NCBI GenBank assembly: GCA_021324445.1
Contig: JAJPJC010000477.1
Location: 1-64,000 of the forward strand
Direction of reading: 5' to 3'
DNA length: 64,000 bases
From: Isosphaeraceae bacterium
Lineage (GTDB): Bacteria; Planctomycetota; Planctomycetia; Isosphaerales; Isosphaeraceae
Within the stretch, counting starts at the first letter, position 1, and each line of letters opens with the position of its first letter. Shown piece by piece: positions 1-64,000 of the stretch. The position numbers were made by a program, and so were the translations under genes. Below the pieces are notes generated by a model. That model saw only the letters and a list, made by a program, of their open reading frames with translations. It was not told the DNA's origin and made no database searches.

Positions 1-1
1 C

Positions 2-91
2 AGCCAGGCGGAGTGGGGCAAGGGGTCCGGCGGCACGGGTCGAGGCTATCCGGGCCAGAAAGGCTCGCCCAGGCCGCCCAAGGGTCAGTAG
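2..91 (+). CDS. 3' end of an upstream gene (partial)
   Basis: An open frame enters from the window edge and stops at TAG (89-91). The 29 visible residues are Gly/Lys/Pro-rich, which would suit a basic, disordered C-terminal tail. No family can be recognised. It could be a chance open frame, since only 90 bases are visible. Confidence 0.3.
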   Translation, partial: SQAEWGKGSGGTGRGYPGQKGSPRPPKGQ

Positions 92-128
92 CAGGCGCGG
101 CGGCACGACCCGTCCCCTGGGGTGGCTG

Positions 129-149
129 CTCTGGCGATCGCCGCCAGAG
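129..149. other. Short perfect hairpin
   Basis: CTCTGGC and GCCAGAG form a 7-bp stem around a 7-nt loop, between the end of the partial upstream frame and the first DUF1559 gene. No T-run follows, so a Rho-independent terminator is not supported. It may be an mRNA end structure or a short palindrome. Confidence 0.3.
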
Positions 150-232
150 GCGATGAATTCATTCCTGTTGATTTGACGGCGTCTCAGGGATCGACGCGTC
201 GATCGTGGACCAGACCGGAAAGGGGTTGCACC

Positions 233-1384
233 ATGCTGCGAAAACGCCCGGCATTCACCTTGATCGAGTTGCTCGTCGTCATTGCCATCATTGCGGTCTT
301 GATCGCTTTGCTCCTGCCGGCCGTGCAGTCGGCGCGGGAGGCGGCGCGGCGGTCTCAGTGCACCAACAACCTCAAGCAGATTGGCCTGGCAATGGCCAAC
401 TACATCAGCGCCAACGAACTGCTGCCGCCGGTCACCGTCGACAAATCCTGGTATACCTCAAGCCAGTCCAGCCCGATTCCCATGCCGCACCAGAACTGGT
501 CGCAGCATGCCCGCTTGCTCCCTTATCTCGAGCAGCAGACCGCTTACAACGCGATCAACTGGGCCTTCAGCGCCCGCTGGAGCGACGGCGACACGGTCTA
601 CAGCGACAACAACCCGCCCGATAATGCGGCCGGCGGCAACGACAGCATCCCCCAGATGACGGTCCTCACCTTGCAGATCCAGACCTTCCTCTGTCCGTCG
701 GATGGCAACCCGGGCTCGTCGGGAACGTACATCCTCGCCAGCGGCACGAAGTTGGTGGGAGCCTGCAACTATCCGTCGAATGTCGGCCTGAACCGGCGGA
801 TCAACACCGGCTGCAACAGTTGTAACTGGCAGATGAATGGTCCCAACTACATCGGAACCAACTGGGATCAGGCCATGCAGCCCACCAAAGGTCTGCGGGA
901 CTTCACCGACGGTACGAACAACACGGCGATCTTCAGCGAGTGGGTCAAGGGTCCGGCCGACGGTCTACCCTCGAGCTCGGCCGCCACGCTGGGCATCATT
1001 TACTATGTCCTCAACGGGGGCTCGCGCGCCAACTCCAATGCCTGGCTGACCGACCTCCAGTTCGCCCAGGCGTGCGCCGCCACCCCCGTTGTCCCGACCA
1101 ATCAGGCCTGGACCTGGAAAGGGGAGTGGTGGGCCTTCGGCGGCACCATGATTTATTCCCACACCAATACCCCCAATCGCGTGGCCTGCCAGTACCAGGA
1201 TCAAAATACGGATTGGCGGGGCACCATTACCCTGGTCAACGCCAGCTCGAACCACCCGGGCGGGGTCAACGTCTGCTTCGGCGACGGCTCGGTCCACTTC
1301 ATCAAGAACAGCATTAACTATCTGCCCTGGTACGCGCTGGCGACCCCCAACGGCGGCGAAGTCCTCAGCTCCGACTCCTATTGA
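233..1384 (+). CDS. DUF1559 prepilin-like protein
   Basis: 383-residue protein beginning [16 protein letters not shown], a type IV prepilin-like N-methylation motif followed by a hydrophobic helix and the planctomycete signature [14 protein letters not shown]. The body is a DUF1559 domain; near the C-terminus is the [18 protein letters not shown] block typical of the family. The family is expanded in planctomycetes and is thought to be exported and possibly pseudopilin-like, but its function is unknown. The ATG at 233 is chosen over the upstream in-frame ATG at 122 because it follows AAGGGG at a normal distance and puts the prepilin motif at the N-terminus. A paralogue lies at 26294-27469. 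Confidence 0.93.
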
Positions 1385-1605
1385 GCGGGTGTGGACCAGA
1401 ACCCTGTCGCCAGGTGGGTCGAGATCGGTGGGAGTCCCGACTTCAGGCGGAACGGACCGGCTGAAGCCGGGAACTCCAACCAGGCGGAACGCGATTGACG
1501 CGGCCCCCGCGTGCAGCAGACGTCGCGGGTTCGATTTCAACCCTGCTCCGAGCGAACCCGGCAACGGACCGGTCGCCCGACGAACTGTCCTACCGCTCTC
1601 CCACC

Positions 1606-2715
1606 ATGCCCCAAGCCGCAACTCGGAAGGTCCGGCCGGCGCGTCGTGCACGGTTCCGTCTGCCGCGCTGGCGGCAACGCATCCTCTTCACCCTGGTTCT
1701 GATCGGGCTGTCGATGCTGACAGCGTGGAACCTGACGCGCTCCGATGCGCTGGAGCAAGCCCGTCGCGCCGAGGCGCGGGGCGACCTGGTGCTGGGTCTC
1801 CAGCACGCCCTGGACCACCTGGGACGGCAGCCCTGGAGCCACGAGGCGGCGCTGGTGGCGGCGCGGTGCCTGAGCCGGCTCGATTACGCCGACGAGGCCG
1901 AAGCGTACTATCGGCGTGCCGGCCGGCTCGAGCTGTCCGATCTGCAGATCCGTGCGTATGGTCTGGTCCGCGGACCTCATCCCGAGCGCGCGATTCCGGC
2001 CTATCACGAGATTCTTCAGCGCGCGCCGGAGAACGTCACGGCGATGCGACGGCTGGCCGCCGTACTGCTGGCGCAGCATGACGCCAAGGAACTCCTGGAG
2101 CTGTCGGATCGACTCAACCGGGTCCCCGGCGGCCGGGTCATCGGCGAGATGCTCCGAGGTGTCGTCTATCATAATCAGAAGAACCCCCAACAGGCGGTGG
2201 CCGCCTTCGAGAAGGTCCTGGAGCTGGACCCGGAGCTGCGGGAGATGCCCGCGTCGCGCGGGTTGTTCTGGAACCACTTCACCGCCGACCTGGCCGCCAG
2301 CGGGCGCCTGGCGGAGGTCAGCCGCCACTTGACCAGGTTGCTCCAGAACACACCCGATGCCGGTTTGATGAACCGGCTGGGCGAGACCCTCTTCCTCCAG
2401 GGCGATCCCGACGCGGCCGAGCGGTGCTTCCGCCAGGCGGCCGAGCTGGACCCGTCCAGCTATGCGCCCCACTGGAACCTTGCCAAGCTGGCGATCCAGC
2501 ACCGCCGCCGCGCGGAGGCGCTCGAGCACCTGAAGCGGGCCAGGATGCTGGCACCCATGCAATACGCCGTGCTCTACAACCTGGCTTCGCTCTACCGCCA
2601 GCTCGGCCAGACCGGCGAGGCCGAGCAGGTCCAGGAGTTGATCCGCCAGTTGCGCGACCGGCCGGTCGCGACGCCGCGACCGGCGAACGGCCAGTGGCCT
2701 CGCTATGCACTCTGA
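1606..2715 (+). CDS. Membrane-anchored TPR protein
   Basis: 369 residues. A basic N-terminus precedes one hydrophobic segment (about residues 23-40, ILFTLVLIGLSML). The rest is made of tetratricopeptide-like helical repeats, clearest in the second half (for example EAERCFRQAAELDPSSYAPHW-type units). TPR proteins are protein-interaction scaffolds; no partner can be named. An ATG at 1606 is preferred because an upstream extension from 1495 is not TPR-like and would bury the signal anchor. The gene follows the DUF1559 gene in the same direction after about 220 bases and may be co-transcribed with it. Confidence 0.8.
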   Translation: MPQAATRKVRPARRARFRLPRWRQRILFTLVLIGLSMLTAWNLTRSDALEQARRAEARGDLVLGLQHALDHLGRQPWSHEAALVAARCLSRLDYADEAEAYYRRAGRLELSDLQIRAYGLVRGPHPERAIPAYHEILQRAPENVTAMRRLAAVLLAQHDAKELLELSDRLNRVPGGRVIGEMLRGVVYHNQKNPQQAVAAFEKVLELDPELREMPASRGLFWNHFTADLAASGRLAEVSRHLTRLLQNTPDAGLMNRLGETLFLQGDPDAAERCFRQAAELDPSSYAPHWNLAKLAIQHRRRAEALEHLKRARMLAPMQYAVLYNLASLYRQLGQTGEAEQVQELIRQLRDRPVATPRPANGQWPRYAL

Positions 2716-2747
2716 CCGACCGCTGAGCGGCCTCCGCTCCGGCTCGA

Positions 2748-3380
2748 TTACGAGATCGAGCCGGCCTCGGCCGTTTCCGTCTCGCTGGCCAGCTTTTGCC
2801 TGCGGGCCGTCGCTCGACCGTAGACCTTGGCGAGCAGAGCCCCGCCGCGGAACAGGCGGAGCAGAGCCGGCGTGGAGAGATGGTCGACGTGGCTGTACCA
2901 GGTCGTGACCATCCTTGTGAACTCGAGCATCTTCTCCAATTGCTCGCGCGTGTACTGTTCCGACGGGTCGCCCAGTTTGGCCTCGCGGACGCAATGCTCC
3001 AGCAGCGCGATCGTGGGATCCATCTCGCGCCGCTTCCGCTCGGCCATGATCACCCGGAAGGTCTCCAGCACATCCTTGAGCGCCTCGAACCGGTCGCGAC
3101 GGTCGCCGATGATATGGACGCGCCGGACCACACCCCAGGTGATCAGCTCGCGGAGGCTGGTCGAAACGTTGGACCGGCTCACGTCGAGGAGCTTGCTGAT
3201 CTCCTCGGCGTCCAGGGGCGTGGGCGCGACGAAGAGGAGTGCATGCACCTGGGCCATCGTGCGGTTGATGCCCCAGGCCTGGCCCATCTCGCCCCAGTGC
3301 AGGACAAACTTTTGTGCGGCCGGCGTGAGTGTCACGAGATGTTCCGCCCTGTCTGGCCTAACAGTTTCTACCGAAATCAT
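2748..3380 (-). CDS. GbsR/MarR-family transcriptional regulator
   Basis: 210 residues. A winged helix-turn-helix occupies about residues 40-100 (APTPLDAEEISKLLDVSRSN, then a wing rich in Arg/Asp), in the arrangement of the GbsR subgroup of MarR-like repressors. The helical C-terminus resembles the dimerisation part. GbsR-type proteins commonly control osmoprotectant or transport genes, but no such target is nearby. The ATG at 3380 is chosen because longer in-frame starts run into low-complexity palindromic intergenic DNA. Its own 5' region holds several hairpins (3439-3577). Confidence 0.82.
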   Translation of the reverse strand: MISVETVRPDRAEHLVTLTPAAQKFVLHWGEMGQAWGINRTMAQVHALLFVAPTPLDAEEISKLLDVSRSNVSTSLRELITWGVVRRVHIIGDRRDRFEALKDVLETFRVIMAERKRREMDPTIALLEHCVREAKLGDPSEQYTREQLEKMLEFTRMVTTWYSHVDHLSTPALLRLFRGGALLAKVYGRATARRQKLASETETAEAGSIS

Positions 3381-3438
3381 ACTTGCGCAGCGGGCGGAGG
3401 ACAAGAGGGCATGAGGTGGAGAGTCGCGGTGGGCTGTG

Positions 3439-3577
3439 ACCAGGCACGCCAGTGCCTGGTTGGGACGGGACGAAGGTCCCCCAACCTCGGGCGTCAGCCC
3501 GCTCCGCTGGGCTCGTCGATCGCCGTGACCTGCGCGGTTGGAGGTTCCCCGTCCGACCCACGGGCCGATGCCCGTGG
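3439..3577. repeat. Cluster of short intergenic palindromes
   Basis: The interval between msrB and the GbsR gene holds at least two perfect hairpins: ACCAGGCA/TGCCTGGT (3439-3446 with 3453-3460) and CCACGGG/CCCGTGG (3558-3564 with 3571-3577). Shorter GC-rich stems lie between them. The layout resembles REP-like palindromic intergenic repeats. No T-run is present, so terminator function is uncertain. Confidence 0.5.
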
Positions 3578-3632
3578 TCAGCCCGAGCACGTCGCGCTCT
3601 CCAGCCCGGAGAACCACGTCCGCAACCGACTC

Positions 3633-4199
3633 TTAGCCACCCGGCTTGGGATCGGGGTCCTTCTGCTGGAACTCGAGCGCCGCCGAGTTGATGCAATAAC
3701 GCAGGCCGGTGGGTGGCGGGCCATCCTCGAAGACATGGCCGAGATGGGCGTCGCAGCGCCGGCAGAGGACCTCGGTGCGGGGGGTGAACAGGCTGAAATC
3801 CGTGGCGGTCTTGACGTTCTGTTCGTCGATCGGCTCGAAGAAGCTCGGCCAGCCCGTCCCTGACTCGTACTTGGTCTTGGAGTCGAACAACGCGGCCCCG
3901 CAGCAGACGCACGTGTAGACGCCCGTCCCCTTGTGGTTCCAGTACTTCCCCGTGAAGGCCCGCTCGGTGCCCTTTTCGCGGGTCACATGATATTGCTCCG
4001 GCGTCAGCTTCTTCTTGAACTCCTCGTCCTGGGCCTGCTGCGCCGGCGACTTTACTTCTCCATGGTTGGACATGACGGAAACCCCTGCGTTGGACGCTCG
4101 GTGCAACCAGGACGGGTAGGCGCTGAAAACGACCCCGGCGAGGCCGGCCAGCGCGAGCGCGGCGCCACCTCCGGCCCAGAGCTTGGTTCGCCGATTCAC
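3633..4199 (-). CDS. msrB: Membrane-anchored peptide-methionine (R)-S-oxide reductase
   Basis: 188 residues. MsrB reduces methionine-R-sulfoxide in oxidised proteins. The catalytic domain (about residues 60-178) shows two zinc CxxC pairs (C97/C100 and C146/C149) and the resolved catalytic cysteine C169 in RYCINSAAL. An N-terminal hydrophobic segment (about residues 8-27) predicts a signal anchor, so the enzyme probably works outside the cytoplasm. A GTG start at 4199 is preferred: GGAGG lies 7 bases upstream, whereas an in-frame ATG at 4226 has no good ribosome-binding site. An internal ATG at residue 43 would give a soluble form and cannot be excluded. Confidence 0.93.
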
Positions 4200-4633
4200 G
4201 ACCGGACCTCCTTCATCGCCGAGCACCGATGATCGTCACGAGGACCGGGGAAGCCAACCGCTTCCGATGGAGGAACTCGCGGAGAGCGGTCCCAGCCTGA
4301 GCAACGGCGCCAATCGCCCTGGACCGATCCCTCAATGTATCGAAACCGGCTGAGGCCGGCAATTGGTCGCCGCGGGTTTTGCGTCAGGGCGTCAGGGCTG
4401 GTGCATGGGCCAGGCTCGAGGAATCTGGCAGTCGCCACGAGGCCATCCGATTCGGACCCAGTCGCTCGCGGGTCGTGCCGGCGCACCGGTCCACCGGGAG
4501 AAGATTGAGACTCGCCGACGAGTGCTCTAGACTGGACCAGCGCTGGTCCTCTCATGCGGGGACGGGAGTCTCGGCTCGGCTCGGCTCGGCTCGGCCCGCA
4601 CACGACCGCGGATCCATTGGGAGGTGCACCACC
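4200..4633. other. Intergenic region between msrB and beta-propeller gene
   Basis: Divergent intergenic stretch of about 430 bases. It must hold the promoters of both neighbours, but no convincing -35/-10 pair stands out in this GC-rich DNA. The only clear structure is the pentanucleotide tandem repeat at 4571-4595. Open frames crossing it lack recognisable domains. Confidence 0.5.
4571..4595 (+). repeat. Pentanucleotide tandem repeat (TCGGC)x5
   Basis: Five perfect copies of TCGGC lie about 40 bases upstream of the GTG start at 4634. A repeat of this kind can expand or contract by slippage. It lies between a presumed promoter and the ribosome-binding site GGAGG, so copy number could alter the leader length but not the reading frame. 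Confidence 0.8.
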
Positions 4634-5806
4634 GTGAACGCCCGTCATTCGCTTGGCAAGCTGGTGTGGGTCGCGATCTGGCTGGTCTGGTCGCGGGTCG
4701 GCGTACCCGTCCCGAAGTCCTCCGCGGGCGAGACTCGCTCGAGCGAGACGGTTCGGCGGCTTTACGTCGCGGAGCCGGGAATCCGCAACTACCTCGAGTA
4801 CGGAGGCCACGGGCTCCTGGTCTACGACATCGACCACGGGCACCGCTTCGTCAAGCGGATCCCGACGGCGGGACTCGATTCCCAGGGAGCGCCGATCAAC
4901 GTCAAGGGGATCTGCGCCTCGGCCCAGAGCAAGCGGCTCTACATCAGCACGATCAAGCAGTTGATGTGTCTGGACCTGGTCTCGGAGAAACTGCTTTGGG
5001 AGCGGACGTATGACTCGGGCTGCGACCGGATGGCGATCACGCCCGATGGCCGGCTCCTCTTCCTCCCCTCCTTCGAGGGCCCGCTGTGGTATGTCGTGCG
5101 GGCCGAGGATGGGGTGGAGATCGCACGGATCACGCCCAGGTCGGGCTCCCACAACACGATCGTGGGTCCGAACGGGAAGGAGGCCTACCTCGCGGGCTTG
5201 AATTCTCCCTCCTTGGCCATCGCCGATACGCAGACTCATCAGGTCGTTCGCTCGGTCGGTCCCTTCGCCGCGAGCATTCGTCCGTTCACGGTCAACGGCC
5301 GCCAGACCCTCTGTTTCGTGAACGTGAACGCCTTGCTCGGCTTCGAGGTCGGAGACCTGATCACCGGACGCAAGCTGTATCGAGTCGAGGTGAAGGGATT
5401 CGCCAAGGGACCGACCAAGCGGCACGGCTGCCCGAGCCACGGCATCGGCCTGACACCCGACGAGAAAGAGCTCTGGCTGACCGACGCGGCCAACAGCCGC
5501 ATGCACATCTTCGACGCGACGGTCATGCCTCCCCGGCAGGTCGCCGACATCGTGCTCCGCGACCAGCCGGGCTGGATCACCTTCAGCATCGATGGGGATT
5601 ATGCGTATCCCTCGACCGGCGACGTGATCGCGACCCGCTCGCGGACGATCGTCGCCGGGCTCAGCGACGAGAAGGGCCGGGCTGTCCAGAGTGAGAAGAT
5701 GGTCGAAGTCGACTTCCAGGACGGCCAGCCGATCCGGGCCGGTGACCAGTTCGGAATCGGGAGGGTGGGAGTCGACCGCCCGGTCGGCCCCGCGGCGGGA
5801 CGTTGA
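4634..5806 (+). CDS. Secreted YVTN-like beta-propeller protein
   Basis: 390 residues. The N-terminus has a hydrophobic signal segment (KLVWVAIWLVW). The rest is a series of beta-propeller blades with hallmarks such as TPDGRLLFL and GIGLTPDEKELWLTDA, as in the YVTN/NHL-like propeller families. Such proteins are usually extracytoplasmic binding or scaffolding proteins; a catalytic role cannot be inferred. A GTG start at 4634 is chosen because GGGAGG lies just upstream and the longer in-frame extension to 4379 is compositionally unlike protein. Confidence 0.72.
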   Translation: MNARHSLGKLVWVAIWLVWSRVGVPVPKSSAGETRSSETVRRLYVAEPGIRNYLEYGGHGLLVYDIDHGHRFVKRIPTAGLDSQGAPINVKGICASAQSKRLYISTIKQLMCLDLVSEKLLWERTYDSGCDRMAITPDGRLLFLPSFEGPLWYVVRAEDGVEIARITPRSGSHNTIVGPNGKEAYLAGLNSPSLAIADTQTHQVVRSVGPFAASIRPFTVNGRQTLCFVNVNALLGFEVGDLITGRKLYRVEVKGFAKGPTKRHGCPSHGIGLTPDEKELWLTDAANSRMHIFDATVMPPRQVADIVLRDQPGWITFSIDGDYAYPSTGDVIATRSRTIVAGLSDEKGRAVQSEKMVEVDFQDGQPIRAGDQFGIGRVGVDRPVGPAAGR

Positions 5807-5921
5807 ACGGGAACCGCCCGCCCCTGCGACTTGCCTTGCGGGGCTCGGATCGGAGCCCTGATCATGCTCGGGCTGGATCATGAGTCCCTGGGCACCAGTT
5901 CCTTCGCTCCGAGGTCCAATG

Positions 5922-7055
5922 ATGATTCACCAGGTCGTGCGATCCGGAATGGTCTTCGCGGTCATTCTGACCAGCCTGATCGCTGGGCAGGGCCCGGCCC
6001 GCGCCGCCCCCCGGGAGAATCCCACGGAGAAGGTCTTCGTGGGCTATCTCTTCGGCCAGCCTCGCCAGATCGACTTCCGCCTCTATACCCACATCTGCCA
6101 CGCCTTCCTGGTGGCCGACGGGGAGGGCCGCGTTCAGAAGCGAGGCAGCGTGCCCAGCCGCGAGCTGACCGCAGAGGCGCACAAGGCGGGAGTCCGAGTG
6201 ATCCTCTCGCTGGGCGGCTGGGGCTGGGACCGCCAGTTCGCCGCGATCGTGTCCAGGCCCGAGGCGGAAGACCGCTACGCCAGGGCCGTGATGGTGATCG
6301 TCGACGAGACCGATTACGACGGGATCGATCTGGACTGGGAGTACCCCGATACCCAGGAAGAGGTCGTCGGCTTCGAGCGGCTCACCCGGCGATTCCGCAA
6401 GGAGCTCGATGAGCTGGGCCGGAAGAAAGGGCGGTCGATGCAGCTCACGATGGCCGCCTCCGCCAATCCGGGCACACTCCAGTGGCTCGGCAAGGAGTTC
6501 TTGCTGGAGACCATGGATTGGATCAACGTGATGACCTACGACTACACCGGCAACCGGACGAGCTACGCAGGCCATCACGCGCCCCTGCATGCCTCATCGA
6601 AACAGCCAGGGACGCCCCGTTCCACCGAGTTGACCATGAACTACCTGGTGCACGAGCGCGGCCTGCCGGCGAACCGGCTGGCGGTGGGGATTCCCCTCTA
6701 TGGCCGCGGCTTCGCCGTCGCCGAGCCGTATGCCTCCACCAAGGATGCACCGAGGACACGTCTGCCCGGGGGCAACTACAGCGCGCTCCACAAGCTCCAG
6801 CACGAGGAGGGGTGGACCCGCCGCTGGGACGATGAGACCAAGAACCCCTGGCTGATCTCCCCCAAGGGGCCGGTCGTGATCGGTTACGACGACGCCGAAT
6901 CGGTCGCGATCAAGACCGAATGGGCCATGAAACAAGGCTTCCGCGGCGTCTTCTTCTGGCAGATCCACGCGGATCGCCTCCCCGACGGCTCCCATCCCCT
7001 CCAGGAAGCCGCACGGCGGAAATGGGACGAGGGCCGGCGCAAGAGCGATCGATGA
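5922..7055 (+). CDS. Secreted GH18 family glycosidase (chitinase-like)
   Basis: 377 residues with an N-terminal signal peptide ending near ARA (residues 26-28). The GH18 barrel carries the SLGGW motif (residues 96-100) and the catalytic DGIDLDWEYP motif with D133, D136, D138 and the proton donor E140; MTYDY is also present. GH18 enzymes hydrolyse beta-1,4-GlcNAc linkages in chitin or related glycans by substrate assistance. Two adjacent ATGs (5919, 5922) are possible; the second is 7 bases from GAGG. The 3' end lies inside the first copy of a 36-nt direct repeat (7036-7071), so the last codons and stop are duplicated downstream. Confidence 0.9.
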   Translation: MIHQVVRSGMVFAVILTSLIAGQGPARAAPRENPTEKVFVGYLFGQPRQIDFRLYTHICHAFLVADGEGRVQKRGSVPSRELTAEAHKAGVRVILSLGGWGWDRQFAAIVSRPEAEDRYARAVMVIVDETDYDGIDLDWEYPDTQEEVVGFERLTRRFRKELDELGRKKGRSMQLTMAASANPGTLQWLGKEFLLETMDWINVMTYDYTGNRTSYAGHHAPLHASSKQPGTPRSTELTMNYLVHERGLPANRLAVGIPLYGRGFAVAEPYASTKDAPRTRLPGGNYSALHKLQHEEGWTRRWDDETKNPWLISPKGPVVIGYDDAESVAIKTEWAMKQGFRGVFFWQIHADRLPDGSHPLQEAARRKWDEGRRKSDR

Positions 7056-7144
7056 GGCGGAAGATCGTGGGTGCCTCTCCAGAAATCCGTGTTTCCGGAG
7101 GTAGTGGAGGCGCAAGAGCGATCGATGAGGCGGAAGATCGTGGG
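7036..7144 (+). repeat. 36-nt direct repeats flanking a 37-nt hairpin insert
   Basis: Two identical 36-nt copies lie at 7036-7071 and 7109-7144, separated by exactly 37 nt (7072-7108). The insert holds an inverted repeat CTCCAGAAA/TTTCCGGAG with one mismatch. Each copy contains the same GATCGATGAGG segment, so the chitinase TGA and a start-like ATG occur twice. Without the 73-nt duplication the chitinase stop and the DUF3565 start would overlap directly. Compare the similar structure at 36989-37117. Confidence 0.85.
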
Positions 7145-7376
7145 ATACCACCTGGATGAGGAGGGCCACTGGGTTGCCGACCTGGATTGTGGCCATCCCC
7201 AGCACGTCCGGCATCAGCCGCCCTGGATGGAACGGCCCTGGGTGACGACGCCCGAGGGCCGTCGCAGCCGGATCGGCATGGAGCTGGACTGCAAGCGGTG
7301 CGACGAGGACGCTCCCGAGCCGCCGAGCGGACCAGCCGCCGGTCAGCAAACCCCACGTCGGAGACGAAGGCCGTGA
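7125..7376 (+). CDS. DUF3565 domain protein
   Basis: 83 residues. The start MRRKIVGYHLDEEGHWVADL, the DCGHPQHVRH block and the C-terminal LDCKRCD pair fit DUF3565, a small family of unknown function with likely zinc-binding Cys/His residues. The C-terminal tail is Pro/Arg-rich. The ATG at 7125 lies in the second copy of the direct repeat. The TGA stop (7374-7376) overlaps the GTG start of the serine hydrolase (7373), which points to translational coupling. Confidence 0.82.
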   Translation: MRRKIVGYHLDEEGHWVADLDCGHPQHVRHQPPWMERPWVTTPEGRRSRIGMELDCKRCDEDAPEPPSGPAAGQQTPRRRRRP

Positions 7377-8884
7377 CGCTCGACCAAGACCCGGAGGTCC
7401 AGTCCGGGATCCGCCTGCTCGAAGCCTGGATCGACAGCCAGATGGCCTATCGCGGGCTGCCAGGGATGTCCATCGGCATCGTCTACGACCAGGACCTGAT
7501 CTGGTCCCGGGGTTTCGGCCACGCCGACGTGGAGCAGCAGGTCCCGGCCGGTCCCGAAACCATCTACCGGATCGCGTCGATCTCCAAGCTGTTCACCAGC
7601 ACGGCGATCCTGCAACTGCGCGACCGCGGCAAGCTGCGCCTCGACGACCCGGTCGCGGCACACCTCCCGTGGTTTGCGCTGAAGGGCCGTGACCCGGATG
7701 CCCCGGCCGTCACGATCGAGCACCTCCTGACGCACACCGCGGGCCTGCCGAGGGAATCGGCCTTCCCCTACTGGACCGACTTCGCTTTCCCGACCCGCGA
7801 GCAAATCATCGAGACCTTACCGCGCCAGGAGGTCGTCTATGCCCCGGACACGAAATGGAAGTATTCCAACCTGGCGATCGCCCTGGCCGGCGAGCTGGTG
7901 GCCGCCGCCTCGGGCGAACCTTACGAGGGCTACGTGGGAACGAACATCCTGGAGCCGCTGGGGATGTCGAGCACCAGCGTGGTGCTGCCGGCGGCCCACC
8001 GGTCGCGGCTGGCGACCGGCTACGGGCGGCGGCTGCCGGACGGTCGCCGCGCCGTCCGGCCGTTCACCGAGGCCCGGGGCATCGCGGCGGCCGCGGGGCT
8101 CTCCTCGACCGTCGGCGACCTCGCTCGGTTCGCTGCGCTCCAATTCCACACGGGGCCGGGTCCCATGGGGGAGCGCCCGATCCTCAAGGGGAGCACGCTC
8201 CGGGAGATGCATCGGGTCCACTGGCTTCAGCCGGACTGGAAGAGCGGCTGGGGGCTGGGATTCAGCGTGATCCACCGCGAGGAGCGGGACCTCGTCGGCC
8301 ACGGCGGCTGGGTCGCCGGCTATCAAACGGCGATGTACTTCAGCCCGGCCGAGAAGGTCGCCGTCATCGCGCTGACCAATGCCGACGACGGACACCCCTA
8401 CCCCGGGCTGCCCGACAGCATCGTCGACCACGCCTTCGAGTGGGTCGCGCCGGCGATCCGGAAGGCGGTGGCGCCGGCGGCGAAGCCGGGCGACCCCGAC
8501 CCGGCCTGGCAACAGTACGTGGGCCTCTACCGCGACCCGTGGTACGACCGGCAGGTCCTGATCCTGGACGGCCAGCTTGCGATGATCGAGCCGACGGAGG
8601 CCGACGTGGGGCGATCGCTGGGCACGCTCGTCCCGGTCGGCGCGCACACATTCCGCCTCGAAGGCGGCCGTCCCGGTGGTCCGCACGGCGAGCTGGTTGT
8701 CTTTGAGCTCGACGGCGAAGGCAAGGTCACGCGGATGAAGATCGGCGAGAACTTCAGCGATCGCCTGCGGTCGATCGGGATGGCCGAGCCTGGACTCGCG
8801 ACCTTCGCCTCCCCAGACCACGCTCGTTCGGCGCGTGTCCCGCCATCGACGGCGAAATTGGGAGAGATGTCGTCCGGCCCTTGA
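7373..8884 (+). CDS. Serine hydrolase, class C beta-lactamase family
   Basis: 503 residues. The beta-lactamase/transpeptidase-like fold is shown by the SxxK motif SISK (S69, K72), the YxN motif YSN (164-166) and HGG (310-312) in place of KTG. After the catalytic domain (to about residue 365) is a further region of about 130 residues of beta-rich type seen in many such esterase-like proteins. No signal peptide is apparent with the GTG start, so a cytoplasmic esterase or peptidase is more likely than an antibiotic-degrading lactamase. The GTG overlaps the upstream stop by 3 bases. Confidence 0.85.
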   Translation: MTLDQDPEVQSGIRLLEAWIDSQMAYRGLPGMSIGIVYDQDLIWSRGFGHADVEQQVPAGPETIYRIASISKLFTSTAILQLRDRGKLRLDDPVAAHLPWFALKGRDPDAPAVTIEHLLTHTAGLPRESAFPYWTDFAFPTREQIIETLPRQEVVYAPDTKWKYSNLAIALAGELVAAASGEPYEGYVGTNILEPLGMSSTSVVLPAAHRSRLATGYGRRLPDGRRAVRPFTEARGIAAAAGLSSTVGDLARFAALQFHTGPGPMGERPILKGSTLREMHRVHWLQPDWKSGWGLGFSVIHREERDLVGHGGWVAGYQTAMYFSPAEKVAVIALTNADDGHPYPGLPDSIVDHAFEWVAPAIRKAVAPAAKPGDPDPAWQQYVGLYRDPWYDRQVLILDGQLAMIEPTEADVGRSLGTLVPVGAHTFRLEGGRPGGPHGELVVFELDGEGKVTRMKIGENFSDRLRSIGMAEPGLATFASPDHARSARVPPSTAKLGEMSSGP

Positions 8885-8925
8885 GATCGCGGCTACGATG
8901 TCCTGTCCGGGACGGGGAGGAGCGA

Positions 8926-9141
8926 ATGCGAGACCGGGGAATCCTGATTGCGCTGACGTGGACGGCGGCGGCGTGGGGGGCTGTCCGAGCGGCCGACGGT
9001 CCCTACCCCAAGGGGTTGCCCCAGACACCGAAGTCTTTGCTGCTGAGCTGGGCGTCACGATGGCGGCCCTGTGTATCGGCCCCACGTGCTGATCCGGAAG
9101 ACCCGCTGAACGGAAGGGCGAATCCGAGAGGCGCTGCATGA
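8926..9141 (+). CDS. Short frame with signal peptide, probable truncated gene
   Basis: 71 residues from an ATG preceded by GGGGAGG. The N-terminus is a convincing signal peptide (ILIALTWTAAAWGAVRA then ADGPY). After about residue 45 the sequence is Arg/Trp-rich and looks out of frame. This is likely the 5' remnant of a larger secreted-protein gene whose body was deleted. Bases 9142-9393 hold nothing recognisable up to the ribosome-binding site of the next pseudogene. Confidence 0.35.
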   Translation: MRDRGILIALTWTAAAWGAVRAADGPYPKGLPQTPKSLLLSWASRWRPCVSAPRADPEDPLNGRANPRGAA

Positions 9142-9393
9142 CTCTTGCCCTGGAGGTCCCGGTCTCATGCACAGACATCATGGTCGGCCTGAACGCGACG
9201 CGCTACGCCTTGGCCGTCCCGGGCTTCATCCCGCACGCAACCCGGACGGACTTCTGATCCCTGGGTCAATCCCGGGTGTGCCGATTCGGGGGATTGCGAG
9301 GGTCGTCCCGATGGCCGATCATGGGCGCAGGGCCGGGGCGACGTCGCCCCCGTCGGGTCGTCCTCTCTTCAGGATCAACCGGGAGACTACTCC

Positions 9394-10025
9394 ATGAGCG
9401 ACACCGCCACTCCGGCCGGGCGGCCGACGCGCCGCCAGTTGGTGAAGACCCTGGCAGGCACGGCCGTCGGGGCGCTCGCCGCGCCGGCGATCGTGCGCGG
9501 CCGGAACCTCAACGAGAAGCTCAACATCGCGATCATCGCCACGGGCGGCCGCGGCGGCTTCAACCTGACGCAGGCCGCGATCGCCGCTGAGAACATTGTG
9601 GTCCTCTGCGACGTCGACGAGCCGGCCGTGGACAAGGCCGCGCCGAGCTACCCCCGGGCCCGCCGCTACCGCGACTTCCGCCGCCTGTTTGTCGGTTCCA
9701 AGGGGATGCTGCGGGCCAGCCATCGGAACGGAAGCACGTGCTCCTGCCCGAGGACCGGTTCCGCGATTTCCAGCGCCCCGAGCCGACCATCCCGAACTCG
9801 CCCGGCCACTGGGCCGAGTGGGTCCGCGCCGCCAAGACCGGCGCGCCGACCGGCTCGAACTTCGAGTACACCGGCTGGCTGACCGAGGCCAACCACCTGG
9901 GCAACGTCGCCTACCGCGTCGGCCGCAAGATCGAGTGGGACCCGGAGAAGCTCTGCGCCCCCAATGCCCCCGAGGCCCAGCCGTTCATCCGCCGCGAGTC
10001 CCGCAAGGGCTGGGCGCTGGCCTGA
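9394..10025 (+). pseudogene. Gfo/Idh/MocA oxidoreductase with internal deletion and frameshift
   Basis: The 5' part encodes a Tat-like leader (RRQLVKTLAGTAVGALAAP) and the start of a Rossmann fold (IAIIATGGRGG, then VVLCDVDE), as in planctomycete Gfo/Idh/MocA dehydrogenases. Around 9690 the sequence jumps from YRDFRRLF to VGSKGML, a block normally far towards the C-terminus, so about 230 residues are missing. A frameshift near 9730 moves the rest ([19 protein letters not shown] to KGWALA) to another frame ending at 10025. Intact relatives are about 430-450 residues. The GGGAG ribosome-binding site is still present. Confidence 0.85.
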
Positions 10026-10224
10026 GCCCGGGGACCGGAGCGCGGGTTGCCCCGCCGGAACCCTCTTTCTCGGCGTGGTCGGGGTCGTGTTCTCAGCCGG
10101 ATTACGCTCACGACGCAGTCCATTCGGTGTGCTTCGTCAGCGCGTGTCGGTCTGATCGGCGCTGGGCATGATCGGTCCTGCTCGGTCGCAGGCTCGCGCC
10201 GGAGACCATCAACTACCCACACTC

Positions 10225-10599
10225 TCACTCAATCGAGGGCCACGGTCGGTCCCGACTGCCCTGGAGTTGGTTCAGGTCCATCGCCGAGGTCGCCGCCCAG
10301 AGGAAGTGGGAGCCACATCCATCCGCCGCGCGAAAGGCCAGCCCGACCCGGTCTTCCCCGTGGTAGCGGACGGGAACGGCTTCAATCCACCCGGCGCTGA
10401 CCGGGCTCTCCATGGTGATCCAGAGTGGCTGGTGCAGCGTCGGCTTCTCCTTCGTGGCGATCAGGGCACCGGAGCTACTGATGTTGAGCAAGGTCGCCTC
10501 CGCCCTGCGAAATTCCCTGCTGTCCGTGAAGCGCAAGATCATCCGATTCTTCACCACGCCCCGTCGGGCTGACGATCTCCGCTCGACCGCATTGAACAT
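10225..10599 (-). CDS. PilZ domain protein
   Basis: 124 residues. PilZ domains bind cyclic di-GMP. The N-terminal basic motif (ERRSSARRGVVKNR) and the downstream NISSSGALI, matching the D/NxSxxG element, are both visible. It is a stand-alone PilZ protein with no attached effector domain, so it probably works through an unseen partner in motility, adhesion or exopolysaccharide control. The ATG at 10599 is preferred over an upstream ATG at 10677, which lies outside the conserved domain and overlaps MITE-proximal DNA. It is the only intact gene between 9.4 and 12.7 kb. Confidence 0.82.
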   Translation of the reverse strand: MFNAVERRSSARRGVVKNRMILRFTDSREFRRAEATLLNISSSGALIATKEKPTLHQPLWITMESPVSAGWIEAVPVRYHGEDRVGLAFRAADGCGSHFLWAATSAMDLNQLQGSRDRPWPSIE

Positions 10600-10662
10600 G
10601 GTAGCGCCCTTTCCGGATCCAGGCGATGAGACTGTTTCAAGAAAACCCCGCCCCCATCCTGA

Positions 10663-10903
10663 GAGTCTGTTCTTCAAGGGATCTGAGCCCCCGAATGGGG
10701 TCGGTGGTCAAGAGCCAGGGGCGGCAGCCCCTGGGAGCGTTCCGACGCCTCCCCTTGGGAGAGCCCCGCAGGGGCGACCGTCACCCCGGTCGCCCTTGCG
10801 GGGCTGCTGGGAAGAGAGGGGGGGCTCGGCGCTCCGCGGTCCACCAGGGGCTGACGCCCCTGGCTCTTGACCACCGCCCCTCCGGGGCTTTGGGAACAGA
10901 CTC
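10663..10903. mobile_element. MITE-like element, copy 1
   Basis: An element of about 241 bp bounded by perfect 10-bp inverted ends (GAGTCTGTTC / GAACAGACTC). Homology of the ends extends inward about 70 bp, since both contain GGTGGTCAAGAGCCAGGGGC in inverted orientation. The centre is another hairpin. It encodes nothing and has a second, highly similar copy at 43828-44064. It sits 60 bp upstream of the PilZ start. Non-autonomous, palindrome-rich transposable elements look like this; the mobilising transposase is not in the window. Confidence 0.75.
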
Positions 10904-11329
10904 GATCCGGAACGCTCGCCGTCCTGGATTCATCCCCCTGGGACTGATGTCGCGCCTACCGGTTCGTTTCGGATGGTGCCCGGTGAGCGGGTGGGGTCTC
11001 CCGGCCGGCGCGATTCGAGACCCCGTCCAGTCCAGGGATTGCGCGATCCCTGGGTCGCTCCTGGCAGAGTGCCGAATCAAGCCCCTGTGCTCGAGTCTGT
11101 TCGCCATGGTGTGGATTCATCCGGGTTGCGCGCGAGACGGGTTCGAGGAAAGTCGGCGTCCCGAACAACCATAGAATGTTTTCCGGCGAGCCGTTGATTT
11201 GCCGTCCCTCAATCCGGTCGGCGACACACCTTGCCCGCATCATCGCCCGACGGCGAGAGGCGATCGAAGGCGTCGAGGAAGGCCCCCGGCGGGAATGATC
11301 ATCGGGGAGGACACCGAAGTGGAGGTCGG
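10904..11329. other. Non-coding or decayed DNA
   Basis: About 425 bases between MITE copy 1 and the thioesterase remnant. Open frames exist on both strands but none shows a recognisable motif, a good ribosome-binding site or protein-like composition. It is probably decayed coding sequence. Confidence 0.4.
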
Positions 11330-11748
11330 CCCGCCCCAACCGGGCCTGTCGAACAAGTGTCCGCTGGCTGATGGCGTCCAGGGCCACCCAGACCGTGCGG
11401 ACCCGAACGATCACCTCGGAGTCCGCCGGTCGGCTGATCTCCACGAACCGCTCGAAGGTCGCCCCGCTGGCCTGTCCGACCCAGGTCCGGGCCAAGAGTT
11501 CATCGTCCCGGAAGCCGGGCTTGAGGGAGTCGATCTCCTGGCGGCGGTAGACCACATTGTTGACGTGCCCCAGGCGGTCGATGTCCGCGGGAGCGACCTA
11601 CCTTGAAGGAGAGCCCTCGGCCGAAGCGGATGCCGAAGATCACGTCCCGCCAGTAGATCCCCTGACCGCCGAACATCGGCCGAACGGTGAGCTCGCCCAG
11701 TTGGGACAATCGGTCCAGCGTCCCTGTCTTGAAGCCTTGGCCGTCCAT
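11330..11748 (-). pseudogene. TfoX N-terminal fragment joined to a decayed hotdog thioesterase
   Basis: From ATG 11748 the first 50 codons read as a TfoX N-terminal domain (LGELTVRPMFGGQGIYWRD, then LSFKV). Near 11595 this frame runs into unrelated sequence. In another frame from about 11589 the 4HBT/acyl-CoA thioesterase signature appears: DIDRLGHVNNVVY, then RQEIDSLKPGF and ARTWVGQASGATFERF. In intact thioesterases about 35 residues separate HVNNVVY from the R-EIDxLKP block; here they are adjacent. So two genes were fused by deletion and the second has a further internal deletion. Confidence 0.75.
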
Positions 11749-11889
11749 CGTATCACCATCCTCATCACAGCCGTCTTCACTCCCCGACCGATCGTATCGG
11801 CAACCGCGGTTCCCTGCCCATCCCTCGTGCGTCACGGCTTCGATCTGGGCTGGGCGAGGGAGGGACCTCTCCGATGCGCCGGCCCCGAG

Positions 11890-12131
11890 CGAGATCGGCC
11901 CATGGCGCAGCGCCTGGCCGTCAACCCCGGCGATGACGCCGGGACCACCGGCGCGGTCTTCGGCCAGCTCGCCGGCGCCTGCTCGACTACGGCGAGCCCG
12001 GCATCCCGCAGGCCCGGCGCGAACGGATCGCGATGGCCGACCTCATCGCTACCCGGGCCGAACGGCTCTTCGACCCCGGGACGACCGACCCGCCCTCGCC
12101 TGCCGTTGACAATCCGCCATCGGGCCTCTGA
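11890..12131 (+). pseudogene. C-terminal fragment of ADP-ribosylglycohydrolase
   Basis: The frame around 11902 encodes LAVNPGDDAGTTGAVFGQLA, matching the metal-binding GDDADTTGA block near the C-terminus of DraG-type ADP-ribosylglycohydrolases. A frameshift near 11985 moves the continuation (YGEPGIPQARRERIAMADLI) to another frame, ending at TGA 12129-12131. All upstream catalytic parts are missing. Intact enzymes are about 300 residues and remove ADP-ribose from proteins. Confidence 0.75.
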
Positions 12132-12190
12132 TCGGTACTGAAGTTCACGATCGCTGGTGAGGCGCGTCCTGGATCGGGTCGGAGCTGGTG

Positions 12191-12489
12191 TCTGCCGCCG
12201 CAGCCCCCCTGGCCGAGGAGCGGCGGCGGGGCCGGGAAGCCAGCAAGGCGCGGCGCGCCGCGGCCAGGCCCGGCGCTTGGAGCAACACAGGCTCCGGCGC
12301 GCCGCGTGGGACCAGCACCGTGCGGGGACGATCGTTGACAACGGCCCCGGCGTCAGCGCTGGGCTCCAGGATCCACAGAGCGACGTCGAGGCGCTGACGC
12401 GCCGGGGCCTGCCGGTGCTGCACGCGGCCCGGGACCCGGCCGATCAGCTCGGCATCGCGATCAAGGCCCTCCGCTGGCTGACAACCTGA
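12191..12489 (+). pseudogene. N-terminal fragment of a retron/group II-like reverse transcriptase
   Basis: The frame ending at TGA 12489 contains GPGVSAGLQDPQSDVEAL followed by RRGLPVLHAARDPADQLGIA and LRWL. This matches the pre-palm N-terminus of some bacterial retron-type reverse transcriptases, where a GLP-hxxxxxLAxxLGh...LRWL block precedes the first RT motif. An Arg/Ala-rich leader from about 12188 is in a different frame. The sequence stops right after LRWLT, before any catalytic YADD-type motif. The match is by pattern memory only. Confidence 0.5.
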
Positions 12490-12604
12490 CCCAGGGTCGC
12501 CGGAGGCGCATCCTGGGTCTTGGGCACCGCGGGCCCTCGGAGTCATGAGAGGGCTCCCCGGACATCGCGGGGCTGGCGATCGGACGCCGGCTCCAGCCAC
12601 CCCG

Positions 12605-12665
12605 CGATCGGGGACGCCCCGGAGGGGCGTTGGTCCTTGGCCAGGGGTCAAACCCCTGGAGGATC
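12605..12665. repeat. Diverged half-copy of the MITE-like element
   Basis: The segment holding CCCCGGAGGGGCG, then a TTGGCCAGGGG...CCCCTGG hairpin, aligns with the inverted end of the 10663-10903 element with scattered mismatches. Only one end is recognisable. It lies just downstream of the reverse transcriptase remnant and beyond the 3' end of the secreted cyclophilin gene. Confidence 0.4.
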
Positions 12666-12745
12666 CGAGACGGGATCCCCCATCGGGGGCTTTGTTCGGG
12701 TGGAGGAGCCCTGTCAGGGCGGCAGGAGCCCGAACCCCACCGTCA

Positions 12746-15187
12746 TCAGCTCATTTCGAGCGCCGGCTCCTGGCGATGGATGTCGCGCCGGCCGCGGTGG
12801 ACCCGCATCACGCCGGCCAATTCCGCCTGATCGAACAAAGCGTCGACCACAGCGGCCATCGCGACAGCTGGCGTGCCGGCGCTCCCCGCGGTCATGGCAT
12901 CGAGGGTCACGCCGCGGCGGGAGAGGATCGCCACGGCGTTGCCGCCGGCCGTGCCGTTGTGGTCACCGTCGATGTATCGGCCGGTGCTGTCCCGAAGGCC
13001 CGAGGGCGGCAAGCCGTCGACCTGGAGCTGGACCGGCTTCGTGAGGGCGAACGGCTTCCTGGGGATCAACGTGACGGTGTTGTCGGAGGAATCGTAGACG
13101 GCGGACTTCAGCTTGATCACCTTGGCGTTCTTGGCGGTGAACGACCCCTTCTTGCCCGCGGTGGCCAGGCGATAGATCGCCGGGTCATCCGCCTCGGCGG
13201 CGTTGACGGCGCCACTGAAGGTCACGAGGAGCTCCGCGACCTGGTGCTTCTTGCTGGTCACCTCGCGGACAGCGGTCATGGTCACCAGCGGCGGTGGTGG
13301 GGTCGTCGGCGCCGGTAGCACGTTGATCGTCACCGTGGCATAGGTGTTGGTGTAATCGGTCGTGTCGGTGGGCACGAAAAGGACCGACAACGCCTGTCCA
13401 TCGCCGGCAGGCAGGGCTGTGCCCGCGGGGGGCGAGTAGGTGAATGTCCCGGGCACGCTCACCAGGCTCCCGTTGACGATCCAGGAGGCGGCGGCGTCGA
13501 GCTGTGTGGTCCCCAGCGTCGTGCCGAAGACAATACTCGCCGGGTTGGTCCAGGTGATCGTCGGCGTCGCCGGGAGCACGCTGAGGGACACACTGGTGGT
13601 GGTGGTGGTGTAGTCGGTCGTGTCCATGGGAGTGAACGTGACCGAGAGCGGCTGGTTGCTGCCGGCAGGAAGGACCGTGCCCGTGGGAGGCGAGTAAGTA
13701 AACCTCCCGGGCACGCTGGCCGTGGCGTCGAGCTGGGTGGCGCTCAGGGCCATGCCGTAGACGATGCTCGCCGGCCTGGGCCAGGTGATCGTCGGGGTCG
13801 CTGGCGTGACCGTCACGGTCACCGTGGCCGGGTTGCTGACCGTGGTCGTGGAGGGCCCGAACAACTCCTGGCCGGTAGTCGGGTCAGCGCCGATCGGAGG
13901 CGTCGGTCCCGTCTCCTGGACCTCGTACTGGAACGTATCCGTGCCCACGAATCCCGGCTTCGGTGTATACGTGAAGGTCCCGGCCGTCGGGTTGAAATTG
14001 CTGATCGTGCCGTGGCTCGGCTGCGAGGCCAGCGCATAGCTCAGGCTCGTCGGGGCGGTCGAATCGGGGTAGCCGCTGGTGCCGGCGGGCAGCGTGACGG
14101 TCGTGGCCGTGTTGTACGGGGTCGTTGCGGTGGTGGGGCCGCCATTGTAGGGCTTGAAATCGATGGCCGGGTCCGTGGGGGACGGGTCATTGGATTCCGA
14201 ATAAGGACCGACGGTGACGGTGAAGGACTGGCTGACAGGGAGGCCGCCTCTCGGATCCGTCGCGGTCACCAGGAACGTGGCCGACTCGCCAGGCTTCGCC
14301 TGCGTCGTGTCGATGAGAACGACGCCATTGGGATTGGTCGCCGACATCGTCGCGGAGCTCATGACCAGCGGGTTGGCGGGCGCGACGTCCGCCCTGTAAA
14401 CCGAGCTGTACTGGACCGGGACCTGCGTCATCTTCGCGAGTGTGCTGACGCCGGAAACCAACTGGCCGAAGATCGTATAGCCGTAATCGAGGAAGTGGGG
14501 CGACCCGGTCGTCGTGATGAAGAATTGTGTATCGTTCGTGTTCACATCCCGGGCATAATTGGGCAGGCTGGGATCCGGTCCCGCATTGGCCATGGCCAGT
14601 TGATCCTGGCCCGAGAAGGCCAGTTGCTGGACGATTTCATTGGCGAAGGGCGTCCCCGACAGCCCGCTGCTGCCCGATCCGTCCGCATTGGGCGCGCCCC
14701 CTTGCAGGATGTAGTCGGTCGCGCCGGGAAACTGGTTGGCGATCCGAGTGAAATTCTTGCCGTTATAGTATCCATCGTTGGTGAACGTTTGGATCATGCC
14801 GACGGTCTGCGGGGTCAGGTTCTGGAAGAGCTGGAAGGTCAACGCGCCGGTGAAGCTGTTGTTCATGTTGGTCGGGTCGGTGTACTGCGTGTTGATCGTC
14901 CAGAATGGTCCCTGAGCGATGCTGGCGGTGATCGCCGGGCTGCCGGACGTGAGTGTGACGGTAAAGTTCTGGGCATCGGTGGTGCCGCTGCCGTCCAGGG
15001 GAAGGGTATAACCCTCTTGCGCCGGGACGGTCACGTTGGGAATCGCCGCCAGCGCCGCGGTCAACAGCCGCCGGTCTTCCAGGATTTCCGGCTGCGGTCG
15101 CCTGGCCCAACGGTGCCGCGCTCGAGCCGTGGCCCCTTGGCCGGCTCGGCCCGACCGGAAGCGACTTCGTCCCATGCGATCCCACAT
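12746..15187 (-). CDS. Secreted cyclophilin-like PPIase with Ig-like repeats
   Basis: 813 residues. The basic N-terminus carries EILEDRRLL, a variant of the LEPR-xLL motif found near the N-terminus of large planctomycete surface proteins. A cyclophilin-type peptidyl-prolyl isomerase domain follows (about residues 60-280: FTRIANQFPGATDYILQGG and NTNDTQFFIT). Then come a cadherin/Ig-like segment with GTDTFQYEV, and two MBG-like repeats (PTITW...PASIVYG; PTITWTNPASIVFG). A C-terminal domain occupies about residues 650-780. The ATG at 15187 follows GGGAGG by 6 bases. It is probably an exported surface protein; catalytic activity is uncertain. Confidence 0.85.
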   Translation of the reverse strand: MWDRMGRSRFRSGRAGQGATARARHRWARRPQPEILEDRRLLTAALAAIPNVTVPAQEGYTLPLDGSGTTDAQNFTVTLTSGSPAITASIAQGPFWTINTQYTDPTNMNNSFTGALTFQLFQNLTPQTVGMIQTFTNDGYYNGKNFTRIANQFPGATDYILQGGAPNADGSGSSGLSGTPFANEIVQQLAFSGQDQLAMANAGPDPSLPNYARDVNTNDTQFFITTTGSPHFLDYGYTIFGQLVSGVSTLAKMTQVPVQYSSVYRADVAPANPLVMSSATMSATNPNGVVLIDTTQAKPGESATFLVTATDPRGGLPVSQSFTVTVGPYSESNDPSPTDPAIDFKPYNGGPTTATTPYNTATTVTLPAGTSGYPDSTAPTSLSYALASQPSHGTISNFNPTAGTFTYTPKPGFVGTDTFQYEVQETGPTPPIGADPTTGQELFGPSTTTVSNPATVTVTVTPATPTITWPRPASIVYGMALSATQLDATASVPGRFTYSPPTGTVLPAGSNQPLSVTFTPMDTTDYTTTTTSVSLSVLPATPTITWTNPASIVFGTTLGTTQLDAAASWIVNGSLVSVPGTFTYSPPAGTALPAGDGQALSVLFVPTDTTDYTNTYATVTINVLPAPTTPPPPLVTMTAVREVTSKKHQVAELLVTFSGAVNAAEADDPAIYRLATAGKKGSFTAKNAKVIKLKSAVYDSSDNTVTLIPRKPFALTKPVQLQVDGLPPSGLRDSTGRYIDGDHNGTAGGNAVAILSRRGVTLDAMTAGSAGTPAVAMAAVVDALFDQAELAGVMRVHRGRRDIHRQEPALEMS

Positions 15188-15675
15188 GCGATACCTCCCT
15201 TGGCTCGGGGCTGGCAGCCTTGGCATCGTGGCTCCGACCGCTCGACCGGCCCGGTGCCACGCTCGACCCGCGCGGGTGCTCCGGTTGTCACGACTGAGCG
15301 GCTCGAATCGATCGGGCCGCGACATCGCGGCGCGCAACCTCGACCGGACCGTCCCGGCAGCCTCGACCCCGGGTCACGACCCATCGACTCAGGACACCGC
15401 GACGATCGAGCCGATCAAGCTTGCATGGTATCCTAAGCGAATGGCTTGGCTCCGGTCAAGGGTTCACCATGCGAGTCAAAAGTCAACTTGTCGCTTCTGA
15501 CCCGGTTGGAGTTCTCTTGGCAGGCGGTGATCCAGACCCAGGGCGCGCCTTCGGCGATCCTGGGCTCTGTGGTGCAACGCCTCCGGCGTCAAGAAGTGGC
15601 CCTGATCACGGACTTCGCTCCGGTTGACGACCGATAGGCCAAAGGCGTTGCAGATCTCGGCCCCGGGTCGCGCAG
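15188..15675. other. Intergenic DNA with no clear gene
   Basis: About 490 bases between the start of the cyclophilin gene and the IS630 remnant. A 63-codon frame from 15446 has protein-like composition (LEFSWQAVIQTQGAP) but no recognised family; it may be further debris. No promoter is evident. Confidence 0.4.
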
Positions 15676-15755
15676 CGCACGATCACCGACGAACGCGTCG
15701 AGCGGGTCATCACCTGCACACCATCCTGGACAACTACGGGACGCTCAAGCGCCTC
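15676..15755 (+). mobile_element. IS630-family transposase remnant
   Basis: RTITDERVERVIT is followed immediately, in another frame, by HLHTILDNYGTLK. In IS630 (Tc1/mariner-like DDE) transposases the first is the linker after the helix-turn-helix domains and the second contains a DDE aspartate (ILDNYxTHK); roughly 100 residues normally separate them. Here nearly everything between has been deleted, and no inverted ends are recognisable. The remnant is inactive. Confidence 0.65.
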
Positions 15756-15859
15756 GGGCGACCGGCACGAGTCCCAGACTCCTTCCTTGACACGACTCGG
15801 GCAACCTCGCAAACTCGATCAGGATACGTCTTCGCGGCCCTGGATTGGAGGTTCGGACC

Positions 15860-17275
15860 ATGCCGCACCCCGACACGGACGCACTCGGTTGCGCCGCGTT
15901 TCGTGCCTCGGTGCGAAGCCGCCGCGAGGTGATCCGCCTCGGGGCGCTGACCGGTGCCAGCCTGCTGCTGCCGGACCTCCTTCGGGCCCGCGACCAGGCT
16001 CGTGCCGGGGCCTCCCGGTCCCGGCCGGCCGCCGCCACCTTTGGCCGCGCCCGCTCGGTGATTATGATCTACCTCCATGGCGGGCCCGCGCAGCAGGAGA
16101 CCTGGGATCCGAAACCCGTCGGGCCATACCCCGAGCGCGGCGAGTTCGGCGCCATCGCGACGAGCGTGCCGGGTGTGTCCTTCAGCGAGCTACTGCCACA
16201 GTCGGCCCGGCTCATGCACACGATCGCCGTGATCCGCTCGTTGACTCACCCCAACGCCAACCACGTCCAGGCCGCGCTGCCGGCGATGACCGGCCGCCAC
16301 CATCCGCCCGGTACCGAGGCGCGGGGCGATTTCCCGCCATCTTCCTCCGACTTCCCGGCCATTGGCGGCGTGCTGGATCAGCTCCGCCCGCCGGACCGGC
16401 TCCCCACCTGGGTCCAGGTCGGGCCGACCATGACCCGGTTCAACGGCACGGTCCTGCACGGCCAGTCGCCCGGGTTCCTGGGCTCGGCCCACGGCCCACT
16501 GGTGATCGACCAGGACCTGACGCCGGACCAGGTCGTCGTCGAGGCGGTCGCCGCCGACCGGTCCGCTTCGGCGGCGCGGCTGGGTCCGCGGCGGACCCTG
16601 CTGGAACGGCTCGACGATCAGCGCCGGGTGCTGGATGCCGCCGCGGCCGTCCGCACTTTCGATACCTATCAAGACCGGGCACTCGACCTGCTGACCGCCC
16701 CGCGGGTGGCGCGCGCCTTTGACCTGGCGGCCGAACCGGCCGCGGTCCGCGACGCCTACGGCCGCAACTCGGTCGGCCAGTCCTGCCTGCTGGCCCGCCG
16801 CCTGGCCGAGGCCGGCGTGCCCATGATCAGCGTGCACTATTGCCGCCGGCCCCCGGGCTGGGACACCCACGGCCGCCACTTCACCTCGATGAAGGACAGA
16901 CTCTGCCCGACCCTGGACACCGCCTTCGCCGCGCTGGTGAGCGACCTGGAACGCCGCGGCCGGCTGGACTCGACCCTCGTGTGGGTCAACTCCGAGTTCG
17001 GCCGGACCCCTCGGGTGAACAAGGCCGCCGGCCGGGACCACTGGCCGTGGGCCTACTCGCTGGTGCTGGCCGGCGGCGGGATCGCCAGCGGCGTCTGCCT
17101 CGGTGCCACCGACGCGATCGCCGCCTACCCCACCCGCGACCCGCACGACCCCTCCGACCTGGTCGCCACCGTCTATCACCTGCTCGGCGTCCCTCCCGCG
17201 ACGACCCTCCATGACCAGCTCGGCCGGCCCCATGCCCTGATCAACGGCAAGCCGATCGAGGCGTTGCTCGTGTGA
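15860..17275 (+). CDS. DUF1501 protein (secreted, alkaline-phosphatase-like fold)
   Basis: 471 residues. A Tat-like N-terminus (RSRREVIRLGALTGASLLLP) precedes a DUF1501 domain with VIMIYLHGGPAQQETWDPKP, QSCLLARRLAEAGVPMISVH, GWDTHGRH and SEFGRTPRVN...GRDHWP. DUF1501 proteins are abundant in planctomycetes and distantly resemble sulfatases, but their substrate is unknown. They are usually paired with DUF1553/DUF1549 cytochrome-like proteins; none is adjacent here. The ATG at 15860 follows GGAGG by 8 bases. Confidence 0.92.
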   Translation: MPHPDTDALGCAAFRASVRSRREVIRLGALTGASLLLPDLLRARDQARAGASRSRPAAATFGRARSVIMIYLHGGPAQQETWDPKPVGPYPERGEFGAIATSVPGVSFSELLPQSARLMHTIAVIRSLTHPNANHVQAALPAMTGRHHPPGTEARGDFPPSSSDFPAIGGVLDQLRPPDRLPTWVQVGPTMTRFNGTVLHGQSPGFLGSAHGPLVIDQDLTPDQVVVEAVAADRSASAARLGPRRTLLERLDDQRRVLDAAAAVRTFDTYQDRALDLLTAPRVARAFDLAAEPAAVRDAYGRNSVGQSCLLARRLAEAGVPMISVHYCRRPPGWDTHGRHFTSMKDRLCPTLDTAFAALVSDLERRGRLDSTLVWVNSEFGRTPRVNKAAGRDHWPWAYSLVLAGGGIASGVCLGATDAIAAYPTRDPHDPSDLVATVYHLLGVPPATTLHDQLGRPHALINGKPIEALLV

Positions 17276-17324
17276 GACAATGTGTCGGGCGCTCTGGCTT
17301 CGAGTCCGTCACGGCGAGGCTGCT

Positions 17325-17735
17325 TCATCGTCCGGCGACGCCGGTCTGGCTCACCTCCAAGCCCTGTCGGGCGATTTCGGTCGCACCGGCCATCAGCAGC
17401 AAATCGTAGCGCCCGGGCCGGGGGAGAGGAAGCATCGAACCGTGGAACACGAAATGATGGTGACCGAGAGGCCCGACGTCGTTCAGGGCTCGCGGTGCCC
17501 GATCGCTCCAGATGGGATCGCCATCCGGATCGAGGAGGCGGAGTGCCGGGAAGTATTCACCGCGTACCTCGCTCAGGTCCCCGTAGATGGCGACGCGGGT
17601 CGCACAGGGGAACTCCGGAGCGGTGAAGCCATTCGTGGGGCCGACCAGGATGTACTCGCCCGTGAGCTTGTCCTGGAAGATCTCGCGACAAACGAGAAAA
17701 GCGTTGACGTGCGGTGGGACTTCGAGTTTCTGCAT
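17325..17735 (-). CDS. DUF6941-like hypothetical protein
   Basis: 136 residues. MQKLEVPPHVNAFLVCREIF, ILVGPTNGF and the C-terminal PLPRPGRYDLLL pattern resemble DUF6941 proteins, small planctomycete proteins of unknown function with a likely beta-sandwich fold. GGGAGG lies at a normal distance before ATG 17735. There is no signal peptide. It lies downstream of the enolase-superfamily gene on the same strand and may be co-transcribed. Confidence 0.72.
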   Translation of the reverse strand: MQKLEVPPHVNAFLVCREIFQDKLTGEYILVGPTNGFTAPEFPCATRVAIYGDLSEVRGEYFPALRLLDPDGDPIWSDRAPRALNDVGPLGHHHFVFHGSMLPLPRPGRYDLLLMAGATEIARQGLEVSQTGVAGR

Positions 17736-17880
17736 AGTTGCAACCTCCCGTGGGCCCCGGGGTGAAGCGGTCTCAGTAGGAAGATCTCCTGGCCTTTTCG
17801 TGTTCCCTGCCATGAGGGATCCTCGGGCCCGAATCTGAGCCTGGACACCCGGGCCAGGCCCATTATATCGATCCCGCGTG

Positions 17881-18972
17881 TCAACACGAGGCATCGACCT
17901 GGAACCGCCGGACCTTGGCCAGGTCGACCTCGATCCCCAGGCCCGGTGCCTCGGGCACCGGCAGCTTCCCGCGGCGGATCTCGAACGGCTGGGTGATGAT
18001 GTCGTCGACCAGGCCGTAGTACGTGCAGTCGTTGGCGAGCGGGAAGTTGGGCGTGCTGGCGGCCAGGTGGAGCATGGCGGCCGTCTTCGGGCCCAGGTCA
18101 TGGGCGCAGTGGACGATGCAGGGGACGCCCGCCGAGGCCGCGACCTCGGCCACCAGCTTGGTCGCCCAGACCCCGCCGCACTGGTAGGTGTCGGGCAGGA
18201 GAAAATCGGCGGCCTGTTTGGCCAGGATCTCGCGCACCCGGGCCAGGGTCGTGACCGACTCGTTCAGGGCCAGTGGGGTGGTCGTCTGCTGGCGGATCCG
18301 GGCCGAGTCGTCGATCAGGTCCTCGGGCATCGGCTGCTCAAAATACTGGAGGTGATAGGGCTCCAGGTCCCGGGCAAGCTGCGCGCAGACATCGGGGGAG
18401 TACCCCGTGTTGGGATCGATCCGCAGCTCGAGCCGGTCACCCACGGCGTCACGGATGCCCCGGACCATCGCCAGGTCCTCCTCGGGCGAACGCCCGGCCT
18501 TGGTCTTGAGCGTCGAGAAGCCCATCTCGACGTACAGCCGGGCGATCTCGCCGGCGCGCTCGTAGGTCTGGATCCCCATGCACGCGGCCAGCTCGATCTC
18601 CTTGCGGTAGGGGCCGCCGAGCAGGCGGTAGAGCGGCAGGCCGTAGACCTTCCCCGCCAGGTCCCACAGGGCCATCTCGACGGCGCTCTGGATGTAGATC
18701 TGCTCGAAGCTCAGGTCGGCATAGACCGCCATGACCGCGGTGGGATCCAGCCCGATCAGGATCGGCCGGAGGGCGTCCGCCTCGCGGCCGGTGAGCTGAT
18801 TGCCCAGGTAGACCTGAGGCGTCTCCCCCCAACCCACCAGGCCGTGATCCGTCTCCAGCCGGATCAGGATCGACTTGGTCGACGACTGGCCGCGGTATCG
18901 CGAGTGATAGGGCGCGATCGGCGGCTTCTGAGGCACTTCGACGAAGAACGATTCGACGCTGGTGATCTGCAT
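17881..18972 (-). CDS. Mandelate racemase / muconate lactonizing enzyme family protein
   Basis: 363 residues, an enolase-superfamily barrel. The KxK motif LKTKAG (K156, K158) supplies a general base. The three metal-ligand positions are D186 (RIDPN), E212 (YFEQP) and E238 (LNES, where most relatives have DES). H288 and H291 lie in VHCAHDLG. The superfamily abstracts a proton alpha to a carboxylate; sugar-acid dehydration or racemisation is plausible, and the UxaA-type gene at 21371 would fit a sugar-acid theme. The exact substrate cannot be read. AGGAG precedes ATG 18972. Confidence 0.88.
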   Translation of the reverse strand: MQITSVESFFVEVPQKPPIAPYHSRYRGQSSTKSILIRLETDHGLVGWGETPQVYLGNQLTGREADALRPILIGLDPTAVMAVYADLSFEQIYIQSAVEMALWDLAGKVYGLPLYRLLGGPYRKEIELAACMGIQTYERAGEIARLYVEMGFSTLKTKAGRSPEEDLAMVRGIRDAVGDRLELRIDPNTGYSPDVCAQLARDLEPYHLQYFEQPMPEDLIDDSARIRQQTTTPLALNESVTTLARVREILAKQAADFLLPDTYQCGGVWATKLVAEVAASAGVPCIVHCAHDLGPKTAAMLHLAASTPNFPLANDCTYYGLVDDIITQPFEIRRGKLPVPEAPGLGIEVDLAKVRRFQVDASC

Positions 18973-19235
18973 CAGACTCCTCGCGATGGAAACCCCTGCC
19001 GTCATGGGCTCAAGTCGCTGACATCGTCGTGTGGTCTGGGACCATCATCGACGTGTCGTATTCTAACCCATCGGACTCTTCGGCTCCTACGCGGACCTTC
19101 GCGGCCACTCGATCTTTCCAGCACGCGCTCGCCCGGCGTCGCGGAGGTCGCGAGAACACCCCGCGCGGCCGATCGGTCGGTTGAGCTGCGGGTTCGGCTC
19201 GGTTTGACTTCCCTCAGGATTCGATTGCGTATCAC

Positions 19236-21395
19236 TTACTGCCTGCCGCGTACCGCATACAGGTCTTGCTCTTGACCGACCCGGGTGGGCCGCTCCAGGA
19301 TGCCGGCGGCGACCCAGCCGGCGAACCGCTCGCGGGTGACGAAGTCCGTGAAGCCGTAGCCGCCGGGCTGGCGATGCCGCTGGATTTCCTTCCAGTCGAC
19401 ATAAATGTGGGTCAGTCCCTGCTGGAGCAGCGCGCGGCGGAACTGCTCGGGGTCCTTGCCCCTGGCCATCGTCTCGAGGTTTTCCTGGTTGAACACGGTG
19501 TTGTAGACCACGCGGTGGTTGACGTGGAAGACGGCGGCCTGGCCGACCAGGAGGATCCGCGCCTGGGCCGGCAGCTCGGCGTCGATCCGCGCCAGCGGCC
19601 GGTTGAGGCGGCGCGGGATGTCGTGCCGCAAGAACGCCAGGTCACCGGTCCACTCGTTGAGGCCGGCCAGGGCCGTCGTGTCGTAGGTCAGGTTGGTCAG
19701 GAGGGTGATCGCCAGCAGGAAGCCCAGCAGGATCGACCAGCCGCGACTGCGGATCCAGTCGCCGCCCAGCCCGGCGAGGACCGCCAAGGGAGGCAGGAGC
19801 GGCAGCCAGAACCGGTCGATCCGGTGGGTCAACAGCCACCAGGTGAAAAACAGATACGCCACGTAGCCCCAGAGGGCCAGCGCCATCCGCCGCGACCCGG
19901 GTCGCAACAGGGCCAAAGGCGCCAGCGCCGCGTACAACGGCGATTGCCAGTCGGACCGGCCGGCCACGTCGACCAGGCCGCCCCAGAGCTCGGCGGCCGT
20001 GATCGACCGCCGGCCGTGTGCGGCCTGCCACTGCGCCTGCCTGGCCTCGTCCCAGTCGCGGCCGTGGAAGATCCGGTAACCCAGCGGATAGACCGGGTCC
20101 CCAGTGTCGATCACGTTCTTGACGAGCCAGGGGCCCATCACCACCGCCCAACCCAGGGCATACGCGAGCAATGGACCGGGGCCGCGCCGGCGCCATGAGG
20201 CAACCAGCCCCAGGATCCCGAACGGGATCACCGCGGAGACCAGCCCCGTGTACTTGCAGCCCATGGCGGCGCCGGCCAGGAGACCGAGCAGGCCCCAGGG
20301 CCGGCTCGGCGCGAGCGAGGGATCTCCGCTCAGTCGGACCAGCCCCCAGACGAGCGCGGCGTGATAGAAGCACAGCGGGCCCTCGACGTAGGCGATGGCG
20401 GCCAGGCGGTAGATCCAGGGGGTCGAGAGGTAGACAATCGCGGCCAGCCAGGCCGCCCGGGTCGTGTCCGTGCCGGCCCGCGCCGCGGTCCCGGCGATCA
20501 GGACGGCCGCCGCCGCGGCGAACGTCGCGACCAGAAGCTGACCGGCCAGCGCTCCCCACCACCAATCGTCCATTACCTGCATGCCGAGCAGATGCAGCAT
20601 CTCCACGCCGAAGGGCATGTTGGTGTAGACATTGTGCGGCAAGTAAGCGATCCGCCCGGCCTGGTAATACTCCTTGGGGCCCTGGAGGTGATACTCCAGG
20701 ACGTCGAAGTCGATCGTCGGCAGCATCGAGCCCAGGGCCATCGCGCCGAGGAACGGGGCAACGACCAGCCAGGGGAGCCAAGCCGTGAGGCTGCGCGGGA
20801 GCCGGGGGCGACTGACCCGCCACGGTCGCGCGACCACCAGCCCGGCGATGGCGGCCACTCCCAGGCCGATCCGGCACGACCACGGGTTGAGCCAGCCGAG
20901 TCGGCCCGCGATCAGCGTCACGATGCCGAGCAGGGCCGCGCCGAGGCCGTAATCGACCGCCAGCCGCTCGCCCACCTTCAGCCGTCCGGCCAGCCGCAGC
21001 CCGGTGGCGACCAGGTCGCCCAGGCCGATCGCCGCGGCCGCGATCAACCCGGCGGCCAGCACGATCGGGATGCGCTGGGGCAGGTGCTCGACGTGGCTCA
21101 ACTCCAGGAGGCCCCGACCCAGCAGCGACTCGCGGAAGGTCGTGTCGGGGACGACCTCGGGGAAGGCCTTCAGCAGGATCCAGCCGCGCCGGATCGGCTC
21201 GCGTGGGGGGACGTCCAGGTTGTTGGCGTTGGGCAGTGGAACAATCAGGCACCAGAGCAGCCAGGCCAGCTCGGCCACGGCCAGCAGCAGCAGCGCCAGC
21301 CCCGAGACCCGCCGCCGCACCGCGCCGGCCGCCCGGCTCGGGCCCGCGGCCGGCCGACCCGCCGCCGGCCTCAGAGCGTGGGCCCGATGGTCCAT
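19236..21395 (-). CDS. Integral membrane glycosyltransferase, family 39-like
   Basis: 719 residues with about a dozen hydrophobic segments. The large loop near residues 225-245 (TIDFDVLEYHLQGPKEYYQA) resembles the acidic D/E plus YHxxxP pattern of GT-C enzymes (ArnT/PMT-like), which transfer sugars from polyprenyl-phosphate donors on the outer membrane face. The C-terminal roughly 150 residues form a soluble extracytoplasmic domain. Its ATG at 21395 lies 25 bases inside the 3' end of the UxaA-type gene, in another frame, suggesting coupled translation. Confidence 0.75.
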   Translation of the reverse strand: MDHRAHALRPAAGRPAAGPSRAAGAVRRRVSGLALLLLAVAELAWLLWCLIVPLPNANNLDVPPREPIRRGWILLKAFPEVVPDTTFRESLLGRGLLELSHVEHLPQRIPIVLAAGLIAAAAIGLGDLVATGLRLAGRLKVGERLAVDYGLGAALLGIVTLIAGRLGWLNPWSCRIGLGVAAIAGLVVARPWRVSRPRLPRSLTAWLPWLVVAPFLGAMALGSMLPTIDFDVLEYHLQGPKEYYQAGRIAYLPHNVYTNMPFGVEMLHLLGMQVMDDWWWGALAGQLLVATFAAAAAVLIAGTAARAGTDTTRAAWLAAIVYLSTPWIYRLAAIAYVEGPLCFYHAALVWGLVRLSGDPSLAPSRPWGLLGLLAGAAMGCKYTGLVSAVIPFGILGLVASWRRRGPGPLLAYALGWAVVMGPWLVKNVIDTGDPVYPLGYRIFHGRDWDEARQAQWQAAHGRRSITAAELWGGLVDVAGRSDWQSPLYAALAPLALLRPGSRRMALALWGYVAYLFFTWWLLTHRIDRFWLPLLPPLAVLAGLGGDWIRSRGWSILLGFLLAITLLTNLTYDTTALAGLNEWTGDLAFLRHDIPRRLNRPLARIDAELPAQARILLVGQAAVFHVNHRVVYNTVFNQENLETMARGKDPEQFRRALLQQGLTHIYVDWKEIQRHRQPGGYGFTDFVTRERFAGWVAAGILERPTRVGQEQDLYAVRGRQ

Positions 21396-22945
21396 GGCGC
21401 GAACTCCTCTTCGCCCACGCCCTGCCGCTCGCTCTTGGTCGCCTGGCCGCTGGCGACCTCGAGGATCATCTCGAAGAGCCGGCGGCCGACGCTCTCGACC
21501 GGCTCTCCCTCAAGGATGGGTCCGGCGTCGAGGTCCATGTCGTCGACCATCCGCCGGTACATCGGCGTATTGGTGGCGACCTTGATGCACGGGGCCGGCT
21601 TCAGGCCCAGCACGCTCCCGCGCCCGGTGGTGAAGACCAGGACGTTGGCCCCGCCGGCGACCAGCCCGGTGGTGCAGGGAGGGTCGTAGCCGGGCGTGTC
21701 CATGAACACCAGGCCGGGCGTCTCGACCCGGGCGGCATAGGGGATCACGTCGACCAGCGGACTCGAGCCGGCCTTGGCCAGCGCGCCCAGCGACTTCTCG
21801 TAGATGGTCGTCAAGCCGCCGGCCTTGTTGCCCGGGGACGGGTTATTGTCGATCTGCGCCCCGAAGATGCCGGTGTACCACTCCCACCACTTGATGCGGT
21901 CGACGAGCTTCTGGCCGACCTCGCGCGAGACCGCGCGGCGGGTCAGCAGGTGCTCGGCCCCGTAGATCTCGGTGGTCTCGCCCAGGAACGCCGCGCCGCC
22001 CTGGGCCACGATCAGGTCGGCGGCGACTCCCAGCGCCGGGTTGGCCGTCACGCCGGAGTTGCCATCCGAGCCGCCGCATTCCATCGCCAGGCAGATCTTC
22101 GCGGCGGGCTGCTCGGATCGGGTCCAGGAGTTGGCCTCGGGCAACAGCTCGTAAACCGCCTTCACCGCGGCCTCGACGGTGCCCGTGATCCCGCCCTCTT
22201 CCTGGATATTCAGCACCCGGGGCCGGTGGCCGGGCCGCGCCGCCGGCCCGTTGGCCCGCGGACCGCCCAGGGTGACCAGGTGCTGGGCCTCAACCAGGTG
22301 CTGGGCATAACTGACTTCGCATCCCAGTCCGACGATGACGTAGGCGGCCACGTTGGGATGGTTGGCAAAGCCCGCCAGCACGCGCTCGAGGATCTGGTGG
22401 TCCGGACCCTCGAACGGCAGGCCGCAGCCCCCCTTGTGAGTGATGGCGAAAACCCCGTCGACGTTGGGGAAATCCCGCCGCCAGGCGCCGTCGCGGAACC
22501 GGTCCGCGACATATCGAGACGTGCTCGCCGAGCAGTTCACCGTGCTGATGACGGCGACATAATTCCGCGTGCCGACCCGGCCATCCGGGCGGAGATAGCC
22601 TCGGAAGGTGCGCGGACGGTCGGCCCGCGGCACCTCAGGGTGCTCGCTGGCGAAGGCATAGTCGCGCTCGAACAGGTCGGCCTTGAGGTTATGGACATGG
22701 ACATGCGAGCCGGCGGGGATCGCCTTCGCGGCGAAGCCGATGATCTGCCCGTACTTGCGCACGGGCTCGCCCGCGGCGATGTCGGCCAGCGCGACCTTGT
22801 GCCCCAGCGCGATCGGCTCGCGGACCGGGATCTCCCGCCCGCCGAGGTTCAGCACAAACCCACGCGGGATCGGCCGGGCCGCCACCGCCACGTTATCATC
22901 ATTGCGAAGCACGACCGCCTTCGGTTCCTCGACCGCGACCGCCAT
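21371..22945 (-). CDS. UxaA-family altronate/galactarate dehydratase
   Basis: 524 residues. An N-terminal SAF-like domain (about 1-90) is followed by the UxaA dehydratase domain: GTRNYVAVISTVNCSAST, then the GGCGLPF cysteine region and AMECGGSDGNSGVTANPALG. These enzymes dehydrate D-altronate or related aldonates/aldarates to 2-keto-3-deoxy acids, using an iron centre. A GTG directly abuts ATG 22945; ATG is preferred. The 3' end overlaps the glycosyltransferase start by 25 bases. No kinase or aldolase of the pathway is nearby. Confidence 0.9.
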   Translation of the reverse strand: MAVAVEEPKAVVLRNDDNVAVAARPIPRGFVLNLGGREIPVREPIALGHKVALADIAAGEPVRKYGQIIGFAAKAIPAGSHVHVHNLKADLFERDYAFASEHPEVPRADRPRTFRGYLRPDGRVGTRNYVAVISTVNCSASTSRYVADRFRDGAWRRDFPNVDGVFAITHKGGCGLPFEGPDHQILERVLAGFANHPNVAAYVIVGLGCEVSYAQHLVEAQHLVTLGGPRANGPAARPGHRPRVLNIQEEGGITGTVEAAVKAVYELLPEANSWTRSEQPAAKICLAMECGGSDGNSGVTANPALGVAADLIVAQGGAAFLGETTEIYGAEHLLTRRAVSREVGQKLVDRIKWWEWYTGIFGAQIDNNPSPGNKAGGLTTIYEKSLGALAKAGSSPLVDVIPYAARVETPGLVFMDTPGYDPPCTTGLVAGGANVLVFTTGRGSVLGLKPAPCIKVATNTPMYRRMVDDMDLDAGPILEGEPVESVGRRLFEMILEVASGQATKSERQGVGEEEFAPWTIGPTL

Positions 22946-23114
22946 CACCGGCCCCTTCTGCTACTGGACGTTCGAGCCAGTCTTCCACACGACCAGTTTA
23001 GTGGTTCGGCCCATGGTTGGAAAGCCGTTCGGATGCGTGGGCAGGGTGAGATAATGGGCGGGTACGGCCGCACGGCCGTCGACCGTCACCCCATCAGTGC
23101 TGGGAGGACCACCG

Positions 23115-23942
23115 ATGCCTTCGCCGTTGCCGGGAATGGACCCCTATTTGGAAAAGCCTTCTCTCTGGCCGGACTTCCAGATTGAGCGGATTACCGCCAT
23201 TCGAGCGGCGCTCACAGCACATCGAGCGGCGCTCACAGCACAGATCGGCCCGAGATACAGGGTTTGAATCGAAGAGCGAGTTTACATATCCACTGAAGAT
23301 GATCCGGTCCGAACCGAACTGGTGCCCGCGATCCAGGTTGCACGGCGGACAATGCCCGGTTCGCCCGCGATGGCTGTGAGACCGGGCGAGGGCATCGAGG
23401 TTGCCGAGCCCCTCGTGCTGGAGACGCTCGTGGCCGAGGAAATCCATGAGCCTTAGCTGGAGGTCACCGACGCAGCCAGTCGCAAAGTCGTGACGGTCAT
23501 CGAGGTCCTGAGCCCTGCTGAGACGGTCTCTCGCTCCCAGGGACTCAAGCGTTTCCGACGGAAGCGTGACACCATCATGAGATCAAGCAGCCATTGGGTC
23601 GAGATCGACTTGCTGCGCCGTGGGGTCTCTCTGGCTCTGCGAAAATGTATTCGACCTCACGAATACTTCGCCCACATTTCTCCGGTGCGACTCCGACCCG
23701 AAGGCTTGGTCTGGCCGATCCGTCTCTCCCAGCGGCTGCCAGTTATCCAAATCCCGCTCAGGGCCGCAGAGAATACCCCGCTCGACCTCCAGGCGGTACT
23801 CGAGACGGCCTCTGACCGCGGGGATAACGAAACGGAGATCGACTCCACCAAGGAACCGGAGCCGCCCCTGAGCAAGGAGTGGAGACAATGGGCCGACTGT
23901 TTGCTGCGCGAGCAGGCGCAGCGCCGGCCGGCAGCCACGTGA
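23115..23942 (+). pseudogene. DUF4058 gene with two in-frame nonsense codons
   Basis: A single frame from ATG 23115 to 23942 encodes a full-length DUF4058 protein: PSPLPGMDPYLEKPSLWPDF at the start, then EERVYI, VVTVIEVLSPAETV, RSSSHWVEIDLLRRG, and LVWPIRLSQRLPVIQIPLR near the end. It is broken by TGA at 23265-23267 (codon 51) and TAG at 23454-23456 (codon 114). The frame is otherwise kept, including through a 21-bp tandem duplication (23201-23242). An intact relative lies at 30381-31250. Recent nonsense mutation is more likely than recoding, because no recoding signal is visible. A downstream start could still give a C-terminal fragment. Confidence 0.88.
23201..23242 (+). repeat. 21-bp perfect tandem duplication inside DUF4058 pseudogene
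   Basis: TCGAGCGGCGCTCACAGCAC plus A occurs twice head to tail (23201-23221 and 23222-23242). It adds seven codons in frame, giving the doubled RAALTA peptide. The copies are identical, so the event is recent. Confidence 0.9.
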
Positions 23943-24168
23943 TGAGGCCGCTCAGTCGCCAACGAGCGGCCAGATTCCCCTGGAACGGGAACTGGAACCA
24001 CGGGAATTGGTATCAGTCGCTCATATCGCTTATGCGACACCCGCTATGATGAAAATGGAGTCGAGCTGGGTTAGCCTGGGGCTTGGAGGCGGGTGTCGGA
24101 TCGTCGGATCAGAGGCCGTTTGAACCCTGGAGCCTTGAGCCCGAAGCGGCCTGGGCGGCGGGGCGGGC

Positions 24169-24426
24169 CGGACCAAGACCAGTTACCTCGGGGCGCGGTC
24201 TCGTCGGTTGGCGCCGCGCCGCGGGAAGAAGCGGGCGTTGCTGGCGGTGGGCCACAGCATCCGGATTATCGTCTCTCACATGCTGAGTCCTGACGTGGAA
24301 GACCAGGACCTGGGAGCGGACGACTTTGATCGATTGGATCCGGATCGTCTCCGGTGTTCTCGGGTCCAGCGCCTGGAGCGGCTCGGTTACCAGGTGAACC
24401 TGACTCCGCAAGCCGAGGCGGCGTGA
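24169..24426 (+). mobile_element. IS110-family transposase C-terminal remnant
   Basis: The open frame reads RTKTSYLGARSRRLAPRRGKK, then VGHSIRIIVSHML, DLGADDFDR and LGYQVNLTPQAEAA, and stops at 24426. This matches the last 80 or so residues of the Transposase_20 domain of IS110 transposases (RTKNTYLAAQYHRLAxRRGKKRA...AxxHSILVIxYHxL...DLGADYFDRR...LGYxVTLEP). Everything upstream is missing; stop codons lie in frame at 24121 and 24136. It is inactive. Confidence 0.82.
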
Positions 24427-24529
24427 CGGGGCTCGCCGCCTGGAGCCGGAGGACCGCCTCCGACTGTGGAGGCGCGGGGAATCTGCGCGCGCAAAACCTC
24501 GCCCCCCGGAGATTTTCGGAGCAGCAGCA

Positions 24530-24558
24530 GTTCAGTTTCCCCCCCGGGGAAACTGAAC
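24530..24558. other. Perfect 13-bp hairpin
   Basis: GTTCAGTTTCCCC and GGGGAAACTGAAC pair perfectly around 3 bases. It lies 55 bases beyond the stop of the aldo/keto reductase and between two convergent units, where a bidirectional terminator would be expected. There is no T-run on either side. A short direct repeat (ACCCCTGGGAC twice) follows at 24563-24588. Confidence 0.5.
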
Positions 24559-24613
24559 GGAGACCCCTGGGACGGACACCCCTGGGACGCGAGCGCCGGC
24601 CCGCGGGTCGGGC

Positions 24614-25864
24614 TCAGGCCAGGTGCCGGTCCACCTCGGGGAGGAGCTTGGCGAAGTCGAGCCGGTCGGGGCAGGCGGCGCGGGCCGCCTCCAGGTCGGC
24701 GCCGGACCAGTCGCGGGCCTCCTGGGAAAGTTCGGCATAGAGGCGGCGCGCCTCGGCGCGGTCGCCGAGGTGCTTGTAGTAGGTGAGGAACCGGGTGAGG
24801 TTGCCCAGCTCGGCCTTGGTCCCGGCGGCCAGCGAGCACTGACCCTCGCAGTCGGCGCAGAGCGTCGGGCCATACGCCCGCGTCGCATCGCGGAGTTGGA
24901 GGATCTCCGCCGTCTTGAGCGGCTCGAACCGCTGCGCGGCGTCGGCGTTCTCGCGGATCTGCTCGGTGTTCCGCATCGAGACACAGGCCGCGCTGATCCG
25001 CTCGTCGGTCCAGATCGCGTGCAGCAGGCCCTGGAACGGCGTCAGGTGTTTCTCGGCAAGCACCGGCACCCGGCGGACCACATCCTGGAGGATGTCCCCC
25101 TGGGGCCGATCGCCGAAGATCTGGCTGGCGATCTGCTTCATCGAGATCAGGCCGATCCCTTTCTTCCAGGCCGCGTCCAGCGCCTTGTTGAGGGGGGAAT
25201 CCCGATCCAGCCAGGGGCGATACTGGAGCATGATCGCGTCGACGACGCCCCCCTCGGCCGCGGCCTGGATCAGCGCGGCGCGGTCCCTGTGGTGGCTCGA
25301 GAACCCGATGGCCCTCGCCTTGCCCGAGTTGCGGATCTTGTCCGCCACGTCCTTGAACTCGGGACTCGTGATGAACTCCAGGGAGTTGTCCAGCCCCAGG
25401 GGAGGGTCGCCCAGCCCATGGATGAAGAACAGGTCGATGTAGTCCGTGCCCAGGGCCTTCAGCCGCTGATCGACCATCCGCAACAGGTCGCGGGGCTGGC
25501 GGGGCATGTCCTTGGTGACCAGGACGATCTGCTTGCGGACGGCAGGGTCCTGTTCGAACCACTTCTTGAAATTGATCTCGGTGCCATAGACCCTAGCGGT
25601 GTCGAAGAGGCGGACGCCGCGCGCGAAGGCGAACCGGAGCACGCGGTCGGCGCTAGGGCCTCGGGTCGCCCCCTGCTCGAGGAGGGTGACCTCGATCCCG
25701 CTCTTGCCCAGCCGCCGCTGGGGCAGGACCGGCGTCTTCGCCGGGGCCGGGGCGCCCTGCTGCGCCTCGGCGCCTGGGGCCGTGCTCATCGCCGCGGCCG
25801 TCGCCACGGCGCCGGTCTGGAGGAACCTGCGGCGATCGGTGCGGTTCGTCTGGTCGTGGGCCAT
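24614..25864 (-). CDS. Tat-exported aldo/keto reductase
   Basis: 416 residues. A twin-arginine leader (RRRFLQTGAVATAAAM) is followed by an aldo/keto reductase barrel: GKSGIEVTLLEQG, catalytic-type FDTARVYG (Asp and Tyr), VTKDMP (Lys) and FFIHGLGD (His). It ends in a domain with CADCEGQCS, a reduced version of the ferredoxin-like cysteine cluster of some AKR relatives. NADPH-dependent carbonyl reduction is the family reaction, but an exported AKR needs a folded cofactor-loaded enzyme, consistent with Tat. GAGGAGG precedes ATG 25864. Confidence 0.85.
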   Translation of the reverse strand: MAHDQTNRTDRRRFLQTGAVATAAAMSTAPGAEAQQGAPAPAKTPVLPQRRLGKSGIEVTLLEQGATRGPSADRVLRFAFARGVRLFDTARVYGTEINFKKWFEQDPAVRKQIVLVTKDMPRQPRDLLRMVDQRLKALGTDYIDLFFIHGLGDPPLGLDNSLEFITSPEFKDVADKIRNSGKARAIGFSSHHRDRAALIQAAAEGGVVDAIMLQYRPWLDRDSPLNKALDAAWKKGIGLISMKQIASQIFGDRPQGDILQDVVRRVPVLAEKHLTPFQGLLHAIWTDERISAACVSMRNTEQIRENADAAQRFEPLKTAEILQLRDATRAYGPTLCADCEGQCSLAAGTKAELGNLTRFLTYYKHLGDRAEARRLYAELSQEARDWSGADLEAARAACPDRLDFAKLLPEVDRHLA

Positions 25865-26293
25865 CGCGTTCGACCTCCTCTGGGGACCGGACGGCCCGAC
25901 AGACACGGAACCGCCGCACCCCGCTCCGCGGTGTTGCTGCGTCACTCGGAAAAGCAACCGGCCGCGACCACCCCACCCAACCGCCAGCGATCGCGACCAC
26001 GCCGGACTACCACTCTAACCCGGTCGTGCCTCGTGTTTCAACCGCCCCTGCCATCGGGTCCCGGCGGTTGCCTCGTCCGGGAAAGGGCCAGGCTCCGCCC
26101 GTACCGGCCCCCGGGCAAGGCGCCGACGGGAACTCCACTCGCCAGATCAATCCGCGAATCGCGATCCTCTTCCAATCTTCAGAAAAACGACATCGCGACC
26201 TCACCCGAGTCTTTCTAATAAACCTTCCACAACTTGGCCGCCAACGGCTCTCGGCGCCCTCGAAGCGTCCTTCCTCCATCGGAGCATCGCACC
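25865..26293. other. Divergent intergenic region
   Basis: About 430 bases between the aldo/keto reductase and the second DUF1559 gene, transcribed away from each other. The part near 26165-26225 is AT-richer than its surroundings (TCTTTCTAATAAACC) and may hold the DUF1559 promoter, but no exact sigma-70 pair can be assigned. No gene is seen. Confidence 0.45.
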
Positions 26294-27469
26294 ATGACCG
26301 GACGCCGTCACGGTTTCACCCTGATCGAACTCCTTGTGGTGATCGCGATCATCGCCGTGCTGATCGCCTTGCTGCTGCCGGCCGTCCAGTCGGCACGGGA
26401 GGCGGCGCGCCGCGCCCAGTGCGTCAACAACGTGAAGCAGCTCCTGCTGGGCTTGCACAACTTCGAGTCGTCCAACGGGACCTTGCCCAAGGGCGTCAAC
26501 GAGCCTTACTGCAACGGGCTGACTCCCCAGACCGGCTCCGACGCGCTGGGGAGCGACCAGACCGAGCCGTTTGGCCCCAACTGGGCCATCCTGATCTTGC
26601 CCTACATCGAGCAGCAGGGCCTCTACAACAGCTCGAACGTCCTCGGTTACCCGGGCTGGCCCGGCCCGTACAACAATGTGGCGAACCCGGTCCAGAACGC
26701 CCCGAACGCCAACCTCTACAACATGGACTGGTGCAATACGACGGTCCGCTCCACTCGGCTCGCTGTCTTCGTCTGCCCGACCGACCCGAACAACGCACCG
26801 GGCAGCTTCTTCTACACGCCGAGCGACTTCCAGAGCTACCCCCAGCTCGCTCCGATGGACCAGATGAGGGGCATCCCGCTGACCAACTGGGCGCGGGGCA
26901 ATTACGGGGCGGTCCAGGGAGCCACCGACCCCGATCACCAGCTCAACGGCCTGGATGACCTGGGTGCCGCCCCCTACCCGGGGATGACGAAGACCGGAGT
27001 GATGGGCCTCAACTTCGGCGTGAAGCTGTCCGCCGTCACCGACGGACTATCCAATACCGCGTTCGTCGGGGAGCTCCGCGTGGGACTCAGCTCGATGGAT
27101 ATCCGCGGCACCTGGGCCCTGGGCCTGGCGATGGCCAGTCTCTGCGGTCACGCCAAGCCCTACAATCCCACTCCCAACAACAAGAATGGCTTCCCTTGGC
27201 CCAACTGCAACGACGGCGGTGACGAGATGCAGGACGGACCGATCCTGGGCCCGTTGTTCCCCACCGCCAACCTCCAGGCGATGGGCTTCAACTGCGGTGG
27301 AGGCATGTACAACAGCGGCGGGCAGTGCCGCAGCATGCACCCCGGCGGGGTCAACATCGGCTTCGGCGACGGCTCCGTCCATTTCATCAAGAACTCCATC
27401 AGCCAGTGGGTTTGGTATCAGATCCTGGTCAAGGCCGACGGCACGGTCATGAGCGCGGATTCCTATTGA
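26294..27469 (+). CDS. DUF1559 prepilin-like protein, second copy
   Basis: 391 residues with the same architecture as the protein at 233-1384: short basic head, [20 protein letters not shown] prepilin helix, [20 protein letters not shown]1559 body, and C-terminal [20 protein letters not shown]. The bodies differ strongly, so this is an old paralogue. It is followed by a lipoprotein gene, a common planctomycete arrangement. ATG 26294 places the prepilin motif correctly; the earlier in-frame ATG at 26234 is less likely. Confidence 0.94.
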   Translation: MTGRRHGFTLIELLVVIAIIAVLIALLLPAVQSAREAARRAQCVNNVKQLLLGLHNFESSNGTLPKGVNEPYCNGLTPQTGSDALGSDQTEPFGPNWAILILPYIEQQGLYNSSNVLGYPGWPGPYNNVANPVQNAPNANLYNMDWCNTTVRSTRLAVFVCPTDPNNAPGSFFYTPSDFQSYPQLAPMDQMRGIPLTNWARGNYGAVQGATDPDHQLNGLDDLGAAPYPGMTKTGVMGLNFGVKLSAVTDGLSNTAFVGELRVGLSSMDIRGTWALGLAMASLCGHAKPYNPTPNNKNGFPWPNCNDGGDEMQDGPILGPLFPTANLQAMGFNCGGGMYNSGGQCRSMHPGGVNIGFGDGSVHFIKNSISQWVWYQILVKADGTVMSADSY

Positions 27470-27579
27470 CCTGTCGCGCCGGCAGAGAGTCCCCCGGAGC
27501 CAGTCCGTCCCTCCGGCGCGGGCCCGGCCCCGGACCACGATCCCACCCGGCCACCTTTCGACTTCACGGAGACCCAGCG

Positions 27580-28062
27580 ATGCGGCGCAGCCACCTCATC
27601 CTCACCTTCCTGATCGTGCCCCTGGCCGTCTCGTCGGGATGCAGCGGGGGCAACACGGTCTGGATTACCGGCAAGCTGCTCAAGGGGGGCACTCCCTACG
27701 TCCCGCCGAACGATCAGCTCGTCACCATCACGTTCGTCGCGCTCGAGCTCCAGGGCCAATCCGGAAAACCGGTTCAGACCGGTGATCCGTACCTGGCCGA
27801 GTACGACCAGGCCAGGGGAACGTTCACCGTCCCGGGCCCCGACCGGCAAGGGATCCCCCCGGGGAAGTACCGCGTCGCGGTGACCCAGAAGATGAAACGG
27901 GAGGCGTTCGACGCCGCCCACCCGCGGCCCAAGCGAGGCGTCAACCGCGAGACCGACATGTTGGCCGACCGCTTCGGGATCGGGACCTCGCCCATCTTCC
28001 GCGAGGTGAAGCGCTCTCAGGAGGTGACGATCGACCTGGATCGCCCGACCAAGTCGTCGTGA
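27580..28062 (+). CDS. Small lipoprotein with carboxypeptidase-regulatory-like fold
   Basis: 160 residues. Signal peptide with a lipobox-like VSSGC (Cys at about residue 22) predicts lipidation. The rest (WITGKLLKGGTPYVPPNDQL ... GIPPGKYRVAVTQ) matches the beta-sandwich lipoproteins that regularly follow DUF1559 genes in planctomycetes. Function is unknown; linkage to DUF1559 suggests a shared envelope role. The ATG at 27580 is 111 bases after the DUF1559 stop. Confidence 0.8.
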   Translation: MRRSHLILTFLIVPLAVSSGCSGGNTVWITGKLLKGGTPYVPPNDQLVTITFVALELQGQSGKPVQTGDPYLAEYDQARGTFTVPGPDRQGIPPGKYRVAVTQKMKREAFDAAHPRPKRGVNRETDMLADRFGIGTSPIFREVKRSQEVTIDLDRPTKSS

Positions 28063-28151
28063 CCTTGATCCCGGGGGCCGGCCCCGGGGCCAACTGTGAC
28101 CCGCGGGCGCCTCGAGAAACCCTCACCCCCAACTCACGCGGAGCCAGGTCG

Positions 28152-29627
28152 ATGAGAGTCGCACGCCCTTTGATCGTCGCGCTGTGCCTGCTGGCGGGAA
28201 AACCGGGCGCGGCCCTGTCGCAAGCCACGACCTCCAGTCCCCCGCCGGGCGGCCCGAAGAAATCCGAGGGCCCGTTCCTGGTCAAGCCCTACCTGCAATG
28301 GGGAGACTCCACGGCGCGAGAGGGGACCCGGAGTCTGGCCGTCCTCTGGCACACCGGCGACGATGCCAAGCCATGGTCGGTCGAGTTTCAGCCGGGAGCC
28401 GATCAGCCCTGGCGCCCGGCCGAGGCTCCCACCCCGCGGCGGATCGCCGTGCCGGGCATCCCGCCCCACCGGCTCTATCGCGCGATCTTGAAGAACCTGG
28501 TGCCCGGCGCTCGGTTCTCGTACCGGCTGAGCCAGGCGGGGCAACCGGTGTTCCAGTCGGACGGACGGGCTCCCAAGGCCGCTGCAGCGGCTTACCGCTT
28601 CGTCGCCTTCGGCGACTGCGGCGCCGGCACTCCCGAGCAGGCGTCGATCGCGTACCGGGCCTACCGGGAGCAGCCCGATTTCGTCCTGATCACCGGCGAC
28701 ATCGTCTATGAGCGCGGCCGCATCTCCGAGTATCGCGACAAGTTCTGGCCGGTCTACAACGCGGACGAGGCATCGCCTGCGCAGGGCGCCCCCCTGCTCC
28801 GCTCGACCGTCTTCCTGGCCGCGCCCGGCAATCACGACATCGCCACCCGCGACCTGGAGAGATACCCCGACGGCCTGGCGTATTTCCTCTACTGGGATCA
28901 GCCGCTCAACGGCCCACCCGGCCGAGTCGGCGGCGCCAAGGTCCCTGCCCTCAAAGGCCCCGAGGCCAACCGCCGGGCGTTCCTCGACGCGGCCGGCCCG
29001 GCCTATCCCCGGATGGCGAACTTCTCGTTCGACTACGGCAATGCCCACTGGATGGTCCTCGACTCCAACCCTTACGTCGACTGGCATGACCCGGACCTCC
29101 GCGCCTGGATCGAGCGCGACCTGGCCTCTGCCCGGCACGCCACCTGGCGCTTCGTCACCTTCCACCATCCTGGCTTCAACTCGGCCAAGGAACACTTCGA
29201 ACAGCAGCAGATGCGGATGATGGCGGAGGTCTTCGAGAACGGCGGCGTGGACGTCGTCTTCAGCGGCCACGTCCACAACTATCAGCGCACGGTCCCCCTC
29301 CGCTTCGTCCCCGAGAACGATGCCGCCGGCAAGCCCGTCCGGGTCGCCAATCGAGTCGGCGGCCGATGGACTCTCGATACCGCCTTCGACGGCCGCACCC
29401 ACACTCATCCCTCCGGCGTGATCTACCTGGTCACGGGCGCCGGCGGCAACCACCTCTACAACCCCGAGCAGCAGGACGATCACGCCTCCTGGCAGTCGTT
29501 CACTCACAAGTTCATCTCCAAGATCCACTCGCTCACCGTCGCCGACGTCGACGGCCCGAGACTCACCATCCGCCAGGTCGCCGCCGACGGCCAGGAACTG
29601 GACAACTTCACCATCGAGAAGCGATGA
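28152..29627 (+). CDS. Secreted metallophosphoesterase (purple acid phosphatase-like)
   Basis: 491 residues with a signal peptide. An N-terminal fibronectin-III-like domain (about 40-140) precedes a calcineurin-like phosphoesterase. Metal-ligand motifs are visible: FGDCGAG, VLITGDIVYERG, APGNHDI, VTFHHPGFN and FSGHVHNYQRT. This is the order expected for purple acid phosphatases, which hydrolyse phosphomonoesters with a dinuclear metal site. GNHD rather than GNHE is acceptable. A longer frame starts near 28059, overlapping the lipoprotein stop, but ATG 28152 places the signal peptide at the N-terminus. Confidence 0.9.
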   Translation: MRVARPLIVALCLLAGKPGAALSQATTSSPPPGGPKKSEGPFLVKPYLQWGDSTAREGTRSLAVLWHTGDDAKPWSVEFQPGADQPWRPAEAPTPRRIAVPGIPPHRLYRAILKNLVPGARFSYRLSQAGQPVFQSDGRAPKAAAAAYRFVAFGDCGAGTPEQASIAYRAYREQPDFVLITGDIVYERGRISEYRDKFWPVYNADEASPAQGAPLLRSTVFLAAPGNHDIATRDLERYPDGLAYFLYWDQPLNGPPGRVGGAKVPALKGPEANRRAFLDAAGPAYPRMANFSFDYGNAHWMVLDSNPYVDWHDPDLRAWIERDLASARHATWRFVTFHHPGFNSAKEHFEQQQMRMMAEVFENGGVDVVFSGHVHNYQRTVPLRFVPENDAAGKPVRVANRVGGRWTLDTAFDGRTHTHPSGVIYLVTGAGGNHLYNPEQQDDHASWQSFTHKFISKIHSLTVADVDGPRLTIRQVAADGQELDNFTIEKR

Positions 29628-29742
29628 TGAGACGCGATAGCGAACCGATCCCCGCCGTGCTGGAATCGAGCCCGGATGGGCCGACAACCGTCAAGCACGG
29701 GAGGTCGAAGGATCGGCAATGGTCCCGGCCAGAGGGGCAGCG

Positions 29743-30033
29743 ATGGAACACCCTCAGCACTCTCGCCGACTGCGCTTCCGCTTGCGCACGCTCCTGATCG
29801 GGATCGCCTTCTTGGCTCTCCTCCTGGTCAACTTCGTCCAGTGGGTCCGGCTCCAGGAACAACAAGCAGTCGCGGAGGCCCGTGCCGCCGAGGCGATGAG
29901 GGCGCGCGCTGCGGCCGAAGCCGCTCTCGTCCGAGCCCATGCCGCGATGCAGGATTCCGCCCAGGCTGCTCAGAAGGCCGCGAAACCCGCAGTCGCGCCG
30001 CCCAAGGCGACCCCGGGGGAGAAGAAGCCCTGA
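29743..30033 (+). CDS. Tiny single-pass membrane protein, twin 1
   Basis: 96 residues. RRLRFRLRTLLIGIAFLALL starts a single transmembrane helix, followed by an Ala/Glu/Arg-rich probable coiled coil (EEQQAVAEARAAEAMRARAA-like) and a Lys/Pro tail. The RFRLRTLL head is a recurrent N-terminal motif of small planctomycete membrane proteins of unknown role. AGGGG lies before ATG 29743. It is followed 15 bases later by a paralogue of identical length. Confidence 0.7.
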   Translation: MEHPQHSRRLRFRLRTLLIGIAFLALLLVNFVQWVRLQEQQAVAEARAAEAMRARAAAEAALVRAHAAMQDSAQAAQKAAKPAVAPPKATPGEKKP

Positions 30034-30048
30034 GGAGGGCTGAACGCG

Positions 30049-30339
30049 ATGGAACCGAATCTCCGGCAGCCTCGTCGATTCCGCCTTCGATTGAGCACGC
30101 TCCTGGTGGTGATCGCCTTCCTGGCTCTCCTCTCGGGCGCGATCCTTCAATCGGTACTCCTTGAGCGGGAGCGGAGGCGCTCGGCGGTCATGGCCGACCG
30201 GCTCGCGGCGGAGACGGCCAGGGCTGGGGAAGCGCTCGAAGAGCTCGCGAATGCCGAGGCGTTTCGCGCTCAGCTCGCGAAACCGGGCTCGAAGGCCGAC
30301 TCCGGGCCGGAGAAACCTGACTCGGCGAGGAAGAAGTAG
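30049..30339 (+). CDS. Tiny single-pass membrane protein, twin 2
   Basis: 96 residues, the same length and layout as its upstream neighbour: RRFRLRLSTLLVVIAFLALL membrane helix, charged Ala/Glu/Arg coiled coil, Lys/Pro/Asp tail. GAGGAGGG before ATG 30049 is a good ribosome-binding site. The pair arose by tandem duplication and probably acts as a hetero-oligomeric coiled-coil complex at the membrane; this is inference. Confidence 0.7.
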   Translation: MEPNLRQPRRFRLRLSTLLVVIAFLALLSGAILQSVLLERERRRSAVMADRLAAETARAGEALEELANAEAFRAQLAKPGSKADSGPEKPDSARKK

Positions 30340-30380
30340 GCGGCCGGTCGTCGGCTTGGCCGCAGGGTGCGCAGGAGGGG

Positions 30381-31250
30381 TCAGGAGCCTGGGCCGGGCG
30401 GCGGGGGCTCGCGCCAGGGCCAGGTCAGCTCGGCGGCCCAGGCGGCGTCCTCGGCGCTCAACCGCGGCGCGGGGGGCGGGCCGCTGTAATCGACCGCCCC
30501 GCGGCGGTACGGGCCGGTGTCATAGGTGCGGTTGAAGACGTACTGGAGGTCCAGCGGCACTTCCGCCTCGCCGCGCTTCAGCGGGACCGGGATGCAGGGA
30601 AGCCATCCCCGCGGACTGACCGGGAACACCTGATAGGCGGACGCTCTGCGGCGACGCTGCCACGCCCGGTTGACCAGAACCAGGTACGTCGGCAGCGGGT
30701 CGAGCGCGTGGATCGTGATCTCCAGGCTCAGCTCCCGCAAGATCCGCCGGCCGCCGCGCAGCAGGTCCAGCTCGATCAGGTTGGCGTCGCTGTCCAGGAC
30801 CTCACTCCGCTTGCGCGCATAGGCTTTGCGGTCGGGGCCACGCCGTTTGTTCGAAGGGCCGAGGATCTCGATCAGCGTGATCAGCTTATGGCCCCGGGAG
30901 GAGTCGCGGATCTCGATGAAGGCGTGGCGGATCGTCTCATGGCGGACCTTGATCCTGACCGAAGGCGAGAGTTCCCGCCGCGGCGGGGCCATCACGGCCA
31001 CTCCGCCCAACTCAGGTTCCACGGGAGGGCGCGGGTGGCGGACCACCGTGACATCGGGAACGATCCAGGCCCTCGCCCCAGGCTCCTCGATGATGCCCAC
31101 CTCCTGGCGCATCTCGAGGCGAGCATAGTAGGGCTTTGGCAACGCCGGGTTGAGCTCGTTGCGGATTTCACCGGCAAGAGCGTTGTGAAAGTCCGGCCAG
31201 ATCTCGTTCGCTTCCAGATACGGGTCCATGCCCGGACAGGGTGAGGGCAT
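30381..31250 (-). CDS. DUF4058 protein
   Basis: 289 residues. MPSPCPGMDPYLEANEIWPD, the IVPDVTVVRHP block, KLITLIEILGPSNKR and the C-terminal GWLPCIPVPLKRGEAEVPLD are the DUF4058 landmarks. The family is frequent in cyanobacteria and planctomycetes; its PD-(D/E)xK-like pattern (acidic residues plus LIEIL and ELDLL strands) hints at a nuclease-like fold, but no activity is established. It is related to the broken copy at 23115-23942 but clearly divergent, so the two are old paralogues. Confidence 0.88.
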   Translation of the reverse strand: MPSPCPGMDPYLEANEIWPDFHNALAGEIRNELNPALPKPYYARLEMRQEVGIIEEPGARAWIVPDVTVVRHPRPPVEPELGGVAVMAPPRRELSPSVRIKVRHETIRHAFIEIRDSSRGHKLITLIEILGPSNKRRGPDRKAYARKRSEVLDSDANLIELDLLRGGRRILRELSLEITIHALDPLPTYLVLVNRAWQRRRRASAYQVFPVSPRGWLPCIPVPLKRGEAEVPLDLQYVFNRTYDTGPYRRGAVDYSGPPPAPRLSAEDAAWAAELTWPWREPPPPGPGS

Positions 31251-31294
31251 CGCCGAGTCCTCCTGAAGGGGAAGCAGACCACGCCGTCATTGTA

Positions 31295-32896
31295 TCACTT
31301 CCTCAGCCCTCGGTCGATCAGGGCCGCGCCGTCGCGCTTGAGCTTGTGTAGTGATGGAGCGTGAATGTACATCATGTGCCCGGCTTCATAGGTTTCGACC
31401 ACGATATTCTTCCGCAGGGACGGGTCGAGTCCCAGGCCGGCGAGGGCGTGCTCGACGGCGCGGTAGGGGGTGGCCAGGTCGTAATAGCCGGAGGCGATCA
31501 GCACCTGCATGTGCGGGTTCTTGGCCATCGCGTCGAGCAGCGCGTGGGTTGTCTCGGGATAGCCCATCTGGCGCTGCCAGTCCCAGCGGCCGACCCCCTC
31601 GCCCAGGATGTAGTAGGGCACGTCGCTCTTGTAACCCAGCTCGGTGCGGATGTAGTGCGAAAACGTCGAAGTGTACGGGGCGCGGACGGCGGCGAGGCTG
31701 GGGTCGAAGCTGGGCCGGTTGACCTGGGTCGGGACGGCGCTCTCGATCCCCTGGTAGCGGGCGTCGTACCGGCCGATCGACCGCCGCCGCGATTTGAGCA
31801 GCTCCCGGCCGAAATAGGACATCTCGATCCTCAACCCGCGCGCCTCGATCTCGGCGGCGTCCAACCCGGTGTAGCGCGCCAGCCGGGCGGCGGCCTGATG
31901 GCGTTCGTCGTCCGAGAGCCGGTCGCCGCGCGCGAGGATCGAGGCATACTCGCGGTCGGTCCAGCGCTCGACCTCGCGGAGCACCGCCGCGAGGCCGGCC
32001 TGCTGCAAGTCGGCCGGCAGCCGCTTGTGATACCAGGCGGCCGCCGCGTACGAGGGGAGATAGGTCAAGAACGGCAGGTCGTTGCCCGGGGTGAAGACGA
32101 ATCCCTGGAAATCCAGCGCGCAGGAGACCAGGACCAGCCCATTGAAGGCGATGCCCTGGTCGACCAGGTGCCCGGCCAATCCGGCGGCGCGGGTGGTGCC
32201 GTAGCTCTCGCCGATGAGGTACAGCGGGGAGGCCCAGCGGTCGTACCGGGTCAGGTACATCCGGATGAACTCGCCGACCGAATCGATGTCCCCGCGCAGC
32301 GAGTGAAACTTGGTGGTCAGCTCGGGCCGGGCCGCCCGGGAGAAGCCGGTCCCCACCGGATCGATGAAGACCAGGTCGGCGCGGTCGAGCCAGGACGCGT
32401 CATTCTCCACCAGGCGGAACGGCGGCGTCGGGATGACCGGCTCGTCCGGCTCGACGACCCGCCGCGGACCCAGCGCTCCCAGGTGCAGCCAGACCGAGGC
32501 CGAGCCCGGCCCGCCGTTGAAGCTGAACAACAGCGGCCGCGACTCCAGCGGACCCGCCTCGTCCCGCGTGTACGCCATGAAGAAGATCCGCGCCTCCACC
32601 TCGCCGCGGGCATCCTTGATCGGCATCAGGCCGGCCGTCGCCGTATACTTCAACTCCTGACCGTCGATGTGCACCTGATGATGCGTGACGACCGGCTCCT
32701 CCTCCGTGGCGGCCTTCGATGCCTCCCGTTTCTCCTTCGCCGGCTCGCCCGCCTTGGCCTTGGCCGGCGCCGGTTGGACCTTGGCTTGCCCCTTGGTCTG
32801 CGCCGGGGGCGGACCGGGCTCTTGCCCCGAGAGGGCGGTCAGCGACAGGGACATCATCAGCGACAGGCTCGCGATCAAGCTCAGGGTGCGGCGCAT
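31295..32896 (-). CDS. Secreted S10 family serine carboxypeptidase-like protein
   Basis: 533 residues. Signal peptide, then a Pro/Lys/Ala-rich linker (about 25-70), then an alpha/beta-hydrolase domain. The oxyanion-region NGGPGS (127-132), nucleophile elbow GESYG (S231), the later acid region SGYYDLATP and the histidine in YEAGHMMYIH agree with peptidase family S10. The enzyme would trim C-terminal residues of extracellular peptides at acidic pH, or act as a peptidase-like hydrolase. ATG 32896 is preferred over a GTG at 32932. Confidence 0.9.
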   Translation of the reverse strand: MRRTLSLIASLSLMMSLSLTALSGQEPGPPPAQTKGQAKVQPAPAKAKAGEPAKEKREASKAATEEEPVVTHHQVHIDGQELKYTATAGLMPIKDARGEVEARIFFMAYTRDEAGPLESRPLLFSFNGGPGSASVWLHLGALGPRRVVEPDEPVIPTPPFRLVENDASWLDRADLVFIDPVGTGFSRAARPELTTKFHSLRGDIDSVGEFIRMYLTRYDRWASPLYLIGESYGTTRAAGLAGHLVDQGIAFNGLVLVSCALDFQGFVFTPGNDLPFLTYLPSYAAAAWYHKRLPADLQQAGLAAVLREVERWTDREYASILARGDRLSDDERHQAAARLARYTGLDAAEIEARGLRIEMSYFGRELLKSRRRSIGRYDARYQGIESAVPTQVNRPSFDPSLAAVRAPYTSTFSHYIRTELGYKSDVPYYILGEGVGRWDWQRQMGYPETTHALLDAMAKNPHMQVLIASGYYDLATPYRAVEHALAGLGLDPSLRKNIVVETYEAGHMMYIHAPSLHKLKRDGAALIDRGLRK

Positions 32897-33217
32897 GCGT
32901 TTTCGCCTCGACGAACGGGTGAACCAGCCCACGATGACGACTCTCGAGAGATTGGACCAGCTCGGCCTCGGGCACCGATCCGGCCGGAGTCCACTATACC
33001 AGTGTCAAGCGCGGATCACTATTCGCGGGGAGTCTTGTCCGACGGAACCGCCACCGGCGGCGCCGCGATCCCTGACGGTTCCGCTCGCCCCGGCCGGACG
33101 ATCATCACCCGGGATTGAACTCCCGCGCGATCGGTCGGAGAATGGCCCTATGGTGGGGCCTCCCGGCCTCTCACCGTGCGGACGCCGAGGAGCCCCGTCA
33201 TCGAAGGGAGCTCTGCC

Positions 33218-33517
33218 ATGCCAGTCGACCAGAAGATCGTGGATGCCTTGAAACTGAGCGACCTGAAACCGAGGCTGCCGCGGAATCCTCGAATCGTCGA
33301 CATTCGCGTTGAGGACTACGTCGACACCGATGGGGAGGATGCCTTGCTCGTCTGGGCCATCCTGGACGAGAAGGTGAAGCCCGAGAAGATCGACGGTCAA
33401 GACGTGACCGACTTGAAACGGGCAATCCACGACCGGATTCGCGAGCTGGGCATCGAGTTGTGGCCGTATATCCGTCTCGTGAAGCAGAGCGAGCTCGACG
33501 AGGACGAAGAGGAATGA
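33218..33517 (+). CDS. Acidic small protein paired with HEPN gene
   Basis: 99 residues. Predominantly acidic, with the C-terminal tail SELDEDEEE. No known domain can be named; the pattern DYVDTDGEDALLVWAILDE suggests a beta-strand-rich small fold. GGGAG precedes ATG 33218. Its TGA overlaps the ATG of the HEPN gene (ATGA at 33514-33517), the classic layout of two-gene toxin-antitoxin or MNT/HEPN modules. It is therefore a candidate antidote or partner. Confidence 0.65.
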   Translation: MPVDQKIVDALKLSDLKPRLPRNPRIVDIRVEDYVDTDGEDALLVWAILDEKVKPEKIDGQDVTDLKRAIHDRIRELGIELWPYIRLVKQSELDEDEEE

Positions 33518-34032
33518 GCCTGCATGAGGATCTCCTGGAACAGGCCGTCAGACTGGCAACGCTCGACGCCAGGAAGCCCAAGCAGGCGAACCTGCGCCGC
33601 GCTGTCTCCTCGGCCTACTATGCGGTGTTTCATCTTCTGGTCGACGAAGCCTGCCGGATCCTGATCGGGACCCAGCACAATCAGGCACCCTTTCGCCAGG
33701 TCCTGGGGAGGGCCTTCGCCCACGGGGTCATGAAGGAGGCATGCAAGTCCTTCGGCGGCGGAACTCTCAAGAAGGGGGTTGCCAAGGGACTGCCAGTCGG
33801 TTTCGCCATCCCTGGGGAGATCCGAGAACTGGCGCTGACCTTCGCCGATCTCCAGGAGTGGCGCCACCTGGCCGACTATGATCGGTCCGAGAGGTTCAAA
33901 CGATCCGAGACCCTGACGTTGATCAACCAGGTCAAGAAGCGAATCGAGGGCTTTACGAAGCTGCCTTCGTCGAACGAGAAACGGTTCTTCCTGGCTTGCC
34001 TGTGGGCGTGGAAGGAGCTGGCGAATCGTTGA
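33514..34032 (+). CDS. HEPN domain protein
   Basis: 172 residues, all helical. RRAVSSAYYAVFHLL (28-42) is the hallmark helix of HEPN proteins related to MNT-HEPN and SAV2148-like families, and EWRHLADYD (115-123) is the second conserved helix; R117/H118 replace the usual Rx4-6H RNase motif spacing. HEPN proteins are often RNases in toxin-antitoxin or phage-defence modules. The partner is not a recognisable nucleotidyltransferase, so this is not a standard MNT-HEPN pair. The start overlaps the upstream stop by 4 bases. Confidence 0.78.
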   Translation: MSLHEDLLEQAVRLATLDARKPKQANLRRAVSSAYYAVFHLLVDEACRILIGTQHNQAPFRQVLGRAFAHGVMKEACKSFGGGTLKKGVAKGLPVGFAIPGEIRELALTFADLQEWRHLADYDRSERFKRSETLTLINQVKKRIEGFTKLPSSNEKRFFLACLWAWKELANR

Positions 34033-34069
34033 GCGAACTCCTTCGTCGCTCGCTGTATCTCCGCCAGGT

Positions 34070-34921
34070 TCAAACTTCGAGCTTGGTCCTGATGGGAGAC
34101 TCGTTCGCCAGGCCGGCCTCGGACGTCCCCTGCTCCTTGACGGCGATGCCGCTAATCCCCAGCCGGATCATCTGCTCGGCCAGCCGGGCGATCCGGTCCG
34201 CGGCCTGTTCGGGCGGGATGCCGCGGGCGTGGATGTTGGAGATGAGGTTCCGCCGGGAATCGTCGTGGCCGGGTCGGGGCCGATACGCCAGGTAGGCCGA
34301 GAGGCTCTCAGCGGTCGCCAATCCCGGCCGCTCGCCGATCAGCAGGACGGCGACGACCGGGTCGAGGACCTCACCGATCTCGTTGAGCACCCCGACGCGG
34401 CCGTGGCGAATAACGAAGGGCTGGCCCAACCGCCAGCCGCGACGGCCGGCTTCCGCCCCAAGCAAGGGCAACAAGGCGGGAACCTGGGCGCGGACCGCCG
34501 CGGCCGACAAGCCATCGGCGATGGCCACCTGGAGGTCGGCGCCGACCGGGCAGCGGCCGGCCATCGCGGCGCGCGCCGTCGGGTCGAGGGCACGGCCCAG
34601 CTCGGGCCGCAGCAGGAACTCGGCCTTGGTCCGGGCCATGGTGGCGACCTCGAAGAGGCCCCACTCGGCTACGAACGCCGCACCCAGGTCGCCCTCGAGA
34701 TCGAGTTCGGCGCAGACGGCATCGCGGGCCGCCGCATGGTCGCGACGCAGCTCCAGGTAGGTCGTCGTGCGATAAGCCGCTCCCGCGCGGCCGGTCAGGA
34801 TCCGGGCCGGTGTCCGCGCTCGAACGTGCTCCAGGATGGTGGGCAGCGGCCGTGACACCACGCGTTGAGCGTCGGAATCAGGGTCACTCGGCGTGTGCGT
34901 GAGCGAACGGGTTTCCTCCAT
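34070..34921 (-). CDS. eutC: Ethanolamine ammonia-lyase light chain
   Basis: 283 residues. EutC is the small subunit of the B12-dependent enzyme that splits ethanolamine into acetaldehyde and ammonia. ARILTGRAGAAYRTTTYLEL, then DLQVAIADGLSAAAV, VLLIGERPGLATAESLSAYL and SRRNLISNIHARGI are typical conserved blocks. The N-terminal roughly 40 residues are variable. GGAGAGG lies before ATG 34921. It follows eutB after 59 bases, so the two form an operon. Confidence 0.95.
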   Translation of the reverse strand: MEETRSLTHTPSDPDSDAQRVVSRPLPTILEHVRARTPARILTGRAGAAYRTTTYLELRRDHAAARDAVCAELDLEGDLGAAFVAEWGLFEVATMARTKAEFLLRPELGRALDPTARAAMAGRCPVGADLQVAIADGLSAAAVRAQVPALLPLLGAEAGRRGWRLGQPFVIRHGRVGVLNEIGEVLDPVVAVLLIGERPGLATAESLSAYLAYRPRPGHDDSRRNLISNIHARGIPPEQAADRIARLAEQMIRLGISGIAVKEQGTSEAGLANESPIRTKLEV

Positions 34922-34980
34922 CGAGTGAGCCTCTCCGTTTGAGCGTTCGTCACGAACGGCCGGTTCGTCCTCGGCGTGGA

Positions 34981-36402
34981 TCAGGCGATTCGCTCGACGC
35001 GTTCCAGGACCGGGCCGAGCTGCTCGAGCATGAGCCGGTCGGCGGAGCCGTCCCCGCGCGAGGCGGGGCCGCCGGTGGGCAGGCCCCGCGCGCCCAGCCA
35101 GGCGGCAAACTCCGGCGCCGGGCGCAGGCCGAAGAGCCGGCGCGCGGCCAGCGCATCGTGGTAGCTGGTCGACTGGTAATTGAGCATCACATCGTCGGCA
35201 CAGGGCACTCCCATGAAATAGTTGCATCCGGCCGCCGCCAGGAGCAAGAGCAGGTTATCCGCCGAGTTCTGGTCGGCCGCCGCGTGATTGGTGTAGCAGA
35301 CATCCACGCCCATGGGGAGACCCAGCAGCTTGCCCAGGAAGTGGTCCTCCAGCCCGGCGCGGATGATCTGGCGCTCGTCGTGGAGGTACTCCGGCCCGAT
35401 GAAGCCGACGACGCTGTTGACCAGGAACGGGTCGAACGCCCGGGCCACGCCGTAGGCGCGGGCCTCGAGCGTGAGCTGGTCGACCCCGTGGTGGGCGCCG
35501 GCCGACAGGGCACTCCCCTGCCCTGTCTCGAAATACATCGCCTGCTCGCCGGCCCAGGCGACATCCCGGCCGCGGTGGTGCTCCCGCACCCGCTCCTTTC
35601 CCTCGCGCAACAGCGCCAGGTCGATGCCGAAGCTCGCGTTGGCCGCCTCGGTGCCGGCGACCGACTGGAACAACAGGTCCACCGGCGCACCGCGGTCGAG
35701 GCAGGCGAGCTGGGTCGTGATGTGAGCCAGGCAGCAGGCCTGGGTGGGTATCTCCAGGGTCTCGATCAAGCGATCGAGCGCGCGGAGGATGGCCGAGGCG
35801 ACCTCGACCGACTCCGCAGCCGGGTTGACGCCGATCACGGCGTCGCCGCAGCCGAAGAGGAGGCCGTCGGCGGCTGAGAGCAGGATGCCCCCCAGGTCGT
35901 CGCTGGGATGATTCGGCTGGATGCGGATGCCCAGCACCCCGCGCTGGCCCATCGTGTTGCGGCACCGGGTCACCACGCGGACCTTGCTCGCGGCCAGCAC
36001 GAGATCCTTGTTGCTCAACAGCTTGGCCACCGCCGCGGCGACCTCGGGCGTCAGCCCGGGCCGGATCGCGACCAGGTCCGCCTCGGTCGTGGCGTCGTCG
36101 AGGATCCATTCGCGGAACGCGCCCACGGTCAGGCCACGGAGCGGGCCGAACGTATCCGGGTCGAGCGACTCGCCGATCAGGCGGCTGACCTCGTCGTCCT
36201 CGGGATCGATCAGCGGGTGGTCGACGATCTCCCCGAGGGTCAACTCGGCCAGGACGAGCTTGGCGGCGACCCGCTCGCGCTCGGTGTGCGCCGCCAGCCC
36301 GGCAAGCTGATCGCCTGACTTCTCCTCGTTGGCCTTGGCGAAGACCTCGCGCAGGTCGGCGAAGACAAACCGCTCGGATCGGATTGCGGTCGACAGGTTC
36401 AC
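34981..36402 (-). CDS. eutB: Ethanolamine ammonia-lyase heavy chain
   Basis: 473 residues, close to the usual 450-465. EutB forms the barrel that binds adenosylcobalamin and ethanolamine. Family blocks are clear: KANEEKSGDQLAGLAA, NTMGQRGVLGIRIQPN, FGCGDAVIGVNPA, YFETGQGSALSAGAHHGVDQ, and CYTNHAAADQNSADN. A GTG start at 36402 follows GGAG by 7 bases and gives a family-length protein; a longer frame reaches 36441. No eutA reactivase or microcompartment genes are in the window, pointing to a stand-alone cytoplasmic enzyme. Confidence 0.95.
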   Translation of the reverse strand: MNLSTAIRSERFVFADLREVFAKANEEKSGDQLAGLAAHTERERVAAKLVLAELTLGEIVDHPLIDPEDDEVSRLIGESLDPDTFGPLRGLTVGAFREWILDDATTEADLVAIRPGLTPEVAAAVAKLLSNKDLVLAASKVRVVTRCRNTMGQRGVLGIRIQPNHPSDDLGGILLSAADGLLFGCGDAVIGVNPAAESVEVASAILRALDRLIETLEIPTQACCLAHITTQLACLDRGAPVDLLFQSVAGTEAANASFGIDLALLREGKERVREHHRGRDVAWAGEQAMYFETGQGSALSAGAHHGVDQLTLEARAYGVARAFDPFLVNSVVGFIGPEYLHDERQIIRAGLEDHFLGKLLGLPMGVDVCYTNHAAADQNSADNLLLLLAAAGCNYFMGVPCADDVMLNYQSTSYHDALAARRLFGLRPAPEFAAWLGARGLPTGGPASRGDGSADRLMLEQLGPVLERVERIA

Positions 36403-36451
36403 GGCGATGCTCCGGGCGTGGCGTGACCCCGCTGGCCACACCGGCGCCTGC

Positions 36452-36877
36452 CTAGCCGGCGAGAGCGGTGCCGAGGATGGACCGCGCTTCCACGGACTCG
36501 AAAACCACGCGCAAGAACGCGTCCATGCAGCGCTGTTGGATTTGCCCTCCCGTCTCCCAGCGGGACAAGGTCGACTCCGAGATCCGCAGGAGGCTCGCGA
36601 GCTGCTTCTGGGTCAGTCCCAGACCCTCACGATGACGCCGGATCTGTTCGGGACTGAGCAGGCCCGCCGCCGCGCGGAGGGAATCACTCAACCGGTCGCT
36701 CGCATCATCATCAAGGACGATCGCCCCGCAATGCCGACACTGGAGAACGTCGAGGTTCTCGACGACGACCTGGTATTTACGCCCGTCGTGCTCGAGATCG
36801 GCGACGTACGCGGGAATGGTGGCCGGTTCGACTGCCTGGGTGCGGCAGGTCGCACATTTCCACGGATAGGGTTTCAC
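36452..36877 (-). CDS. MqsA/HigA-like antitoxin with zinc finger and HTH
   Basis: 141 residues. The N-terminal half has CATC and, after about 45 residues, CRHC, the YgiT-type zinc finger of MqsA. The C-terminal half is an XRE helix-turn-helix (SPEQIRRHREGLGLTQKQLA, SLLRISESTLSRWETG). MqsA-type antitoxins repress their own operon. A GTG start at 36877 after AGAGGG is preferred; the upstream partner gene stops at 36880, so the two genes almost touch. That partner is interrupted (see 36880-37319). Confidence 0.85.
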   Translation of the reverse strand: MKPYPWKCATCRTQAVEPATIPAYVADLEHDGRKYQVVVENLDVLQCRHCGAIVLDDDASDRLSDSLRAAAGLLSPEQIRRHREGLGLTQKQLASLLRISESTLSRWETGGQIQQRCMDAFLRVVFESVEARSILGTALAG

Positions 36878-36879
36878 GT

Positions 36880-37319
36880 TCAGTCCCTCTGGAGATGAGC
36901 ATTGACGATGCAAACCATCGGAACATCCGGGTCCGGATCGTGCAGGACCATCTCGACGAACAAGGGCGATGGCAGGCCGGAAATATCTAGGTTTGCCTTA
37001 TAATAGAAAAAATGGTCATCTCGATAACTCTCGCCCGCCATGACCGGGGTTGGCCATGGCGGGATCATATGAGGTTTGCCTTATAATAGAAAAAATGGTC
37101 ATCTCGATAACTCTCGCGGGTCTCGGCGACTTGTTCGACGAGGCCGCCCGCTGTCACGAATCGGATCAATTCTCGCTTGATCCCACGAGGCGTCAACCCC
37201 TGGAGCTCGCGATCGTTTCGGATGCGATTCTCCGTCGCGTCATTCTTCCAGAATAGGCAATTGCTCAGGCCGCTCGTGATCGCCTTGATGACCAGCGCCA
37301 GTTCGTCCGGATCTCGCAT
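36880..37319 (-). pseudogene. Putative toxin partner disrupted by a direct repeat/hairpin insertion
   Basis: From ATG 37319 the frame encodes DPDELALVIKAITSG ... ELIRFVTAGG ... SYRDDHFFYYKANL and then stops at 37065. The missing rest (GLPSPLFVEMVLHDPDPDVP to HLQRD) is found in the second frame 37068-36880, after a repeat of the SYRDDHFFYYKAN segment. Removing 83 nt restores one frame of about 118 residues ending next to the antitoxin. The family is not identified; the position directly upstream of an MqsA-like gene suggests a toxin. The duplication inactivates it unless the 84-residue product is still functional. Confidence 0.8.
36989..37117. repeat. 46-nt direct repeats flanking a 37-nt hairpin insert
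   Basis: Identical 46-nt copies at 36989-37034 and 37072-37117 are separated by exactly 37 nt (37035-37071). The insert contains CCGCCATG...CATGGCGG, an inverted repeat. The repeats are AT-rich coding sequence of the disrupted partner gene. This mirrors the structure at 7036-7144: different sequences, same 37-nt spacer length, same hairpin-in-spacer layout. Confidence 0.88.
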
Positions 37320-37438
37320 CGATCAACTCCCTTATCCCCTTCTACCTTGGCCCTCGACTTGCTGTAAATCAAGTCGAGCCTCGCTTGGGACCAGCGCGGT
37401 TGCTTGACCGACGGCCTCATCGTGTCGGAGGCCAATCC

Positions 37439-39238
37439 TCATGGTGCCGTCAGATGGAACGGCCAGATCCAGGGGATGAGGACGACGGCGGCGATCCACA
37501 TCAGGAGGTTCAAGGGGATGCCGACGCGCATGAAGTCGGTGAAGCGGTAGCCGCCGGGGCCGAAGACCATCATGTGGGTCTGGTAGCCGATCGGCGAGGC
37601 GAAGGCGTAGGAGGCGGCCAGGGTCACGGCCATGATGAACGGCCGCTCGTTAACCCCCAGCAGCCGGGCCGACTCGAGGCAGAAGGGGAACGACAGCGCC
37701 GCCGCGGCGTTGTTGCTGATCAGCTCGTTGAGGACCATGGTGCCGAAGTAGATCGCCGCCAGGGTCGCGGTCGGGCCCCAGGACCGCGTGGCCTCCACCA
37801 GCAAGCCGGCGAACAGCTTGGCCACGCCCGATTGCTCCAGCGCCCTGCCGACGCCGAACGAGGCGGCGATGGCGATCAGCACGGGCAGGTCGACCGACTT
37901 CCGCGCGTCGGTGGGCGAGATGCACCGCGCGGCGACCATCGCGCCGGCGGCCAGGAAGGCGGCCAGCATGATGTCGACCTTGCCGCTGACGAATGCCGTG
38001 ATCATGGCCAGGAAGATGATCGCGGCGAACCAGGCCCGGTCGTAGCGGACCGGCCGCGAGTCCTCGACGTCGCTGATCAGGTAGAAGTCGGGGTTGTTTC
38101 GGAAGGCCCGGCTGAAGTTCGGACCGACCTGGAGCAGGAGCGTATCACCGGCGTGGAGCCGGATGTCGCCGACCTTGTTGGTCAGGCGCGCCCCGTTGCG
38201 GTGCACGGCGACGATCGCCGCATCGTAGAGCGAGCGGAAGTCGGCGTCCCGCACCGCCTGGCCGACCAGGGGCGAGCTGGGGCTGATGACCGTCTCGCAG
38301 AGCTGCCGGCCGCGCTGCTCCACCGGCGAGACCTCGTAGCGGGCGTCGGCCGCCGGCACCAGACCGGGGATCTTCTCCAGGTCGACGATCGTGCTGACGA
38401 TCCCGGTGAAGATCAGCCGGTCGTGGGCCTGGACCGTCTCGTCGGGGCCGACCGGACCGAGGACTTCGCCGTCGCGGTCGATCTCGATCAAGAACAAGCC
38501 CGGCAGGTGCCGCAATCCCGCGCCGGCGATCGTCTTGCCCACCAGGCGGCAGCCGGGCTGCACCAGCATCTCGACCAGGTACTCCCGCCGCGTCGCCTCG
38601 AGCTGCTCGATCAGCTCCTTGCGGTCCGGCAAGAGCGTCCGCCCGATGGTCAGCAGGTACGCGGCCCCCAGCACCGCGCAGGGCAGGCCCACCGCCCCGA
38701 TCTCGAAGAACCCCATCGGCCGCAGATGGTTCCTGAGCAACAGCCCCTGCACGACCAGGTTGGTGCTGGTGCCGATCAGGGAACAGGTGCCCCCGAGGAT
38801 CGACAGGAACGACAGCGGCATCAGCAGTCGCGAGGGAGAGATCCGCCGCTTGCGGCACCAGGCGATCAGCACCGGCACCAGGAGGGCCACCTTGGGCGTG
38901 TTGTTCAGGACCATGGCCGAGGGGATCAGCACGGCCGCCATGTAGAACAACGCCCGCGCCTCGGTCTCGACATGGCCCAGGAACCGCTCGCCGATGTAGT
39001 CCATCACGCCGGTCTCGCGCAGCCCGGCCGCCACCACGAACAAGGCGGCCACGATCAGCATCCCCGAGTTGGCGAACCCGGCGAACGCCTCGTCCGGGGC
39101 AATCACGCCCAGGGCGGCCAGGAGCACGACCGCGCCCACGAATAACACGTCGGCGGGCTTGTCCTTGACCAGGCCATAGAGCAGCCCGGCCAGGACCGCC
39201 AGCGTGACCCCCATCTCGTACGTGATCTTCAAATGCAT
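37439..39238 (-). CDS. SLC13 family permease with two TrkA-C domains
   Basis: 599 residues. Two membrane halves of about five to six helices each (residues about 5-190 and 410-597) flank a cytoplasmic insert holding two RCK_C/TrkA-C domains (about 205-290 and 300-385). Each half has a signature near its re-entrant loop: SLIGTSTNLVVQG in the first, and LISNNAAAALSFP in the second. Such proteins are annotated as sodium-coupled carboxylate or sulfate transporters; the substrate is not readable. ATG 39238 is chosen; the frame could start 9 bases earlier. Confidence 0.9.
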   Translation of the reverse strand: MHLKITYEMGVTLAVLAGLLYGLVKDKPADVLFVGAVVLLAALGVIAPDEAFAGFANSGMLIVAALFVVAAGLRETGVMDYIGERFLGHVETEARALFYMAAVLIPSAMVLNNTPKVALLVPVLIAWCRKRRISPSRLLMPLSFLSILGGTCSLIGTSTNLVVQGLLLRNHLRPMGFFEIGAVGLPCAVLGAAYLLTIGRTLLPDRKELIEQLEATRREYLVEMLVQPGCRLVGKTIAGAGLRHLPGLFLIEIDRDGEVLGPVGPDETVQAHDRLIFTGIVSTIVDLEKIPGLVPAADARYEVSPVEQRGRQLCETVISPSSPLVGQAVRDADFRSLYDAAIVAVHRNGARLTNKVGDIRLHAGDTLLLQVGPNFSRAFRNNPDFYLISDVEDSRPVRYDRAWFAAIIFLAMITAFVSGKVDIMLAAFLAAGAMVAARCISPTDARKSVDLPVLIAIAASFGVGRALEQSGVAKLFAGLLVEATRSWGPTATLAAIYFGTMVLNELISNNAAAALSFPFCLESARLLGVNERPFIMAVTLAASYAFASPIGYQTHMMVFGPGGYRFTDFMRVGIPLNLLMWIAAVVLIPWIWPFHLTAP

Positions 39239-39398
39239 CAAGATCAATCCTCACGGAGCCACCCCGATCGAGCCGCTGCCTCCCCTGCCGCCGCGTCCTC
39301 GACTTTACCGGAGGATGGGGCGACCGTGGGGCTCGCATCGCCCGATCCCCGAGCGACGGTTGGCTGCAAAGCGGGACGAGCGCCGATTGCCATCCGGA

Positions 39399-40847
39399 TC
39401 AGGTTGCGAACAGCGACAGGAACTCGTGCACCGGCATGCGCTCGAGTCGGGGCTGGTCCATGCAGGCATCGCGGATCCGATCGACCGTCTGCGGCGCCAA
39501 CCGGGTGCGCAGATTCCGCTCGAACTTCTCCAGGAGGAGTGGGATTCCCTCGGCGCGGCGGCGGCGATGGCCGATCGGGTACTCGACCGTAACTTTCTCG
39601 GTGGATCGGCCTCCCCGGAAGACGACCTGGACCGCGTTGCCGATCGATCGCTTGGCGGGATCGAGGTAGTCGGCGGAGAATTGCGGGTCCTCGGTCACGA
39701 CCATGCGGCTGCGGACCTGGTCGATCCGCGGGTCGGCCGCGGCCGCGTCCTCGTAGTCGGCCGCCGTCAGGCTCCCCTTGAGCAGACCGACGGCCACCAT
39801 GTACTGGAGGCAATGATCGCGGTCGGCCGGGTTCTTCAGCGGTCCGGTCTTGTCGATGATCCGGATGGCGGATTCCTGCGTCTCGATCCGGACGGTCTCG
39901 ATCTCCTCCCAATGGTCGTGAACCTGGGGATGAAGGGCCATCGCCGCCTCGACCGCGGTCTGCGCGTGGAACTCGGCGGGGAACGCCACCTTGAACAGGA
40001 TGTTCTCGATCACGTAGGAGCCCAGGGGCTGAGCCAGGGTCAGGGGCTGGTGGCGGAAGAGGGCATCCTGGAACCCCCAGGTCGGTGCCGTCAAGGCTGA
40101 GGGGTAACCCATCTCGCCCAGGCGGGCCATCAAGGCCAGGCGGACCGCCCGGCTGGTGGCGTCGCCGGCGGCCCACGATTTTCGCGAGCCGGTGTTGGGC
40201 GCGTGGCGGTACGTCCGCAGCGCCCCGCCGTCGAGAAACGCGTTGGAAACAGCGTTGATGACCTGGTCGCGCGTGCCCCCCAGCAAGCGTGTGACGACCG
40301 CCGTGGTGGCGATGCGCACCAGCAGCACATGGTCCAGCCCGACGCGGTTGAAACTGTGGTTGAGTGCCAGGACGCCCTGGATCTCATAGGCCTTGATCAG
40401 GGCCTCCAGGACCGCGCGCATGGTCAAGCCAGCCCGCCCCTCGCGATCGGCGCGGCGGTCGAGATAGTCGGCGACCGCCAGGATCCCGCCCAGATTGTCG
40501 GAGGGGTGCCCCCACTCGGCCGCCAGGAAGGTGTCGTTGAAATCGAGCCAGCGGATGATCGCGCCGGTGCAGAAGGCCGCCTGCACCGGGTCCAGCTCGT
40601 AGGCGGTGCCCGGGACCCGGGCACCTCCCGGGAGCGTCGCCTCCGGCACCACCGGCCCGATGAGCTTGCTGCAGGCCGGGTAGCCCAGCGCCAGCAGGCC
40701 GCAGCCGAGCGCGTCGAGCAGGCCATAGCGGGCGGTCTCCCAGGCTTCCGCGCTGTCGATCCGGGCGGTCAGCGTGTAGTCGGCGATCTCTTGGAGCAGC
40801 CGATCGACCTCGACCCGTCCGCCCTGGTCCGGTTCGGTAGCCGCCAT
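39399..40847 (-). CDS. MmgE/PrpD family protein (2-methylcitrate dehydratase-like)
   Basis: 482 residues. [40 protein letters not shown] (active-site region), [16 protein letters not shown] and [18 protein letters not shown] are conserved MmgE/PrpD blocks. PrpD dehydrates 2-methylcitrate in propionate breakdown; related enzymes decarboxylate cis-aconitate or act on other tricarboxylates. No prpB or prpC is near, but the gene is close to PEP carboxykinase and a carboxylate-type permease, which fits organic-acid metabolism. Confidence 0.88.
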
Positions 40848-40984
40848 GATTCAACCCACCGCAAACCCCAGGGCTCTCGCGCCTCACGCCGGGCGGTGGG
40901 GACCAGGAATCTCGAGAGCCCCGACACCTTCAGCATCGGGAGCGAGCCGGCGCACGTCAATCCCGGTCCCCATGCCAAGGCGAC

Positions 40985-41023
40985 GCGCCAGCCAGGGGAG
41001 TACCCCGGGTCCCGCGCTGGCGC
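40985..41023 (-). terminator. Hairpin just downstream of pckG
   Basis: GCGCCAGC/GCTGGCGC form an outer 8-bp stem with an inner GGGG/CCCC stem, starting 7 bases beyond the PEP carboxykinase stop in its direction of transcription. Position suggests an mRNA 3'-end structure. It lacks a T-run, so a Rho-independent terminator is not proven. Confidence 0.4.
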
Positions 41024-41030
41024 TTCGAGT

Positions 41031-42884
41031 TCAATAGGGGAGTTGATAGGCCAGCTTCCACGGATCGGGCGAGCGCCAGAGCCGGGAAATGAGCAGTTGG
41101 CGATCCAGCAGGAATTCCTTGGGCATCTTGCCGTAAAGCTTCAACGCCAGTTCTTCGTCCGCGAGCGCCTCGCGGATCCAGGACTCACAGTCGATCTCCA
41201 TCAGTTGATGGAAGTCCTCGTGGGTAAAGCCGTCCATGTCCTGGAGGTTGATGTCCTCGCGGCGCGGCATCCAGCCCAGCGGGCTCTCGATGGCGTAGGC
41301 CCGGCCATGGATGCGGTCGATGATCCACTTGAGCACCCGCATGTTTTCGCGGAACCCGGGCCAGAGGTAGCGGCCGCTGGGGTCCTTGCGGAACCAGTTC
41401 ACGCGGAAGATCCGCGGCGGGTTGGGGATCTGACGACCCATGTCGAGCCAGTGATTGAAGTAGTCGCCCATGTGATAGCCGCAGAAGGGCAACATGGCCA
41501 TGGGGTCGCGCCGGACCTCACCCACGGTGCCCGTAGCGGCGGTGGTCGTCTCCGAGCCGATGGTCGCGGCGAGGTAGACACCGTGGCTCCAGTTGAAGGC
41601 CTGGAAGACCAGCGGCACGGTGGTCGAGCGGCGGCCGCCGAAGATGAAGGCGCTGATGGGCACCCCCGCGGGGTTCTCCCACTCCGGGTCCAGGGTCGGG
41701 CACTGCGCCAAAGGCGCGGTGTAGCGGGCGTTGGGGTGGGCCGCCTTGCGGCCGCAGTCCGGCGTCCACTCCTGGCCGGTCCAGTCGATGAGGTGCCTGG
41801 GCGGCGTATCGGTCATGCCCTCCCACCAGACATCGCCGTCGTCGGTCAGGGCCACGTTGGTGAAGATCGTGTTCTTCCGGATCATCTCCATCGCACTGGG
41901 GTTGGAGCCGAACGACGTGCCGGGCGCGACGCCGAAGGAGCCGGTCTCGGGGTTGATCGCGTAGAAGCGCCCGTCGGCACCCGGTTTGATCCAGGCGATG
42001 TCATCACCCACCGTGGTGATCTTCCAACCCGCGAACTGGCGGGGCGGGAGCATCATGGCGAAATTGGTCTTGCCGCAGGCGCTGGGGAACGCCGCGGCGA
42101 CATACGTCTTCTCCCCCTGCGGCGATTCCACTCCGAGGATCAGCATGTGTTCAGCCAGCCAGCCCTGGTCGCGCGCCATGCAGGAGGCGATCCGCAGGGC
42201 GAAGCACTTCTTCCCCAGCAGCGCATTGCCGCCGTAGCCGCTGCCGAAGGACCAGACCGCGCGCTCCTCGGGGAAGTGGACGATGTACTTGTGCTCCCGG
42301 CTGCACGGCCAGGGGACGTCCGGCTGCCCGGGACGCAGCGGCATGCCCACCGAGTGGACGCACGGCACGAAGAACCGCTCACCCAGGGCCTCGAGCGCCT
42401 CCCGGCCCATGCGCGTCATGATCCGCATCGACAGCACCACATACGGCGAATCGGTGACCTGGACGCCGATGTGGGCGATCGGCGAGTGGATCGGTCCCAT
42501 GCTGAAGGGGAGGACGTACATGGTGCGGCCACGCATACATCCATCGAAAAGCCCATGTAGGGTTTGCTTCATCGCGATCGGATCGACCCAGTTGTTGGTC
42601 GGCCCGGCGTCCTCCCGGGTGCGACTGCAAATGAAGGTCCGGTTCTCGACCCGAGCCACATCCGATGGGTCCGAGAGAGCCAGATGGGAGTTGGGCCTCA
42701 GCTCCGGATTCAAGGGGCGAAGCGTCCCGTTGCGCACGAGCAGTTGGCAGAGCCGGTCGTATTCCTGCGGGGAGCCATCGCACCAGACCACGGCGTCCGG
42801 CCGGCACAACCGAGCGACCTGCTCGACCCAGGGCTCCAGCCGCGGATCCTCCCGCTTGAGTTCCGGTAGTATGCCCGCCCTCAT
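41031..42884 (-). CDS. pckG: Phosphoenolpyruvate carboxykinase (GTP)
   Basis: 617 residues, normal for the GTP-dependent family. The enzyme converts oxaloacetate and GTP to PEP, CO2 and GDP for gluconeogenesis. The kinase-1a/P-loop-like [12 protein letters not shown], the metal-site region [20 protein letters not shown], and [20 protein letters not shown] and [20 protein letters not shown] are clear. GGAGGAG lies 7 bases upstream of ATG 42884. It is followed by the MmgE/PrpD gene in the same direction. Confidence 0.97.
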
Positions 42885-43261
42885 GGGTCTGCTCCTCCAT
42901 AAAAATGCGCCCTCTTCCGGAGTTTCCCGACCAGTGCGCGGTTGCCGCGGTGGAGCAACGATGACGGATGACGCGAGCGGACTCGCCAGCCGTTCCTATC
43001 CGAGTGCGCGTCGGGATCATGGCGGCCCGATTGGGGCAGCGGGAGGCCTCGTAAGGCACCGATGCACCACGACCATCGCCAAGAGAAGCGATCGCGAGAT
43101 GGGGAACAATCTGGGCCTCGAGCGCCCCGGATACCGCATGGCGAATACCCCGCCCAGGCGATCGATCGCTTGGGAGGGCCATCGCGGCCGGCCCCGATTG
43201 GCCCCGCCATGGGCCCAGGGAGTATCTATATATCATCCTTGCGAGGAATCGGCAAAGTCAA
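42885..43261. other. Upstream region of pckG
   Basis: About 375 bases between divergent units. It contains the ribosome-binding site of pckG at 42891-42897 (reverse strand) and an AT-rich stretch TATCTATATATCAT near 43225 of unknown meaning. No gene with recognisable domains is present. Confidence 0.45.
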
Positions 43262-43289
43262 GTGGTCGAGTCCCGGGGCGGCCCCACCC

Positions 43290-43640
43290 CGGGCGGCCAC
43301 GAAGGGGGCTCGGGCGACGTGGCCTTCGCTCCGGGCGGCGCGACGCTCGCCTCCGCGGGGCTCGACGGGACCATCCGGCTCTGGGACGTGGCGATGCTGA
43401 AAGCCCTGGCGACCTTCCCGAGGCCACGCGGGCCGGGTGATCCGCGTCGCCGACAGCCCGGACGGCGGCCTGATCGCTTCGGGCTCCGACGACGACACCC
43501 TCCGAATCTGGGACAGCCGGGCCCACGCGCTGCTTTCCACCGTCCAGGTCGGCAGTCGTGTCTACGGGGTCGCCTTCAGCCCCAACGGCACGCGCCTGGC
43601 TCTCAAAGGCCACTTCGCCGGTGCGTGGAGAGTTCCCGGG
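43290..43640 (+). pseudogene. WD40 repeat fragment with frameshift
   Basis: Two WD40 blades are recognisable in different frames. First GDVAFAPGGATLASAGLDGT and IRLWDV; then, after a shift near 43420, GHAGRVIRVADSPDG, LIASGSDDDTLRIWD and VYGVAFSPNGTRLAL. Intact WD40 proteins need at least six or seven blades, so most of the gene is missing. No start is visible. Confidence 0.72.
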
Positions 43641-43649
43641 CGCAGGTTG

Positions 43650-44248
43650 AGCATCAAATCTGGCTGCTCCGTCCTGTGCTCTGGTGGTATCTGCTGCCGA
43701 TCGCCCTTCCAATGCTGGCTTTCTTTGGCCAGGTCGCCTGGCAGGCACGGCCGGGCGGCGTGGGGACGGCTCTCGCCGCATTCGGAGTGCTCGTCGCCTG
43801 GGGAGGAATCATTCTTGCCGGGATTGAGAGTCTGTTCCTCAAGGTATCTGAGCCCCCGAATGGGGGCGGTGGTCAAGAGCCAGGGGCGGTCGCCCCTGGG
43901 AGCGTTCCGGCGCCTCCCCTAGGGAGAGCCCCGCGGGGGCGACCGTCACCCCTGTCGCCCCTGCGGGGCTGTGGGAAGAAAGGGGGGGCTCGGCTCTCCG
44001 CGGTCGACCAGGGGCTGACGCCCCTGGCTATTGACCACCGCCCCTCCGGGGCTTTGGGAACAGTCGCTACCGTTACCGGTGTTGCCACCGACTTGGGATA
44101 CGGCTCGTGTACACACGAACCATGTCCCAATCCAGGAGACTCTCACTGGCTGAACCCGTACGCCGTCCGCTCCTCGCTGGAACCACGACGGCAGGAGCTG
44201 GAAACGCTGCTGATGAGTCTCGAGGACGAAACGCCTGCCGCGAGCTGA
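43650..44248 (+). pseudogene. Membrane-protein fragment interrupted by MITE copy 2
   Basis: WLLRPVLWWYLLPIALPMLA, FFGQVAWQARPGG and FGVLVAWGGIILAG encode two hydrophobic helices, and after the inserted element the frame resumes with LNPYAVRSSLEPRRQELETL. The two halves look like the body and C-terminal tail of one small two-helix membrane protein. The inserted sequence (43828 to about 44141) has no stop in this frame, so a longer chimeric frame stays open to 44248. The N-terminus is missing, the upstream frame being WD40 debris. Confidence 0.65.
43828..44064. mobile_element. MITE-like element, copy 2
   Basis: About 237 bp, highly similar and in the same orientation as 10663-10903. The left end GAGTCTGTTC is identical; the right end has decayed to GGGAACAGTC. 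Shared internal blocks include the AGGGGCTGACGCCCCTGG hairpin and GGTGGTCAAGAGCCAGGGGC. It is inserted in a membrane-protein gene. A separate imperfect 36-bp palindrome (44094-44129) follows it. Confidence 0.75.
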
Positions 44249-46199
44249 GCATCTGGTCGAGGCGGTCGCGGAACCGTTGCAGGACCGGCTGCATCGCCGC
44301 AGCCCGGGCCCGATTGGTCAACTCACGGGGATCGTCGCGCTCGTCGAATAACTCCTCGGTTCCATCCCCCTGGTTGCGGATGTAGACGAAATCCCCCTCC
44401 GCCAGCGAGATCAGCGGGCCGCGACGGGCCGGCGACCGACCGCGATTGGGATTGATCGGATTGGGGGACGCCAGCTCGGAGAGCACGGCATCGCCGGCAC
44501 CGGCAGCAGCGGAGGAACGCGCGGGATCGCGCCATAGCCTGGCGAGCGATCGGCCCGGGAACGGCGCGCCGGTCCCCAGGCCGGCCAGGTCGGCGATGGT
44601 CGCCGGCAGATCACGCAGGCTGACCGGATCGTTCACGACCACTCCGAGCTGGTCACGCTGGGGCAGGACCATCACCAGCGGCACGCGGATCTCGGGACGA
44701 TACAGGCTCTCGCCATGATCGAACAGCTCGTGCTCCCCGAGCCCTTCGCCGTGATCGGCGGTGACGATCACCATGGTCTGATCGAGCGCGCCGCGCCGCT
44801 GCAGCTCGTCGAGCAGCTCGCCCAGCCGCTCATCGAGATAAGCCAGACAGTTGTCATAAGAATCCTGGGCCAGGGTCCGGTCGCGCTGGGGCAGCTCGAG
44901 CTTGTCGAGTTCGGGCCACTGCTCCAGGAGCTGGTAATCGGCCGGGGACTGGGGCTTCACTCCGAAGCGGTACGAAGCGCCCGGGGGAAGCAGGTAGGCG
45001 GAATGGGTGTCAGAGTAATTGAGGAAGACGAAGAAGGGACGTCCCGGCTGGGGTCGTCGCGCCAACCAGTCGAGGAACTGGCGATTGATCGATGCGGCTT
45101 CCCGCTTCACCAGATCAGGTGTCAGGACCAGCCGCAGCAGGGATTCCTGCCACGCCCGCGCGGGACCTGGGTCCAGGCTCCCGCCCACGTTCTGAACCAG
45201 ATGGGCCAGCGCCTTCAAGGTGAGATCGCCCAGGTAGGCAGTCCGGACGGGACTGAGTCCTTCCAGGAGGTAATCTTCGTAGTGCGTGAAGCCGCGGTCC
45301 AAACCGGTGTCGTAGGAACAATAGAGGGTGTTGGCGACGAAGCCCGCGGTCGCGTAGCCGTGTGCTCCGAGGTATTCGGCCAGGGTGGGAAAGCTGCCCT
45401 GCCACGGTGTCCTCCATTTCACGGCGAGCTCATGGGGCCATCGACCGGTAAACAGGCTGGCGTGCGAGGGGAGCGTCCAGGGCGCCGCGGCGCGCGCCTG
45501 CTCGAAACGAATCCCCCGCCGCGCCAGCCGCTGGAGTGCCGGCGTGGTGGGACGCGGATAGCCGTAGAGGCTCAGGTGGTCGGCGCGGACCGTGTCCAGC
45601 ACGATCAAAAGCACGTTGGGCGAATGCGCCGGGGGCCAGGGACGGTCGGCCTCGCGCCACTGCTTGAGCCGATCACCTCCGAACACCAGACCCGCCAGCG
45701 CCAGGACAATTCCCAGGAGGCCCGGGAAACTCCGGAACATCCACCGTCGCGATTGCGTCGCCGACCGCTCGAGCGCCGGCGCCCAGCACACCGCGATTCC
45801 CCAGGCCAGGAGGACCCAGGCCTCGAGGTAGATCCGCGGGTCGGCTATCAGGAGCACCGGGAGGACGGCCCAGAAGAGGATGAGTCGGGGGCCGAGCCAC
45901 CCTCCCCTCCGCGGCCATCGCTTCGTGACCATGGCCAGGACGAGTCCGAAGCCGGAAAAGATGAGGAGATCCACGAGCGGACCCAACCAGACGAAGTGCC
46001 GGCTCATCGTATAGAGCCGGCCGGTCGGGTCCATGCTCCGGGACAGCACCCTCGTGCCGACCTCGAGCAGGCCCGAGGCCAGGCCGCACCACGCCGCGAA
46101 CACGAGCACGTCCAGCGGGCCCAGCCGGCGCACGACCGCCAGCGCGGGAGCCGGTGCCGGTGCGGAGGTGACCCGGTCCGCCGGGGTCGTCGTGGTCAT
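44073..46199 (-). CDS. Sulfatase-fold membrane protein with Thr nucleophile position
   Basis: 708 residues. Five hydrophobic segments (about residues 25-180) precede a sulfatase/alkaline-phosphatase-fold domain: VLLIVLDTVRADHLSLYGYP, then AAPWTLPSHASLFTGRWPHE, and VIVTADHGEGLGEHELFDHG. The residue at the formylglycine cysteine position is threonine (WTLPSH), as in phosphoglycerol/phosphoethanolamine transferases rather than true sulfatases. A role in modifying envelope glycans or lipids is therefore more likely than sulfate hydrolysis. ATG 46199 follows GGGAGAA. The last 58 codons overlap the opposing pseudogene; the original stop was probably lost. Confidence 0.85.
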   Translation of the reverse strand: MTTTTPADRVTSAPAPAPALAVVRRLGPLDVLVFAAWCGLASGLLEVGTRVLSRSMDPTGRLYTMSRHFVWLGPLVDLLIFSGFGLVLAMVTKRWPRRGGWLGPRLILFWAVLPVLLIADPRIYLEAWVLLAWGIAVCWAPALERSATQSRRWMFRSFPGLLGIVLALAGLVFGGDRLKQWREADRPWPPAHSPNVLLIVLDTVRADHLSLYGYPRPTTPALQRLARRGIRFEQARAAAPWTLPSHASLFTGRWPHELAVKWRTPWQGSFPTLAEYLGAHGYATAGFVANTLYCSYDTGLDRGFTHYEDYLLEGLSPVRTAYLGDLTLKALAHLVQNVGGSLDPGPARAWQESLLRLVLTPDLVKREAASINRQFLDWLARRPQPGRPFFVFLNYSDTHSAYLLPPGASYRFGVKPQSPADYQLLEQWPELDKLELPQRDRTLAQDSYDNCLAYLDERLGELLDELQRRGALDQTMVIVTADHGEGLGEHELFDHGESLYRPEIRVPLVMVLPQRDQLGVVVNDPVSLRDLPATIADLAGLGTGAPFPGRSLARLWRDPARSSAAAGAGDAVLSELASPNPINPNRGRSPARRGPLISLAEGDFVYIRNQGDGTEELFDERDDPRELTNRARAAAMQPVLQRFRDRLDQMLSSRQAFRPRDSSAAFPAPAVVVPARSGRRTGSASESLLDWDMVRVYTSRIPSRWQHR

Positions 46200-46612
46200 C
46201 GGGCGGTTCTCCCGGAGCGGGGGCACTGCGGGGGGCTTCGCTCTTCGGGCTCGACCCCAGTCACCCCGGCACTGGCGCGGGGCAAACGGTGGGCGGGTGG
46301 CTGGGGTCCAAGCCGGCGTCAGCCGGCGCAGCCCCCAGGAGTGCCGGCGCGGGAGTGACCCCCCAGGATTCCGCCCGGGCTCCACGCGACCGACTCCGCC
46401 GCCACGGTCCCTTGAGCCGGTGGTCGCTCCACGTCACCAATTATGGACGACCCGAATCTGGGCGAGAAGAGGAGGCAGGAGCCAGTCGGAGGCCGCGAGG
46501 GGGCGGGCGGACCCTTGACCCCGGGCAGCCGCGGCCGTCAAATTGAGCCGCGGGGCCCTGGTGCCGGGGACCAAGTTCGGACCGTTCCAGGCTCCGCAGT
46601 CGGGGTTCCTTC
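46200..46612. other. Divergent intergenic region
   Basis: About 410 bases between the sulfatase-fold gene and the YfhO-like gene, which are transcribed apart. GC-rich with short palindromes (for example CCGGCGTCAGCCGGCG near 46313). No gene, no convincing promoter elements. Confidence 0.45.
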
Positions 46613-49504
46613 ATGCGCCGGGGTGTCTTCTGCCTCGTTGGTCCAGCATGCTTCCTGGCCCTGCTGCTGATCGTTTACCGCCCAGTCCTGTTCGCGGATG
46701 GTCAGTTCGCCTCCAGCACCACGTCGCATTTCTATCCGCTCTACCAGCGGGTGCAGCAGGAGTGGGACGCCGGGCGCTGGCCGCTGTGGGACCCCGGGCA
46801 TAACGCCGGCCAGCCCCTCCTGGGCGACCCGATGGCCGCCGTGCTTTATCCCGGCAAGGTGCTCTATGCCGCGCTCCCTTACGCCTGGGCCGCCCGGCTC
46901 TACGTGATCGTGCATACGATCGTCGCCTTCCTGGGCCTGCTGGCCCTGGCGCGGTCGTGCGGCCTGAGCTGGGTGGGGTCCTGTTTGGGAGGACTGAGCT
47001 ACGCGTTCGGAGCCCCGGTGCTGTTGCTGTATGGCAACCCGCTGGTGCTGGTCGGGGCCGCGTGGATTCCCTGGGGCCTGTGCGCGATCGACCACCTCCT
47101 GAGGCAGGGGCGGCGGCGGGGTATGGTCGGGCTCGGCGTGGTCCTGGCGATGCAAGTGCTTGACGGCGACGCCCAGGCGGCCTACCTGACGGCCCTCTGC
47201 GGGGCCGGTTATGCCCTCGTCCTGACAGGCCGCGGCGGTAATCGTCGAAGCTGGGTCTTGACCAGGCCAATGGTTCTGGGCGCGGTCGGCCTTTGGGTCG
47301 CGGCCACCTTGGGCCTGGCATCCCCGCGGATCGTGCGGCCCGGGTTGCTGGTGACGAAGGGGCTGGTCCTGACCGCATGGGTGGCCGCGATCCTGGGGCT
47401 GGCGTGGCACTGGCACCGCCATCGTGCCGAGGCCCGATTGGCGCCGAGGCTGGCCCGGCTGATGGGTGCCTGCGCCCTGGCACTGGCCCTCGCGGCCGTG
47501 CAGCTCCTGCCCGTGCTGGAGTTCACCGGCCGGACCTGGCGCGCGGCCGGCATCTCCGCGACCAATCTGTACCGATACAGCCTGGACCCCTGGCGGATCG
47601 CCGAGCTGGTCTGGCCCAACATCTTCGGGACCAGCTCCCCCGAGAGTCGCTCCTGGCTCCAGGCCATCCCACCGGTCGGAGGCCATGAGCTCTGGGTGGA
47701 CTCGGTCTACCTGGGAGGATTCGCACTGGTGCTGGCACTCAGCGCCGCCGGCTGGCGTGGCGGGCCGCCCTGGCGCGCCTGGCTGACAACCGTGGCGGTG
47801 GTGGCGCTGGCGGCGAGCCTGGGCAAGTACGGCAGCCCGCTCTGGTGGGCCCGGTGGGGCCTGTTCCCCGCCACGCTCGGACCGCATGACCCTCCCCTGG
47901 GCCAGCCGCGCCCCGATGAGCTTCTCCCCGACGGGGCCGGCAGCCCCTATGGGCTGCTGGCGATGCTCCTGCCCGGGTTCGACGCGTTCCGTTACCCAGC
48001 CAAGCTGGCGACGTTCACCGCGGCGGGTCTGGCGGTCCTGGCGGGCGTGGGCTGGGATCGCGCGACGTCGGAAGCGCCGGCGACGCGGCGGCTCCGGCGT
48101 CTGAGCCTGGCCGGGTTGGGCGCCAGCCTGGTCGGGCTGATCGCGGCCTGGGCGGCCCGGGGCCGCGCGGTCGCCCACCTGGCCGGCCAGGTCCCCGGCG
48201 ACCCGATGTTCGGCCCGGCGGACGTCGCCGGCGCCTGGGGCGAGACGGAGCGCGCCCTGGCCCACGGCGCGATCGTCTTCGCGGCAAGCCTGGCCCTGGC
48301 GCGCGCGGCCCCGCGCCGACCCCGCATCGCCGGCGCGCTCGCCCTGGTGTTCCTGGCCGTCGATTTAGCCCTGGCCAACGCCCGCCTGGTCCGGACCGCG
48401 CCCCAGGCCGACTTCGAGGCGCCGTCCGAGGCGGCCCGGTGCATCGAGGCCGCCGAGCGCGCGGAGCCCGCCCCGGGCCCGTTCCGGGTCCACCGGATGC
48501 CTGGCGGCTGGTTCCCGCTCCAGTTTGCCACCACCGGCTCAGCTCATCGGTACCAGGAGCTGACGGCCTGGGCGCGCGCGACGCTCTTTCCGCTGTACGG
48601 CCTGCCGATGGGCCTGGAGTACTCCACGACGATCGGGTCCCTCGAGATCGAGGACTACACGGCCTTCTTCCACCCGCAACCGATGCCCGTCCCCCGCGGG
48701 ATGGCCCGGGTCCTGGGCGTCCCGGCGAGCCAGCCGGTGATCTATTTCCCCAGGCGCAGCTTCGACCTCTGGGGTGCCCGCTATTTCCTCCTCCCCGCGG
48801 TGCCGGATTGGATCAGCCCGGATCGGGGCTTCGCCTCGTTCCTGGACCAGACGGAATTGATTCACCCTAGCCCGGAAGTCCTCTCCGAGCGGCAATCCCG
48901 CGACGGAAGCGAGCCCTGGGGCGTGCGCCAGGACTGGCAGCTCCGCCGCAATCGGGCCGCCTACCCGCGCGCCTGGATCGTCCACCATGCGCGGATCCGC
49001 CCCCCGGCCCGGGATCCCGACGCCCGCGCCCGGCTGACCCGGACCCTGGTTTTCATGAATGACCCGATGTGGATCGACCCCGATCGGACCGTCCTCGACC
49101 TCCGCGCGCTGGCCTTGATCGAGACCGACGACAAGGAATCGCTCCAGGGGTTCCTCTCCCCCAGGCCGGTTGGGCCATCGGAGTCGGTGGCCATCGTCAA
49201 GCATGAGCCCCAGCGGGTGGAGCTGAGGGCCACGCTCGACTGGCCGGGCCTGGTCATCCTGGCCGACACGTTTTATCCGGGCTGGCACCTGACGATCGAC
49301 GGTCGGCCGGCGCCGATCTGGCAGGCCAACCGAATCATGCGCGGGGCTGCCGTGCCGGCCGGGGAGCATACCTTGATCTATGCCTTCCAGCCGGCCTCGT
49401 TCCGGATCGGCGCGATCGTCTCGACCGCCGGGGTGATCGCGCTGGTGGCGTTGCTCGGATCCTCCCGGCAACGCTCGGAGGATTCGGCCTCGAAGACCCC
49501 CTAA
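46613..49504 (+). CDS. YfhO-like polytopic membrane protein
   Basis: 963 residues. About eleven to twelve membrane helices lie in the first 620 residues, with the first extracytoplasmic loop DGQFASSTTSHFYPLYQRVQ and WPLWDPGHNAGQPLLGDPMA typical of YfhO/GT-C-like proteins. An extracytoplasmic C-terminal domain of about 330 residues ends with another helix (about 935-955). YfhO is implicated in glycosylation of lipoteichoic acid in Firmicutes. Here a role in adding sugars to surface glycans is likely; the adjacent sulfatase-fold and arylsulfotransferase genes fit a surface-glycan locus. Confidence 0.8.
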   Translation: MRRGVFCLVGPACFLALLLIVYRPVLFADGQFASSTTSHFYPLYQRVQQEWDAGRWPLWDPGHNAGQPLLGDPMAAVLYPGKVLYAALPYAWAARLYVIVHTIVAFLGLLALARSCGLSWVGSCLGGLSYAFGAPVLLLYGNPLVLVGAAWIPWGLCAIDHLLRQGRRRGMVGLGVVLAMQVLDGDAQAAYLTALCGAGYALVLTGRGGNRRSWVLTRPMVLGAVGLWVAATLGLASPRIVRPGLLVTKGLVLTAWVAAILGLAWHWHRHRAEARLAPRLARLMGACALALALAAVQLLPVLEFTGRTWRAAGISATNLYRYSLDPWRIAELVWPNIFGTSSPESRSWLQAIPPVGGHELWVDSVYLGGFALVLALSAAGWRGGPPWRAWLTTVAVVALAASLGKYGSPLWWARWGLFPATLGPHDPPLGQPRPDELLPDGAGSPYGLLAMLLPGFDAFRYPAKLATFTAAGLAVLAGVGWDRATSEAPATRRLRRLSLAGLGASLVGLIAAWAARGRAVAHLAGQVPGDPMFGPADVAGAWGETERALAHGAIVFAASLALARAAPRRPRIAGALALVFLAVDLALANARLVRTAPQADFEAPSEAARCIEAAERAEPAPGPFRVHRMPGGWFPLQFATTGSAHRYQELTAWARATLFPLYGLPMGLEYSTTIGSLEIEDYTAFFHPQPMPVPRGMARVLGVPASQPVIYFPRRSFDLWGARYFLLPAVPDWISPDRGFASFLDQTELIHPSPEVLSERQSRDGSEPWGVRQDWQLRRNRAAYPRAWIVHHARIRPPARDPDARARLTRTLVFMNDPMWIDPDRTVLDLRALALIETDDKESLQGFLSPRPVGPSESVAIVKHEPQRVELRATLDWPGLVILADTFYPGWHLTIDGRPAPIWQANRIMRGAAVPAGEHTLIYAFQPASFRIGAIVSTAGVIALVALLGSSRQRSEDSASKTP

Positions 49505-49532
49505 CGCGGCCTTCGGCCGCAACCCAAGAGGA

Positions 49533-49770
49533 ATGGCAGATTCCAGATTCCAAATTCCAGATTCATCATTCCCAAATCCAGATTCATCCTCATTTGGAAT
49601 CTGGAATCTGTTATGAGGCATGGCGGATTCCGGATTCACCATTCCCAAATCCAGATTCATCCTCATTTGGAATCTGGAATCTGTTATGAGGCATGGCGGA
49701 TTCCAGATTCATCATTCCCAAATCCAGATTCATCCTCATTTGGAATCTGGAATCTGTTATTTGGAATTCC
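49533..49770. repeat. 73-bp tandem palindromic repeats, three units
   Basis: The block ATTCCCAAATCCAGATTCAT and what follows recurs at 49568, 49641 and 49714, an exact 73-bp period with few mismatches. Each unit contains CCAGATTC and GAATCTGG arms, so each can fold as a hairpin, and GATTCCAGATTC-like sub-repeats give finer periodicity. It is AT-richer than the surrounding genome. It fills the gap between the convergent YfhO-like and arylsulfotransferase genes, so it may serve as a termination region or be a minisatellite. Confidence 0.85.
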
Positions 49771-49811
49771 CAGGACGCGCGCACGGCGCGGAGATCCGGC
49801 GGTGGTCGATA

Positions 49812-51293
49812 TTAACCGCCCGGCCGCAGGTCCCTGCCGGCCAGGCCTGGGTAGTCCACTCCGTAGCGGTAGGCGCGGAAAACCGGATTCCTGCCCGGGG
49901 GGGCCGAGCCGCTCGACCGCGACTTGCCGGTCTCGGCGTACGTGTAGGTCCAGACAGCCTCCTTGTTCCGAGTCACTTCGAAGATCGTCCCGCTCACGCC
50001 ATTGCAGATGAGCGTGTTCCCGTTGGGAAGTCGCTGGGCACCGGACATGAACCCGGCGAAGAACTCGGTCTTCGTGGGGGCCGTGAAGCGCCAGATGGGT
50101 TCGTTCGGCCCGTAGGACATCCCCGGCTCGCGGACGTAATGGCCGTGGGCGTCGACCGGCAGGACGAGCTCGTCCACCGACGAGTAGTCGCCCCCCGGCC
50201 GGCCCAGACCGTTGTTGAACACCAAGGCGTGCCCCGCGCCGGGACGGTCCCGCGGGATCCATTGCGCATCATGCGGGGCGAAGAGCCGCTGGTCCGCCTT
50301 GGTGCCGGCGCGATAGGCCTGGGGATTCCCCCATCGGTAGAGAAGATCGCCGCCCTTGCCGCTACGGCCTCCGGTGTGACCCGCCGCCTCGGCCGGGGTC
50401 GTGCTGTGGTCGATGATCCAGAACTCGTGGAACTGGCGGACCGTCAGCATGATCTGATCGAGCTCGGCGTTGTAGGCGACCGCGTTGATGTGAGTCCAGT
50501 CCGGAGTGATCTCTGGGGCTGCCCTCTGGCTGCGAGAGCCCACGTACCCGATGCTCCGAAGCGTCTTCAGGGTGTCGGGCGATGGTGTGGTGCGCGCGAC
50601 CTCCGTCGCGAGACTCTCGCCGACGTTGATGTCGATCAACTCGGGATGTGCGGCGACCTCCCCGTAATTGGCCCGGGAGGCATCCCGATCTTGAATCAAG
50701 TGGTCCCAGACGTGCCATTCCCACACCACCTCACCGGTCGTCGGGCCCGTCGGCCTGACCTCGAGGACCGAATCGGCGAGCCAGGGACCGGCCACCGCCT
50801 CCGGCCGCCGTCCGGCGGCGATGGTTTCTTCGGCGGTCTTGAGCTCCCAGACCAGCAGGAGCACGTGGCCGTTGGGCAGCCGCGCGATGTCATGGTGGGG
50901 GACTTGCTTGGCGTTGTGGAACTTGAAGTCCCAGACGAGCTCGCCCTCCCAGGTGAATTCTTGAACCCGTCCCCCCGCGGCGGGGCCGACGAGGAGTCGC
51001 TCCGCCGGGAGGACCTGGCCGGCGCGGAGCAGGTGCCCGTTCTCCAGCAGGTAGGCCGTCTGGCCCGCCGTGTACTCGCTGGTCCAGGTCCGCACGATTC
51101 TCCCCTCCATATCGACTAAATGAGTATTCGTCGATAACAGAGGGGCGACCAGGGTGTAGCCCGGAAACGCCGACGGCCGGTGGGCGAGCGTCTCGACCCA
51201 CCGGGCCAGGCCTGTCCCGAGCGCCAGGGTCAGGGCGATTCCCAGGATCACTTTGGCGGCGAGGCGCATCGATGGTCCGTGCCGCGATCCCAT
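49812..51293 (-). CDS. Arylsulfotransferase (ASST)-like beta-propeller protein
   Basis: 493 residues with an N-terminal signal anchor (about 10-30). The propeller repeats HDIARLPNGHVLLL, VWEWHVWDHL, WTHINAVAYN and AQRLPNGNTLICNGVSGTIF match Arylsulfotrans/ASST proteins, which transfer sulfate between phenolic compounds in the periplasm. WTHINAVAYN includes the position of the transient-sulfation histidine, but activity is not certain; many planctomycete members may be non-catalytic. It starts 8 bases after the upstream FG-GAP gene stops, so they form an operon. Confidence 0.85.
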   Translation of the reverse strand: MGSRHGPSMRLAAKVILGIALTLALGTGLARWVETLAHRPSAFPGYTLVAPLLSTNTHLVDMEGRIVRTWTSEYTAGQTAYLLENGHLLRAGQVLPAERLLVGPAAGGRVQEFTWEGELVWDFKFHNAKQVPHHDIARLPNGHVLLLVWELKTAEETIAAGRRPEAVAGPWLADSVLEVRPTGPTTGEVVWEWHVWDHLIQDRDASRANYGEVAAHPELIDINVGESLATEVARTTPSPDTLKTLRSIGYVGSRSQRAAPEITPDWTHINAVAYNAELDQIMLTVRQFHEFWIIDHSTTPAEAAGHTGGRSGKGGDLLYRWGNPQAYRAGTKADQRLFAPHDAQWIPRDRPGAGHALVFNNGLGRPGGDYSSVDELVLPVDAHGHYVREPGMSYGPNEPIWRFTAPTKTEFFAGFMSGAQRLPNGNTLICNGVSGTIFEVTRNKEAVWTYTYAETGKSRSSGSAPPGRNPVFRAYRYGVDYPGLAGRDLRPGG

Positions 51294-51300
51294 GAGGCCG

Positions 51301-53247
51301 TTACTCCCGATGTCGAGCGTTTCCCGAGATCCCGAGGACCTCGAACGACCCCCGTGTGGCCGCGCCGGCCGGATCGCGCGGTTCCACGACCCGGTAGCTC
51401 CTGTCAGCGGCCAGGTGTTCGGCGACGCTGACGCGCCCGGAGGGCCAGCGGACGGTCACCTTCTGCGCCTCCGGCTGATCTCCCAGGCCGATCAGGAGCC
51501 GGGGATCGTGCGCGCTCTCCAGGCTCGTCCCGCCTTTGCGCTGACGGACGAGCTTGCGGCCGGCCAGCTCGACCTCGACGCGCGCTCCGATGGCGTCGCG
51601 ATTGCTGACCGTGCCCACGAGGGACAGGCGGATCCAGTGATGGGTCGTCCTGGTATCGTTCCGCAACAGCGCCGGCGCCGCGTCCTTGTGATTGATGACG
51701 ATATCGATGTCGCCATCGTCGTCCAGGTCGCCGAAGGCCGCACCCCTGCCGACGTGATCCGCGTCGAAGTACGCCCCGGCATCGCGCGTGGCCAATCGGA
51801 ACCGGCGTCCCTGGAGGTTGCGGTGCAGCAAGGGGGGCTGGGCATACGGGCTGTTGTACCCCATCTGATCGAGGTTGTCGTCCACATGGCCGTTGGTGAC
51901 GAAGCAATCGGGCCAGCCGTCGTTGTCGAAGTCCGCCAGCGCGCAGCCCCAGCCGACCCAGGGCGTGCTGTCACTGGCCATCCCGCTGCTGGGCGTCCGA
52001 TCCTCGAACAGGCCGTCTCCCAGGCCCACATACAGCGAGTTGGGCTCATTCCAGTAATTGGTGACGACCAGGTCGACCCAGCCGTCGCCGTCGATATCCT
52101 CGGCGTCGACGCCCATCCCGGCGTGGGTCTGGCCCCGCGCGCCGTAGCCGGCACCCGAGGATTCCGTGACGTCCTGAAACGTGCCGTTGCCGCGATTGAG
52201 GTACACGAAGTTCGGGCACATATCGTTGGCCACGTAGAGGTCGACTCGGCAGTCGCCGTTGAGGTCGGCCGCGACGACGCCGAAGCCGCGGCCATCGGTC
52301 CGGCCGACGCCCGCCGCCTCGGTCACGTCGGTGAAGGTCAGGTCGCCGTTATTGCGGTAGAGAACATGGCGGGCCGGCTTGATGGACGTGGGGATGCAGT
52401 AGGTCCGCACTTTCCCCTGCGCGTCGCCGCAGAACCGATCGTCGTGCGGCAGCGTCCACTGACCGTAATTGGCCACGTAGAGGTCGAGGTCTCCATCATT
52501 GTCGTAATCGAGGAATGCTCCGCCGGAGGACCAGTTGGGGCGGTCGATCCCCGCCGAGTGGCTGATATCCCGGAACGTGCCGTCGCCGTTGTTCAGGAAG
52601 AGCACGTTCGGACCGTAATTGCAGAGGAAGACGTCCGGGTCGCCGTCGTTGTCGATGTCACCGACCACGATCCCGTGGCAATAGCCGGCGAAGCCTAGCC
52701 CCGAGTGGCCGGTGACGTCCTGAAAGCGGTTGTCGCCCAGGTTCTTGTAGAGCCGGTTCGGCCCGTTCCGAGCGGTGCCCAGCGGCAGGAGCGTCCCGGT
52801 GGCGAAGTAGAGGTCGAGCTTGCCATCGCCATCGAAGTCGAAGATGGCCACCCCCGAGCCGTTGGACGTCGGTAGGTACTTCTCCGCGGTCATCCCGGAG
52901 AAATGCACGAAGTCGATCCCGGCCTGCCGGGCGATCTCGGCGAATCGGAATGGACTCGGATCCTGGGGCTGGGTCCGGTTCAGTCGAGTCGAGACCAGGT
53001 TGACCGCACCCGGCCCGATGCCTGCGGTTGTGCCCCCCGAGAGCCCTGCGCCGGGGCGCCTGGCCGGGGAAAACGCGACGTTCCGGCAAACCGCCAGGAC
53101 CACGGAGCCGCCCAGGAGCAGACCCAGGATCGCGAGCCAGCGCAACAGCACGTGCGGGGCGACGCGATCCCTCGGACCGGGAGTCGCCTCCGTCGTGGGA
53201 CGCGACGACCGCTCGCTCGATGCTCCGCTCGCTCGAACCCAGCTCAT
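51301..53247 (-). CDS. CRTAC1-like FG-GAP/VCBS protein with ASPIC_UnbV domain
   Basis: 648 residues. A signal anchor (about 33-52) precedes about seven FG-GAP/VCBS repeats with calcium-binding-like DxDGDGxxD loops (FDFDGDGKLDLYF, DIDNDGDPDVFLCN, DLNGDCRVDLYVAN, DIDGDGWVDLVV). The C-terminus is an ASPIC/UnbV domain (GARVEVELAGRKLVRQ, LIGLGDQ, VRWPSG). Such proteins are exported adhesion or scaffold proteins. It is the third gene of the cluster 57529-49812. Confidence 0.92.
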   Translation of the reverse strand: MSWVRASGASSERSSRPTTEATPGPRDRVAPHVLLRWLAILGLLLGGSVVLAVCRNVAFSPARRPGAGLSGGTTAGIGPGAVNLVSTRLNRTQPQDPSPFRFAEIARQAGIDFVHFSGMTAEKYLPTSNGSGVAIFDFDGDGKLDLYFATGTLLPLGTARNGPNRLYKNLGDNRFQDVTGHSGLGFAGYCHGIVVGDIDNDGDPDVFLCNYGPNVLFLNNGDGTFRDISHSAGIDRPNWSSGGAFLDYDNDGDLDLYVANYGQWTLPHDDRFCGDAQGKVRTYCIPTSIKPARHVLYRNNGDLTFTDVTEAAGVGRTDGRGFGVVAADLNGDCRVDLYVANDMCPNFVYLNRGNGTFQDVTESSGAGYGARGQTHAGMGVDAEDIDGDGWVDLVVTNYWNEPNSLYVGLGDGLFEDRTPSSGMASDSTPWVGWGCALADFDNDGWPDCFVTNGHVDDNLDQMGYNSPYAQPPLLHRNLQGRRFRLATRDAGAYFDADHVGRGAAFGDLDDDGDIDIVINHKDAAPALLRNDTRTTHHWIRLSLVGTVSNRDAIGARVEVELAGRKLVRQRKGGTSLESAHDPRLLIGLGDQPEAQKVTVRWPSGRVSVAEHLAADRSYRVVEPRDPAGAATRGSFEVLGISGNARHRE

Positions 53248-53285
53248 GGCCCGACCTCGGCCTTCCTATGTGACCTGACCTGACC

Positions 53286-54530
53286 TCAGGGGGATGTGGT
53301 GGACGACGAAGACGACGAGTCCGCCAGCGCGGGGAGGGAAAGCGGCCGGCCGGACGCCTGCGCCAGCTCCGGATGCGCGGCGTGCAGGGCCTTCAGGCTC
53401 TGGCGTGCCGGCTGGAAGCTCGCGTCGAGGGCCAGCGCCGCCTGGAAGCAACGGCTGGCCAGCAGGAATGAGCCCGACTCTTGAGCTGTCTGCCCCATCT
53501 GCCAGGGAATCCGCGGATCCTCGGGGTGGCGTGCGATCTCCGCGCCGAGCTGGTTCATCCGTGCGATGCGCTCCTGGGAGGCTTCGCGCCGGGATTGGGT
53601 CGCCGCGGCCCGCTCCTTCAGCCCCAGCCGGGTCTCGATCTTCTGGAGCAACTGGAGCGCGCCCAGATCGTTGGGCGCGGCCGCGACGGCACGCTCCGCG
53701 ACGACCAGGGCCTGGTCCCAGTGCGCGCGGGCGACATGAGTCCGGGCGCAGGCCAGCAAGGCATCCAGGTTGCGCGGGTCGTGCGCCAGCGCCCGATCGG
53801 CCAGGGAAAGCGCCGCCTCGAACCGATTGGCGTCGAACGCCGCGCGCGCGCCGTAACCCAGCATGACCGGGTCGTCGGGAAACTGCTGAAGCGCCCTGGT
53901 CACCCAGGTCTGGGCCTCCTCGGCCTGGTCGCTGGCCATCAGGCAGCCGATCAAGCCGACCAGCGCCGCGCGGTCCCCGGGCCTGAGCCGGACGGCCTTC
54001 TCATACGCCTGGATCGCCCTGGGGAAGTCGCCCAGGTCCTGGAGGACCTTGCCCAGGTTCAGCCAGACGGGGAACTCGCGCGGTCGGAGCCGAGCGGCCC
54101 CCTCGAGCACCTCGACCCCGCGTTTGCCGTGACCCAGGGCGAACTGCAATTCGGCCAGCGTCACGGCGGACTCGAATTGATTCGGCTGGAGCTGCACCGC
54201 GCGCTCCAGCGCCAGCCGGGCCAAGTGGTACTGGCCGAGCCGGATCAAGGCCAGCCCGGCGACGGTCATGGCCTCGCCCGAGCCGGGCGCCTCATCCCGG
54301 ACGTGACTGACGGCATTCAGCGCCAGGTCGGGACGACCAAAGCGCAGATAGGCACGACCACGCTCGACCGCTTCCCAGTGCCCGGGAACGAAGCCGCGTC
54401 GCCAGTGCCACCCGAGCCATCCCGCGACCGCCAGGGCCAGGACCGCGGCGCCGATGGCCAGGGCACGCCGGGCCGTCCGGGCGGCGCCCGGCGCGGCGAG
54501 AGTCGGATCGGCGAGCGTGGTCCTGTTCAT
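53286..54530 (-). CDS. Membrane-anchored TPR protein
   Basis: 414 residues. One N-terminal helix (about 24-42), then at least eight TPR-like repeats (for example LNLGKVLQDLGDFPRAIQAY and LGYGARAAFDANRFEAALSL). It lies between two CRTAC1-type genes on the same strand (48 bases after the upstream stop, 38 bases before the next start) and probably scaffolds the same envelope complex. No catalytic residues are apparent. Confidence 0.85.
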   Translation of the reverse strand: MNRTTLADPTLAAPGAARTARRALAIGAAVLALAVAGWLGWHWRRGFVPGHWEAVERGRAYLRFGRPDLALNAVSHVRDEAPGSGEAMTVAGLALIRLGQYHLARLALERAVQLQPNQFESAVTLAELQFALGHGKRGVEVLEGAARLRPREFPVWLNLGKVLQDLGDFPRAIQAYEKAVRLRPGDRAALVGLIGCLMASDQAEEAQTWVTRALQQFPDDPVMLGYGARAAFDANRFEAALSLADRALAHDPRNLDALLACARTHVARAHWDQALVVAERAVAAAPNDLGALQLLQKIETRLGLKERAAATQSRREASQERIARMNQLGAEIARHPEDPRIPWQMGQTAQESGSFLLASRCFQAALALDASFQPARQSLKALHAAHPELAQASGRPLSLPALADSSSSSSTTSP

Positions 54531-54577
54531 GTGCGCGTGAGTCTCCGGCCGGCATCGGTTCGCACGACTGAACGCTA

Positions 54578-57529
54578 TTATCGGTGGTCCGTTTCGCCGC
54601 GGGAAGGGGAACTGACTCGGGGGCGGACGGCGTGAACCGCGAGGTTGTCCCCTTCCTGGAGGTCGAGGATGCGGTCGGCCGGCAGGTTCGACCAGGCCTG
54701 CACCATCCCGGAGGGCCAGCGGACTTCGAGGTGCTCGACCATCCGGGCAGACCCGAGCCCGAACCAGAGCCGGCTGTCACTCGCGGACAAATAGCTTGTC
54801 CCACTGGTCACCCAGCGCACCGCGGATCGGCGGCCGGCGCGGCAGACCACGCGCGCCCCGACAGGAGTCCGGCCGGATCGCGTCCCGCGCAGACGCAGTC
54901 CCAACCAATGACCGCCCCTCGTGCGGTTGCGGAGCACGGCCGCCGGCGCATCGCGATGCACGACGACCAGGTCGACTCGGCCATCGTTGTCCAGGTCGCC
55001 CGCGGCCACGCCGCGGCCGACCACCGGGTGCACGAAATAGGGCGAGACCTCGGTTCCCGCCGGGGTAAAACGGCCGTGCTCCCGGCCCAGGAACAACTGC
55101 GCGGCCTGGGCCATCGGCGTGTTGAGCCAGGGCTGATCATCGGTATGACCGTTGCCCACGAAGAGGTCGAGAGTCCCGTCGTTGTCGACATCGAGCGCCA
55201 CGGTGCCGAACCCGGTCTTGGAACGGCTCGGGGCGGCCAGGTTCGCCGCCAGGGTCGCGTCGACGAACTGGCCGCCGCCCAGGTTCCAGCGCAGGGTGTT
55301 GGCCTGGTTGATGAAGTTGGTGTGGAACAGGTCGATGCGGCCATCACCATTGAGGTCCTCGGCCACCACGCCCATGCTCGCGGTGGGCTGCCCCGTCCCG
55401 TCGTACGCCACCCCCGCGGTGAGGCCGGCCTCCTCGAAGTGCAGTCCGCCGCGGTTGCGGAACAAGAAGTTCGCCGTCCCGTCGTTGGCCACGAAGAGGT
55501 CGAGCCGGCCGTCCCCGTCGAGATCGGCAATGGCCAGGCCCAGGCCCTTCCCCTCGGGGACTTCGATCCCCGCCTCCCGGCTGACGTCGGTGAACGTGCC
55601 GTCCCCATTGTTGCGGAAGAGATGATCGAGCTGGGCCGGGAACCGTTCGGGCTGGCAGTGGATCCGCCTGCCGGACTTATCCCGGCATTCGACTGCGGAC
55701 GCGGGGTCGGCCTCGACGTAGGTGACGGCCACCAGGTCCAGGTCGCCGTCCCCATCCAGGTCGCCGAAACCCGCGGCGGTCGTCCAGCGCGAGGACGAGA
55801 CCCCGGCGCGTTCCGTGACCTCCTCGAACGTGCCATCTCCCCGATTGCGATAGAGGACGGTCTGGCCCAGCCCGGTCACGAACACGTCGTCGTGCCCATC
55901 GTTGTCGAAATCGCCCACGGCGCAGCCCATCCCGTAACCACGCCCGGCGACCCCGGCCCGCTCGGTGACATCCTCGAAGGTCCCATCGCCCCGGTTGCGA
56001 TACAGCCTGTTCGGCCCGGGGGGAGATCGCCGATCGAAGGGCAAACGGCACCCGTTGACGAAGTAAATGTCGAGCCAACCATCACCATCATAATCGAACA
56101 GGGCGACGCCGCCGCCCATGGTGTCGCCGATGAACAAGTTGGGGGTCGCCCCGCATTCGTACCGGAATCGAACTCCCGACCGCGGGGCAATGTCCTCGAA
56201 CCGGGGACCGGAGTCCGATTGGGCCGCCATCTGGGGGGTGCCCTCGAGCGGCCGCGGCGATGCCGACGCCTTGAGCACGGGCCGGGAGAGGGCCACGGCC
56301 GGACCGTCGTCCCAAGGCGCGAGGCGCGCCGGGTCGAATCCCGGGGGCGGGGAACGGTGTCGCGGATCGCGCTGGAGGGCCAGCTCGAACCAATCTCGCG
56401 CCTCGGCGGTCATTCCGACCTCCTGGCAAAGCTGACCGATCCGCAGCAGCGCGTCGCCGTCGAAGGGCTCGCGGAGCAGGCGCCGGAGCTCGCGTTTCAA
56501 GCGGTCGTCCCGGACGCCGAGGGCCTCGGCGCGGTCCAGGTGGACCCGGGCTGCCGGCCGGTCACCACGACGGATCAGGACCTGTCCAAGGCGGTAGTGG
56601 GCCTCCGCGTTGCGGGGATCCGCCGCGACGGCCTTCTGCAAGCCCAGCAGGGCCTCCTCGTCCCGGCCCCAGGCCTCGGCCAGCCTGCTGCGCAACACCC
56701 ACCACCGTGAGGCATCGACGGCCCGGCTCGGCGGGGTGCCGAGGAGGGCGAGATCGTGTTGGGAGTCCCCCAGGGCCATCCGGCATTCCGCCAGGGCGAA
56801 CCGCCCCAGGGGGTCGTCCTCGAAAGCGACGGCCGCCGCCTCGAGGTAGGGCCGAGCCTCGGCCGACCGGCCGTGCGCGTGCAAGAAAAGGCCCCAGGCC
56901 CGGCCCAGCCAGGGATCGTCGGGCGTCTGGCGCAGGAACTCCTCGAGCTCCGGGCTGGAGTCCTGGACTTCCGACTCGATCTGGGTAACCAGGATGCTGT
57001 CGACGAGGTGGCGAGGCTGGCGCGAGACCTGGAACAGCCGCCGGAGGACCTCGCGCGCCTCGGCGGTCCTCCGTTCCAGGACCAGAAGGGAGGCCAGCCG
57101 TTCGAGCGGCTTGACGTCCCGCCGGTCGCGCTCGGCCACACCTCGGAAAATCCGCTCGGCCTCCGCGAGACGCCGCTGCCGGACCGCGATCTCGCCGAGG
57201 AGCGTCTGGGCGTGCACCCAGCCTTCATCCCGCGCGCGCACCTGCCGTAAAGCCGTCAGGGCCTCCTCGGTACGACCCCGATCGACCAGGAGACCCCCGA
57301 GCATCTCCCAGGCGTCACCGTCCCGGGGATGCCGCCGCAACCATTGACGCAGGCCGGCTTCCACCTCGGCCCAGCGCTGCGCGGCGATCGCGCGGCGGAT
57401 CCCATCCAGACTCGGCTCCCGAGAGCGGCCCCACACCAGGTACCCCAGGCTCGCCAGGGCGGCCAAGAGCATCGCAGCACCACTCGCCCACTTCAACCCA
57501 GGCGATCGCTGCGACCTCGAAGATGGCAT
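54578..57529 (-). CDS. TPR-CRTAC1 fusion protein with ASPIC_UnbV domain
   Basis: 983 residues. A signal anchor (about 17-35) is followed by TPR repeats (about 45-400), then FG-GAP/VCBS repeats (about 450-860) with GGGVALFDYDGDGWLDIYFV, CAVGDFDNDGHDDVFVTG and LDVDNDGTLDLFVGNG, and an ASPIC_UnbV domain at the end (GARVVCRAGRRSAVRW, LWFGLGSA, VRWPSG). TPR and propeller are thus fused here but encoded separately by the next two genes. ATG 57529 is preferred over 57688 because it begins the signal anchor. First gene of the cluster. Confidence 0.92.
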   Translation of the reverse strand: MPSSRSQRSPGLKWASGAAMLLAALASLGYLVWGRSREPSLDGIRRAIAAQRWAEVEAGLRQWLRRHPRDGDAWEMLGGLLVDRGRTEEALTALRQVRARDEGWVHAQTLLGEIAVRQRRLAEAERIFRGVAERDRRDVKPLERLASLLVLERRTAEAREVLRRLFQVSRQPRHLVDSILVTQIESEVQDSSPELEEFLRQTPDDPWLGRAWGLFLHAHGRSAEARPYLEAAAVAFEDDPLGRFALAECRMALGDSQHDLALLGTPPSRAVDASRWWVLRSRLAEAWGRDEEALLGLQKAVAADPRNAEAHYRLGQVLIRRGDRPAARVHLDRAEALGVRDDRLKRELRRLLREPFDGDALLRIGQLCQEVGMTAEARDWFELALQRDPRHRSPPPGFDPARLAPWDDGPAVALSRPVLKASASPRPLEGTPQMAAQSDSGPRFEDIAPRSGVRFRYECGATPNLFIGDTMGGGVALFDYDGDGWLDIYFVNGCRLPFDRRSPPGPNRLYRNRGDGTFEDVTERAGVAGRGYGMGCAVGDFDNDGHDDVFVTGLGQTVLYRNRGDGTFEEVTERAGVSSSRWTTAAGFGDLDGDGDLDLVAVTYVEADPASAVECRDKSGRRIHCQPERFPAQLDHLFRNNGDGTFTDVSREAGIEVPEGKGLGLAIADLDGDGRLDLFVANDGTANFLFRNRGGLHFEEAGLTAGVAYDGTGQPTASMGVVAEDLNGDGRIDLFHTNFINQANTLRWNLGGGQFVDATLAANLAAPSRSKTGFGTVALDVDNDGTLDLFVGNGHTDDQPWLNTPMAQAAQLFLGREHGRFTPAGTEVSPYFVHPVVGRGVAAGDLDNDGRVDLVVVHRDAPAAVLRNRTRGGHWLGLRLRGTRSGRTPVGARVVCRAGRRSAVRWVTSGTSYLSASDSRLWFGLGSARMVEHLEVRWPSGMVQAWSNLPADRILDLQEGDNLAVHAVRPRVSSPSRGETDHR

Positions 57530-58022
57530 GGGCGGTCGTTCCCGGAGGTGTTCGTCTCGGCGGCGAGCTCGGGTCTCCTTCCCGTCGGCCTCCTGACATT
57601 TCAGTCGATGGCTCGGCCAGCGTCCAGGTTTTTTTCGTGGGCCCGCCGCCCCCGGCTGGCAGAGGGCAGCCGGGGGCGGCTGCCCCACATCCTCTGAGAG
57701 AGCGCTTCGATCTCAATGAAAGCACGGAAAGCGGACAGTCGGGCTGGCTCGCTCGGCCGGAGAGCCGGGGGATTCGGCCCGCAGAGCCCGATCACCGGCT
57801 TCCCGGCCCATCTGCCTGACCTGTCACGCCGCAGGGACACTGTGTCGACTGTCACATGCCCCGGGTCGACTCCGGACAACACATCCTCTTCACCGACCAC
57901 TGGATCCGGGTTCGCCACCCGGGCGAGGCGACGTCAAGGCCCAACCCACCCGCGGCCCAGCGGGACCTCCTGGATCCGGCTGAACCCTGAGGCGGGGGTC
58001 CGACGGCGGATCGGCGCTCCGA
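57530..58022. other. Intergenic region with strong hairpin
   Basis: About 490 bases. The notable structure is a perfect 13-bp inverted repeat, CCGCCCCCGGCTG with CAGCCGGGGGCGG (57646-57658 and 57667-57679), next to a T7 run at 57629-57635. The T-run lies before the hairpin on the plus strand and appears as A-run after it on the minus strand, so it does not make an intrinsic terminator. Nothing else recognisable. Confidence 0.5.
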
Positions 58023-58408
58023 TCATCCCCAGTGGCTCAAGTACCAGTCGAGATACCGCCGGTGCTCCTCCTCCTTCCGCCGGCGGACCTCGTCGCGCCA
58101 CTCCGGGACGTCGCAATCGGCCCAGTCCGCCAGCACATCGATCAGGTAGTCGAGTGCGATGGCGCGCACGTGGAGGTCTATCCGAGCCGAGAACCGCTCA
58201 TCTCCCACGTCGCCGAGGAGCCCTCGCCAGTCCTTAGCCGTGGAATGGACGAAGGGCCACACCAGGGTCGCAAGGTCCTCGGCCTCGTCGCCGACCGACA
58301 GGCCGTCCCAATCCAGGACCCACCACCGGCCGTCCGCCCCGACGAGGACGTTGTTCGGCCAGAGGTCCCAGTGGCAAGGCGACCGGGTCACGCCATCGAA
58401 CGCCCCGT
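58023..58408 (-). pseudogene. C-terminal fragment of aminoglycoside phosphotransferase-like kinase
   Basis: CHWDLWPNNVLVGADGRWWV then LDWDGLSVGDEAEDLATLVW shows the HxDxxxxN catalytic loop and the DxD metal motif of the APH/choline kinase family. The frame ends normally at 58023. Upstream of about 58408 the N-lobe is absent, and an unrelated membrane-protein fragment on the opposite strand begins instead. The fragment lacks the ATP-binding lobe. Confidence 0.75.
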
Positions 58409-58420
58409 TCCCGGTCGGGC

Positions 58421-58600
58421 CTGGCCCTGGCAAGCGTGCTGCCGGCCTACAGCGGTCTCCTGTTCCACAGGGACAGCCCGGCGGTGATCGCGAACACGAG
58501 CGCATGGGTGGCCTACTGGGACGTGATCCTGCTCCTGTCGGCCGCCGTCATCTCGGGGCTGGCGATCCAAACCGTGGGCCGCAGGTCCCGAGGGGGTCCT
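58421..58600 (+). pseudogene. C-terminal membrane-protein fragment
   Basis: LALASVLPAYSGLLFHRDSP then AYWDVILLLSAAVISGLAIQ encodes the last loop and helix of a polytopic membrane protein, not identified further. It has no N-terminus; the frame abuts the APH remnant on the other strand. Past about 58600 the frame becomes polar and low-complexity and then runs antisense to the HflK-like gene. Confidence 0.5.
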
Positions 58601-58688
58601 CCCGCCGTGGCCGACGCCGAAGAGAACTCGCTTCAGCCGGACGGCGGCGAGGCGGGGAGCGATGCGATCGGGAACGGGGTCGGCAAGG

Positions 58689-59672
58689 TCAAGGGTGCGG
58701 TCCCGGCTCCCGGGTGTGAGGCGGATCGAGCGGCGGTCCGCGCCGGGGCGCGTCGTCTCCGCGCAGGCCCAAGACCGTCAGGTCGAGGGAATCGCCGGGC
58801 GGCAGGATCAGCTTGCGCCGGACCCGATCGAGCAGGTCTTGCAGCGTTTCGATGTACAGGCGGCGGATCGTGAGGTCCGGGGAGCGCCGGGCTTCCGCCA
58901 TCAGGGTGAGGAAGTGCTGGGCCTCGGCGCGGGCGTGCAGGGTGGTCCGTGTCGCGTCGGCGCGGGCGGCCTCGCGGGCGGCCTCGGCTTGCGCCTTGGC
59001 GGCGGTGAGCTGGACGGCCTCGTGGGTCCTGGCCTCGTGGACCCGGCGATCGCGATGGCTCTCGGCGGCCTGGGCGGCGGCGAAGTCGGCGGCGACCTCG
59101 ACGGGGGGCCGCGCGTCGGTCAGGCTCACGCCCAGGATCGCCGCGCCGAGTGCGAGTCGGTCGGAGTCAGCCTGAAGGTCCCGCTCGACGTCCCGGGCGA
59201 TGAGCTGCCGGTCCGAGCGGAGCACGGCGTCGACGCCCCGGCGGGCCAGCGCCCGCGTGAGGCTCGCCTCCGCGGAGCGCGCGAGCAGGTGCTCGGCCGG
59301 CTCCGCGTGCAAGACAAAATCGACGGGCCGCGCCACCCGGTACTGGACGGTCGCCTGGATTCGCACCAGATTGAGGTCGCCGGTCAGGGCCTCGCCGGTC
59401 GAGGGCTCCTGATCCCCGCCCGGCGGACCGGCCTGGCCGATCGTCACGTGCCGCACGGCGTCGGAACGGACGCGGTCCAGCCGGTCGATCCCCAGGGGAA
59501 ACCGCCAGTGCAAGCCCGGTCCCCAGGGGGGCTCGACCAGTCGGCCCAGCCGGCGGACCACCACGACCTCGCCGGGCGCGACCAGGCACCACCCGGCCGC
59601 GACGAACAGGGCGACGGCCAGTCCCAGACCGGCTGCCAGCGCTGCCAGAAGTTTCTTCCAGTCCCTGTTCAT
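58689..59672 (-). CDS. SPFH/Band 7 protein, HflK-like
   Basis: 327 residues. An N-terminal membrane helix (about 9-30) is followed by an SPFH domain (APGEVVVVRRLGRLVEPPWG, GPGLHWRFPLGIDRLDRV) and an Ala/Glu/Arg-rich coiled coil (about 200-275). This is the HflK layout; HflK/HflC form large cages around the FtsH protease. It is the third gene of the operon led by the ATPase-SPFH fusion, and its ATG overlaps the stop of the HflC-like gene by 4 bases. The C-terminal 40 residues are Pro/Arg-rich. Confidence 0.85.
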   Translation of the reverse strand: MNRDWKKLLAALAAGLGLAVALFVAAGWCLVAPGEVVVVRRLGRLVEPPWGPGLHWRFPLGIDRLDRVRSDAVRHVTIGQAGPPGGDQEPSTGEALTGDLNLVRIQATVQYRVARPVDFVLHAEPAEHLLARSAEASLTRALARRGVDAVLRSDRQLIARDVERDLQADSDRLALGAAILGVSLTDARPPVEVAADFAAAQAAESHRDRRVHEARTHEAVQLTAAKAQAEAAREAARADATRTTLHARAEAQHFLTLMAEARRSPDLTIRRLYIETLQDLLDRVRRKLILPPGDSLDLTVLGLRGDDAPRRGPPLDPPHTREPGPHP

Positions 59673-60640
59673 GGGTGGCCTGCCGCCTTCTGGAGCGCCG
59701 GACCTTCGGGTGTTCGCGCGGCGGTCGACGAACCCGGTATCGGCTCGGACGATGGGCCCTGGACCAGCAGTTTCAGCAGCGGACTGGAGGCGGAGAGCAC
59801 CACGGTGGTCCGGTCGTCGAGGATCGCGCGATACGACTCGAGCGTGCGGAGGAACGCGAAGAACCGCGGGTCGCGCGCGTGGGCCTCATTCAGCAGGCGC
59901 GTCGCCTCGGCCTCGGCGGTGCCGCGGATCCGACGGGCGTCGGCCTCGGCTTCGGCCAGGATCGTGTCGCGCATCCGGTCGGCCTGGCTGGTGATCGTCA
60001 CGAACTGGGCATCGCCCTCGGCCCGCAGCTTGGCGGCGACCTGGCGGCGCTCGCTGCGGATCAGGTCGAAGACGGCCGGCCGGACTTCCACCGGGTGGCT
60101 GAACCGCCGCAGCCGGATGTCTCGCACCTCGACGCCCAGCTCCGCGCGGGCCGCCGGGGCGACCGCGTCCCACACGTCGCGCACCAGGGCGTCCAGCGCC
60201 CATTTTCCCGCGTCGGTCGAGGCCATCGCGGCCAGGTCGCGGCGACCGATCGCGGCGCTGAGGCCGGCCGAGACGCGCTCATCCAGCCGGGCCTCGGCCG
60301 ATTCGTGACTCCCCGAGCCGCGCACGAACCGGACCGGATCCGCCACGCGCCAGACGACATAAGGCGCGACCTCCAGGTTCCGCTTGTCCCCGGTGATGAC
60401 CTCGCGCGGCGCGGGGTCGAACACCTTGAGCCGCCGGTCGACCTTCAGGGCGAACTGCCAGGGCGCCTTCAGATGCAGCCCCGCCTCGCCGGGGTCGTCG
60501 CCATAGACGGCCACGACCCGGCCGAAGCTGGTCACGATGGCGAACTCGGTCTCATCCACGGCGACACACGACACGATCGCCATGCCCCCCAGGGCCAGGA
60601 CCAGGAGAATCGCGAGGATCCAGCGGAATGGGTGCTTCAT
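59669..60640 (-). CDS. SPFH/Band 7 protein, HflC-like
   Basis: 323 residues. The N-terminal helix (about 6-25) ends in IVSC, which would also satisfy a lipobox, so this could be a lipoprotein. The SPFH domain (TEFAIVTSFGRVVAV, GLHLKAPWQFALKVDRRLKV, PREVITGDKRNLEVAPYVVW) and the downstream EAEADARRIRGTAEAEATRL helix match HflC. It lies 37 bases after the ATPase-SPFH fusion and overlaps the HflK-like gene. HflC-like before HflK-like is the reverse of the usual hflK-hflC order. Confidence 0.88.
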   Translation of the reverse strand: MKHPFRWILAILLVLALGGMAIVSCVAVDETEFAIVTSFGRVVAVYGDDPGEAGLHLKAPWQFALKVDRRLKVFDPAPREVITGDKRNLEVAPYVVWRVADPVRFVRGSGSHESAEARLDERVSAGLSAAIGRRDLAAMASTDAGKWALDALVRDVWDAVAPAARAELGVEVRDIRLRRFSHPVEVRPAVFDLIRSERRQVAAKLRAEGDAQFVTITSQADRMRDTILAEAEADARRIRGTAEAEATRLLNEAHARDPRFFAFLRTLESYRAILDDRTTVVLSASSPLLKLLVQGPSSEPIPGSSTAARTPEGPALQKAAGHP

Positions 60641-60677
60641 GATTTCGGCTCTGGAGACCGGGACAGGAGCGGTTCAC

Positions 60678-63600
60678 TCATCGGTTACCGGCGGCCGGTG
60701 AGTCCTTGCCAAGTGCCGGCAGCATCACCTCCCACGGGGCTTCCGGCAGGACCAGGTGGCGGCGGCGTGCCGGCTCCTCGCCGAGGACGAGCTTGGCCTT
60801 GCCGGCGAGAGCGTCGGCGACCGCCTTCCAGAAGAGTCGAAAATCGGTGAGGGACGGGGCGTACTGGCGCGCCTCCAGCAGGGAGCTGAAACGGTCGGCT
60901 GCGGCGGCGGCCAGGGCAAGCTGCCGGGCCCGGGCCGCCTCGGCCGCGTGGCGCAGGGCCTGGGACCGGCCGGTCACTTCGGCGAGCACCTGGTCGCGGT
61001 ACGCGCCCGCTTCGTTGATCCGCCGCTGACGGTCGCTGGTCGCCCGCGAGACCTCACGGTAGACGTCGAGGACGGCCAGCGGAGGATGGATGTCCTGGAA
61101 CGCGATCCGGCGGACCGCGATGCCGAACCGATCGACACGCAGCCGGTTTTGCAGCAGCTCGGCGGCCGCCTCCTCCGCGGCGCGACGACCCGCGGTCAGC
61201 AGGTCGAGCAGCTCCCGACGGCTCACGACCTCGCGCACGGCCGACTCCGCCAGCGACCGCACGGCGGCTTCGGCGGCGTCGACCTCGAAGACGAAGCGGC
61301 GGAGCGATTCCGGATCCTCCCCGTCGATCGCATACTCGAGCGTGGCGGCCAGCTCCACGTAGCGGCTGTCTCCAGTCAGGAGCAGGGCCTCGTCCTCGGC
61401 GGGATCACCCTGGCTGCGGCCGTGGGTCGACTCCCAGCCCACGGTCAGGGCGTCGGGCCGCCGCGCCGCGCGGAAGCCGATCTCCAGGCTCCGGACCCGG
61501 TCCGGCGCCACGGTCTGGACGCGTTCGATCGGCCAGGGCCAGCGGAGGTGCAGCCCCGGCCCGAGCGTGGCTTCGTACCGGCCGAAGCGCTGGAGCACCC
61601 CCAGCTCGCTCGGCCCGATCGCCGTCCAGCCGCTCGTCGCATAGGCCAGGAGCAGCGCGCCGGCCAGTCCGCCCAGGATGATCCTGTGCCGGGTCCCGAT
61701 CCATCCCCAGACCGCCGGGAGGTCGACGCGGTCGTCGAGGCGCGCGATCGCGGCGCCGAGCCGCCGGAGCTGGCGGACCGGCGGCAGCTCGGCCCAGTCG
61801 CCGAAGACCAGCAGCCGCATCGAGTTGAGCAGGACCAGCAGCGAGCCGGCCTGGTGGAGCACCGCGGCGGCGACCGGTCCGAGGATGCCGAAGGTGGCCG
61901 AGAGCATCGCCACGGCATTGAGCCCGAAGGCGAAGCCGAGGATGTTCTGGCGGATGATCGCGACCGTGCTCCGTGCCAGGCGGAGCAGCTCCGGCAGCAC
62001 GCGGAGCGGATCGCCCAGGAGGATCAAGTTGCCGGCCTCCGCCGCGAGGTCCGCGCCGATGCCCCCCAGCGCAATGCCGGCATCGGCCCGGGCCAGGGCC
62101 GGCGCGTCGTTGATCCCGTCGCCGACCATGGCCACGCGCCGACCGGCAGTGCGCCGCTCCTCGATCCAGCGGGCCTTGTCCGCCGGCAGCAGCTCGGCGG
62201 CCACGGTGTCGGCGTGCACCCGCCTGGCCACCGCCCGGGCGGCCGGCTCCCGGTCGCCGGTCAGGATCGCGATCTCCTTGATCTTCAGGTGCCGCAGGTC
62301 GTGGATCACGTCGTGGGCTTCGGGCCGGATCGCGTCCTGGACACCCATCACCCCGGCCACCGCGCCGTCAACCGCGACCAGCAGCGCGGTCTGCGCCCGG
62401 GCATCGAGCTGGCCCAGGATCGCTTCGGCTTGCGGGTCCGGCGTGATGTTCTGCTCGGCCAGGAGGCGACGGTTGCCGACCAGGACCGTGTGCGACTGGT
62501 CGTCGCCTGTCGCGGCGCAACGGGCGTGCACTCCGGCGCCGGGCAGGACGTTGACCTCGCTGGGCTCGATCAGCCCGAGTCCGCGTCGCCGCGCCTCCGC
62601 GACGACGACCGCCGCCAGGGGATGGCGGCTGGCCGACTCCGCCGACGCCGCCAGGCGCAGGAGAGACTCCTCGTCGAATCCCTCCAGGGCGATCAGGCTG
62701 GTGAACTGGGGCGAGCCTCGAGTCAGCGTCCCGGTCTTGTCGAAGGCGAAGGTGTCGCAGGCCGCCAGGCTCTCCAGCGCCGAGCCTCCCTTGATCAACA
62801 CGCCGTGCCGAGCCAGCCAGGCCATGCTGGCGAGCATCGCGGCCGGAGTCGCCAGGACCAGGCCGCAGGGACAGGCGACGACCAGCACGGCCACGGTCCG
62901 CGACCAGACGTCGGGCCAGCCGGCGAGGTATCCGATCAGGAGGGTCGCCAGGGCGGCCAGCTCGACGACGGGGAGGAAGTAGCGCGCCAGGCGGTCGGCG
63001 ACCTTCTCGATCCGGGCCTTGCGGCGCCTGGCCTGCGCGACGAGTTTCAGCACCTGGCCGAACGTCGTGTCGCCGCCGACCTTCTCGGCGACGACCTCGA
63101 TCGCCCCGAACTGGTTGATCGTGCCGGTGAACACGGCGTCGCCGAGCCCCTTGTCGATGGGGAGCGACTCGCCGGTCAAGGCCGATTGATCGACCGTGGA
63201 CCGACCCGCCTGGACGGTCCCATCGACCGGGATGCGCTCGCCCGGCCCGACCACAACGCGATCGCCGGTCGCGACCTGGTCGGCCGGAACCTCGACCTCC
63301 TGGCCGTCGCGGCGCACCCGGGCGGTGCGCGGCGTCTGCTCGACCAGGCGGCCCAGGGCCCGACGCGTCCGGGCGAAGGTCCAGGCCTCCAGGACCTCGC
63401 CCACCAGCGCGATGAAGACGACCTCGGCCGCCACGAACGGCTGGCCGATGACCAGGGCCGCCAGGCACGCCTGCGCCAGGGCCAGGTCCGCCCCGACCCG
63501 GCCGTGCAGCAGCGACTGGAGCGTGCCATAGACGATGTACACGGCGCCCAGCAGCGCCGCGATCATCCCCGGCGAGAGCCTGAGGGGGAACCGTCCCTGA

Positions 63601-63764
63601 TCCCAACCGAGTAGACCCAGCAGGACGTCGGCCCCGATCAGCACGCCCAGGAGCGCCGTGAAGGACACGAGCGCACGATCGTCGGGAGCCTCAGCGGCGA
63701 CCGACGCGCCGAAGACGACGCTCTCCCCATGATGCATATCGTCCGGTCGATACTCGCGATGCAT
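60678..63764 (-). CDS. P1B-type ATPase fused to SPFH/HflK-like domain
   Basis: 1028 residues. Residues about 30-655 are a heavy-metal P-type ATPase: TGES (197-200), membrane CPC (C298/C300), phosphorylation site DKTGT (D342), SRHP (379-382) and GDGINDAP (548-555). No N-terminal HMA domain is present; the head has only a few His. After a linker, a new membrane helix (about 693-711) starts an SPFH domain (PSELGVLQRFGRYEATLGPG, LHLRWPWPIERV) and an Ala/Arg-rich coiled coil (about 900-965). The pump would export or import a soft-metal cation by ATP hydrolysis while the SPFH part assembles it into a microdomain or cage. Starts at 63764 or 63737; neither has a strong ribosome-binding site. Confidence 0.9.
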   Translation of the reverse strand: MHREYRPDDMHHGESVVFGASVAAEAPDDRALVSFTALLGVLIGADVLLGLLGWDQGRFPLRLSPGMIAALLGAVYIVYGTLQSLLHGRVGADLALAQACLAALVIGQPFVAAEVVFIALVGEVLEAWTFARTRRALGRLVEQTPRTARVRRDGQEVEVPADQVATGDRVVVGPGERIPVDGTVQAGRSTVDQSALTGESLPIDKGLGDAVFTGTINQFGAIEVVAEKVGGDTTFGQVLKLVAQARRRKARIEKVADRLARYFLPVVELAALATLLIGYLAGWPDVWSRTVAVLVVACPCGLVLATPAAMLASMAWLARHGVLIKGGSALESLAACDTFAFDKTGTLTRGSPQFTSLIALEGFDEESLLRLAASAESASRHPLAAVVVAEARRRGLGLIEPSEVNVLPGAGVHARCAATGDDQSHTVLVGNRRLLAEQNITPDPQAEAILGQLDARAQTALLVAVDGAVAGVMGVQDAIRPEAHDVIHDLRHLKIKEIAILTGDREPAARAVARRVHADTVAAELLPADKARWIEERRTAGRRVAMVGDGINDAPALARADAGIALGGIGADLAAEAGNLILLGDPLRVLPELLRLARSTVAIIRQNILGFAFGLNAVAMLSATFGILGPVAAAVLHQAGSLLVLLNSMRLLVFGDWAELPPVRQLRRLGAAIARLDDRVDLPAVWGWIGTRHRIILGGLAGALLLAYATSGWTAIGPSELGVLQRFGRYEATLGPGLHLRWPWPIERVQTVAPDRVRSLEIGFRAARRPDALTVGWESTHGRSQGDPAEDEALLLTGDSRYVELAATLEYAIDGEDPESLRRFVFEVDAAEAAVRSLAESAVREVVSRRELLDLLTAGRRAAEEAAAELLQNRLRVDRFGIAVRRIAFQDIHPPLAVLDVYREVSRATSDRQRRINEAGAYRDQVLAEVTGRSQALRHAAEAARARQLALAAAAADRFSSLLEARQYAPSLTDFRLFWKAVADALAGKAKLVLGEEPARRRHLVLPEAPWEVMLPALGKDSPAAGNR

Positions 63765-63862
63765 CGTTGCTGGATCGGCTGGCGGCTAAAGGGACGCTCT
63801 CGATCGGGGATAGAGGGCAGCGGCCGTCGGCGGTCGGATCCTTGACAGGGACAACTCCCATT

Positions 63863-64000
63863 ATTGCATGCGCTACCGCATCAGAATTGTGAAGATCATG
63901 TGAAGACCTGGGTTCGTTTCAACGATTTTTGGGGTGCTGAAGCCTGGTCATTGCATGCACTGCCGGCTCGAAATTGTGAAGATCTTATGAAAAACTGGGT
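63863..64000. promoter_or_regulatory. Direct repeats upstream of the ATPase-SPFH operon
   Basis: Two 51-bp copies (63863-63913 and 63950-64000) match at 41 positions. Each contains ATTGTGAAGATC and an internal 11-bp period: TGTGAAG at 63888 and 63899, and TGTGAAG at 63975 with TATGAAA at 63986. Tandem 7-bp half-sites at 11-bp spacing are the usual binding layout of OmpR/PhoB-type response regulators. The first copy lies about 100 bases upstream of the ATPase start. The second reaches the window edge, so more copies or a divergent gene may follow. Confidence 0.5.

Follow-up and report, generated by a model that had tools for sequence, protein, structure and literature searches.

A P1B-type metal ATPase fused to an HflK-type SPFH protein in an Isosphaeraceae bacterium, with unfused counterparts in other planctomycetes: a candidate caged metal pump

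The window, that is, the whole stretch of 64,000 nt from an Isosphaeraceae bacterium that was analyzed, carries an operon that starts with a single conserved frame for a protein of 1028 residues. In this protein, an eight-helix P1B ATPase is followed by an Arg-rich linker, one membrane helix, an HflK-type SPFH domain and a coiled coil; the SPFH part is designated K1. Two further SPFH genes, designated C and K2, are located downstream. The features are as follows:

63888..63905, minus strand: perfect direct repeat CTTCACA-N4-CTTCACA, response-regulator/Pho-box-like
60678..63764, minus strand: fused gene, P1B ATPase and HflK-type SPFH protein (K1), 1028 aa
61809..63764, minus strand: ATPase part, residues 1–652 (Pfam, NCBIfam, alignment, model)
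62865..62873, minus strand: CPC metal-site motif in M4, C298-P299-C300, invariant in the alignment
62727..62741, minus strand: DKTGT phosphorylation motif with D342 (alignment)
61818..61859, minus strand: M6 motif LHQAGSLLVLLNSM with H637, Q638, G640 and S641 (alignment)
61689..61808, minus strand: Arg-rich linker, residues 653–692, predicted to be cytoplasmic (sequence)
61632..61688, minus strand: membrane helix of K1, residues 693–711, which aligns with the HflK anchor helix
61080..61631, minus strand: SPFH/Band 7 domain of K1, residues 712–895 (Pfam, NCBIfam, PDB match, model)
60867..61079, minus strand: coiled-coil helix of K1, residues 896–966 (structure model)
59669..60640, minus strand: HflC-type SPFH gene (C), 323 aa
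58689..59672, minus strand: second HflK-type SPFH gene (K2), 327 aa (TIGR01933, SPFH tree)

Upon recheck, the coordinates, strand and frame proved exact, and so did the gap of 37 bp between the fused gene and C and the overlap of 4 bp between C and K2 that an earlier sequence-only reading had given. The direct repeat precedes the ATG of the fused gene by about 125 nt, and a weaker copy is found at position 63975. Its role as a conserved control element was rejected, because it is not conserved upstream of 21 homologues.

The order of an ATPase followed by an SPFH domain with its own helix and coiled coil was likewise confirmed by Pfam, NCBIfam and a PDB match. Pfam assigned residues 143–320 to E1-E2_ATPase, residues 337–561 to Hydrolase and residues 716–919 to Band_7. 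Residues 95–651 scored 560 bits with the NCBIfam model for heavy-metal P-type ATPases (TIGR01525, cut-off 346), and residues 715–997 reached 153.5 bits with the HflK model TIGR01933, just under its cut-off of 159.4. The C-terminal 372 residues matched E. coli HflK in the PDB with an E value of 1.2e-21. This match covers the membrane helix and the start of the SPFH domain, and it aligns the anchor helix of K1, SGWTAIGPSELGVLQRFG, to SGFYTIKEAERGVVTRFG of E. coli HflK. An AlphaFold model of middling quality, built with 11 sequences (mean pLDDT 73.8, pTM 0.55), contains eight ATPase membrane helices (residues 22–51, 65–86, 92–105, 109–141, 251–281, 286–319, 586–625 and 630–652), linker helices (661–691) and the anchor helix (693–710), and its C-terminal part adopts the SPFH fold, followed by a helix of 71 residues (896–966). 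In this predicted structure, the ATPase and the SPFH parts are both folded units, and a Foldseek search with the model retrieved CopA, ZntA and CoaT-like pumps as top matches.

The motifs noted before, TGES, CPC (residues 298–300), DKTGT (342–346) and GDGINDAP, were all found in the 1028-residue protein. The ATPase part comprises the A, P and N domains in addition to the membrane helices; it has no HMA domain, and its short N-tail contains His residues (MHREYxPxDMHH). The sequence features expected of P1B ATPases are all present, i.e. the eight membrane helices, a sufficient score with the curated model, and the motifs TGES, CPx in M4, DKTGT, HP and GDGxNDxP, which are invariant or nearly so in the alignment. 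The structures of CopA (7r0g, 3rfu), ZntA (4umv) and a CoaT-like pump (7qbz) match the fused ATPase by sequence and by fold, and they share the eight helices as well as TGES, CPC, DKTGT, HP and GDGxNDAP. In contrast to these pumps, the fused pump lacks an HMA domain, has a short His-bearing N-tail and an M6 motif of its own, and ends with an HflK-type C-terminus. The M6 consensus of the fused pumps, LHQxGSLLVLLN[SA]MRLL, fits none of the patterns that the aligned unfused relatives show for the subgroups P1B-1, -2 and -4, namely MxxSS (CopA-type), DxGxS (ZntA-type) and HEGST (CoaT-type). Therefore, no metal was assigned to the pump.

The linker of the window's protein contains 6 basic residues in 40. 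Amino-acid identity is lowest in the linker (0.50–0.59), compared with 0.60–0.62 in the SPFH part and 0.74–0.79 in the ATPase, and the differences between codon positions are flatter in the linker than in the ATPase or the SPFH domain. Therefore, the linker is loosely constrained, whereas both domains are under clear constraint.

Gene C scored 159.9 bits with the HflC model TIGR01932, above the cut-off of 134.4, and K2 scored 155.1 bits with TIGR01933, just below the cut-off of 159.4. Band_7 was matched in both proteins, and the SPFH tree places both K1 and K2 on the HflK side. The view that the operon encodes three SPFH proteins thus holds, in the order K1-C-K2. The absence of a linked ftsH was also verified; the single FtsH gene of the genome lies on another contig (C95).

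The shell that surrounds FtsH in E. coli consists of 24 HflK/C copies and is either closed or nautilus-like (PMC13220708). The operon shares with this system (PDB 7vhp, 7wi3, 9cz1, 9cz2) the HflK and HflC types, the pairing of their genes, and the anchor helix, SPFH domain and coiled coil, which are all present in K1. It differs in that it has two HflK types instead of one, that ftsH is unlinked, that a normal HflK/C pair is present besides, and that the presumed client is a metal pump, which is covalently attached. The HflK and HflC types of its proteins would also fit a second FtsH-HflK/C complex, to which the pump is fused so that FtsH oversees its turnover or membrane insertion. The genome has one FtsH gene, and a precedent is given by MgtA, which is listed as an FtsH substrate in E. 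coli (PMC13220708). Of the HflK residues implicated in FtsH contact, R141, E142 and R185 (PMC13220708), the two arginines are kept in K1, but E142 is replaced by Ser, so that K1 reads R, S, R in the alignment to E. coli HflK. In addition, ftsH is unlinked to the fusion operon, and a canonical HflK/HflC pair, which scores over both family cut-offs, is encoded on contig C18 of the window's genome, so that the FtsH role is probably already filled. We consider a second FtsH complex, the main rival reading, fairly unlikely, although the two conserved arginines mean that K1 may bind FtsH.

The fusion was found in 29 of the 45 genomes of the window's order, including Singulisphaera acidiphila, and nearly all complete copies are uninterrupted frames of more than 1000 codons. 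In total, 37 distinct fused sequences were collected, a few of which are cut by contig ends, and this number of distinct fusions rules out a sequencing or assembly error as well as a chance frame. A stop codon or frameshift near residues 655–690 was excluded, as the frame is conserved across the junction in the homologues. The SPFH part is also not an ordinary ATPase C-terminus, because the unfused P1B relatives end shortly after M6 and K1 matches HflK. The fusion that the sequence-only reading had described is therefore real; however, it is neither unique nor the whole story, given its spread in the order and the unfused parallel elsewhere.

Many genomes contain two paralogues, which were designated clade A (including the window's protein, 55–72% identity) and clade B (about 50%). 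The contamination of the window's genome, a draft, is estimated at 8.5%, but both paralogue clades co-occur in several other genomes. The clade B fusion of this draft (contig C316) stands alone, and the respective HflC/HflK pair lies on contig C137. Most clade B paralogues have a CRxCxP motif in the linker, which might serve in metal binding or sensing at the junction of pump and cage, and which is absent from the window's clade A. A collection scan, which reaches close relatives only, yielded the fusion in S. acidiphila DSM 18658 (NC_019892.1) and in 11 planctomycete MAG contigs; the clade B three-gene operon of S. acidiphila spans about 8,974,900–8,980,200 of NC_019892.1. Among 392 sampled genomes of the phylum, three outside the order have a fusion (39–46% identity): G373 and G216, which belong to the same class, and G160 from another class. 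All fused ATPases form one clade in the tree; in a fuller ATPase tree, two contig-end fragments of the fused kind fall inside this clade. Neither the fusion nor the six-helix K1 described below is covered to 80% by any plasmid record.

For a comparison of the neighborhoods, genes were called with a codon-usage model and clustered. Among the 27 inspected loci of the order, i.e. those that are not contig-end fragments, 24 have C and K2 downstream on the same strand, in 21 cases directly. Where the two genes do not lie downstream of the fusion, the pair was found elsewhere in the genome in the cases examined (clade B of G000, G405, G373 and G216). The presence of the fusion and of its HflC partner agrees in 41 of the 45 genomes of the order (27 with both, 14 with neither); Fisher's test gave p = 8e-8, which is not a strict probability because the genomes are related. 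In the four discordant genomes, two have only the fusion and two only the HflC partner. Three of them are 68–81% complete, and in one discordant genome, G395, the fusion gene has a frameshift inside the ATPase part and lies directly before C and K2. Clade B operons often extend with genes for about 190 and about 1000 amino acids; the larger protein matched only DUF3604, and for the smaller one no family match was obtained. Near eight of the clade A loci there are four consecutive genes (clusters 3–6) that, judged by eye from size and look, resemble ExbB/TolQ, ExbD, ExbD and a fourth membrane protein.

These patterns bear on the possibility that fusion and operon are a neutral accident, in which an ATPase gene ran into a neighboring SPFH gene and the product was tolerated. 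Such an origin would be compatible with the completeness of both parts, each of which could work alone, and with the linker being the least conserved stretch of the fused protein. However, the fusion has been kept over a deep divergence (39% identity between the window's protein and that of G160), it has been duplicated as such into two paralogue clades, it has been lost and kept together with the HflC partner, and it is paralleled by unfused gene clusters in other families. A neutral accident is therefore highly improbable.

Unfused P1B ATPases adjoin an SPFH trio of the type K-C-K in many further families of planctomycetes. These ATPases, which came to light among the best unfused relatives of the fused ATPase, form one clade of compact pumps (about 650–680 residues, no HMA domain, His-rich N-tail), and their gene ends the cluster. 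The three SPFH genes encode proteins of about 690, 310 and 430 residues, the largest of which is an HflK-type SPFH protein preceded by about six extra membrane helices. When the phylum sample was searched with a profile of this six-helix K1, many of its families yielded full-length relatives. Forty trio loci were fetched by K1 and picked for family diversity, not at random, and 22 of them have a same-strand ATPase of this clade no more than about 3 kb away: at 14 loci it is contiguous with the trio, and at 8 it lies 0.9–3.1 kb upstream, which leaves room for another gene. By our estimate, which assumes a handful of P1B ATPases per genome of several Mb, one would lie that near to a trio by chance at about 1% of the loci. 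The same arrangement was reached from the ATPase side at 19 loci. About half of the trio loci, some of them at contig ends, have no nearby ATPase, and therefore the trio can have another client. One genome, G160, has both the unfused cluster (C239) and the fusion operon (C51).

In the SPFH tree, the middle gene of the fused and of the unfused system falls on the HflC side, and the two outer genes fall on the HflK side; thus the order is K1-C-K2 in both. The two systems have in common two HflK types, one HflC type and a P1B pump in the same order. They differ in the membrane domain before the anchor helix of K1, which consists of six helices in the unfused system and of a whole pump in the fusion. 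The pumps of both systems combine CPC in M4 with a His-centred M6 (LHxxG[SA]xxVIFNSARL in the alignment of the operonic pumps), in which they differ from the aligned CopA-, ZntA- and CoaT-like relatives; in some operonic pumps, CPS or TPC replaces CPC. The operonic ATPases form a clade separate from that of the fused ATPases. In the best trees, fused and operonic ATPases are not sisters, and neither are the fused and the six-helix K1 proteins, but joining the fused and unfused forms, as a single origin would require, was not rejected by the AU test (p = 0.35 for the ATPase, 0.39 for K1 and 0.44 for K2). Taken together, the fusion looks like one form of a wider association of P1B pumps with HflK-HflC-HflK proteins in Planctomycetota.

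Gene order and fusion indicate a functional linkage of the pump and the SPFH proteins, not a cage as such. Nevertheless, we think it rather probable that the operon encodes one membrane complex, an HflK/HflC-type assembly with a P1B metal pump as a built-in client. The assembly would be a hetero-oligomer of two HflK-type proteins and one HflC-type protein, and its resident client would be the pump, instead of or beside FtsH. Since both termini of P1B pumps lie in the cytoplasm, a cytoplasmic location is expected for the linker, and the K1 helix would then lead across the membrane to a periplasmic SPFH domain. The pump would thus sit at the cytoplasmic N-terminus of K1; M6 would return the chain to the cytoplasm, and the Arg-rich linker would lead to the anchor helix and, in the topology of HflK, to the SPFH domain and coiled coil in the periplasm. 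Its substrate would be a soft or transition metal, moved out of the cytoplasm towards the periplasm. Provided that the three SPFH proteins assemble like E. coli HflK/C, each K1 would bring one pump to the shell, and the ion would be released at or into the space under it. The cage might fix the number and place of the pumps, shield them from FtsH, or keep the exported ion confined or hand it on. In the other planctomycetes, the partner of K1-C-K2 with the six-helix K1 would be a pump of broadly the same type, encoded by its own gene.

The SPFH part might also serve only as a lateral membrane anchor, a microdomain or lipid-organizing scaffold that concentrates pumps without a closed cage or gating. 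SPFH proteins in general organize membranes, which fits this role, and so does the lipid scrambling by the E. coli HflK/C complex (PMC13220708); in addition, some fusions are alone in their operon. However, a complete K-C-K set, which a simple anchor would not need, is kept with the pump, sometimes at a distance, and a mere anchor thus appears distinctly unlikely. Confinement or gating of the pump by an HflK/C-like assembly, as the sequence-only reading had proposed, is the reading with the best support and gains further strength from gene order, co-occurrence and the unfused parallel; for the accompanying idea of a link between metal stress and membrane protein quality control, we found no direct support.

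The system can be compared with further known ones. The SPFH-NfeD operons described in a survey of prokaryotic SPFH proteins in 497 genomes (Hinderhofer et al. 2009, PMC2636767) likewise pair an SPFH gene, which is duplicated in some cases, with a membrane partner of its own. This partner is NfeD, which includes a ClpP-like protease domain in some groups, and the word ATPase is absent from the text of the survey. KdpFABC and other multi-subunit P-type ATPases also work with further membrane subunits. The Kdp subunits form the ion path, whereas SPFH proteins are of the scaffold type. A search of open-access papers yielded no description of a P-type ATPase that is fused to an SPFH protein or shares an operon with one. 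What is new here is the unfused P1B pump beside the K-C-K trio in many other planctomycete families. The fused chain and its unfused neighbors suggest a so far undescribed caged metal pump. All parts of the system come from known families, and the caged pump may, with fair probability, represent a new type of transport machine. As a more far-reaching and tentative possibility, Planctomycetota may have a distinct class of metal-transport machines, an HflK2-HflC shell with a P1B pump as client, either ancestral or repeatedly assembled, in which the metal would enter a shielded space in the periplasm or be taken over there by partner proteins, and in which the pump of Isosphaeraceae would have replaced the six-helix domain of K1.

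SPFH assemblies enclose a membrane patch, and their clients other than FtsH are poorly known. A client that is fused to a cage subunit and has an unfused parallel in other families would name the client by sequence and fix its orientation and its number per K1, and one cloned operon would make the effect of SPFH cages on enclosed proteins directly testable. P1B ATPases, which are usually seen as single-chain pumps, would be extended to a pump with a dedicated scaffold.

The region upstream of the fused pump-SPFH gene contains two direct repeats, and a perfect CTTCACA-N4-CTTCACA element, which resembles a Pho box, lies inside the repeat copy nearer to the gene. No divergent gene adjoins the repeat region, and the repeats and the element are absent upstream of 21 homologues. 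ExbB/ExbD-like genes often adjoin operons of clade A, the fusion paralogues that include the gene of the window (loci L105-L115). The features are:

63863-64000, minus strand: pair of 51-bp direct repeats that lie 87 bp apart, ahead of the fused gene
51301-57688, minus strand: several large proteins in a row, containing FG-GAP/VCBS-like calcium-binding repeats along with TPR-like segments (named from translations judged by eye), downstream of the operon
71496-73431 of contig C318, same genome (locus L241): ExbB/ExbD-like genes, located upstream of the fused gene at a distance of about 8 kb
5391-5584 of locus L196, genome G395: frameshift that splits the fusion gene, within the ATPase part

G395 is a single-contig Isosphaeraceae genome, and the HflC and HflK partners of its split gene are intact. 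The frameshift could represent a pseudogene, a sequencing error, or a programmed frameshift.

In the majority of the paralogues of clade B, the second fusion clade, the cytoplasmic linker joining the pump to the SPFH part carries a CRxCxP motif (L014, L031, L124, L085, and L103), a possible metal-sensing or redox site. The metal-site motif CPC in membrane helix M4 also varied among the operonic pumps. It was replaced by TCPS in one family (f30; L144, L149, L150, and L151) and by TPC in L161, which suggests an altered metal or a loss of transport.

A protein of about 690 amino acids that joins a six-helix domain to an HflK part occurs widely across Planctomycetota, encoded alongside an HflC gene and an HflK gene (L130-L152 and L201-L240). 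A Pfam search with the six-helix domain yielded zero matches. The pump is missing nearby in about half of the inspected loci of this trio, and therefore, the trio may serve clients other than the pump.
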